Positions 1 to 37,318 of a DNA stretch of 37,318 bases are shown piece after piece (within the stretch, counting starts at the first letter, position 1; each line of letters begins with the position of its first letter). The position numbers were made by a program, and so were the translations under genes. The DNA is from Rariglobus sp. Its GTDB lineage: Bacteria > Verrucomicrobiota > Verrucomicrobiia > Opitutales > Opitutaceae. The notes beneath the pieces are model-generated. The model did not search any database. It was not told where the DNA came from and worked only from the letters and a program-made list of their open reading frames with translations. Location of the stretch: NCBI GenBank assembly GCA_029266495.1, contig JAQSWS010000034.1, forward strand, positions 1 to 37,318, written 5' to 3'.

Positions 1-1368
1 GCCGCCTTTCAACCCGAATGCCTGAACGGGAAAAGGTTTTCCCTGATATAGACCATCGCCCATCTGGCCGTATTCAACATAGCCAAAGCCGCTGATCGTG
101 CCGTCATCTTTAAGCGCAAACGTCGTGTAGCCTCCCGCGGCAACCTGCACCACGCCGGAGTCGAGCAGCGACGGCAGAGGATCGAAGTTCAAGGTCGAAA
201 CCCACGCCTCCCCCGTTCCGAGTTGACCGTTGAAATTGCCACCCCAGGCCCACATGGAGCCATCGGAGCGTTTCGCCACGGTGTGATCCGAACCCGCCGC
301 GATACCCACCGCGCCGGTTATGCCATAAGCCTGGACCGGGGTGGCCGAGCCGCCGAAATACCAATCACCCAGTTGTCCCGACCAGTTGCTTCCCCAGCAC
401 CACACCGTGCCATCGCTTTTCAGCGCCGCGGCATGATTCCATCCACCCGCCACAGCGATGGCATCAACGAGTCCCGCCACCGCCACGGGCGTCGCCTGAT
501 CCACTCCGGTGCCATCGCCCAATTCTCCCGAGCCATTCGCACCCCACGCCCAGACCGTGCCGTCGGACTTCACCGCATAGGAGGCAAATGAACCGGCGCC
601 GATCGCGATGATGTCGGTCAATCCCGCCACCTGCACCGGCGTCGTTTCCTGGAACGTCCCGGTGCCGAGCTGCCCGTTGGTGCTGATGCCCCAGGCCCAC
701 ACGGTGCCATCCGCTTTGAGCGCGAGGCTGTGATAACCGCCGGCCGCCACGGCGCTGACATTCGTCAGCGCAGACACCGCCACCGGCCCGTTGCCCACGC
801 CACCATTGCCGAGCTGCCCTTCGGAATTGCGACCAAAGGCGCTCACCGTCCCGTTGTCCAAAAGAACGAGCGTATGAAACCCACCTGCGGAAATCGTCGT
901 GGGCGTTGCCGTCCCGGGAATCACCACCTGCACCGGCTTGGCGCGGCTCGCTCCGAAAACACCGCCAAGCTGCTGGTCGGAATTTCCACCCCAGGCCCAC
1001 ACCGTGCCATCGGTCTTGAGTGCAACCACATGATACGCCCCCGCCGCGATGACGCCCGGATCGCCGGCTGACATCAGGCTGAACGAAAACATCGCCGGAC
1101 CACCGGATTTTTTTAAGCCCCGGTCGGGTTTTGAGGGACGATGATTCCTCTCTCCAAAAATGATGTCGCCTCCGCCCAGCCATTTTCCGCCTGCGTCGCC
1201 CTGACGAAAAGTCGGACGCTCTTCACGCGGACTGAGCGTCGTGGTGGCCGAGGGAAGGCCCACCTCCGGCGTAAGTGGGACTGCCTCCAGGCCACCCTGA
1301 AACACCGGCTGCTTGGTATCGGCAAAGGCAACGGTCGCCGTAAATAGAATCAGAAGAAGGCGTCTCAT
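1..1368 (-). CDS. Secreted RCC1-repeat (beta-propeller) protein, 3' end cut by window edge
   Basis: Reading the minus strand from an ATG at 1368 gives 456 uninterrupted codons to base 1, so the C-terminus lies outside the window. The first residues, MRRLLLILFTATVAFA, form a short signal peptide, so the protein is exported. After a linker of about 90 residues come at least seven copies of the RCC1/BNR-like unit of roughly 50 residues: AGxxHxxALKxDGTVWAWG followed by NxxGQLG. Examples are the copies ending SDQQLGG, SEGQLGNG, TNGQLGTG, GSGELGDG, WSGQLGD, FNGQLGTG and EYGQMGDG. Such repeats build a seven-bladed propeller, usually for protein or carbohydrate contact; no catalytic residues are visible. 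No Shine-Dalgarno sequence precedes the ATG, but no other in-frame ATG lies nearby and the signal peptide begins there. Function unknown; RCC1 architecture is certain from the repeats. Confidence 0.85.
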   Translation of the reverse strand, partial: MRRLLLILFTATVAFADTKQPVFQGGLEAVPLTPEVGLPSATTTLSPREERPTFRQGDAGGKWLGGGDIIFGERNHRPSKPDRGLKKSGGPAMFSFSLMSAGDPGVIAAGAYHVVALKTDGTVWAWGGNSDQQLGGVFGASRAKPVQVVIPGTATPTTISAGGFHTLVLLDNGTVSAFGRNSEGQLGNGGVGNGPVAVSALTNVSAVAAGGYHSLALKADGTVWAWGISTNGQLGTGTFQETTPVQVAGLTDIIAIGAGSFASYAVKSDGTVWAWGANGSGELGDGTGVDQATPVAVAGLVDAIAVAGGWNHAAALKSDGTVWCWGSNWSGQLGDWYFGGSATPVQAYGITGAVGIAAGSDHTVAKRSDGSMWAWGGNFNGQLGTGEAWVSTLNFDPLPSLLDSGVVQVAAGGYTTFALKDDGTISGFGYVEYGQMGDGLYQGKPFPVQAFGLKGG

Positions 1369-1975
1369 GAGGAAGGTGCGTTGATGGAGTTCTCCGAAAA
1401 GGTGATTCGTGCGGACGGACGGAAAGGAACATGGCAAAGCCAAAGCGGCTCGCTGCTGCTGAACCGCAGAACAAACAGTGACAAAGCCATGTGGCCGTCC
1501 CTTGCCCCGTTCTCCGCCAAGGCTTCGACAAAGCCTGCACGGTCCGGACAAGAAGCCTCAGCCATTACTCATGGCAGAAAAGTGGCGTGATACTCACGGG
1601 ATACTGCTGCGTGCTGGGATATTCATAACCAATTGAACTGGAGTTTTTAACTCAAAATGAGCGCTGAACCAAACACCCAAATTGCAACCTATGCCTAAGT
1701 CGCTATTGCCCTATAAATGCAATTATGAATGCAGTTAATAGGACATACACCCTAGGACTTTTGGCAGCTCGCCCCTCGGGAATATAGATAGAGTGAGGGG
1801 GCCCGTTTCACGCACTGTATCTAAATTCTAATTACAGAACCCCTCGGATGGGGCGCCTGTGCGGAAATGAAAGATCATACCTTGGCGTCACATGCTTCGG
1901 CAGTGCATCGCCACAAGACCCGCTTCAATCGCGACTACGCGACGACCGGAGCATCCCTCCGCTCCAGGTCCACTC
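1369..1975. other. Gene-free stretch, 607 nt
   Basis: No convincing gene is visible here. Bases about 1615-1840 are clearly more AT-rich than the surroundings, which fits promoter or spacer DNA for the RCC1 gene that reads leftward from 1368. At 1840-1853 a weak CCCC/GGGG hairpin with a six-base loop is followed on the minus strand by TTCTGT; it could be a poor terminator for the methyltransferase gene ending at 1976. Small reading frames on both strands lack family resemblance and are treated as chance. Confidence 0.4.
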
Positions 1976-2773
1976 TCAAACCAAGACCGCAATGGAGGCC
2001 TTGTCGCGCCCAAGGCCCTCCCGCTGGATGGAAGCTCCGGCGGGCGCGGACAGCTTGCGCGCGCAGCACTCCAGGTGCATGCCGGTCCACAGAGGCGAAT
2101 GACAGGTGTTCGAAGAGATCACAAAGTCTTCGAAGCCCGCTTCCGACATGAGTTGCTCAATCTCGGCGCGCGTATGATTGCACACCGGCACCGCCTCCTG
2201 CCGCCGTGCCTCCACCCGTTGCCGCACGGAGCCGGGCATGAACGGAAGCACCGCCGATTTGACCGATTGCTTCAGTTCGTAAACGCGCCCGGAATCGCGT
2301 CGCTCCAGCGCATCGAAATACAACCGTCCGCCCGGCGCGAGCCAGCCGTGGACCTTCGCGCAGAGGTCCGCAGTGATCGCCGCACCATAGCCGAAGACGC
2401 CAAGCGAATAGATAAAATCAAACGACTCCGGCTCGAAATTCATCTCGTAAAGATTGCTGCGGATCAGACGGATCTCCTTCGCCGTCACCTGTGACGCATG
2501 CACCGGCTCCTTCGCCTGCCGGAGCATTTCCGCAGAGATGTCCGTTCCAACGAGCAGCGCGGTATTGTCCAGCCAATGGAAATAACGTCCCGTGCCGCAG
2601 CCCATCTCCAACACACGCGCCGGACGGGCGAACGAGCGGCAGATCCGACGCAGATTGCCGCCGAGCCGCTGATGGTTCTCGCTGCGCGCCTCGATCTCGT
2701 CGTCCCGGCGATATTGATTGGCACCCAGGTCGTAGGACTGGGCGAGATTGGATTCGTAACGACGGAAGTCCAT
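1976..2773 (-). CDS. Class I SAM-dependent methyltransferase
   Basis: A 265-residue protein of the class I Rossmann-fold methyltransferase superfamily. Motif I, VLEMGCGTGRYF, lies at residues 54-65 and binds S-adenosylmethionine. The acidic residue ending beta-2 is in VGTDIS (near 77-82), a motif II-like stretch follows in FDFIYSLGVFGYG, and the post-II helix/strand region contains WLAPGGRLYFDAL. This layout matches the Methyltransf_11/25 group that acts on small molecules or lipids; the acceptor cannot be told from sequence. It stands alone on the minus strand, with 142 nt between its start and the next gene upstream. No strong ribosome-binding site precedes the ATG at 2773; the N-terminus MDFRRYESNLAQSYD looks like a normal family start. 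Confidence 0.85.
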   Translation of the reverse strand: MDFRRYESNLAQSYDLGANQYRRDDEIEARSENHQRLGGNLRRICRSFARPARVLEMGCGTGRYFHWLDNTALLVGTDISAEMLRQAKEPVHASQVTAKEIRLIRSNLYEMNFEPESFDFIYSLGVFGYGAAITADLCAKVHGWLAPGGRLYFDALERRDSGRVYELKQSVKSAVLPFMPGSVRQRVEARRQEAVPVCNHTRAEIEQLMSEAGFEDFVISSNTCHSPLWTGMHLECCARKLSAPAGASIQREGLGRDKASIAVLV

Positions 2774-2915
2774 GGGAAGGCGGTTTAGCTGCGGTTGCCG
2801 GTTTTTAACACCCCGCCAGCTTAGAGCACCTCCCCATCGCGCGCAGGTAGGTCATTACTCCATACGCATCCGGGTCCGCACCCCGCCTCGACAATTGCCG
2901 GACGGGCCGGGTCCG

Positions 2916-3197
2916 TCAGGCGGAAACCCGGCGACCCGGGGCTGCGACATCGGACGGCACACCGATAACCGCGCGCCTCCTCGCCGCCACCGCCTGCGAA
3001 AGGGCTTGCACACGCGGAGCCACCTGGAGCCACGCGCCTTGAGCCACGACACCGACGCCAATCGACGTCAGCACGCCGCCCATGACGAGCAGCCACAGCT
3101 CACGAACACCCGAGATGCCAGGAAGAAAGTGAAGTCCCTCCATGACCAGGCCGGCGAAAATAAAACCAAAAGCGTTGGGCATGTTCATCGTAGTCAT
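2916..3197 (-). CDS. Small membrane protein, unknown function
   Basis: A 93-residue protein with two hydrophobic segments, roughly residues 9-27 (FGFIFAGLVMEGLHFLPGI) and 32-53 (ELWLLVMGGVLTSIGVGVV), followed by a basic, hydrophilic tail of about 35 residues. It is probably an inner-membrane protein with the tail in the cytoplasm. The start is uncertain: AGGGGG lies directly against the first ATG (3197), too close for good spacing, but about ten bases before the in-frame ATG of Met4 (3188), which may be the true start. It is downstream of the sepiapterin-reductase-like gene on the same strand (159 nt gap), so it could be the last gene of the pterin operon. I recognise no family. Confidence 0.55.
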   Translation of the reverse strand: MTTMNMPNAFGFIFAGLVMEGLHFLPGISGVRELWLLVMGGVLTSIGVGVVAQGAWLQVAPRVQALSQAVAARRRAVIGVPSDVAAPGRRVSA

Positions 3198-3356
3198 GCC
3201 CCCTGTTGTCGCCAGATGCGTGCCAACCGTCCCGGGGGGAAATCATCCGCATGCCTTGGAGTAACTTAATAAGGCAGGCGGTTTGTTCCGCGATTTTTCC
3301 CCATGCAAAGCGCAAGATATCCCGCCCGCATGCCGTGCAGCGTGCAGCGCGTCACC

Positions 3357-4076
3357 TCACAGATCACCGGGTTGCGGTCGCAACACGATCTCTTCCACCA
3401 CGGTGTTCCGCCCGAGCCGATATATGTCAAAAAACGCCCGCGCCACATCCGCCGCCGGCATGATCCGCTCTTCGGCCACGCCACTGCCGGACCAGGACGG
3501 TGACCACGTCGCCCCCGGATGCACGCAGCACACCCGCACGCCGTGATCCTTGGTCTCGGCACGCAACACCTTCGCAAGGCCCGTCACGCCAAACTTCGCC
3601 GCGCAATACGCCGCGCTGTTCGGATACGCGTCGAGCCCCGCGATGGAGCTCATGAAGAACACGTCGCCGTGCCGTTGCCTGACCATCATCGGAACAAACG
3701 CCCGCGTCATCAAAAAGGCGCTGCGCAGGTTCGTCGCGACGATCCGGTCAAACTCCGCCACCGACGTCTGCACAAAGGGCGCGGCGGCAAACACCCCCGC
3801 GTTGTTGACGAGCACGTCGACCGCGCCGAAGCGGGTCGTCACGGCTCCCTCCAGCGCCTCGACCGCGATCTCGTCGGCCACATCACAGGTGAACACCTCC
3901 ACGGTGGCGCCCAGCTTCGTGCAGGCGCGCGCGACCGTTGCCAGGTTGCGCGCATTGCGAGCCACAAGCGCAAGCCGGACGCGGTGCAGTTCTTTCGCAA
4001 AAACCTTCGCGATCGCCGCGCCGATCCCTTGCGACGCGCCGGTGATAAGGATGACGGGAGTTTTGGTGGAGGCCAT
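3357..4076 (-). CDS. Short-chain dehydrogenase, sepiapterin-reductase-like
   Basis: A 239-residue classical SDR. The NADP(H)-binding TGxxxGIG motif is TGASQGIG (residues 12-19), NNAG is at 91-94, catalytic Ser143/144, Tyr157 and Lys161 form the SxnYxxxK set. The reading frame extends further upstream, but the ATG at 4076 gives the normal SDR N-terminus. The tail NTVVEEIVLRPQPGDL and the VHPGATWSPSW stretch resemble, from memory, the bacterial sepiapterin reductase of Chlorobium, which makes a biopterin isomer; this is a recollection and not an alignment. Its position 38 nt downstream of folE2 and in the same direction as a PTPS gene supports the last reductive step of tetrahydrobiopterin synthesis. 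A 3-oxoacyl-ACP-reductase-type role is the main alternative. Confidence 0.75.
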   Translation of the reverse strand: MASTKTPVILITGASQGIGAAIAKVFAKELHRVRLALVARNARNLATVARACTKLGATVEVFTCDVADEIAVEALEGAVTTRFGAVDVLVNNAGVFAAAPFVQTSVAEFDRIVATNLRSAFLMTRAFVPMMVRQRHGDVFFMSSIAGLDAYPNSAAYCAAKFGVTGLAKVLRAETKDHGVRVCCVHPGATWSPSWSGSGVAEERIMPAADVARAFFDIYRLGRNTVVEEIVLRPQPGDL

Positions 4077-4114
4077 GAGGGAAGGGATGGTGGATGGTTT
4101 ATTTTCGAATCGCC

Positions 4115-5098
4115 TCAGCAGCGGAGCAGTCCGAAGTCGGAGAAATCCGCCGCGAGTCCGCCGGGCACGCCTTTGCAAATCACGCTCACCGCGTCGTGCG
4201 AATGCAGCGACTCCTGGTGTGAACACGCCACTTGGAAGTCGGCGATGCGCCGGTCCTTCGCCAGCTCCGCGTAGAGGAGGCGGGCGGCGTCCTCGACGAA
4301 CTTCAAGTGCGCACCGTTCAACTCGGCAAAAGCCTGCTCGTCCTCGCGCTTCACCATCACCTGCGTCTCGGTGCGCAGCGCACGCACGCACAGCGCGTGT
4401 ATGTCCTCGATCCAGATTTTTTTCCCGTCCACCTCCTCGATGAGCAACCGGGCCTTGCTGCGCTGAGAATGTGGCACGGTGTAGGCCGCACGCTGGTCCC
4501 GCGCATGTTCGGACAATTCCGCCGAACACGGACACGCGGAGGAATAAACGAAATCAAATTGAATAAATCTCCGGTAGCGGCCGTCCGCCGTCATCACGCC
4601 TTCGAAGGCGACGTCGTAAAATTGATAGCCTTTCAGTCCGCTGCGCAGGCTCGGCTGGAGCATCGGGTAGGAGAAGCGGATCTTCAGGCGCGCGGCCTTG
4701 CTCTCCACCTTGCGCAGATAGGCTTTGAGGACCTTGCCCATCCACTCACCCGTGGTGACGCCGTCCTTGTGATCGTAAAACGACCGCATGATCCGGCTCA
4801 TGTTGATTCCCTTCAACTCGGCCTGCAGCGACACGGTGCCCGTGACGCTTGTTTCGAGGGTGAGCGTCTTGCCGGCCTTCGTGCGGTAGCGGAGCGGCAG
4901 CTTGAAATTGGAAATCCCCACCTGCTGGATCGGCACGGTGGCGCCCGGAATCGACTCCGCGGCCTCCATCATGTCAGGCAGAGACGCGCGATAGGCGGGC
5001 GTGACGGTAAACTTCGCGTCGTAGGAGCGCTTGATCCGCGGCGCCTCCCCACCGGCGGTGCGGTGGAGATACATGGATTTTTTCTTGGAGGAGGGCAT
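4115..5098 (-). CDS. folE2: GTP cyclohydrolase FolE2 (type IB)
   Basis: A 327-residue protein of the GCYH-IB family, which opens GTP to 7,8-dihydroneopterin triphosphate, the first step of folate, queuosine and biopterin synthesis. The family signature around the metal-binding/catalytic cysteine is visible as SACPCS at residues 187-192, followed by conserved [17 protein letters not shown]. Length is slightly above the usual 260-300 because of an N-terminal extension of about 25 residues rich in Lys. The frame stays open upstream, but the ATG at 5098 ([14 protein letters not shown]) is preferred over the distant first ATG because the upstream part is unlike the family. It lies between a PTPS gene (134 nt upstream) and a sepiapterin-reductase-like SDR (38 nt downstream). 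Confidence 0.88.
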
Positions 5099-5232
5099 TT
5101 CGTTTTTGGATTTTAAAACGCGCCTGGCGGGTGACGATAACCGCAGCCCCGCGTAAGCGAAGCGGACGGGCGCGAGAAGATGTTTGCTGAAAAAAATGGA
5201 GCGCGTTGTTCCCAACGCACCGGGTTGTTTTG

Positions 5233-5709
5233 TTATACGGCGTCCGGCCCGTGGTATTCCGCAAAGTTGCGCGGGGTTTCGTAGAGTTTTACGCAATACA
5301 ACCGCCCTGCCGGGATGTGCGGTTCGATCTCATTCCAGAATGCGATCACGAGATTTTCCGTCGAGGGGATGATTCCACGCAGGAAGTCCACCTCGTCGTT
5401 GAGATTCCGATGATCGCACTTGTCGACGATGTGCGTATTCAAGAGGCGCTTCAACTCGCCCAAGTCCATGATGCAGCCGGTGTCGGGATCAGGCTGGCCG
5501 CGGAGCGACACCTCGAGCACGTAATTGTGACCGTGCCAATGCGGGTTCGTGCAAAGCCCGAACTGTTTCACGTTCCAAGCCTGGCTCTTGGATGGATTCC
5601 ACAGGCGGTGCGCCGAGTTGAAATGCACCTGCCGCGTGATGGTGACCACCCCTTTGAGCGGACGCACGGTCACTGCGGGAGCTTTGGATTGGGCGGCTTT
5701 CTTTGGCAT
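5233..5709 (-). CDS. 6-pyruvoyl-tetrahydropterin synthase family protein (PTPS-II type)
   Basis: A 158-residue PTPS/QueD-family enzyme that acts on dihydroneopterin triphosphate. Zinc ligands are His34 (FNSAHRL), His59 and His61 (HGHNY); the catalytic Cys53 lies in [14 protein letters not shown]. The spacing Cys-x5-His-Gly-His is that of biopterin-forming PTPS (mammalian type), while QueD enzymes have Cys-x3-HGH. DHRNLN and the Glu in [11 protein letters not shown] complete the active site. This spacing plus the neighbouring FolE2 and sepiapterin-reductase-like SDR argue for 6-pyruvoyl-tetrahydropterin as product rather than the queuosine precursor. Start: ATG at 5709 is chosen; an in-frame ATG at 5730 with a weak AGG upstream would add seven residues. 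The gene is divergent from the MBL-fold gene at 5838. Confidence 0.88.
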
Positions 5710-5837
5710 GAAGGAAAGACGATGTAACATAAAACCTGCGTGGTCAATTCACGGGCAGCCCCTTGCGAAAGCCCGTCACGACCGCGTGCAAATCCCCCTT
5801 GCGCACACACGCCGCGGGTCCTTCATCAGCCTCAAAC

Positions 5838-6635
5838 ATGGCGATGTGCTTTAAAATCCTCGGCAGCGGCAGTGCGGGCAATTGCGCCGTGCTGCGCACC
5901 GCGGAAACACGCGTGCTCATCGACGCCGGCTTTACCCAGCGCAAACTCCGCCAGCTTCTCCACGACGCCGGCGAGGCCCTGGAAAAGATCGACGCGATTT
6001 TTCTCACCCATGAACACGGCGACCACGCCGCCGGAATCGACGGCCTGAAGAAATTCCCGCACATCCAGGTTTTCGCCAACTCCGCCACCGCCCGCGCCGT
6101 TCAGGCAAAGATCGATCATCCGATATCCTGGAAAATTTTCGAAACCGGCGCCCGCTTCCAGTTTCGGGATCTCGAGATCGAGAGCTTCCACGTGCCTCAC
6201 GATGCACAGGAGCCGGTGGGTTTCACGTTTTCCACCGGCCTGGAGGCCGATCTCTTCACCCCGCGTCGCCGTCTCGCTTGGCTGACCGACCTCGGCCACG
6301 CCCCGCAACACATTCACGAGCGCATCCGCGACGTCGATGTGGTGGTCGTCGAGAGCAACCACTGCCCTCGCCTGCTCCAGGCCGACATGAAACGCCCCTG
6401 GCCCACCAAGCAGCGTATCTCCGGCCGCCACGGCCATCTTTCCAACGAAGCCATGTGCGAACTTCTGGGTGCGGTCGCCAGCCCGCGCTGGCGTCACATT
6501 TTCCTCACCCACTTGTCACGCGACTGCAACAGCCACGAGGCAATCGAAGCCTCCCTCGCCGGCCTCCGCACCCGGCTCACCTGCCAGTTCAACATCGTCG
6601 CTTCCGGCGGCGGCACGCCGGTCTGCGAGCTTTAG
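5838..6635 (+). CDS. Metallo-beta-lactamase-fold hydrolase, YycJ/WalJ-like
   Basis: A 265-residue MBL-fold protein. The N-terminus FKILGSGSAGNC is typical of the YycJ/WalJ group of predicted exonucleases or phosphodiesterases. The metal-binding motif THEHGDH is at residues 57-63; further ligands fit VPHD, the Asp of WLTDLGHA, and the late His in FLTHLSRDCNSHEA. SNHCPRLL is another stretch characteristic of the group. Proteins of this type are linked to DNA repair or mismatch processing in some bacteria, but a precise substrate is not known. Start could be ATG 5838 or ATG 5844 (MCFKIL); both give the same domain. It is followed 108 nt later by pyruvate kinase in the same direction. Confidence 0.8.
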   Translation: MAMCFKILGSGSAGNCAVLRTAETRVLIDAGFTQRKLRQLLHDAGEALEKIDAIFLTHEHGDHAAGIDGLKKFPHIQVFANSATARAVQAKIDHPISWKIFETGARFQFRDLEIESFHVPHDAQEPVGFTFSTGLEADLFTPRRRLAWLTDLGHAPQHIHERIRDVDVVVVESNHCPRLLQADMKRPWPTKQRISGRHGHLSNEAMCELLGAVASPRWRHIFLTHLSRDCNSHEAIEASLAGLRTRLTCQFNIVASGGGTPVCEL

Positions 6636-6743
6636 AACGCGTCATAATCTCAATCAGCTGCAGTTCCACCGTGACCGCCCAGCACGACAGCTGCTTAAGG
6701 GGGTTGACCATCAGTTGTTCGAATGGCCTGAATTCTCCCGCTT

Positions 6744-8174
6744 ATGCAAATGCCCACGTCGCTTCGTCGCACCAAGATCATCTTTACCCTCGGCCCCGCC
6801 AGTCAGAGCGAGGAAATGCTGGAGAAGCTCATCCTGGCGGGCGCCGACGTCGCCCGGCTCAACATGGCGCACGGCAATCATGAGTGGACCCGCGCCGTCA
6901 TCCGCCGCATTCGCACCGTATCCAAAAAAATCGGACGCGAGATCGGCATCATGATGGATATCAAGGGGCCCGAGATCCGCACCGGCGATCTCGACGCACC
7001 CATCGAGCTGAAAGAGGGCGAGATTTTTGATTTCACCGTCCGGCCCGGGGATCGCGACGGCGGCGTGGAGATCCGCTCCGTCAACGTCAACTATCAGGAC
7101 CTCGTCAACGACATCCATGTCGGCGACATCGTGCTCGTCGACAGCGGGCTCATGCGCTTCGAGGTGCTTGATCGGAAGGACAACCATATCCGCTGCAAAG
7201 TCCTCACCCCCGGCGCACTCAGCTCCCGCCGTCACATCAACCTTCCCGGCGTAAAGGTAAACCTGCCGTCCTTCACGGAGAAGGATCGCCTCGACACCCT
7301 CGTCGGCATCGAGGAGGGCATCGATTTCGTCGCTCTTTCCTTTGTCCGCGAAGCCAAGGATATCCATCAGCTCCGTGAGTTTCTCACGGCGCACAAGTCC
7401 AAGGCCAAGATCATCGCCAAGATCGAGGACCAGACCGCCATCGCCAACCTCGACGAAATCATTCAGGCAACCGACTCCCTCATGGTTGCCCGCGGCGACC
7501 TCGGCATCGAGTGCCCGCTCGAGGACCTGCCCGTCATCCAGCGCCGTGCGGTCAAGTCCTGCTTCGACCAAGGCAAGCCGGTGATCATCGCCACCCACAC
7601 GCTCGAATCGATGATCAACTCGCCCGTCCCCACGCGCGCCGAGATCACGGACGTTGCCAATGCCGTCTACGAAAAAGCCGACTGCGTCATGCTCTCCGGC
7701 GAAACCACGGTCGGCAAATACCCCCTCGAATGCGTGCAGGTCCTCGACAAAATCGCCCGCCGCATTGAGCAGGAAGGCCCCTTCGAATTCGCCGAGCCCG
7801 ACTATGTCGACAGCGACAAGCTCAAGCTCCTCCACTCCGCCGTGCTGCTCGCGCACCAGATGCCCGGCTCGGCACTGCTCACCTTCACCCGGCAGGGTTT
7901 CATGGCCGCCGGCCTCGCCGCGCTTCGCCCCGCCCTCGTCCCGATTTTCGCGATCACCAACTCGGTGGAAACCCTCCGCCAGCTGCGTCTGCTGCGCAGC
8001 GTGGAACCCTTTATCATGCCACTCGGTTCCGAGCCCAATCACACCATCGAAAATGCCATCGCGCTCCTCGTGAACAACGGAAGCGTGCAGATCGGTGGCA
8101 AGCTGATCGTTGCCACCGACATCCTCACCGCCGACCGCCTCGTTGACAGCATTCAGCTCCGCACCGTGCGCTGA
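6744..8174 (+). CDS. pyk: Pyruvate kinase
   Basis: A 476-residue pyruvate kinase, the last glycolytic step (phosphoenolpyruvate + ADP to pyruvate + ATP), cytoplasmic. Visible family landmarks: RRTKIIFTLGPAS at the N-terminus, ADVARLNMAHG (usually LNFSHG), MDIKGPEIRTG, the KIED metal/catalytic segment (IIAKIEDQTAIANLDEII), MVARGDLGIE, ATHTLESM (usually ATQMLESM) and the helix PTRAEITDVANAVYEKADCVMLSGETTVGKYPLE. Domain order is A-B-A-C and the length is normal. The C-terminal effector domain is complete. Two near starts exist, ATG 6744 and ATG 6750. A long reading frame on the opposite strand covers almost the whole gene but has no family features and is a codon-usage shadow. Confidence 0.97.
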   Translation: MQMPTSLRRTKIIFTLGPASQSEEMLEKLILAGADVARLNMAHGNHEWTRAVIRRIRTVSKKIGREIGIMMDIKGPEIRTGDLDAPIELKEGEIFDFTVRPGDRDGGVEIRSVNVNYQDLVNDIHVGDIVLVDSGLMRFEVLDRKDNHIRCKVLTPGALSSRRHINLPGVKVNLPSFTEKDRLDTLVGIEEGIDFVALSFVREAKDIHQLREFLTAHKSKAKIIAKIEDQTAIANLDEIIQATDSLMVARGDLGIECPLEDLPVIQRRAVKSCFDQGKPVIIATHTLESMINSPVPTRAEITDVANAVYEKADCVMLSGETTVGKYPLECVQVLDKIARRIEQEGPFEFAEPDYVDSDKLKLLHSAVLLAHQMPGSALLTFTRQGFMAAGLAALRPALVPIFAITNSVETLRQLRLLRSVEPFIMPLGSEPNHTIENAIALLVNNGSVQIGGKLIVATDILTADRLVDSIQLRTVR

Positions 8175-8276
8175 GCTGAGCCTGCGTCTGAGTCCTGCCG
8201 ATGGGTGCGTATCGTCGGCGCGGGCTCGGTGCGGGGATGGCCCCGCCGCCAGTTTGCGCTTCAGTCGCCATCCGGC

Positions 8277-8777
8277 ATGAGTCATTCCTCATTTCCCATG
8301 GCCTACTCCGACGAACCCGTCCTCGTGCCCCCTGCGCGCCGCTGGTCTCCCAAAGTCATCGGCCTGACCACGCTCGTGCTCCTTCTGGTGGGCGGAATCC
8401 TCTCCATCCCGCTTTATCAAAAAAACCTCGATCACGAAGCCCACGATGTTCGCCGCGGACATCATCAAGGGGCGCTCTATGAGATCACCATCGAAGGCCG
8501 GCCTCACACGCTCGAACTCGGCTGGATTGCCCCCGCCTTCTCGGCCGTGCTCTCGCCCGCACCTGCACCGGACGCCGTCCTCGAGGTCTCGGCCGATTTC
8601 GGACGCGAAACGCTTTCATGGAACGTCGGCGAAAACCGCTTCGGCCCAGGGACCACACGCATCGACCCTCACGCACATCATAAGGTGAAACTCACCCTCC
8701 GCCAAGGTGGCGCTGTTGTCTGGCGCGACTCTCTCTGGCTTTACGGTCTTCACGACACCCACGGCCACAGCCACTAG
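8277..8777 (+). CDS. Membrane-anchored protein of unknown function
   Basis: A 166-residue protein with one clear transmembrane helix near residues 25-46 (SPKVIGLTTLVLLLVGGILSIPLY) and a C-terminal part rich in beta strands and histidines (HDTHGHSH at the end). Topology is probably N-in with a periplasmic domain of about 115 residues. The His-rich tail could bind metal, which is speculative. Starts at 8277 (MSHSSFP) and 8298 (MAYSDEP) are both possible; the open frame reaches 8205 but that part is unlike coding sequence. It is followed after 19 nt by another single-pass protein gene on the same strand, so the two are likely cotranscribed. I recognise no family. Confidence 0.65.
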   Translation: MSHSSFPMAYSDEPVLVPPARRWSPKVIGLTTLVLLLVGGILSIPLYQKNLDHEAHDVRRGHHQGALYEITIEGRPHTLELGWIAPAFSAVLSPAPAPDAVLEVSADFGRETLSWNVGENRFGPGTTRIDPHAHHKVKLTLRQGGAVVWRDSLWLYGLHDTHGHSH

Positions 8778-8796
8778 CCCGGTCCACCCTTTATTC

Positions 8797-9447
8797 ATGA
8801 TCAGCCGCACTTCCCGCATTCTCTCTGCCCTCGTCGTTGTCGGCCTCATCGCTTTTGGCGTCTGGTGGCTGCGCCCCTCCAATCCCAAGACCACGGCGCA
8901 CCCCATCCACCCCACAAGTGGCGAACCGTCGAACAACACACCGGCAGGTGCTTCCACGCCGTCCATTGCCCCGACTTCGGTAACCATCACGCCTGAGTCG
9001 CCCGCGGCCCCGGTCGCCGCAACTCCGACGCCCACCATTGATTCCATCCTGGCCGACCCCGCGCTCGACATCCTCGGTTCAGCCCGTGCCCTTGCCGCCT
9101 TGGTCCAAAATCCGGCATTGAGCATCGAAACGCGCTCCGAGGCCCTTGCCCACCTGCTCAACCTCTCGGTGGAACATGAAACCGAGCTACTGCTCCCCCT
9201 GCTGAAATCCGCCCGCCTCCCGGATTCTCTCGCAAGCACCATTCTCACCGAGGCATTGAACCGTCCGCTGGACTGGCAGGCGGACGCCTGCCTGGCAGTG
9301 ATGGCGCGCACCACCGGACAGGAGCTTCATACCCAAGCTCGTGATCACCTCGCCTTCCTGACCAGCGAAGACCATGGCGAAGATCTGAAAGCCTGGGCAC
9401 TCGCCATCCGCAATGCCCGCGCCAAGTGGGCGAGCCCCGACTCCTGA
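8797..9447 (+). CDS. Single-pass membrane protein with helical repeat domain, unknown function
   Basis: A 216-residue protein beginning MISRTSRILSALVVVG at 8797. Residues about 8-25 form one transmembrane helix or uncleaved signal anchor, followed by a Thr/Pro/Ser-rich linker (about 30-80) and an all-helical C-terminal domain of about 135 residues with Leu/Ala-rich helices that resemble HEAT- or TPR-like packing (for example LDILGSARALAALVQNP). An in-frame ATG at 8707 lies inside the preceding gene and is not preferred. Likely an envelope protein cotranscribed with the gene at 8277. No specific family is recognised. Confidence 0.65.
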   Translation: MISRTSRILSALVVVGLIAFGVWWLRPSNPKTTAHPIHPTSGEPSNNTPAGASTPSIAPTSVTITPESPAAPVAATPTPTIDSILADPALDILGSARALAALVQNPALSIETRSEALAHLLNLSVEHETELLLPLLKSARLPDSLASTILTEALNRPLDWQADACLAVMARTTGQELHTQARDHLAFLTSEDHGEDLKAWALAIRNARAKWASPDS

Positions 9448-9525
9448 ACGCAGCGGAAGTGACCCGGCGAGGGAAACGCTCCAAGCCGGTTCAAATAAAA
9501 CAATAGCCACCCGTGTTGGGTGTAG

Positions 9526-9582
9526 CCGGGGTCGCTGACCCCGGTGCCTTGTGGCGTCAACCGACGGGTCAGCGGCCCGGCT
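9526..9582. repeat. REP-like inverted pair
   Basis: CCGGGGTC-GCT-GACCCCGG is a perfect 8-bp hairpin at 9526-9544. A second related copy lies in opposite orientation at 9565-9582 (minus strand AGCCGGGCCGCTGACCCG). Two REP-like hairpins in opposite orientation about 30 nt apart form a REPIN-like unit. The sequence differs from the REPs around the transposase at 18333, so it belongs to another repeat class. Confidence 0.6.
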
Positions 9583-9692
9583 GCATATTTATTCGAAATG
9601 CCCCGGAGCCTGCGTTGCCATGCTGATAAGTAAGCCAGAGGCACGTCCAGAAAGAGCGCCCTCGAACCGGCCGGGCACCAAAACGCCCCGCT

Positions 9693-9735
9693 CCCGCCCT
9701 CAAGATCGGCACCGACACCTGTCGGGCGGGCTTTT
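9693..9735 (+). terminator. Possible intrinsic terminator for the 8277/8797 genes
   Basis: Outer arms CCCGCCC (9693-9699) and GGGCGGG (9724-9730), or alternatively inner arms CCGACA/TGTCGG (9712-9725), are followed by CTTTT (9731-9735). The T run is short, so termination strength is uncertain. Confidence 0.45.
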
Positions 9736-9742
9736 CACGGCA

Positions 9743-9773
9743 CAAAAAAGCCGCCCCGGAAACCCGGGGCGGC
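9743..9773 (-). terminator. Intrinsic terminator of the secreted multidomain protein gene
   Basis: GCCGCCCCGG (9750-9759) pairs perfectly with CCGGGGCGGC (9764-9773) around a four-base loop. On the minus strand the stem is followed by six T residues (9744-9749 read as A on plus), about 20 nt after the stop codon at 9793. This is a textbook Rho-independent terminator. Confidence 0.88.
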
Positions 9774-9792
9774 TCGATGAGGCCTTATAAAA

Positions 9793-12700
9793 TCAGGGGA
9801 TCTCCGGACCACTGAAGAGCACGTCACCCGCAGAGAGGGTCGAGCCAATCGGCGCATGGAAGAATCCACGCCCAAAGTCATTGATGCCCACCGGCAACTG
9901 GAGCAACACGCCTTCAAAGATCACCTTGCGGTTGTTTCGCAGAATGAAGCTTCCCGAGAAATAGCCCGAATCCGGGTTGATTTTCACCGCCCACTTTCGC
10001 GGATTCGTCGGGTTGTCATCGCTCGAAGTAACTGACACGGCACCGGAAGGAGCCATCCGCATAAGGACCGGTAGCTTCTCCGGGTTGGCGCCTGTGTTCG
10101 AGACGCCGCCCGTCTGTTCCAGCGACAGGGTGAAGTTACCGATCGTTTGAGAGTTCGACGTAACGAGTCCGAGCGGCCCAACCAAATACGGGTTCCTCGT
10201 GGCGATCCACGGCTCCATGACAACATTTACGCCCACAGGGCCGAATCCCGTTTTATACATCTTGTCCGTAGAGATCGCAGGCTTAGCCCAATAAACATCC
10301 ATACCAGTGGAAGTCTCGATGTGATAAAGGTTGCTGCCCGCACTCCGGACACTCAGTGGCAGCCAGCCAGAAATAAAGCCACGCTTATTGGAGTAAAGCT
10401 GCACATAGGGACGGAAGGTAGGCAACGCGCCTCCGTCAGAAGGCGTAACGGCGGTCAGAACCGTTCCATCGGACAGCTTACCCTTGAGTTGCAGCCGTCC
10501 ATACCTGTCGATGACGCCGATCGCATAGCCGGATCCCTCGGGTCCACCCACGGCATCCGTAAACGCGACGGTATAGGAGCCCTGCCAAGGCGCAGGCGCG
10601 ACAGTGGTGTAGGTTTTCACCAGCACACCATCACCTCCGATGTCGCCAATCGGTCCATTTGACCCTGCCAGCGTCGCCGTCATCGTGGAATCATTCTCCA
10701 CCGTGATCGCCAAGGTCAGTGAGTTCGCCAGCGCGAGTGTTGCTTCGCCAGCCGTCGGCGCCGAGGACGAATTGAGCGTGAGCAAGCCCTTCAAGCTGAT
10801 AGTCTTTTCCCGATAAATCAGTTTGCCGGAGAACGACCCGTTTTCGGGGGCCACGAGCAACTCAAGCTTACCCACCGGCACTCCGCTGATCTTGACCAAC
10901 AAGCCTTCAAAACTACCCGAGATAACCTTCGGATAGCTACGCGCCGAAAGCACATAGGTGCGGGTGGATGTCTGGGTCTTAACGCCCCCAGTCACCGTGA
11001 CGGCCCAATAAGTAATCGTGTAAGTGCCAGACTTGGCTATACGTCCGCTGATTTGCCCTGTGTTCTTATTAAGGGTCAAGCCGGGAGGCAGATTGCTCGC
11101 ATAATAGGTGATCGTCGTCGCGGGCGGCAGGGGCAGGAAGGCGTCTGCAATGCTAAAGGAGACGGCACTGCCCTCATAGGTTCTCAACGAAATCACGGTC
11201 AGCGTGGCCGACTGGCTGGTGACCTGATTGGCTTCATTCGCGATGACGCAACGGAATTGATCCCCGTTCATCGCGCCTGTGACTGCGTTGATGGTCAACG
11301 TTGAGATCGCCTGCTTTCCCTCAAGTGCCGGAGGCGAAGTAACGCCATTGCTATAATGGCTCCAAGTCTTGCTGCCCGCCCGCTTACGCTGCCAGTCATA
11401 AACGGCCGGAGCACCGGTGGTATAAACCGTGAAGACCACCGGATCGCCCGTGAAAACGGATGCACTTTGCGGTTGTTCGGTAATCACGACGCTATTCGTG
11501 ATAAAAGTGACGCCAAGATGGATGGATCCCTCCGCTCCGGCTTTGCCATCAACGGCGATCTGATAAACTGTCCCCTTTTGAACGGCGAAATGCACGCTGC
11601 TGGTCGTGATAAGAGGAATGAGGCTCGCATCATCGTTACTGGCAACCTCCACCAAACTGTCTATGACCGTGCCGGTATAAACACCCAGCGTCGTGTCAAT
11701 CAGGCTCCCGAGCGTATCGATCGTCACGTAACCGTCAGCAGGAGCAGTCCAGCTCCACCAGAGCGAACGGGAGGCTGTCGAGCCTGCATGGTCTGATTCC
11801 CCGACATCAGCCGAGGCTCCCGCGTTATTGGCCGCCAAGGAGGCATTCGACGTCCCAAGCGACGAGCGTTTCAGAAAAGTGTCGTTTATAATAACCTCCG
11901 GATCCATTTCAATGGTCAGTGTTATTTGGGCACCATACTCCGCATCCCAGCTGCTCGTCTTGATCTGCAGCACTTCACCCGCTGCCACCGTCATGGTCAG
12001 GCTGGCGGTTGAACGAGTCGCAAACGTCGAGCTGAGGTCGCCTATCGGAACAGACGGCAAATCATCGATCGTCGATGCATCCGAACGAAATACTTCAACA
12101 ATCGCATACAAGTAATCCCCCGAAAAAGCCTGATTGATAACCATCGCGTTGGTGATGGCGACCTCGCCGGCGCGAGGTGCGGTCCAAGTCCACCACACGG
12201 AATTACTACTCCACCCAATGTAATCAAAGTCATCCTCTACATTGTGGAAGACGCTGTTCTCACCCGGCTCGACCGTTGCGGTTCTCGACGAACCCCGCCC
12301 GACCGTATAATCGCCCGCCAGAGCTGCCCGATCGGCGTAATCGTCGTTTTCGGACCGGCTCGTGCCTGCGCCTAGAGAGATACTCAGCGTGATCCCTCCG
12401 GTGGCTCCATTATATCCGTCCACCGCGATCCGATAGGTCGTATTCGCCACCACGCCAAAAGTCACCCGGCTGGCCATCGTGCCCGTGGTGATATCATCAC
12501 TGTAGGCAAGCGGCGTAAGCGCCGGGAGCACGCCGCCGCTGTAGACCGCGAGGACCGTGTCGAACGAACTGCCCGCCGTAGAGATCGTCGCCGTGCCGCT
12601 GGTCGTAGGAGTCCAGGTCCACCATACCGACTTCGCCCCCGGAATACCTGCGTGGACGGGCTCGCCCGCCTCCGCGGTGGCTCCGACGTTCGTGCCGGAC

Positions 12701-12807
12701 CTCGTGCCGGTCGTCACCACGGTCGCGGTGGCGAAAGCATCATTAGCAGGAGCCGCCCAGACGGGCGAACTCATCAATGCCAAAAGAACTACTAAGAGGT
12801 ATTTCAT
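9793..12807 (-). CDS. Large secreted multidomain beta-rich protein
   Basis: A 1004-residue protein starting at ATG 12807 with signal peptide MKYLLVVLLALMSSPVWA. Three tandem copies of a pre-peptidase-C-like jelly-roll unit follow (about residues 20-145, 152-300 and 305-440); each begins NDxF/NDDY, contains a Gly-Glu-Pro/Ser-x-His stretch such as EAGEPVHAG and the signature SVWWTWT or SLWWSWT, then FDTVLAVYSG-like text. Next is an Ig-like domain (ITEQPQSASVFTGDPVVF, about 445-535), a putative-Ig/cadherin-like unit (LPPGLTLNKNTGQISG, about 545-625), and a repeated beta domain with GSFSGKL- and GYFSGSF-like strands to the C-terminus. No protease or glycosidase catalytic motif and no PEP-CTERM tail are visible. 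It is probably a cell-surface or released adhesion/binding protein. A longer in-frame start at 12837 is less likely because the signal peptide begins at 12807. Confidence 0.85.
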   Translation of the reverse strand: MKYLLVVLLALMSSPVWAAPANDAFATATVVTTGTRSGTNVGATAEAGEPVHAGIPGAKSVWWTWTPTTSGTATISTAGSSFDTVLAVYSGGVLPALTPLAYSDDITTGTMASRVTFGVVANTTYRIAVDGYNGATGGITLSISLGAGTSRSENDDYADRAALAGDYTVGRGSSRTATVEPGENSVFHNVEDDFDYIGWSSNSVWWTWTAPRAGEVAITNAMVINQAFSGDYLYAIVEVFRSDASTIDDLPSVPIGDLSSTFATRSTASLTMTVAAGEVLQIKTSSWDAEYGAQITLTIEMDPEVIINDTFLKRSSLGTSNASLAANNAGASADVGESDHAGSTASRSLWWSWTAPADGYVTIDTLGSLIDTTLGVYTGTVIDSLVEVASNDDASLIPLITTSSVHFAVQKGTVYQIAVDGKAGAEGSIHLGVTFITNSVVITEQPQSASVFTGDPVVFTVYTTGAPAVYDWQRKRAGSKTWSHYSNGVTSPPALEGKQAISTLTINAVTGAMNGDQFRCVIANEANQVTSQSATLTVISLRTYEGSAVSFSIADAFLPLPPATTITYYASNLPPGLTLNKNTGQISGRIAKSGTYTITYWAVTVTGGVKTQTSTRTYVLSARSYPKVISGSFEGLLVKISGVPVGKLELLVAPENGSFSGKLIYREKTISLKGLLTLNSSSAPTAGEATLALANSLTLAITVENDSTMTATLAGSNGPIGDIGGDGVLVKTYTTVAPAPWQGSYTVAFTDAVGGPEGSGYAIGVIDRYGRLQLKGKLSDGTVLTAVTPSDGGALPTFRPYVQLYSNKRGFISGWLPLSVRSAGSNLYHIETSTGMDVYWAKPAISTDKMYKTGFGPVGVNVVMEPWIATRNPYLVGPLGLVTSNSQTIGNFTLSLEQTGGVSNTGANPEKLPVLMRMAPSGAVSVTSSDDNPTNPRKWAVKINPDSGYFSGSFILRNNRKVIFEGVLLQLPVGINDFGRGFFHAPIGSTLSAGDVLFSGPEIP

Positions 12808-12984
12808 GATAGGGTCTTCAGAGGGGGAGAATCTCAAACGCGAAAGCGGGACGGTTAAGAAACCCGGCGGAAAAGCAACCTTGGAGAGTCCTGAAACCGC
12901 TTTCAGCCATGACCGGCCTGCACTGATCGCCCCAGCCGCGCCTCTTCCGCCTTTCGCAACTCGTTAATTCATTTTGAAAAAGCG

Positions 12985-13001
12985 TTGGCACCGATCTTGC
13001 A
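12985..13001 (+). promoter_or_regulatory. Sigma-54 (-24/-12) promoter of the DUF1989/carboxylase operon
   Basis: TTGGCACCGATCTTGCA matches the sigma-54 consensus (TGGCAC-N5-TTGCA) almost perfectly, with GG at 12987-12988 and GC at 12999-13000, exactly ten bases apart. A transcription start about 12 nt further on would give a leader of roughly 28 nt before ATG 13040. Such promoters need an AAA+ activator; a gene for one lies at 24303. This is the best of the three sigma-54-type sites here. Confidence 0.8.
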
Positions 13002-13039
13002 GTAATACTTTCTGACTATTTCGTAACACCTTTTCTCAA

Positions 13040-13843
13040 ATGCCGCGTTTCTCCCCACCCGCGCCCTCGGGCATGTCCTTCACCACGCCACGGCCAGCCC
13101 GCCCGGCGCCGGAGCCATCCCCTACCCTCCCCCCGGAGCGCCTGCTCCTTGAGGAAACCCTCCCCGGAGGCGCCGCCTGGTCCTTTTCCATCCGCCGTCA
13201 CCACACTCTTCGGCTCACCGCCGCGGAAACCGGCGCCAACGTGTCTTTTCTCTGCTTCAATCGCCAGGAGCCGATTGATCGCTACAACATGGCCGACACC
13301 CTCAAAGGCCAGCACACCGCCCGGCTCACCACCGGCTTCATCCTCGTTTCCGACATGGGCCGCGCAATGCTGTCCATCACCGGCGACACCCTCGGCTGGC
13401 ACGACCCCCTCGGCGGACACGACACCGCCGCCCACGTCACGAACAAGTGGGGCGGGAAAAACTACCAGACCGCCCGCAACGACTTTCACCGCAACTCCCG
13501 CGACCACTTCCTCATCGAGCTCGCGAAACATGGCCTCAACGCCCGCGACCTCGTCCCCAACGTCAACTTCTTCAGCAAGCTCTCCACCGACGACGCCGGA
13601 CGCCTCTCCTTCGCGCCAAACCATGCCAGGCCCGGCGATTTCGTCGACCTCCGCGCCGAAATGGACCTGCTCGTCATCCTGACGACTTGTCACCACCCGA
13701 TGGATACATCGCCCGCCTACGGTCCCAAGGCCGTCAAGCTCCAGCTCTGGCGCAGCGATCCGCCCGCTGCCGACGATTACTGCCGCACCTATCGTCCCGA
13801 AAACGAGCGTGCCTTTTACAACTCCGAACTCCTCTACGTCTAG
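13040..13843 (+). CDS. DUF1989 protein, urea-carboxylase-associated protein 2 type (carboxyguanidine deiminase subunit)
   Basis: A 267-residue DUF1989-family protein. DUF1989 pairs found next to biotin-dependent 'urea carboxylase' genes were long called urea-carboxylase-associated proteins; members are now known to form carboxyguanidine deiminase (CgdAB), which converts carboxyguanidine to allophanate and ammonia. Family landmarks are [22 protein letters not shown] (about 80-101), [21 protein letters not shown] and the conserved [19 protein letters not shown] near 221-239. The N-terminal 30 residues are Pro-rich and may be partly untranslated: ATG 13073 is a second possible start. Cytoplasmic, first gene of the operon, 8 nt before its partner. 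Which of the two DUF1989 genes corresponds to CgdA or CgdB is left open. Confidence 0.88.
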
Positions 13844-13851
13844 CACCCGCC

Positions 13852-14511
13852 ATGAGCACGCTCGTCTACACCGAATCCCCCCTCCGGCCCACCGACGCCG
13901 TCTACCGCCACATCATCCCCGCCGGCGATTTCTGGATGCACACAATCCAGGCCGGCCAGACCCTCCGCATTCTCGACCTCGAGGGAAACCAGGCCGCCGA
14001 CACCCTCTTCTACAACGCGTCGGACTTCCGCGAACGCTACAGCGCCCAAGACACGATCCGTGAAAACGCATCCATCTACCTCACGACCGGGACGCGCCTC
14101 TATTCCAACGAACTGAACGTCCTCGCCGAGATCACCGCCGACACCTGCGGCCGCCACGACACCCTCGGCGGCGCCTGCGCCTGCGAGAGCAACGCCGTCC
14201 GTTACGGCCATGGCACGAAACACATGCACGCCTGCCGCCAGAGCTTCCTCTTGGGCCTCATGACCTGGCCCGGCTCCACCTTCGATCTCAACAAACGCGA
14301 CATCCCCGCGAACATTAACTTCTTCATGAACGTCCCCGTCACGCCCGACGGCGGCCTCCAGTTCGCCGACGGCGTGTCCTCCCCCGGCAAATACGTCGAG
14401 ATGGTTGCCCGCATGGACATCGTCGCCCTGATCTCGAACTGCCCCCAGCTCAATAATCCCTGCAACGGCTGGAATCCCACTCCCGTCGAAGTCCTCATCT
14501 GGAATCCCTAA
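13852..14511 (+). CDS. DUF1989 protein, urea-carboxylase-associated protein 1 type (carboxyguanidine deiminase subunit)
   Basis: A 219-residue DUF1989 protein and the second half of the presumed carboxyguanidine deiminase. Conserved stretches include [34 protein letters not shown] (about 42-56), [16 protein letters not shown] (about 103-118) with two cysteines, [10 protein letters not shown] and [21 protein letters not shown] at the C-terminus. It is a paralogue of the preceding gene: both share the N-I/V-NFF and terminal Cys/Pro segments, but the Cys-rich GGACAC segment is replaced by GGHDTA in the other subunit, so metal or catalytic residues may sit mainly here. The gap to the upstream gene is 8 nt and 84 nt separate it from the carboxylase gene. 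Confidence 0.9.
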
Positions 14512-14523
14512 ACGATCCCATGA

Positions 14524-14577
14524 GGAACTCAGGAACAATCCCTCCGATCCCATCCGTTTCCTGATTTCCTGAGTTCC
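14524..14577. repeat. Intercistronic inverted repeat
   Basis: GGAACTCAGGAA (14524-14535) is perfectly repeated as TTCCTGAGTTCC (14566-14577), a 12-bp stem around 30 nt, filling most of the 84-nt gap between the DUF1989 gene and the carboxylase. There is no T run, so it is more likely a processing or mRNA-stability hairpin, or a repeat remnant, than a terminator. Confidence 0.7.
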
Positions 14578-14595
14578 CCATAAAAAGTTTCCGCT

Positions 14596-17500
14596 GTGTT
14601 TACCAAAGTCCTCATCGCCAATCGCGGCGCCATCGCCTGCCGGATCATCCGCACGCTCCGCAAAATGGGCATCGCATCCGTCGCCGTCTATTCCGACGCC
14701 GACCGGCACAGCCTCCACGTCTCCCAAGCCGACGAAGCCATCCACATCGGCCCGTCTCCCGCTGCGCAATCCTACCTCGACGCCGGAAAAATCCTCGCCG
14801 CCGCCCAAGCCACCGGCGCCCAGGCCATCCACCCCGGCTACGGCTTTCTCTCCGAAAACGCCGCCTTCGTTGAAGCTTGCGAAGCCGCCGGCATCGCCTT
14901 CATCGGCCCCCGCGCCGCGCAGATGCGTCAGCTCGGTCCCAAGCACTCCGCCCGCGCCCTCGCCAAGGCTCACGGCGTCCCGCTCCTCCCCGGCACCGAC
15001 CTCCTCCCCGACCTCGCCACCGCCAAGCGAGAAGCGGCCCGCATCGGCTACCCCGTCATGCTGAAAAGCACCGGCGGCGGCGGCGGCATCGGCATGTCGC
15101 TCATCCGCAAACCCGCCGAGCTCGCCCCCGCCTTCGAGTCCGTCGTCCGCCTCGCCAAAGCCAATTTCAAAGACGGCGGCGTCTTCCTCGAAAAATTCGT
15201 CGAACACGCCCGCCACATCGAAGTCCAGATCCTCGGCGATTCCCACGGACACGTCGTCGCCCTCGGCGAACGCGACTGCTCCGTCCAGCGCCGCAACCAA
15301 AAGGTCGTCGAGGAAACCCCCGCTCCCGGCCTCACCGCCGAACAACGCACCGAACTCCTCGCCTGCGCCACCCGCCTCGGCACCGCCGCCGGCTACACCA
15401 ACGCCGGCACCGTCGAGTTCGTCTACGACAACGCCACCGGCCAATTCTACTTTCTTGAAGTCAACACCCGCCTCCAGGTCGAACACGGCGTCACCGAAGA
15501 AGTCACCGGCGTCGACCTCGTCGAATGGATGATCCGCGCCGCCGCCGGCGAACTCAATCTCCGGCCCGATGTTCGTAATACGAACATTTCTTCCTCCGCC
15601 CCGCCCTCAACGAACCCCAACCCTCATGTTCGTATTACGAACATGAGCGCGGCGCCTGTGCCCGCGGCCTCGGGATGCTCCATCCAGGTTCGTCTCTATG
15701 CGGAGGACCCCGGCAAAAACTTCCAACCCGCCGCCGGCACCCTCACCGACGTCCATTTCCCCACCTCGGCCCGCATCGAAACCTGGGTCGAGACCGGCAG
15801 CGAAGTCTCCGCCTTCTACGACCCGATGATCGCCAAGATCATCGTCCGCGGCACCGATCGCGCCGACGCCCTCGCCCGCCTCGACGCCGCCCTCGCCGAC
15901 ACCCGGGTTTACGGACTCGAAAACAACCTCCCTTACCTCCGCCAGATCATCGCCAGCGAAGGTTTCCGTATTGGCTCTGTAACTACGAAGTATCTTTCCA
16001 CGCTCCCCTTCGTCCCGTCCACCATCGAAGTCCTCGAAGGCGGAACCCAAACGACCGTCCAAGATTATCCCGGCCGCATCGGCTACTGGGACGTCGGTGT
16101 CCCTCCCTCCGGCCCGATGGACAACCTGTCCTTCCGCCTCGCCAACCGCCTCGTCGGCAACCCCGACACCGCCGCCGCATTGGAGATTACCGTCAACGGC
16201 CCCACGCTCCGCTTCAACACCGCCGCCGTTGTCGCCCTCACCGGCGCGCACATGCCGGCCACCCTCGATAGGCGCCCCGTTGCCTTCCACCGCGCCTTCC
16301 GAGTCCGCGCCGGCCAGACCCTCCGCATCGCCTCCGTCGACGGCCCCGGCCTGCGCGCCTACCTCGCCATCCGCCACGGCTTCGACGTCCCCGACTACCT
16401 CGGCAGCAAATCCACCTTCACCCTCGGCCTCTTCGGCGGACACTCCGGTCGCGCCCTCCGCACTGGCGACGTTCTCCGCGTCCACACCTCAACACCCGCT
16501 GGCGTTCTCTCCTCCGCCCCGCTCCTCCGCGCCCCCGCCACGATACAGCCGCCCCTCACGCGCGAATGGCAGATCGGCGTTCTCTACGGCCCCCACGGCG
16601 CGCCCGACTTCTTCACCGAAGCCGACATCACGACGCTCCTCTCCACCGCCTACGAAGTTCATTACAACTCCGCCCGCACCGGCGTGCGCCTCATCGGACC
16701 CAAACCCGAGTGGGCCCGCCGCGACGGCGGCGAAGCCGGCCTGCATCCTTCGAACATCCACGACAACGCCTACGCCATCGGCGCCGTCGATTTCACGGGC
16801 GACATGCCCATTATTCTCGGCCCCGATGGCCCGAGCTGCGGCGGCTTCGTGTGCCCGTTCACAATCGCCCAAGCCGAGCTCTGGAAAATGGGTCAGCTCA
16901 AGCCCGGCGACAAAGTCCGCTTCACCGCCCTCACCGCCCAGCACGCCCGCGAACTCGCCTACGCCCAGGAGTCCACCATTGAGACGCTCCGCCCTGCCCG
17001 GACTCTGACCATTGGTCATTCCAGCGCGCCCCCCGAACCCGCCATCCTCCACCAACTCCCCGCACGCCCCACCGCGCCTGCCGTCGTCTATCGCCGCCAG
17101 GGCGACGCCAACCTCCTCATCGAATACGGCCCGCTCCAGCTCGACATCGCCATGCGCATGCGCGTGCACGCGCTGCAAAGCTGGCTCGAACGTCACAAGG
17201 TTCCCGGTCTCATCGATCTGACTCCCGGCATTCGTTCTCTCCAAGTCCATTTCGACTACCGTCTGCTGCCAATGGAACGGCTGCTCGAAATCCTCCTCCG
17301 TGCCGAAAGCGAGCTGCCCGCGATCGACGACATCGAAGTCCCCTCGCGCATCGTCCACCTCCCGCTCTCGTGGGAGGACGAATCCACGCTTCTCGCGATT
17401 CGAAAATACATGCAGATCGTCCGCAAGGACGCCCCGTGGTGCCCGAGCAACCTCGAGTTCATCCGCCGCATCAACGATCTCCCCAACCTCGAGGAGGTCT

Positions 17501-18297
17501 ACCGCATCTGCTTCGACGCGAGCTACCTCGTCCTCGCCCTCGGCGACGTCTACCTCGGCGCGCCCGTCGCCACACCGGTTGACCCGCGTCACCGTTTAGT
17601 CACTACAAAATACAACCCCGCCCGCACCTGGACGCCCGAAAACGCCGTCGGCATCGGCGGCGCCTACCTCTGCATCTACGGCATGGAAGGCCCCGGCGGC
17701 TACCAGTTCATCGGTCGCACCTGCCAGATGTGGAACCGCCACAAACAGACCGCCGATTTCACCGGCGGAAAACCCTGGCTCCTCCGCTTCTTCGACCAGA
17801 TCCGTTTCTATCCCGTCTCGAACGCCGAGCTCACCCGGTTCCGCGACGACTTCCCCCAAGGCCGCGTCAAACTCCGCATCGAGGAAACCACCTTCAAGCT
17901 CCGCGACTACCAGCGTTTCCTCGCCGAAAACGAAGCCACCATCACCGCCTTCAAGACCCACCAGCAGTCCGCCTTCGAAGCCGAGCGCCAGCGTTGGATC
18001 GACAGTGGCCAGCTCAACTTCTCCGCCTCCGACGAATCCGCCTCCGTCCCTGATGAATCCGCCATTCCCGAAGGCTGCGTCGCCCTGCCCGCCCACATCC
18101 CCGGCAACATCTGGAAGGTCCTCGTTTCCCCCGACGACACCGTCACCGAAGGCCAGCCGTTGGTGATCCTCGAATCCATGAAAATGGAAGTCACCGTCGT
18201 CGCCTCCCGCGCAGGTCGCATCCGGGAAATCCGCTGCACCGAAGGCCGCCCCGTCAACGCCGGCGAAACCCTGATTGTCCTGGGTGGAGCGCATTGA
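14596..18297 (+). CDS. Biotin-dependent urea/guanidine carboxylase
   Basis: A 1233-residue multidomain carboxylase starting with GTG ([17 protein letters not shown]). Order: biotin carboxylase N-domain (1-115), ATP-grasp with [10 protein letters not shown] (158-167) and [10 protein letters not shown], biotin-carboxylase C-domain (about 360-470), KipA/AHS2-like carboxyltransferase (about 475-790, [20 protein letters not shown]), KipI/AHS1-like domain (about 830-1040) and a biotinyl domain with ESMKMEV, biotin-accepting Lys1196. The family carboxylates urea to allophanate or guanidine to carboxyguanidine using ATP and bicarbonate. Two adjacent DUF1989 genes point to guanidine, since carboxyguanidine needs their deiminase; urea remains possible. 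Residues about 325-351 are an insertion created by two palindromes. The last codons (GGAH-stop) lie inside a REP element. Codons at 17592-17612 and 15972-15993 (both VTTKY) are unusually AT-rich. Confidence 0.93.
   Translation: [1233 protein letters not shown]
15569..15587. repeat. In-frame palindrome 1 in the carboxylase gene
   Basis: ATGTTCGTA-A-TACGAACAT, perfect 9-bp arms around a single central A. It encodes part of DVRNTN, at about residues 325-331, just before the biotin-carboxylase C-domain. AT content is well above the flanking coding DNA. Confidence 0.85.
15623..15647. repeat. In-frame palindrome 2 in the carboxylase gene
   Basis: The same core as the copy at 15569 but with central T, hence opposite orientation; arms extend to 12 bp (CTCATGTTCGTA and its complement). 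It is 36 nt from the first copy and encodes HVRITNM. The two copies bracket a Ser/Pro-rich linker of about 12 residues not expected in the family. Confidence 0.85.
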
Positions 18298-18348
18298 CCC
18301 CAACCCGCGTTCCGGGGTGGAGCGCATTGACCTCAATGCGCTTGATCG
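18283..18348 (+). repeat. REP element pair at the left edge of the RAYT gene
   Basis: GGTGGAGCGCATTGACC occurs twice, at 18283 and 18317. The second copy forms a perfect 10-bp hairpin AGCGCATTGA-CC-TCAATGCGCT (18321-18342). The first keeps the left arm but has a degenerate right arm, and it contains the stop codon of the carboxylase gene. The second contains the stop codon of the transposase gene on the other strand. Confidence 0.85.
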
Positions 18349-18797
18349 AAGGGACTCCACCGCCACGGCCAATCTTCCGCCCGCCCCACCAGTCCCTTCA
18401 CCACCGGATTCTCACCGAAATACACCCACGCCTCATCCGCCTCCGCCTCCGAGCGCAGCCGATGATCGAAGAAATTGCTCTGCCACCGCACGCCCTGAAA
18501 CCGCGCCGTGCCCCTTTTCCAATCCCGCACTGCGCTTGCCATCCCCGCTTCGTTTTCAGGAAACGACACCAACGCGTGCAGGTGATCGGGCATGAGCACG
18601 ACCAAGCGGCACCACCAACGGCCCAAATCATGGTAGCGCCGCACCGCCGTGATCAGATCCGCGCCCAGTTTTGTATCCGTGAGCGGCGTCGCCTGTTCCG
18701 GCGCGACCCGGACTCGCACATGAAAAACCGCGCCCGCCTTTACCCAACTCGGCACATCATGTCGGAGACGTCCTGGAAAATCTCGCGGTTCTTCCAT
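18333..18797 (-). CDS. REP-associated tyrosine transposase (RAYT, Y1_Tnp/IS200-like)
   Basis: A 154-residue Y1 transposase-like protein. The metal-binding HxH is in VVLMPDHLHALVSFP (about 76-90); the catalytic-Tyr helix fits WVYFGENPVVKGLV, followed by the WPWRWS tail, as in the RAYT family that is thought to mobilise REP sequences by single-strand cleavage. Start ATG 18797 is preferred; a TTG at 18833 in frame lies inside the right REP. The gene is bounded by REP hairpins in opposite orientation (18321-18342 and 18819-18838), and its last codons (DQAH-stop) are REP sequence. It separates the carboxylase gene from the glycoside hydrolase gene and is probably a domesticated, non-autonomous-IS-type gene. 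Confidence 0.85.
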   Translation of the reverse strand: MEEPRDFPGRLRHDVPSWVKAGAVFHVRVRVAPEQATPLTDTKLGADLITAVRRYHDLGRWWCRLVVLMPDHLHALVSFPENEAGMASAVRDWKRGTARFQGVRWQSNFFDHRLRSEAEADEAWVYFGENPVVKGLVGRAEDWPWRWSPFDQAH

Positions 18798-18816
18798 TGC
18801 GACAGCATCCCAAACC

Positions 18817-18843
18817 GAACGCGTTGAGGTCAACGCGTCCCAC
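18817..18843 (-). repeat. REP element, inverted copy at the right edge of the RAYT gene
   Basis: ACGCGTTGA-GG-TCAACGCGT (18819-18838) plus GTGGG on its minus-strand head is the reverse-oriented counterpart of the REP at 18317, with compensating base changes in both arms (AGCGCA/TGCGCT becoming ACGCGT). Paired changes show that the hairpin is selected. Confidence 0.8.
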
Positions 18844-18870
18844 CCGCTTGCGTCAGCCTATCAAGCTCCG

Positions 18871-18898
18871 AGGTGGAGCGCATTGACCCCAATGCGCT
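18871..18898 (+). repeat. REP element, third full copy
   Basis: GGTGGAGCGCATTGACCCC followed by CAATGCGCT; arms AGCGCATTG (18877-18885) and CAATGCGCT (18890-18898) around ACCC. Same orientation as the left copies. It lies 16 nt beyond the stop codon of the glycoside hydrolase gene and could act as a 3' mRNA hairpin for it. Confidence 0.85.
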
Positions 18899-18913
18899 CT
18901 TCATCGCCCCGGC

Positions 18914-21583
18914 TCACTTCTCGATCAGATAATAAACCACCCCGGGCTTCAGCTTGAACTCCTCGGCTGTCCCCGCTGCACCGGCCGGGTAACCGTTAAA
19001 ATCCAGCGCGGTCACTTTCAACCGCGCAGCGTCGGCACGCTTGAATTTCAACGTGCCCTGAATCTCCCGGATGAGCCAGGGATCCTGCCCGATGCTTGTG
19101 ATGCGCCTGATGCCCTCCCCCGCCGGCTCGGTGGTGAAGTTCGCCGGCTTTTCCTCCGTCATCGCCTGCACCAAAATCCGTCCCGACGTGGCGAGCGGCT
19201 GGCCGTCCAGCGACACCGCGACGATCTGGCCAAGTTCGAGCGCGGAGTCGAACGTGATGTCCTTCAAGGCGACCGCACCGGCGAGTTTGAGATGTCCGCC
19301 GATGCCTTGGGCGGAGGGCGCGTTGAGATAGAGCAGCCCCTTGCCGTAATCGAGTTTAACCTCCCGGGTCGAACTGAGGACGCTCTGCCCCGCGCGATCG
19401 ATGAACGGGGCGAGGTCTTTGATCATCGGACTGCCGCCCCGGTCATCGATGCGCACGTTGGTGCGACCGACAAAGTGAACGAGAGGATCAATGCCCGCGT
19501 CCGAAACCTCGGGAACATCCGCGAGCACATCGGCCTTGCGCAGTTCGTCGAGGTTGGCCCGCTGCACGAGCTTCGATCCCTTGAGTGCAAGAGCATCATC
19601 GAGCTTCACCGGCAGGTCGGCCATGAGGTCGCCGGTTTTGATCAGATTCAACCGATAGATCAAAGCGGCCGCGGGAAACTGGCCCATTTGGGTGGGCGTC
19701 ATCAGCGTCCACGGCTGCATGAAAAAGGTCGGCTTCACCTTCCAGTCAGCGCCCTCGTGCGCGAAGTGCATGATGCTGTCCGTGTCCTGCAACGAGCCGT
19801 AGGCGGCGTAAAACAAGGGCGCTTCGCCACGATAACGATTGGGACGGTTCCACGTCGTCTCGGAAATCGTGGACGGCTTCCGGTTATACATCGGGTCCAT
19901 CGCCGGATGCCGGAAGCTCTTCGGCTTTCCGGGCTGTTCCGCCTCAAAGCGCAGCGCACTCACGTCCGAGTAGGTGTGTCCTTCGCGAATGGACCATCCG
20001 GCTTCGTTGCCGTGATGATTGCTTCCGAAGTAGCCGTGGTGATCGATAAAATCACCCGCCATGTAGCTGTATTTCTCCAGCGGACCAAGGATGTCGTCAT
20101 TGGCGGTGATCCAGTTCGAAGCCGTGATCATGCCTTTGTAACCGAGCCCGCGGAGAAAACTCACGGTCTCATCGTAGAATTTCCGCTGCGTCTCCAGGAG
20201 AAACGCGGTCGTGTCCTGGTCGCGCGCCGTCTTGTGCGTAACCAGGTCATAAAGCGGACGAAAACCGAGGCGTCCGTCCGGCTCGTCATCGCGTGCATGG
20301 CGTTGGTTTCCCCACGCCGTGAGCGCCCGGTCGAACGAGCCGTGTTTTTTCTTCACCCACCCGCCAAAAAGCTTTTCCAGCTTCCTCATCTGCGGCTCGG
20401 GCACGGTGTCATACTTAAACGTCCAAAAAAAGAACGAGTCCTCGTTGACGAGTTCCAAGGCCATGATCGCCGGGTCATCGATGAGCGTCCGGCCCGAGGG
20501 ACCGGGACGGGTGAGCAGTTCCCGCCACCAGCTTCGATAAAGATCTTGAAACCCGGGCTCGAAGTAAAGCAGCGCGAACGGGTGCTTTTTTCCGTCGTAA
20601 CCTTCGCGCCAGCCCTCTCCGTTTTCCGGCGTAAGCCACAAGGGAAAATAAATCGAGAGCAGCGAATAAACACCCTCGGCGCGCATCGCCTCCACGATCT
20701 CCTGCTTGTTCCTGACCACGTCCGGCAGAAGCGCGCCGGTCTTGTTATCGAAGACGGCTCCGTGAATGCGGACCAGATTGACGCCGCGCTTGGCCAGCAT
20801 CCGCGCGCAGGGTTTCAGGTCGTCGCCGGCCATCCCGCGCGGAGGACCATTGACCGCCCAAAACCGCACCGGACGTCCGGTGTGGGAGTGGACGAACTGC
20901 TCGCCCTTCGCCTGAATGGCACCGTTTTCCCCAGCGAATGTTTCATTGAGCGGACGCAGGTCGATCGCGCTCGCCCTGAAGTCGTCACGATCCGGACTCC
21001 ACGCAACCCAGCCCGCGTTCGCGGCGGCCACCTCCTTGGCATAGACGGCCTGCTGATCGGGCTTCAACGCCCCCAGCGGCGCAAACGGCTCGGTCGTTAG
21101 AACAAAACAGTCGATCGCCCCGTGATGGCGGTCCGGGCTGTTCATTACAAAACGCAGCGTGTTCGCCCCCGCCCGCAGTTGGAAGGTGCCGACCTGGCAC
21201 CAGGACAGAAACCGCAGGTCCGGCGCACCATTGGCCGCGATGTTGGTGTTTTCCGTCTGGCCCCGGCTAAACACCACCGGGACCGGAGCCGCCCCGTTAA
21301 GCGAATAGGTAAGCGCACTCTGCACCGGATTCGCCCGCAGCCAGAAGGTGTAACTGCCGGCCTCCGGAATCTGGACCACGAACTCGGCCTCGCCGGCCTG
21401 GGCGGCGTCATAATGCGCCAAAAAATCGCCTCCCGAAAGCAGCTCCTTTTTGACCTGTCCGTAATACCAAGGGTGTTTCCCGACATTGGTCCGGACCGCC
21501 GCCTCTCCTTCGACCCACACCCAAGCCGCGGAAAGCGGAGCCGAAAACACCGTCGTGAGCAGCAGGAGGGGCACCATTCGCAT
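18914..21583 (-). CDS. Secreted glycoside hydrolase, clan GH-A / GH5-like, with N-terminal carbohydrate-binding-like domain
   Basis: An 889-residue exported protein; signal peptide MRMVPLLLLTTVFSAPLSA from ATG 21583 (ATG 21577 is an equal alternative). Residues about 20-155 form a beta-sandwich like those of CBM families, with WVEGEAA and YTFWLRAN. A TIM-barrel region follows: FWAVNGPPRG, GVNLVRIHG and, at the end of beta-4, MALELVNEDS with Asn380-Glu381 as the candidate acid/base. Glu575 in TISETTW is the candidate nucleophile; DFIDHHGYFG and the long spacing between glutamates are unusual for GH5. The C-terminal 250 residues look like a beta-sandwich. Likely a polysaccharide-degrading enzyme of the periplasm or outside; substrate unknown. 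Its start faces the histidine-kinase gene in a 138-nt divergent region. Confidence 0.8.
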   Translation of the reverse strand: MRMVPLLLLTTVFSAPLSAAWVWVEGEAAVRTNVGKHPWYYGQVKKELLSGGDFLAHYDAAQAGEAEFVVQIPEAGSYTFWLRANPVQSALTYSLNGAAPVPVVFSRGQTENTNIAANGAPDLRFLSWCQVGTFQLRAGANTLRFVMNSPDRHHGAIDCFVLTTEPFAPLGALKPDQQAVYAKEVAAANAGWVAWSPDRDDFRASAIDLRPLNETFAGENGAIQAKGEQFVHSHTGRPVRFWAVNGPPRGMAGDDLKPCARMLAKRGVNLVRIHGAVFDNKTGALLPDVVRNKQEIVEAMRAEGVYSLLSIYFPLWLTPENGEGWREGYDGKKHPFALLYFEPGFQDLYRSWWRELLTRPGPSGRTLIDDPAIMALELVNEDSFFFWTFKYDTVPEPQMRKLEKLFGGWVKKKHGSFDRALTAWGNQRHARDDEPDGRLGFRPLYDLVTHKTARDQDTTAFLLETQRKFYDETVSFLRGLGYKGMITASNWITANDDILGPLEKYSYMAGDFIDHHGYFGSNHHGNEAGWSIREGHTYSDVSALRFEAEQPGKPKSFRHPAMDPMYNRKPSTISETTWNRPNRYRGEAPLFYAAYGSLQDTDSIMHFAHEGADWKVKPTFFMQPWTLMTPTQMGQFPAAALIYRLNLIKTGDLMADLPVKLDDALALKGSKLVQRANLDELRKADVLADVPEVSDAGIDPLVHFVGRTNVRIDDRGGSPMIKDLAPFIDRAGQSVLSSTREVKLDYGKGLLYLNAPSAQGIGGHLKLAGAVALKDITFDSALELGQIVAVSLDGQPLATSGRILVQAMTEEKPANFTTEPAGEGIRRITSIGQDPWLIREIQGTLKFKRADAARLKVTALDFNGYPAGAAGTAEEFKLKPGVVYYLIEK

Positions 21584-21677
21584 CACCCTGATCAGTCTCA
21601 AAAGTCCCACGTCGGCAAACGTGATCTGCTCCCAGGCTCCCGGAGGGAAAGATCGCCGTGGCTGACCACGGCAGGCG

Positions 21678-21693
21678 AGGCACGTGCTGTGCT
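21678..21693 (+). promoter_or_regulatory. Sigma-54-type promoter of the histidine kinase/regulator genes
   Basis: AGGCACGTGCTGTGCT contains GGCACG and TGCT of the sigma-54 consensus with GG (21679-21680) and GC (21691-21692) exactly ten bases apart. It ends 29 nt before the GTG start at 21722, which would leave a leader of about 18 nt. The first T of TGGCAC is replaced by A. Autoregulation by the downstream NtrC-type activator is the obvious inference. Confidence 0.55.
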
Positions 21694-21721
21694 TTACGCA
21701 CCTGCTCCCGCTGTTTTCACC

Positions 21722-24211
21722 GTGCCCGCCCACCCTACCGCACCTCCGTTCCGCCTTTCCGTCCGCGATTACTCCGTCGTGACCGCAGTCGTCACGGCCG
21801 GCGTCCTGTGCGCCCTGGTGCTGTTTACGATCCTGCGCAATTGGGAACGACGCACCGCACAAGCCGCCGTGCAGGCCGTGGCCGCGCAACGCGTCGAATT
21901 ACTGCACGAAGCCTTGAGCAACTCCCTGGAGGCGCTCCACGCACTCGGCTCCTTTTTCAGCACCGAACCGGTTCCCGACCGGATCCAGTTCCGGCGCTTC
22001 GTCCAGGACATCCTCGCCCGCCGGCCCGAACTCCACGCGCTCTCCTGGACGCCTCAGGTCCCCGCCTCCGAACGCACCGTCTATGAAGCCCGCGCACGCA
22101 CGGAAGGTCTCGCGGATTTTCAATTCACCGAGATCGACCCCGCTAGCGGCCTGATCATCCCCGCCCATGAAAAAGCGGTCTACTATCCCGTCTACTACAT
22201 CGAACCGGCACGCCTGAATGCCACCGCGCTCGGCTACGACCTCAACCAACGCATCACCACCCTCGCCCTCGCCCGCGATCTCGGCACCGCCGTCTCCACT
22301 CCGTCCATCCAACTCGTGCAGGAGCCGGACAATCTCCCGGGTTTCATCGTTTATTTGCCGCTCTATACCGAGGGACCCTCGCCGGTGTCCACCGACGAGC
22401 GTCGCTCCCGTCTCACCGGCTTCGTTGCCGCCGTGTTCCGCGTTTCCAAGCTCGTCGATCCCGCCCTCGCCCATCTTCCAGGCCTCGATGTCACATTGAG
22501 GGACGCCACCTCCGGCACGGCCATCGCCTACGCGCCGCCGCAGGCGGATGCAGCGCCTGCCGCGTCCCGTCTCGACCCGGTCACCCGGACGCTCGCCTAC
22601 GCGGGTCGCGAGTGGCGCGTGACGTTCACCCCGACCACCGCGTTCGCCCCCGGACGGCGCCACTGGCAATCATGGACCGTGCTCGGCGGTGGCCTTGCCC
22701 TCACCCTCCTCCTCTCCGCCTATCTCCACGCCAGCCTCCGCAGCCGCCGCCAGATTGCCCATACCAACGCCGTCCTCCAAATGGAGGTGCAGGAGCGCAA
22801 ACGAGCCGAGGACGCCGCGGCCGCCGCCAACAGCGCCAAATCCGATTTCCTCGCCGGCCTGAGCCACGAAATTCGCACCCCGCTCAACTCCATTCTCGGC
22901 TACGCGCAAATCCTCGAACGCGACCCCGACCTGCTCCTCCGCCAGCGTGACTCCGTCGCCGCCCTCACCGCCAGCGGACGCCATCTGCTCGGCCTCCTCA
23001 ACAGCATCCTCGATCTGTCGAAAATCGAAGCCGGCCGCACCGATATGCGCCGCGAAATTTTCGATCTGCGCGCCCTCGTCCGCGAACTCGCCGACATGTT
23101 CAAACCCCGTTGCGCCGAGAAAAAACTCACGCTCCGCGTCCTCCTTCCAGCGAACGTTCCCGCCGCCGTCACGGGCGACGAAGGCAAGCTCCGCCAGGTC
23201 CTCATCAACCTCCTCGGCAACGCCGTAAAGTTCACCCCGCGCGGCGAAATCATCGTGAGCCTGTCGTCCACCGCCCCCGACCGCTGGCGCTTCGACGTGG
23301 TCGATACCGGCATCGGTCTCGTTTCCTCGGAACGCGGAGGCCTGTTCACCCCGTTCCACCAAACCGCCGCCGGACGTCATCACGGTGGCACCGGCCTCGG
23401 TCTTGCCCTCGCACGTCGACACGTGGAACTGATGGGCGGCGACATCGAGGCTCAATCCGAACCAGGCACCGGAACACGCTTCCACTTCACTCTCACACTG
23501 CCTGCCTCCCTGCTCCCGTGCGCGACTGCGCACGACCGCCTCCCCCGGCTCGCGGAAAACGTCAAAGTCCGCGCGCTCGTCGTCGACGACAACCGTGACA
23601 ACCGCGTCATCCTAGCCCGCCTGCTCATCGACATCGGCTGCCGCGTCGCCGCCGCCGGTTCTCCCGCCGACGCCCGCGCCACCGCCTTCGATCAACCGCC
23701 TGATATTCTCTTCGTTGACGTCCGTCTTGAGGGCACCACCGGGCCCGCGCTGGTCGCACAACTCCACGACGCCGGCCTCCCGCCCGCCACGCCCGTGATC
23801 TACCACACCGCCGCACTTCTCGATTCCGCCGGCCGCGAAGCATTGCGCGTCAAAGGCGCCGACCTCCTCGCGAAACCTTTCCGCATCGAGGATCTGTGCG
23901 CCTGCCTGCAACGCGTGTCTGGTGTCCGTTTCGATGACGCGCCCGAGCCATCGGAACCGCCCCCGCTCGAACTCGAGGGCCTCATTCTGCCGGCCGAACT
24001 CAGCCACCGCCTCGCCGTCGCGGCCGAACTCCACAGCACCACCGTGCTCAAGGCCTGCCTGGACGAACTCCGCCAGCTCGGCGGCCCCGCCGTGCCGCTC
24101 GCCGACCACCTGCGCCACCTCCTCCGCAGCTACGACCTCGTTGCGATCGCCCGCGTCCTCGACCGCCTCCGCGTCCACCCGCCCGCCGAACCGACCATGG
24201 TATCCACATGA
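21722..24211 (+). CDS. CHASE-domain hybrid sensor histidine kinase
   Basis: An 829-residue membrane-bound sensor kinase. GTG 21722 is chosen because the upstream open frame overlaps the divergent gene and the promoter, and because VPAHPTAPPFRLSVRDYS leads straight into TM1 (about 19-39). An extracytoplasmic CHASE domain follows (about 70-260; RRPELHALSWTPQVPASER, YYPVYYIEP, LGYDLN), then TM2 (about 317-340). HisKA has LSHEIRTPLNSILGY with phospho-His382; HATPase has NLLGNAVKFTP, DTGIGL and GGTGLGLALA; a C-terminal receiver carries phospho-Asp666 (LFVDVRL) and the late Lys in LLAKPF. A tail of about 90 helical residues ends it. CHASE domains bind small organic ligands, adenine-type cytokinins in plants; the ligand here is unknown but context suggests a nitrogen compound. 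Likely partner: the regulator 91 nt downstream. Confidence 0.9.
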   Translation: MPAHPTAPPFRLSVRDYSVVTAVVTAGVLCALVLFTILRNWERRTAQAAVQAVAAQRVELLHEALSNSLEALHALGSFFSTEPVPDRIQFRRFVQDILARRPELHALSWTPQVPASERTVYEARARTEGLADFQFTEIDPASGLIIPAHEKAVYYPVYYIEPARLNATALGYDLNQRITTLALARDLGTAVSTPSIQLVQEPDNLPGFIVYLPLYTEGPSPVSTDERRSRLTGFVAAVFRVSKLVDPALAHLPGLDVTLRDATSGTAIAYAPPQADAAPAASRLDPVTRTLAYAGREWRVTFTPTTAFAPGRRHWQSWTVLGGGLALTLLLSAYLHASLRSRRQIAHTNAVLQMEVQERKRAEDAAAAANSAKSDFLAGLSHEIRTPLNSILGYAQILERDPDLLLRQRDSVAALTASGRHLLGLLNSILDLSKIEAGRTDMRREIFDLRALVRELADMFKPRCAEKKLTLRVLLPANVPAAVTGDEGKLRQVLINLLGNAVKFTPRGEIIVSLSSTAPDRWRFDVVDTGIGLVSSERGGLFTPFHQTAAGRHHGGTGLGLALARRHVELMGGDIEAQSEPGTGTRFHFTLTLPASLLPCATAHDRLPRLAENVKVRALVVDDNRDNRVILARLLIDIGCRVAAAGSPADARATAFDQPPDILFVDVRLEGTTGPALVAQLHDAGLPPATPVIYHTAALLDSAGREALRVKGADLLAKPFRIEDLCACLQRVSGVRFDDAPEPSEPPPLELEGLILPAELSHRLAVAAELHSTTVLKACLDELRQLGGPAVPLADHLRHLLRSYDLVAIARVLDRLRVHPPAEPTMVST

Positions 24212-24246
24212 TGACTACATCGATAAGCTCTACCTCCGTTCCGAAT

Positions 24247-24279
24247 CATTGGTCATTCGTCATTGGTCATTGGCCATTC
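24247..24279. repeat. Short tandem repeat between kinase and regulator genes
   Basis: The unit TTGGTCATT recurs with small variation (TTGGTCATT, CGTCATTGGTCATT, TTGGCCATT) across this stretch in the 91-nt gap. The same TTGGTCATT also appears at 17012 in the carboxylase gene. Significance unknown. Confidence 0.5.
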
Positions 24280-24302
24280 TCATGCGGAACCGGAGGTGAA
24301 GC

Positions 24303-25769
24303 ATGAGCGACCTCGTTCTGATCGTCGATGACCAGCCTGCAAATCTCGCCGTGCTCAGCGACCTGCTCGAACCCGCCGGCCATCAAATCCTCTCCGCCAC
24401 CCACGCCGCCGACGCTCTCCGCATCGCCCGTAAAGCCCGTCCCCACCTCATCCTGCTCGACGTCGTCATGCCCGGGACCGACGGCCTCGCCGTCTGCCGT
24501 GAACTCAAGGCCGACGAAACCCTCCGCGACATCCCCGTCATCTTTATCACCGGTCGCGCCGACGCCGCATGCCGGATCGAAGGCTTTGCCGCAGGCGGCG
24601 TGGACTACATCGTCAAACCCTTCGAAGCCGCCGAAGTCCTGGCCCGCGTGCGCACCCATCTCGACCTTGCCCGCACCCGCCGCGAACTCGCGGGCCGTCT
24701 TGATGATCTCCGCGCCGAGATCGCCCGCCGCGAAGCCGCCGAGGCCGCCCGCCAGGACGCCGATCAACGACTCTCCGTCCTCTCCGCCCGCGAAGCCCGC
24801 AAGTGGAACGTCGCCGGCCTCGTCGGCCGCAGCCGCGCGCTCACCGCGCTCCTTCGCGAGGTCGAGCGTCTCCAGGGCTTCGGCCGCACCGGCGTCCTCC
24901 TCACCGGTGAAAGCGGCACCGGCAAGGAACTCGTCGCCCGCGCCCTCCACTCCGGCAGCCCCCGCGCCCAAGGTCCCTTCATCCCCGTCAACTGCGTCGC
25001 CGTCCCTGGCGAACTCATGGAATCGATGTTCTTCGGCCACCTGAAAGGCGCCTTCACCGGCGCGACCGTCGATCGCAAAGGCTTCTTCGAACTCGCCCAT
25101 GGCGGCACGCTCTTCCTCGACGAAATCGGCGACATGCCCGCCGCGCTTCAGGCCAAGCTCCTCCGCGTCCTCGAGGACGGACGCATCACTCCACTCGGCG
25201 CCTCCGGCGAAAAACAAGTCGACGTCCGCGTCATCGCCGCGACCAACGCCCACCTTGAGGAAAAAATCGCCGCCGGCACCTTCCGCCAGGACCTCTACTT
25301 CCGCCTCGCCCGCAGTTTTATCCGTGTGCCTCCGCTGCGCGAACGTCCCGAGGACATCCCCTTGCTCGCCGCGCACTTCATCGCCCACTTCGCCACCGAG
25401 ATGGGACGTCCCGCCCCCGCCATCTCCGCCGCCGCCCTCGCCGCGCTCGCCGCCCATCCGTGGACAGGCAACATCCGCGAACTGCGCAACGTGATCGAGA
25501 GCGCCCTCATTTCCAGCGGCGGACGCACCGTCATGCCGCACGACCTGCGCTTCATCGCCGCCCTCCCGTCACCGTCCCCCGCCGCGTCCTCCGCCAATCC
25601 CTTCGTCCCGCCCGCCACCGCCGACGATGCGCTTCCGTTCAACCTCGACGCCGCTGAGCGCACCCTCATCCGCCGTGCCGTCGCCCAAGCCGGCGGCAAC
25701 ATCGCCGAAGCCGCCCGCCTCCTCGGTGTTCACCGCACGCGCATCTACCGCGTCCTCGCCGAAGCCTGA
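24303..25769 (+). CDS. NtrC-family sigma-54-dependent response regulator
   Basis: A 488-residue transcription activator. Receiver domain 1-120 with Asp9/Asp10, phospho-Asp53 ([10 protein letters not shown]) and Lys in YIVKPFE; a charged, probably coiled-coil linker (125-165); an AAA+ domain (about 170-395) with Walker A GESGTGKE near 202, the sigma-54-contacting loop GAFTGA at 249-254, Walker B LFLDEIGD and the FRQDLYFRL and PLRERPEDI segments; and a C-terminal Fis-type helix-turn-helix ([22 protein letters not shown]). GAFTGA is intact, so it should activate sigma-54 RNA polymerase. Unlike most genes here it has a strong ribosome-binding site, GGAGGTGA at 24292-24299. It is the likely partner of the kinase upstream and the likely activator of the two nitrogen operons on either side. 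Confidence 0.95.
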
Positions 25770-25776
25770 CAGGTAG

Positions 25777-25798
25777 GGCGGGGACTCCGCTCCCCGCC
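25777..25798. repeat. Hairpin repeat after the regulator gene
   Basis: GGCGGGGA-CTCCGC-TCCCCGCC, perfect 8-bp arms, starting 8 nt after the regulator stop codon. No T run follows. It may be a REP-type hairpin or a weak transcription end. Confidence 0.7.
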
Positions 25799-25857
25799 TC
25801 CGCCCTCTCTATCTGTCTCTCCAGCCCTTCCGCGTTCGCTCCCGCCCCCGTCCTCAC

Positions 25858-25882
25858 TGTCGCCCCCGCGACACTTGCGACA
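25858..25882. promoter_or_regulatory. Candidate activator-binding site (UAS) upstream of the biuret operon
   Basis: TGTCGC-CCCC-GCGACA (25858-25873) is a perfect inverted repeat, followed by CTT and a further direct GCGACA (25877-25882). It sits about 90-115 nt before the -24 element at 25971, the usual distance for an enhancer-binding protein. No exact copy is seen upstream of 12985, so assignment to the regulator at 24303 is inference. Confidence 0.4.
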
Positions 25883-25969
25883 CTTCCCCACCGCCACCTC
25901 CTCCCTCCACGCCGCCACAAAAGTTTTCTATCAACTCCCCTCCACACGCTTACAACGCACCTACCCCCG

Positions 25970-25986
25970 CTGGCACACGCATCGCT
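25970..25986 (+). promoter_or_regulatory. Sigma-54-type promoter of the biuret/allophanate operon
   Basis: CTGGCACACGCATCGCT has the full TGGCAC -24 element and GC at -12, with GG (25972-25973) and GC (25984-25985) exactly ten bases apart; the TTGC is TCGC. It lies 58 nt before ATG 26044, inside the 274-nt gap after the regulator gene. Confidence 0.6.
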
Positions 25987-26043
25987 AAGAGCCCGGCAAC
26001 TGCGCTCCCGCAGTCTTCCAACTCAACGCCACACCGCAACGCC

Positions 26044-26949
26044 ATGAACTTCGCATCCGCCCGCCGTCTCCGCCTCGGCCTCGCCGCCCTCCTCGCGTCC
26101 GCTCTCGTTTCCTCCTCCTTCGCCGACGACCCGCGCAGCAAAATCCACGGCCTCATCCAGGTCGAATTCTCCGATCACTACATCACTCCCCGCGGTCTCC
26201 ACATCGAAAACGAAGGCGTCGTCGTCCAACCGCTGCTCCTCCTCTTCTGGAATCTCTACGCCTCCGAAACCGCCACGATCAGCGATGTCACCCTCACGAC
26301 CGGCGTCTGGAACAGCGTTCACACCAACAAAAATCCCGGCGAAGCCGAACCCAGCCACTGGAACGAAATCGATCCCTTCGCCGGCCTGACCTTCAAGTTC
26401 GCGAAGGCCTGGCAGTTCGATGTCTTCTACACCGGTTTTCAGAGCCAGACCGACTCCTACACGACCTCGACCAACCTGAGCCTCAAGCTCACTTACGCCG
26501 ATAAGTGGTTCGATAAATTCAGCATCAACCCCTACGTCGAATACTTCGATGAAGTGACCAACAAAGCCACCGTCGCCTTCGGAGGCACCGAAGACGACAC
26601 CGGCTTCTATTTCCAAATCGGCGCCACCCCGACGATCCCGCTGCCGAAGGGCATGAAGCTCCAGTTCCCGACCTACGTCAGCCTCGTCTCAAGCAACTTC
26701 TACCACCAGATCGACGGCTCCGACGGCGGCTCCGGCGTCGGTCTCTTCTCCACCCAGGCGAAGCTCTCCTTCCCTATCAAAATGCCCGCCGGCTACGGCT
26801 TCTGGAACGGCTACGTCGGCGTCCAATATTACCACCTGGTCAACGACGGCCTGCTCGACGGCAACCGCGTCCTCGGCGCCCAGGGCTTCACCCTCGAGGA
26901 GGAGAAGGACCTCCTCCAGTTCCACACCGGCTTCTCGGTCTTTTTCTAA
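26044..26949 (+). CDS. Outer-membrane beta-barrel protein
   Basis: A 301-residue protein with a signal peptide (MNFASARRLRLGLAALLASALVSSSFA) and a mature part of alternating hydrophobic/polar strands rich in Tyr, Phe and Trp, ending in Phe (FHTGFSVFF), the terminal residue expected for outer-membrane barrels recognised by BAM. Roughly twelve strands can be guessed, for example SKIHGLIQVEFSDHYI, WQFDVFYTGFQSQ and WNGYVGVQYYHLV. As first gene of the operon, just behind a sigma-54-type promoter and 28 nt before a cysteine hydrolase, it is probably a pore for the nitrogen compound that the operon degrades. No specific porin family is recognised. Confidence 0.75.
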   Translation: MNFASARRLRLGLAALLASALVSSSFADDPRSKIHGLIQVEFSDHYITPRGLHIENEGVVVQPLLLLFWNLYASETATISDVTLTTGVWNSVHTNKNPGEAEPSHWNEIDPFAGLTFKFAKAWQFDVFYTGFQSQTDSYTTSTNLSLKLTYADKWFDKFSINPYVEYFDEVTNKATVAFGGTEDDTGFYFQIGATPTIPLPKGMKLQFPTYVSLVSSNFYHQIDGSDGGSGVGLFSTQAKLSFPIKMPAGYGFWNGYVGVQYYHLVNDGLLDGNRVLGAQGFTLEEEKDLLQFHTGFSVFF

Positions 26950-26977
26950 ACCGCCCGTTTCCACGCCGCCACCGCCG

Positions 26978-27649
26978 ATGTCCGCCGTCCTCTCCATTCC
27001 CGCCGAACCCTACGCGTTCGACCTCGTGCCCGCAAAATGCGCGCTGCTCATCATCGATATGCAGCGAGACTTCATCGAGCCCGGCGGCTTTGGAGAAATG
27101 CTCGGTAACGACGTCTCCCAACTGCGCCGCACCATCGAGCCCAACCGCCTCCTGCTCGCCGCCTGGCGCATGAAGGGCCTCTCCGTCATCCACACCCGTG
27201 AGGGCCATCGCCCCGACCTGGCCGACCTGCCGCCCGCCAAAAAAATCCGCGGACGCAGCGCGACCTGCATCGGCGACCCAGGCCCGATGGGCCGCATCCT
27301 CGTGCGCGGCGAGGAAGGCCACGACATCATCCCCGAGCTCTACCCGCTCGCCACCGAACCCGTCATCGACAAGCCCGGCAAAGGCGCCTTCTGGGCCACC
27401 GATCTCCACGCGATTCTCCAAAATCGCGGCATCACCCAACTCATCGTCACCGGCGTCACCACCGAGGTCTGCGTCAACACCACCGTGCGCGAGGCCAACG
27501 ACCGCGGTTACGACTGCCTCGTCCCCGCCGATTGCGTTGGCTCCTACTTCCCCGAGTTCCACGAAATGGGACTCAAAATGATCAAGGCCCAGGGAGGCAT
27601 CTTCGGCTGGGTCGGCGACTCCAAATCCATCATCGCGGCGCTCGGTTGA
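26978..27649 (+). CDS. Isochorismatase-like cysteine hydrolase, BiuH paralogue (possible triuret hydrolase)
   Basis: A 223-residue cysteine hydrolase that cleaves amide bonds through an Asp-Lys-Cys triad: Asp27 (LLIIDMQRDF), Lys132 (VIDKPGKGAF) and Cys165 (GVTTEVCVNTTVREAND). It is clearly paralogous to the biuret hydrolase at 29367 (shared [14 protein letters not shown], GRILxRGE, IIPEL, MIKxQGG) but differs in lid and C-terminal segments (GFGEMLGNDVSQLRR, GSYFPEFHEMGLKMIKAQG). A triuret hydrolase (TrtA) of the same family feeds biuret to BiuH in some bacteria, so this gene is a candidate for that step. That role, or another ureide substrate, cannot be decided from sequence alone. A terminator-like hairpin overlaps its stop codon. 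Confidence 0.85.
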   Translation: MSAVLSIPAEPYAFDLVPAKCALLIIDMQRDFIEPGGFGEMLGNDVSQLRRTIEPNRLLLAAWRMKGLSVIHTREGHRPDLADLPPAKKIRGRSATCIGDPGPMGRILVRGEEGHDIIPELYPLATEPVIDKPGKGAFWATDLHAILQNRGITQLIVTGVTTEVCVNTTVREANDRGYDCLVPADCVGSYFPEFHEMGLKMIKAQGGIFGWVGDSKSIIAALG

Positions 27650-27668
27650 ACCGACCGCCGCTTTTTTT
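27635..27668 (+). terminator. Intra-operonic terminator-like hairpin
   Basis: GCGGCG (27635-27640) pairs with CGCCGC (27656-27661), then after a C/C mismatch TCGGT (27642-27646) pairs with ACCGA (27650-27654); seven T residues follow (27662-27668). The stop codon TGA of the upstream hydrolase gene is in or beside the loop, so translation to the end of that gene should oppose hairpin formation. No second promoter is apparent before the permease gene, so this looks like a partial terminator that lowers expression of the distal genes. Confidence 0.7.
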
Positions 27669-27708
27669 CGTTCACGTTCAGACCACGACTTCAACAGCGG
27701 ACACCACC

Positions 27709-29313
27709 ATGATCACGACATCCAAACCCAAGCTCTGGGTCCCCGGCGACTGGAACGCCTTTTTCGGCTTCGGCACCAACATCCTCGTCAACCTCCTCAC
27801 GCTCACTGCGCTCCTCCGTTTCGTCCTAAAGATGCCCGACGACCTCGTCTTCGGCCGCATCCTCCCCGCCGTCGGCCTCATGCTCTGCCTGTCTACCATG
27901 TATTACGCGTGGCTGGCCTACAAACTCGCCAAAAAAACCGGCCGCACCGACGTCTGCGCCCTGCCCTCCGGCATCAGCGTGCCGCACATGTTCGTCGTCG
28001 TGTTTGTCATCATGCTGCCAATCGCCGCCAAAACCGGTGATCCCATCAAAGGCTGGGAGGCCGGCCTCACGTGGGTCTTCATCCAAAGCTTCGTGCTGAT
28101 GCTCGGCGGTTTCGTCGGACCGTGGATCCGCAAAATCACCCCGCGCGCCGCGCTCCTCGGCACGCTCGCCGGCGTCTCCGTCACCTTCATCTCGATGAGC
28201 CCCGCGGTGCAGATGTTCCTCACCCCGGTCATCGGCCTCACCTGCTTCACGGTCATTCTCCTCAGTTGGTTCGGCGGCGTCCGCTACTTCAAAGGCATCC
28301 CCGCCGGCCTGATCGCGATCGCCGTCGGCACCGCGATCGCCTGGGGCTCGAATCTCTTCGGACTCAACTACGGCGGCCTTTCCCTCGCCGGACTGAAGGA
28401 CTCTTTCACCAACTTCGGTTTCAGCATCCCGCTCCCCGCGTTCAGCCACGTGTTCTCCGGATTTGAATTCCTCGGCGTGATCCTCGTGACCGCGATTCCG
28501 TTCGGCATCTACGATCTGGTCGAGGCCATCGACAACGTCGAAAGCGCCGCCGTCGCCGGCGACGAATTCCCGACCACCCGCGTGCTCACCGCCGACGGCG
28601 TCGTCAGCCTCATCGGCTGCCTCATGGGCAATCCCTTCATCAACGCCGTCTACATCGGCCACCCCGGATGGAAAGCCATGGGCGGACGCATCGGCTACTC
28701 CGCCGCCACCGGCGTCGCGGTCATCCTGCTCTGCTGGTTCGGCACGATCTCCGTCATGCTCGCGGCCATCCCCAGCGTCGCGATCATCCCGATCCTGCTC
28801 TACATCGCCATGCTCATCGGCTCGCAGGCCTTCCAGGAAACGCCCAAGCGCCATGCCCCCGCGATTATCCTCTCGCTCGCCCCGCACATGGCCCACTGGG
28901 CCGTCACCCTGATCGGTGGCGCCCTCGCCGCGGCCGGCGTCTACTCGGTCTCCGACGAACTCGCCGCCGCCATGATCAACCAAGGCGTGCTCTTCCGCGG
29001 ACTCGAAATCGTCGGTGGCGGCTCGATTCTCGGTGGTCTCATCCTCGGCTCGATCGGCGTCTTCATCATTGATCGCAACTTCATGAAAGCCTCCGCCTTT
29101 GCCGCCGCCGGCGCCGTGCTCACCTTCTTCGGCTTCATGCACGGCCACGCCATCGGCTTCGCGCAGACTCCCCTCGTCGCCGTCAGCTACCTCGCCATGG
29201 GCGGCATCCTCCTCGGCTGCGCCAAATTCGCTACCGCCTCGGCCCCCGCCCCCGAGCCCGCCCACGCCGAGGACGACGAACTCCCCGAAGGCGCCGCCGA
29301 AACCGCCGTCTAG
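27709..29313 (+). CDS. NCS2/AzgA-like nucleobase-type permease
   Basis: A 534-residue inner-membrane transporter with about 12-14 hydrophobic helices, of the xanthine/uracil/vitamin C permease superfamily (closest in feel to the AzgA-like branch). Recognisable are the N-terminal [19 protein letters not shown], the motif [13 protein letters not shown] in the early half-helix region, [14 protein letters not shown], and [24 protein letters not shown], the acidic segment equivalent to the substrate-binding helix 8 loop, then a cytoplasmic acidic tail. The true start is ATG 27709; the frame is open earlier but overlaps the hydrolase gene. Located between two ureide hydrolases, it probably imports biuret, triuret or a related ureide rather than a purine; this is inference from context. 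It starts 41 nt after the terminator-like hairpin. Confidence 0.85.
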
Positions 29314-29366
29314 CCTCCACCCTGCTCGCCACGCACTACCCGCTACTCGCTACTTCGTCCCGGCCC

Positions 29367-30047
29367 ATGAAACGCTACGTATCCGCCGATCCCTACGCCT
29401 GGCCCTACAACGGTGAACTCCACCCCGACAACACCGTCGTGCTCGTCATCGACATGCAGACCGACTTCTGCGGACCCGGCGGCTACGTGGACAAAATGGG
29501 CTACGACCTCTCCCTCACGCGCGCCCCGATCGGTCCGATTCAAAACGTCCTCCACGCCGCGCGAGCGAAAGGTTTTCACATCATGCACACCCGCGAGGGC
29601 CACCGTCCCGACCTCGCCGACCTCCCCGCCAACAAACGCTGGCGCAGCCAGCGCATCGGCGCGGGCATCGGCGACGCCGGCCCCTGCGGACGCATCCTCA
29701 CCCGCGGCGAGCCCGGATGGGAACTCATTCCCGAGCTCACCCCGCTGCCCGGCGAAGCCATCATCGACAAGCCCGGCAAAGGCTCCTTCTACGCCACCGA
29801 CCTCGACATGCTCCTTCGCCAAAAGGGCATTCAAAACATCGCCCTCGCCGGCATCACCACCGACGTGTGCGTCCACACCACGATGCGCGAGGCCAACGAC
29901 CGCGGCTACGAATGCCTCCTCCTCGAGGACTGCACCGGCGCGACCGACCACGGCAACCACCTCGCCGCCCTCAAAATGATCAAGATGCAAGGCGGCGTCT
30001 TCGGCGCCGTCGCCAGCTCGACCGCGCTCATTCAGGCGATCGGTTGA
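29367..30047 (+). CDS. biuH: Biuret amidohydrolase
   Basis: A 226-residue isochorismatase-fold cysteine hydrolase that converts biuret to allophanate and ammonia. From memory it matches Rhizobium BiuH over nearly its full length: [86 protein letters not shown] and [20 protein letters not shown]. Catalytic residues are Asp29, Lys135 and Cys168, each seven less than the known triad 36/142/175 of the rhizobial enzyme, so spacing is conserved exactly. The product is the substrate of the allophanate hydrolase two genes downstream. It follows the permease by 53 nt and precedes a cupin gene by 51 nt. Confidence 0.93.
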
Positions 30048-30098
30048 GCGGCCTATTATTCGCGCACTCCGCCCTATCCAAGACGCGCCCAATCCTGT

Positions 30099-30497
30099 AT
30101 GGCTCGTCGCGTGTCCTCGTCCTCCGAACTCGACCCGCTGCCGGCGTATCCACGCATCGAACTTCACGACCTCCACCGCATCGCCGAATGGCAGGATGAG
30201 ATCACCTGGGAACCCTTCGGCGAAGGCGTGGAAATCCACCGCCTCTACGGCGACGGGGTCGCCGGCGCCACCGCCGCGCTCATTCGCTTTATCACCGCCG
30301 GCAAGGTCCGCCTGCACGAACACGCCGGTTTCGAGCACATCCTTGTGCTCACCGGATCGCAGTCCGACCAAAACGGAGTCACCCCCGCCGGATCCCTCGT
30401 GATCAACCCGCCCGGCACCCGCCACAGCATCGTCAGCGAATCCGGCTGCATCGTCCTCGCGATCTACGAAAAGCCCGTCGTCTTCCTTCCCGCCTGA
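30099..30497 (+). CDS. Small cupin-domain protein, ChrR-like
   Basis: A 132-residue protein with one cupin barrel. Cupin motif 1 appears as AGKVRLHEHAGFEHILVLTGSQSD (about 67-90), giving His-His-Glu candidates, and motif 2 as AGSLVINPPGTRHSIVSESG (about 96-115) with a further His; a mononuclear metal site is therefore likely. ChrR-type cupins bind zinc and are found in anti-sigma factors and in stand-alone enzymes or sensors. It is cotranscribed with atzF (3 nt between stop and start) and is plausibly an accessory enzyme or sensor for ureide metabolism. Its exact role is unknown. Confidence 0.8.
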   Translation: MARRVSSSSELDPLPAYPRIELHDLHRIAEWQDEITWEPFGEGVEIHRLYGDGVAGATAALIRFITAGKVRLHEHAGFEHILVLTGSQSDQNGVTPAGSLVINPPGTRHSIVSESGCIVLAIYEKPVVFLPA

Positions 30498-30500
30498 GTC

Positions 30501-32336
30501 ATGCCCGACCACCTGATCGCCTCCACCCTCGCCCGCTGCGACGCCTACGAACCGCGCGATCCCGCCGTCTGGCTGCACCGCCTCTCGCCCTCCGAAATCC
30601 ACGCACACGCGGAACGCATCGCCTCCCTCGCTCCCGCCGCCGCCCCGCTCCGCGGCCTCGCCTTTGCCATCAAAGACAACATCGACCTCGCCGGCGCGCC
30701 CACCACCGCCGCGTGCCCCGACTTCGCCTACACCCCCGCCGAATCCGCCCATGTCGTCGCCCGCCTTCTCGCCGCCGGCGCCCTCCCCGTTGGCAAGACC
30801 AACCTCGACCAGTTCGCCACCGGCCTTGTCGGCACGCGCTCCCCGCACGGCGCCCCCCGCAACGTATTCAATTCCGACTACATCTCGGGCGGCTCCTCCA
30901 GCGGCTCGGCCGTGGCGGTGGCCGCCGGCCTCGTCGACTTCGCCCTCGGCACCGACACCGCCGGCTCCGGCCGCGTCCCCGCCGCGTTCAACCAGATCAT
31001 CGGCCTCAAGCCCACTCGCGGACGCCTCTCAACCCGCGGCGTCGTCCCTGCTTGTCGCAGCCTCGACTGCGTCTCGATCTTCACCCGCGACATCGCCACC
31101 GCCACCCGCGTCCTCGCCGTCGCCGAAGGCTACGACCCCGCCGACCCCTTTTCCCGCCCCAACCCATCTTGTCACTTAATAAGTGACAAATCCTCGTCCC
31201 GCCCCCCATCCCAAAGTAACCTATTGGGTTACTTTACCTCCGATCATCCGCGTCTCGGCGTTCCCCGTGCCGACCAACTCGAATGGTTCGGCAACACCGA
31301 GTCGCCCGCCCTTTTCGCCGCCGCGCTCGACCGCCTGCGCACCCTCGGAGCTGAAATCATCGAGGTGGACTTCGCTCCCTTTCTCGACGCCGCCCGCCTG
31401 CTCTACGAAGGCCCCTGGACTGCCGAACGCTACGCCGCCGTCGGCGACTTCATCGAACGCCACTCGCCACCCACCGCCTCCGCCGAAGCCGCTCTCGCCA
31501 CCGGTCTCGATCCCACCGTTTCAAAAATCATCCTCGGCGGACACGCCGCTTCCGCAGTCGACGCCTTCCGCGCCACCTATCGCCTGGCCGAACTCCGCCG
31601 TGCCGCCGACGCCGTCCTCGCCACCGTCGACGCCCTCGTGGCCCCCACCGCCGGCACGATCTACACCGTAGCCCAGATCGAAGCCGACCCCGTTCGCCTC
31701 AATTCGAATCTCGGCCGCTACAACAACTTCATGAACCTGCTCGATCTGTGCGGACTCACCGTGCCCGCCGGTCGTTACAGCTTCGGCCCCGGTTTCGGCA
31801 TCACCCTGATCGCCCCCGCCTGGCAAGACCACGCCCTCCTCACCCTCGGCGCCCGCTACCTCGGCGAAACACCCCCAGCCTCCGATCCTATTTGTCACTT
31901 AATAAGTGACAAACCTTTCGCCCCGCCCCCACCGCCCGCGGTCGTCGCCGAAATTACGCTCGCCGTCTGCGGAGCCCACCTGCGCGGGCAACCGCTTCAT
32001 CATCAGCTCACCACTCTGGGCGCACGCTTCGTCGCCGCCACTGTGACCGCGCCCGTCTACCGGCTTTACGCCCTCGCCAACACCACGCCGCCCAAACCCG
32101 GTCTTGTTCGCGCCGCTCCCGGTGAAGCCGGCGCGGCCATTGCCATTGAAACGTATTCACTGTCCCCCGACGCCTTCGGTCGGTTCACCGCGGCCGTTCC
32201 GCCTCCCCTCGCCATCGGAAATGTCGAACTGAACGACGGAACGTGGGTCAAAAGCTTCCTCTGTGAACCCCACGCGCTTCGCGGCGCGACCGACATCACC
32301 TCCTTTGGCGGCTGGACCGCCTGGCTGGGCGCCTGA
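30501..32336 (+). CDS. atzF: Allophanate hydrolase AtzF
   Basis: A 611-residue allophanate hydrolase: amidase-signature domain plus the C-terminal AtzF domain, which together turn allophanate into two ammonia and two CO2. The Ser-cisSer-Lys triad is Lys58 (FAIKDNID), Ser132 (SGGSSSGSAVAV) and Ser156 (TDTAGSGRVPAA); spacings of 74 and 24 equal those of the characterised enzyme (Lys91, Ser165, Ser189). The C-terminal domain is complete (VCGAHLRGQPLHHQL, then SFGGWTAWLGA). This is where the carboxylase/deiminase arm and the biuret arm meet. Unusual: residues about 220-246 and 460-480 are in-frame insertions carrying perfect DNA palindromes, the first two encoding CHLISDK and NLLGYF text and the last CHLISDK again, at a loop and at the domain junction; neither should touch the active site. 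Confidence 0.95.
   Translation: MPDHLIASTLARCDAYEPRDPAVWLHRLSPSEIHAHAERIASLAPAAAPLRGLAFAIKDNIDLAGAPTTAACPDFAYTPAESAHVVARLLAAGALPVGKTNLDQFATGLVGTRSPHGAPRNVFNSDYISGGSSSGSAVAVAAGLVDFALGTDTAGSGRVPAAFNQIIGLKPTRGRLSTRGVVPACRSLDCVSIFTRDIATATRVLAVAEGYDPADPFSRPNPSCHLISDKSSSRPPSQSNLLGYFTSDHPRLGVPRADQLEWFGNTESPALFAAALDRLRTLGAEIIEVDFAPFLDAARLLYEGPWTAERYAAVGDFIERHSPPTASAEAALATGLDPTVSKIILGGHAASAVDAFRATYRLAELRRAADAVLATVDALVAPTAGTIYTVAQIEADPVRLNSNLGRYNNFMNLLDLCGLTVPAGRYSFGPGFGITLIAPAWQDHALLTLGARYLGETPPASDPICHLISDKPFAPPPPPAVVAEITLAVCGAHLRGQPLHHQLTTLGARFVAATVTAPVYRLYALANTTPPKPGLVRAAPGEAGAAIAIETYSLSPDAFGRFTAAVPPPLAIGNVELNDGTWVKSFLCEPHALRGATDITSFGGWTAWLGA
31169..31189. repeat. In-frame palindrome A in atzF
   Basis: TTGTCACTTA-A-TAAGTGACAA, perfect 10-bp arms around one A. 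It encodes CHLISDK at residues 223-230. The same sequence recurs at 31891 and 35001. Confidence 0.9.
31213..31235. repeat. In-frame palindrome B in atzF
   Basis: AAAGTAACC-TATTG-GGTTACTTT, perfect 9-bp arms around five bases, 23 nt after palindrome A. It encodes part of SNLLGYFT and differs in sequence from A, so it is a second palindrome type nested in the same insertion. Confidence 0.85.
31891..31913. repeat. In-frame palindrome C in atzF
   Basis: TTTGTCACTTA-A-TAAGTGACAAA, 11-bp arms, identical in core to palindrome A and in full to the intergenic copy at 35001. It encodes CHLISDK again at about residues 464-471, at the junction between the amidase and C-terminal domains. Confidence 0.9.
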
Positions 32337-32578
32337 GTTTCCCTCAGTCGACGTCGCGGGAATTCCGCGCCCGAAATCCCGGGCGTTCTCATGCAGGCTG
32401 CACGAACAGCTGGAAAACCGTCGCGCATTTTGCATGAAGGCGGCATCCGTAAACCGCCTGATCCCGGTTTTTATTAACCTGATCTCTAGTAAGTTACCCG
32501 ATACCCAATCCGCATGGCATGCGCCAAGGTAAGAGAGTCCCGTTCGATTCAACTCCAACCCTCAACGGAACCACGCTC

Positions 32579-33310
32579 ATGCCTCACACAATCTCCCACC
32601 CTTCGACCCGCCACATCACCCCCGCCAAACCCGAATCCGCCGCCGAGGCCGCTTACGACACCACCCTCGTCGCCCGCTTCAATGCCGGCGACGAAACCGC
32701 CTTCGTCGAGATCATGCAGCGCTATCACAACCGCCTGTTCAGTCTCGCTCATAACCTCCTCCGTAACTCCGCCGACGCCGAGGAAATCGTCCAGGACGCC
32801 TTCATCCGCGCCCATCGCGGCCTCGCCCACTTCCGCGGCGACTCCTCCTTGGCCACCTGGCTTTACCGCATCGCGCTCAACCTCTCGCGCAACCGCTACT
32901 GGTATTTCTTCCGCCGCCGCCGCCAGGATTCCCTGTCGCTCGAACGCCCGCTGTCCGACGAATCCGACGCCACGTTCTCCGATCTCATCGCCGCCGACGA
33001 CGCCGATCCCGCTCATGAAACCACGACCAACGAGTTCGTCTCCTTGATCGCCCTGTGCATGGACAAACTCGACGCCTCGCACCGTGAGATCCTCACCATG
33101 CGCAACGTCCTCGATCTTCCCTATGAGGACATCTCAAAGGCCCTTCGTATCAACGTGGGCACCGTCAAGAGCCGCATCGCCCGCGCCCGTGAAAACCTCC
33201 GCAAGCTCCTCGCCGAATGCGCCCCCGAGTTCGGTCCCGAATCCGCGCCATCCGACTTCTTCGAAAGCTCCCGCGACGCCCACGGCCGCCACGCCATCGC
33301 CTGCGCGTGA
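32579..33310 (+). CDS. RNA polymerase ECF-type sigma factor (RpoE-like)
   Basis: A 243-residue sigma-70-family protein with only regions 2 and 4. Region 2: TTLVARFNAGDETAFVEIMQ, RNSADAEEIVQDAFIRAH and DSSLATWLYRIALNLSRNRYW, the -10-binding segment. Region 4: LDASHREILTMRNVLDLPYEDISKALRINVGTVKSRIARARENLRK, the -35-binding helix-turn-helix. The start is either ATG 32579 (used here) or in-frame ATG 32519. It follows atzF by 242 nt, in which a small GC hairpin (near 32373-32390) may end the upstream operon, and it is followed by a strong terminator. No anti-sigma gene is adjacent; the regulon is unknown. Confidence 0.9.
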   Translation: MPHTISHPSTRHITPAKPESAAEAAYDTTLVARFNAGDETAFVEIMQRYHNRLFSLAHNLLRNSADAEEIVQDAFIRAHRGLAHFRGDSSLATWLYRIALNLSRNRYWYFFRRRRQDSLSLERPLSDESDATFSDLIAADDADPAHETTTNEFVSLIALCMDKLDASHREILTMRNVLDLPYEDISKALRINVGTVKSRIARARENLRKLLAECAPEFGPESAPSDFFESSRDAHGRHAIACA

Positions 33311-33331
33311 TCGCCATGGATCGTCTTGTGG

Positions 33332-33351
33332 CCCTGAGCGTGAGCTCAGGG
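33332..33351. repeat. GNRA-type hairpin repeat, copy 1
   Basis: CCCTGAGC-GTGA-GCTCAGGG, 8-bp arms with a GTGA tetraloop, 21 nt after the sigma-factor stop codon. The same hairpin with GTGG before it occurs at 37023. Confidence 0.8.
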
Positions 33352-33490
33352 TTTGACGACCGATCAATTCAGCGATCCTCAATCCACCCCTCGACCCGGC
33401 GTTATTGATCGCGGTTCAGATTCGCGACACGCCTTTCTCCCTCTATCTCAGGTCAGGATGATTTCTTGTGTAGTTCTGTGTAGTGCAAGG

Positions 33491-33524
33491 CCCGGCCGGA
33501 TCACCCCTGATCCAGCCGGGTTTT
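33491..33524 (+). terminator. Intrinsic terminator after the ECF sigma gene
   Basis: CCCGGC-C-GGATCA (33491-33503) pairs with TGATCC-A-GCCGGG (33508-33520) around a four-base loop, followed by TTTT (33521-33524). It is a long, stable stem with one internal mismatch and a short T run. Confidence 0.8.
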
Positions 33525-33570
33525 CACACAGGGACTATCACACCCCACTTGGTCGATAGCCCCAATTGAT

Positions 33571-34857
33571 TTAGTCGAGCCCGAAGGCCCGTCTGAGCTC
33601 GGTGAGCGCCTCGTCCGGCATGGGGACGAGCGGCCCAAGCGGCCGACTCAACAACAACGCCTCCGCGGTCGCCTCCAGCACTTCCAGCCGGTCAAACGCC
33701 TCGAGCAACGTGCGCCCTACAATCAACGCACCTTCGTTCTCGATCAACAGCACGGGGCACTTTTTCACCGACATGCGCGCGGCCAGCACCTCCGCATCGT
33801 TCACAATGCACGCGAAGGGCACCTTGGGCGCATCGCCGAGCACAAGGTAGCTCTCGGGAATCGTCCGCGTGCAGAACTCTGCGTCCGCCATGCAAAACGC
33901 GCTCGCGTGCATCGGCTGTGCATTGATCACCACGCCCACCGCCGGATTCGCCGCGTAAATCAGCGCATGCAACCGGGCCGTGCGACTTGCACGCTTGCCC
34001 GCTTCACACGCCCCGCGCGTCGCGCGCACCAACCCCTCCGGCCGCAAATCCAACCGGTCGCGGCGCCTCGGCGTGATCACAAACTGCTTCTCATCAAGCC
34101 TCGCCGAAATTGAACCCGCCGTGCTGATCATCAACCGCTGCCGATACGACCGATGCGCGAACTCGCACACCTGCGTCCGCAACTCCTTCTCCCGGTTGCC
34201 TGGCGCCGCCGGCTCCATCGTCGCATAGTCGGGCACCGCCTGCCCCGTCAGCACGCCCGCCGGCAACAAGCGCAACTCCCCCAATGAGGATGCCTTGATC
34301 ACCGTCTGAGCAACGAACTCCAGCGTCTCGAAACGCTGGAACGCCTCCGCCAGATCGCGACCACCGATGACCACCCCATGGTTCTCCAACATCACGCAAT
34401 CCGCACCGGCTGCGAACGCCTCGGCAATCTTGTCGCCCAATTCCTGACTGCCCGGACACGCATACGACGCATAGGCGATTTTCCCGCACAACGCGTGCGC
34501 ATGTGTCTGCACCCGCGTTTCCGGCAACCGTCGCACGATGCTGAAAGCCACCAGCGCCCCCGGATGCGCGTGCACGATCGCCTTGATGTCCGGGCGTCGT
34601 TTATAAATTTCGCGATGGAACGGAAACTCCGACGACGGCGGATGCAGTCCCTCGCGCGTTCCGTCGGCCTTCACGCGCACGACATCCGTCGGATGCAACG
34701 TGCCTTTGTCGACCCGCGACGGCGTGATCCAGATGCTCCCGTCGGGATCGAGAATCGACAGGTTTCCCCCTGACGTCGTCGTCATGTGGTAGCGGTAGAT
34801 GCGATCCATCGTGGCGACGAGTTCGTCACGCGGATGCAGCCAGGAGGAGGTGTCCAT
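33571..34857 (-). CDS. Tandem class II aldolase/adducin-domain protein, second domain degenerate
   Basis: A 428-residue fusion of two class II aldolase domains (L-fuculose-phosphate-aldolase-like fold, zinc enzymes cleaving or epimerising sugar phosphates). The N-terminal domain is intact: TTTSGGNLSI, ITPSRVDKGTL, SSEFPFHREIYKRRPD (Glu), the zinc pair in VHAHPGALVA and third His in LENHGVVIGG. The C-terminal domain (about 225-428) repeats the order (ISTAGSISAR, VITPRRRDRLDL, ARLHALIYAANPA) but its His pair is INAQP and the third His is replaced in IENEGALIVG, so the metal site is lost. ATG 34857 (MDTSSWLHPRDE) is chosen over the open upstream frame because the domain starts there. Substrate unknown. 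It is divergent from recQ. Confidence 0.85.
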   Translation of the reverse strand: MDTSSWLHPRDELVATMDRIYRYHMTTTSGGNLSILDPDGSIWITPSRVDKGTLHPTDVVRVKADGTREGLHPPSSEFPFHREIYKRRPDIKAIVHAHPGALVAFSIVRRLPETRVQTHAHALCGKIAYASYACPGSQELGDKIAEAFAAGADCVMLENHGVVIGGRDLAEAFQRFETLEFVAQTVIKASSLGELRLLPAGVLTGQAVPDYATMEPAAPGNREKELRTQVCEFAHRSYRQRLMISTAGSISARLDEKQFVITPRRRDRLDLRPEGLVRATRGACEAGKRASRTARLHALIYAANPAVGVVINAQPMHASAFCMADAEFCTRTIPESYLVLGDAPKVPFACIVNDAEVLAARMSVKKCPVLLIENEGALIVGRTLLEAFDRLEVLEATAEALLLSRPLGPLVPMPDEALTELRRAFGLD

Positions 34858-35000
34858 GGGCGCATCCGACGCCCGACGCGCCCCGTAAGTCAAAGCCTTG
34901 CCAACCCATGCGCAGCCTTCGCCAAAAAACGCCCGATTCCGCCCCTTCACCCCACCCCAACCGCGTCCCCCCATCCAGTGACCACTTTCCCCAAACCCAA

Positions 35001-35023
35001 TTTGTCACTTAATAAGTGACAAA
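35001..35023. repeat. Intergenic copy of the atzF palindrome
   Basis: TTTGTCACTTA-A-TAAGTGACAAA, identical to the copy at 31891, here between the divergent aldolase and recQ genes about 78 nt before the recQ start. Shows that the element is dispersed and not part of the enzyme family. Confidence 0.9.
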
Positions 35024-35100
35024 CCTGCCGCGAGCCTTCGTCTCCAGTTTTTCCTTCGAACCTCAGTCTGCGCAGTCCGCTTTGCTGGCGGCTCCTTTTC

Positions 35101-36987
35101 ATGAGATTCACCGTTGAGGCGCCTCAACGGCGCCCCAATCTCGGCGTCCATTTTCCCGTGCCCGAACTCCTTCACACGCTTCACACCACCTTCGGCTATC
35201 CCGAGTTCCGCCCGCTCCAACGCGACATCATCGAAACGTCCCTCGCCGGCCGCGACGTCTTCGCCCTGCTGCCCACCGGCGGCGGCAAATCCCTCTGCTT
35301 CCAAATCCCCGCCCTCCACCGCACCGGCCTCACCATCGTGGTCTCACCGCTCATCGCGTTGATGAAGGACCAGGTCGATCAGCTTCAGGCCGCCGGTGTC
35401 GCCGCAACCTATCTCAATTCCACGCTCACCTCCGCCGATGCCCGCTCCCGCCTCGCCGGCCTGCATCGCAACGAATGGCGGCTCCTCTATGTCGCCCCCG
35501 AGCGCCTCATGCTCGATAATTGGCAGGAAAACCTCAAAGCCTGGAACGTTGCCGCCATCGCCATCGACGAGGCCCACTGCGTCTCCGAATGGGGGCATGA
35601 TTTCCGCCCCGAATACCGCCAGATCTCCAAGCTCCGCGAACTCCTCCCCGACGTGCCCGTGATGGCGCTCACCGCCACCGCCACCGAGCGCGTGCGCGTT
35701 GACATCATCAAGCACCTCAAGCTCCGCAACCCCTCCGTCTTCGTCGCGTCCTTCAACCGCCCCAACCTCACCTACAAGGTCACGCCCAAGGAAAAACCTA
35801 CCGACCAGATCCTCGCGTGGGTGAAAAAACGCGAAGACGAGAGCGGCATCGTTTACTGCGCCAGCCGCGCCGCCACCGAGCGCGTCGCCGAGGCCCTCGC
35901 CGGCAAAGGCTACAGCGCCCGCCCCTACCACGCCGGCCTTCCCGCCGACGAACGCGCCCGCAACCAGGAGCTGTTTCTCCGCGATGAGGTCCGCATCATG
36001 TGCGCGACCATCGCCTTCGGCATGGGTATCAACAAGCCGAACGTCCGCTGGGTCATCCATTACGATCTCCCCAAAAACATCGAGGGATACTACCAGGAAA
36101 CCGGCCGTGCCGGTCGTGACGGATTGCCCGGCGATTGCCTTCTGCTCTTCTCCGCCGGCGACGCCGCCAAGCAGACCCACTTCATCGACGAGATGACCAA
36201 CGACCAGGAGCAACAGGTCGCCCGCAACCAGCTCCGCCAGATCATGCGCTACGCCGAAGGCGCCAGTTGCCGCCGCGGCGAACTGCTCGCCTATTTCGGC
36301 GAGAAATTCCCACTCGATAACTGCGCCGCCTGCGACAACTGCAACGAACCCCGCGACACCTACGACGGCACCATCCAGGCGCAAAAATTCCTCTCCTGCG
36401 TCTATCGCATCAACGCCGCCAGCCGCTTCGGCGTCGGCATCAACCACGTGTGCGAAGTTCTCACCGGTGCCGACACCGACAAAATCCGTCGCTGGGAGCA
36501 CGATCGTCTCTCCACCTACGGCATCGGCAAGGACCTCTCCCGCCCCGCCTGGGCCGCCATCGGTCGCGACCTGCTGCGCCTCGGCTTTCTCGCGCAAAGC
36601 GAGGGCGAGTTCCCCACCCTCCAACTCACCACCGAGGGACTCGACGCGCTCAAAACCCGCCGCCCCATCACGCTCACCAAGCCGATGGACCTGCCCAAGG
36701 TCCGCAAGGTCGTGCGCCGCGAAGGCGACATCGAATGCGACGAGATCCTCTTCAACCGCCTGCGCGAGCTGCGCAAAAGGCTCGCCGACGAGCGCAAGGT
36801 TCCCGCCTACGTCATCTTCGGCGACGCCACGCTCCGCCAGATGGCCCGTGAATATCCGCAGGGCGATGACGCCATGGCCAACATCTTCGGCATGGGTGCC
36901 AAGAAGCGCGCCGAGTTCAGCGAGATCTTTGCGCGCGAAATCGCCTCCTACCTCCAGGACAACTCGCGCATGACGTTCAACGACTGA
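35101..36987 (+). CDS. recQ: ATP-dependent DNA helicase RecQ
   Basis: A 628-residue RecQ 3'-5' helicase for recombination and replication-fork repair. Seen in order: motif 0 TFGYPEFRPLQRDII, Walker A LLPTGGGKSLCF (near 56-67), DEAH box IDEAHCVSEWGHDFRPEY with the RecQ aromatic loop, ALTATATERV, FNRPNL, IVYCASRAATERVAEAL, ATIAFGMGINKPNVR and YYQETGRAGRDGLPG, then the RQC zinc ligands C-x-RRGELLAYFGE...CAACDNC (about 389-416), winged helix, and an HRDC domain near 530-610. The length is typical. ATG 35101 has no good ribosome-binding site but no later Met precedes motif 0. Confidence 0.97.
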   Translation: MRFTVEAPQRRPNLGVHFPVPELLHTLHTTFGYPEFRPLQRDIIETSLAGRDVFALLPTGGGKSLCFQIPALHRTGLTIVVSPLIALMKDQVDQLQAAGVAATYLNSTLTSADARSRLAGLHRNEWRLLYVAPERLMLDNWQENLKAWNVAAIAIDEAHCVSEWGHDFRPEYRQISKLRELLPDVPVMALTATATERVRVDIIKHLKLRNPSVFVASFNRPNLTYKVTPKEKPTDQILAWVKKREDESGIVYCASRAATERVAEALAGKGYSARPYHAGLPADERARNQELFLRDEVRIMCATIAFGMGINKPNVRWVIHYDLPKNIEGYYQETGRAGRDGLPGDCLLLFSAGDAAKQTHFIDEMTNDQEQQVARNQLRQIMRYAEGASCRRGELLAYFGEKFPLDNCAACDNCNEPRDTYDGTIQAQKFLSCVYRINAASRFGVGINHVCEVLTGADTDKIRRWEHDRLSTYGIGKDLSRPAWAAIGRDLLRLGFLAQSEGEFPTLQLTTEGLDALKTRRPITLTKPMDLPKVRKVVRREGDIECDEILFNRLRELRKRLADERKVPAYVIFGDATLRQMAREYPQGDDAMANIFGMGAKKRAEFSEIFAREIASYLQDNSRMTFND

Positions 36988-37022
36988 GCCAGCGTCTCCA
37001 CCTAAGTTAACAATGCTGTGGT

Positions 37023-37040
37023 CCTGAGCGTGAGCTCAGG
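37023..37040. repeat. GNRA-type hairpin repeat, copy 2
   Basis: CCTGAGC-GTGA-GCTCAGG (37023-37040), the same tetraloop hairpin as at 33332, 35 nt beyond the recQ stop codon. The stop codon of the opposing gene (TCA at 37036-37038) lies inside its right arm. Confidence 0.8.
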
Positions 37041-37318
37041 GAGCGATCACCTGGGCCAGCCGTCCGCGCAACCACCGTGCCACGCCCAGGCACGACGGCC
37101 CGTCGTGAATCAAAATCTGCCCCGGCCTCAACTGCGCCTCGATCAACGGTATCGTCCACCCGCGCTCCCGCATCAGGCCGGGCGCATCAATCATCGTGTC
37201 GTCATCCTCCCAAAAGACGACCGCCACCCCGGGCCTCCTCGCCTCCACGCCCGCCAAATCCAGATGCAGATAGCCCGTCGGCTCATCCGCCCAGATATTT
37301 TCACCCCCGGCCAGCACG
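37036..37318 (-). CDS. C-terminal part of an unidentified protein, 5' end outside window
   Basis: The minus-strand frame is open from the window edge to TGA at 37036-37038, giving about 94 C-terminal residues. Readable segments are ENIWADEPTGYLHLDL, VAVVFWEDDDTMIDAPGLM, LRPGQILIHDGPSCLGVARWL and the end LAQVIAP. Codon use fits the surrounding genes, so it is likely real. It converges on recQ with 48 nt between stop codons and its stop lies in a hairpin repeat. I recognise no family. Confidence 0.6.
   Translation of the reverse strand, partial: VLAGGENIWADEPTGYLHLDLAGVEARRPGVAVVFWEDDDTMIDAPGLMRERGWTIPLIEAQLRPGQILIHDGPSCLGVARWLRGRLAQVIAP

Follow-up and report, generated by a model that had tools for sequence, protein, structure and literature searches.

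Three palindromes lie within the allophanate hydrolase gene atzF (30501..32336, plus strand; 611 aa, Amidase and AH_C domains) of the window, by which we mean the whole 37,318-nt stretch of DNA analysed here, and the reading frame stays open across all three. What are these palindromes, how did they come to lie in an enzyme gene, and what keeps them symmetrical? They bear on the way REP-like repeats move through genomes, and on whether selection or simple copying accounts for their symmetry.

Palindrome 1 (31169..31189, plus strand; version GTCACTTAATAAGTGAC) reads TTGTCACTTAATAAGTGACAA and is a perfect odd palindrome, with the next outward pair, C31168/A31190, mismatched; its left flank (31154..31168, plus strand) carries a CCRAYCC-like motif (CCCAACCC). 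Palindrome 2 (31213..31235, minus strand; version GTAACCCAATAGGTTAC), with the sequence AAAGTAACCTATTGGGTTACTTT, has perfect arms of 9 bp and a single T/G pair next to the centre, and forms a doublet with palindrome 1 at a spacing of 45 bp. Palindrome 3 (31891..31913, plus strand) is perfect over the whole 23-mer, and a fourth copy of the full 23-mer (35001..35023, plus strand) sits between divergently called genes. The initial annotation had placed all of these correctly, including the identical intergenic element at 35001. Its description of three perfect palindromes holds for palindromes 1 and 3 and slightly overstates palindrome 2, and its statement that two of them are the same element was right as far as it went, having missed that palindrome 2 forms one family with them, its stem being compensated.

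At the protein level, palindromes 1 and 3 both encode CHLISDK (AtzF residues 224-230 and 465-471), as had been claimed, and palindrome 2 encodes SNLLGYF (residues 239-245). Site 1 is the loop after DPFSRP, and site 2, with palindrome 3, lies between the Pfam Amidase (residues 9-447) and AH_C (residues 485-609) domains. The AlphaFold model of AtzF had a mean pLDDT of 86.0 and fell below 50 at residues 104-109, 237-243 and 463-481, the last two stretches overlapping what palindromes 2 and 3 encode; the peptide of palindrome 1 falls in a model block with a mean pLDDT of 64, block means being 51-64 over residues 221-250. Compared with the solved structure 4gyr, site 1 was mostly gap, and at site 2 the linker of 4gyr is about as long but lacks the palindrome-encoded residues. 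The Pfam borders, the low pLDDT and the gap at site 1 bear out the earlier placement of the inserts in a loop and at a domain junction. The accompanying argument that the catalytic spacing is exactly preserved carries no evidential weight, because K58, S132/S133 and S156, which are invariant and which we take to be catalytic, all precede the two inserts.

The genome of the window (G000; 4.89 Mb, 172 contigs) was searched for further copies, with each pattern read backwards as the control. The 23-mer TTTGTCACTTAATAAGTGACAAA occurred in 35 exact copies versus 0 in the control; allowing up to 3 mismatches, a search that counts a palindromic place on both strands, gave 64 and 63 matches on the two strands (control, 0). 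The family pattern GTNACYNAATANGTNAC, which all three atzF palindromes fit, gave 95 copies (53 and 42; control, 0), comprising 48 copies of GTCACTTAATAAGTGAC, 19 of GTAACCCAATAGGTTAC, 14 of GTCACCTAATAGGTGAC and 14 others. The repeat unit is a near-perfect palindrome of 23-27 bp, often with a CCRAYCC-like motif before it; in raw counts from a loose match without background, this motif lay to the left of the core in 61/95 copies and on both sides in 22/95. A total of 26/95 copies lie inside ORFs and 69/95 between called genes, so that the predicted dispersed repeat that tolerates coding positions was recovered genome-wide, and the family, with its many copies, corresponds to a REP in the broad sense (a palindromic dispersed repeat of 20-40 bp).

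The copies of the family differ in their stems while keeping their pairing. GTAACCCAATAGGTTAC aligns with GTCACTTAATAAGTGAC with mainly compensated differences, and the three main stem versions have both arms compensated, the GTNAC half-sites being fixed. Copies with matching arms form long hairpins (e.g. L006 and L008). When partners were dealt among copies of the same version, the mean arm extension with the own partner was 5.6 versus 3.4 with dealt partners for GTCACTT (n = 48) and 5.9 versus 3.4 for GTCACCT (n = 14); for GTAACCC (n = 19) it was 4.5 versus a permuted mean of 3.8, inside the permuted range (maximum 4.8). At one locus (L007:1524-1600), a GGTCATT tandem repeat begins right at the right arm of the palindrome.

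Among 120 genomes of the bacterial family, 56 matched the family pattern, 39 of these with at least 5 matches (hand tally), and the control gave single matches in 6/120. The version GTCACTTANTAAGTGAC occurred in 7/13 genomes of the genus (own included) and in 0/43 of the others in the set of 56. Of 387 genomes drawn from across the phylum, 37 matched; by hand tally these were 22/37 within the family (own included) and 15/350 outside it, the latter with 1 to 3 matches each that were mostly non-palindromic among the matches listed. The repeat thus occurs unevenly within a single bacterial family and does not exceed chance elsewhere. This family is likely Opitutaceae, judging from the named atzF relatives above 59% identity (Verrucomicrobia, Opitutus sp. 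and Opitutaceae MAGs).

Copies in conserved enzymes of several related species make the gain, loss and rewriting of palindromes readable at orthologous codons, and we aligned atzF of the window with 14 orthologues, of which 10 belong to the genus, 3 to other genera in the family and 1 to a different family in the order. At site 1, family palindromes were present in the window, L060, L061, L062, L064, L065 and L066; L071 carried ATAACCCAATAGGTTAT inside a longer insert, and L063 and L067 possibly hold relics. No family palindrome was found there in L068, L069 or L070, the scan of L073 gave only a G+C-rich inverted repeat, and L072 does not reach the site. Relative to the 35-residue segment found in 8 of the 9 covering genus orthologues (L060-L067), the window has 15 additional residues because of an added 45-nt unit with palindrome 2; its site 1 therefore combines an older insert with a single further unit. 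At site 2, the palindrome was present in the window, L060, L061, L062 and L066 (5 of the 10 covering genus sequences) and absent from L063, L064, L065, L067, L072 and the four sequences outside the genus. The four orthologues outside the genus were without the residues of the inserts, in agreement with the expectation that these segments are lineage-specific; together with the many further copies in the genome, this means that neither outcome named beforehand as refuting the initial reading was seen.

Where the palindromes were shared, they had been rewritten on both arms. Counted pairwise, and hence phylogenetically non-independent, paired positions had changed on both arms in 34 cases and on a single arm in 21 at site 1 (7 sequences), with 12 and 7 such cases at site 2 (5 sequences). 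A 3Beta_HSD/Epimerase-family gene carries a 66-bp doublet at the same place in G000 and G006, flank homology being judged by eye, and both units are GTCACCTAATAGGTGAC in G000 and GTCACTTATTAAGTGAC in G006. These results demonstrate that the mirror symmetry persists across related species even though both arms have changed their letters.

The 26 intragenic copies of G000 lie within 20 ORFs called by a simple codon-score gene caller; a stricter call with coding signal required on both sides left 16/95, and one copy of the 26 (L024) begins at ORF residue 7 and may precede the true start. Because about 88% of the fetched DNA was called coding, intragenic copies (26/95) are under-represented. The 69 intergenic copies lie between tandem (47), convergent (15) and divergent (7) gene pairs. 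All 20 carrier ORFs had Pfam matches at E up to 0.001; they include MnmA, an M32 carboxypeptidase, O6-methylguanine-DNA methyltransferase, a formyl transferase, a class-V aminotransferase, a DEAD_2 helicase, an HhH-GPD protein and the allophanate hydrolase. A single codon phase was used by 25/26 intragenic copies, the exception being in L100, and on direct reading this phase, xGT NAC YYA ATA RGT NAC, is stop-free in the three versions on either strand. The alignment of homologues has a gap at the insert in MnmA and partly so in M32, whereas in L113 the insert region aligned to homologues without a clear gap, so that this alignment gives no evidence of a new insertion there. Several carriers (L016, L113 and L044) resemble DNA repair genes (HhH-GPD, O6-methylguanine-DNA methyltransferase and DEAD_2 helicase), a kind of carrier also reported for intragenic REPs of other species. 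DEAD_2 helicase-like relatives from two genera (L044 in G000, L180 in G146 and L271 in G072) all carry palindromes, those of G146 and G072 as 54-bp doublets with differing spacers.

The spacing of neighbouring copies was examined next to their sequence. G000 has 9 close pairs, as is usual for the doublets of REPs. Ten genomes, without G078, gave 74 pairs at up to 100 bp among the matches listed, and their spacings, read by eye, fell into classes of 44-47 bp (11), 53-59 bp (35), 65-69 bp (20), 75-78 bp (4), 87-91 bp (3) and 99 bp (1), with no pair at 48-52, 60-64 or 70-74 bp; pairs beyond 100 bp were dropped from this pooled test. The best-fitting period was 10.9, with 10.5 almost equal. Some doublets within a genome may be mutual copies, and comparisons among species are non-independent. 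In the loci covered, 35 doublets, with those of G078 kept, fell into 26 spacer clusters (seven doublets being merged into one by shared 8-mers); taking one spacing for each cluster gave P = 5e-5 against the smoothed null, the best period here coinciding with the limit of the scan (11.5). The null was the observed spacings smoothed with an sd of 8 bp for the pooled and cluster tests, and uniform for the following test. Six genomes not used before gave ten spacings among the matches listed (45, 53, 66, 79, 56, 57, 48, 77, 59 and 45 bp), which fitted the earlier phase (P = 0.02), 48 and 79 being slightly outside the earlier classes. Leaving out one genome at a time gave P values between <1e-4 and 0.03 in five genomes and of 0.10-0.15 in G121, and in G121 alone the phase was not significant.

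The steps of about 10.5-11 bp in this ladder (about 45/56/66/76 bp) thus also appear with differing spacer sequences, and the classes are common to inverted and same-orientation pairs; by the orientation of the centre base, 9/25 pairs in G067 have the same orientation. In G078, 13 pairs at 42-44 bp among the matches listed lay some 3 bp away from the common phase; these pairs were omitted from the pooled and new-genome tests. Nearly all listed copies of that genome (L291-L318) are inverted doublets, several with similar spacers, as if a doublet had been amplified. Steps of about one helical turn are most simply explained by two duplex-bound protein dimers sitting on one face of the helix. The phased spacing suggests a protein that recognises the palindrome in its double-stranded form, and the ladder is a direct hint of such a protein.

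We consider it probable that the palindromes are a REP-like dispersed repeat of one family, tolerated as in-frame inserts, with a symmetry kept by a duplex-binding dimer and/or by conversion between the arms. A trans-acting factor would copy units into new positions, and copies landing in ORFs would persist only in frame and at flexible places, so that the encoded peptide would be tolerated, not selected. A dimeric protein that binds the duplex and/or arm-to-arm conversion by template switching may then maintain the symmetry, and the doublets would be phased because such a dimer binds duplex DNA. A more specific version, which we put forward tentatively, is that the mover or binder is a dimeric, duplex-reading protein other than Y1/RAYT, with pairs therefore held on one helix face and stems rewritten symmetrically in place even in genes. 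Against the REP-like reading stand the arm excess of GTAACCC, which does not leave the permuted range, the alignment of L113 without a clear gap, the off-phase G078, the non-significance of G121 alone, the possible copying among doublets within a genome, the non-independence of the species comparisons, and the failure to find a mover, a binder or any movement.

The mover generally proposed for REPs is a Y1/RAYT transposase. Y1_Tnp matches occurred in 107/120 genomes of the family and 11/13 of the genus, and the only one in G000 (C1:2859; L039:2740-3790, a 322-aa frame) had no palindrome in the surrounding 12-kb stretch examined. By eye, this gene is flanked by an inverted repeat of its own (GGGTCAGGGCGTTTTTTGTCA on the left and TGACAAAAAACGCCCCGACCC on the right), the outer part of which is unrelated to the palindromes. 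No palindrome, and hence no REPtron arrangement, was found in 56 Y1_Tnp loci of the genus and family (the best-scoring genes, L031 and L039 being one gene, with flanks of up to about 1.5 kb, shorter at contig ends). Genomes G029, G078 and G119 bear 17, 29 and 8 copies without a Y1 match, at a completeness of 97, 84 and 93%. By tally, a Y1 match was lacking in 4/56 palindrome-bearing versus 9/64 palindrome-free genomes of the family, and the presence of the palindrome does not follow that of Y1. A recurrent neighbour gene was likewise rejected as the mover: 350 distinct proteins near palindromes formed only small clusters, the largest of 8 resembling an ABC ATP-binding protein, and no transposase was recognised among the clusters listed. 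Neither the Y1 loci nor the neighbour-protein clusters yielded a mover or binder, and no movement was observed in the genomes compared.

These observations bear on the possibility that a RAYT (Y1 tyrosine transposase) mobilises the palindromes as REPs in the form of single-strand hairpins, the mechanism put forward for GTAG REPs, among them those of Opitutus terrae. The size, hairpin shape, doublets and in-frame copies all fit what is described for GTAG REPs in PMC3733652, and the Y1_Tnp genes found through most of the family could act in trans. However, no fixed tag accompanies the cores (at any one offset within 40 bases, at most 2/95 with GTAG and 4/95 with CGTC), the Y1 loci are devoid of palindromes, three genomes carry copies without a Y1 match, and phased spacing is a property of duplex DNA; we therefore regard RAYT movement as unlikely.

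Immobile sites bound by a regulator or nucleoid protein, and multiplied by selection, would account for the dyad symmetry, the fixed GTNAC half-sites and the phased doublets, but they would not be expected as lineage-specific copies within ORFs of unrelated enzymes, with so few between divergent genes (7/69) and with stems that differ among versions, which makes this reading improbable as well. A main role at the RNA level, with hairpins that end transcription or affect mRNA stability, appears very unlikely: single strands do fold well, the four window copies at -9.5 to -11.6 kcal/mol and two long-armed ones at -34 and -39.5 kcal/mol, yet more than a quarter of the copies (26/95) are within ORFs, the spacing is phased to the DNA helix, and Rfam gave no match up to E 0.1 in window positions 30300-35200. 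That the palindromes are products of chance or of the codon usage of the genes is refuted by the 95 copies against none in the control, the majority of them intergenic.

Compared with known systems, the REP-like family resembles the REPINs of Pseudomonas fluorescens, as these are described in Bertels and Rainey 2011 (PMC3116915), in its doublets of short palindromes, preferred spacings and less conserved spacers. The REPINs have commonest spacings of 71 and 110 bp and 93% inverted doublets in that account; the present family differs in its ladder, in the share of same-orientation pairs in G067 and in having no linked Y1 gene in the 56 loci. The likeness to the elements of Rickettsiales that had been proposed for the atzF palindromes holds as an analogy only: Rickettsia RPEs, likened here by their description in PMC3733652, are palindromic repeats in frame within ORFs, but they belong to another phylum, and RPE-1 is longer according to that paper. 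In the open-access literature we found no untagged family with the present core, no both-arm switching at orthologous codons and no phased spacing ladder. The closest precedent is given by the intragenic REPs of Opitutus terrae, where Di Nocera et al. 2013 (PMC3733652) describe, for this and other species, GTAG-tagged REPs that occur singly and as dimers, some wholly inside ORFs; in O. terrae the intragenic dimers or groups encode 20-30 residues, and copies in DNA repair genes are also described. Because in-frame REP-like inserts are thus already published for O. terrae, the kind of element is not new. Compared by its tag with the GTAG REPs of that account, the present family differs in lacking GTAG; it shares with them the nature of short palindromic dispersed repeats, the single and dimeric arrangement, the wholly intra-ORF copies and the carriers that resemble DNA repair genes.
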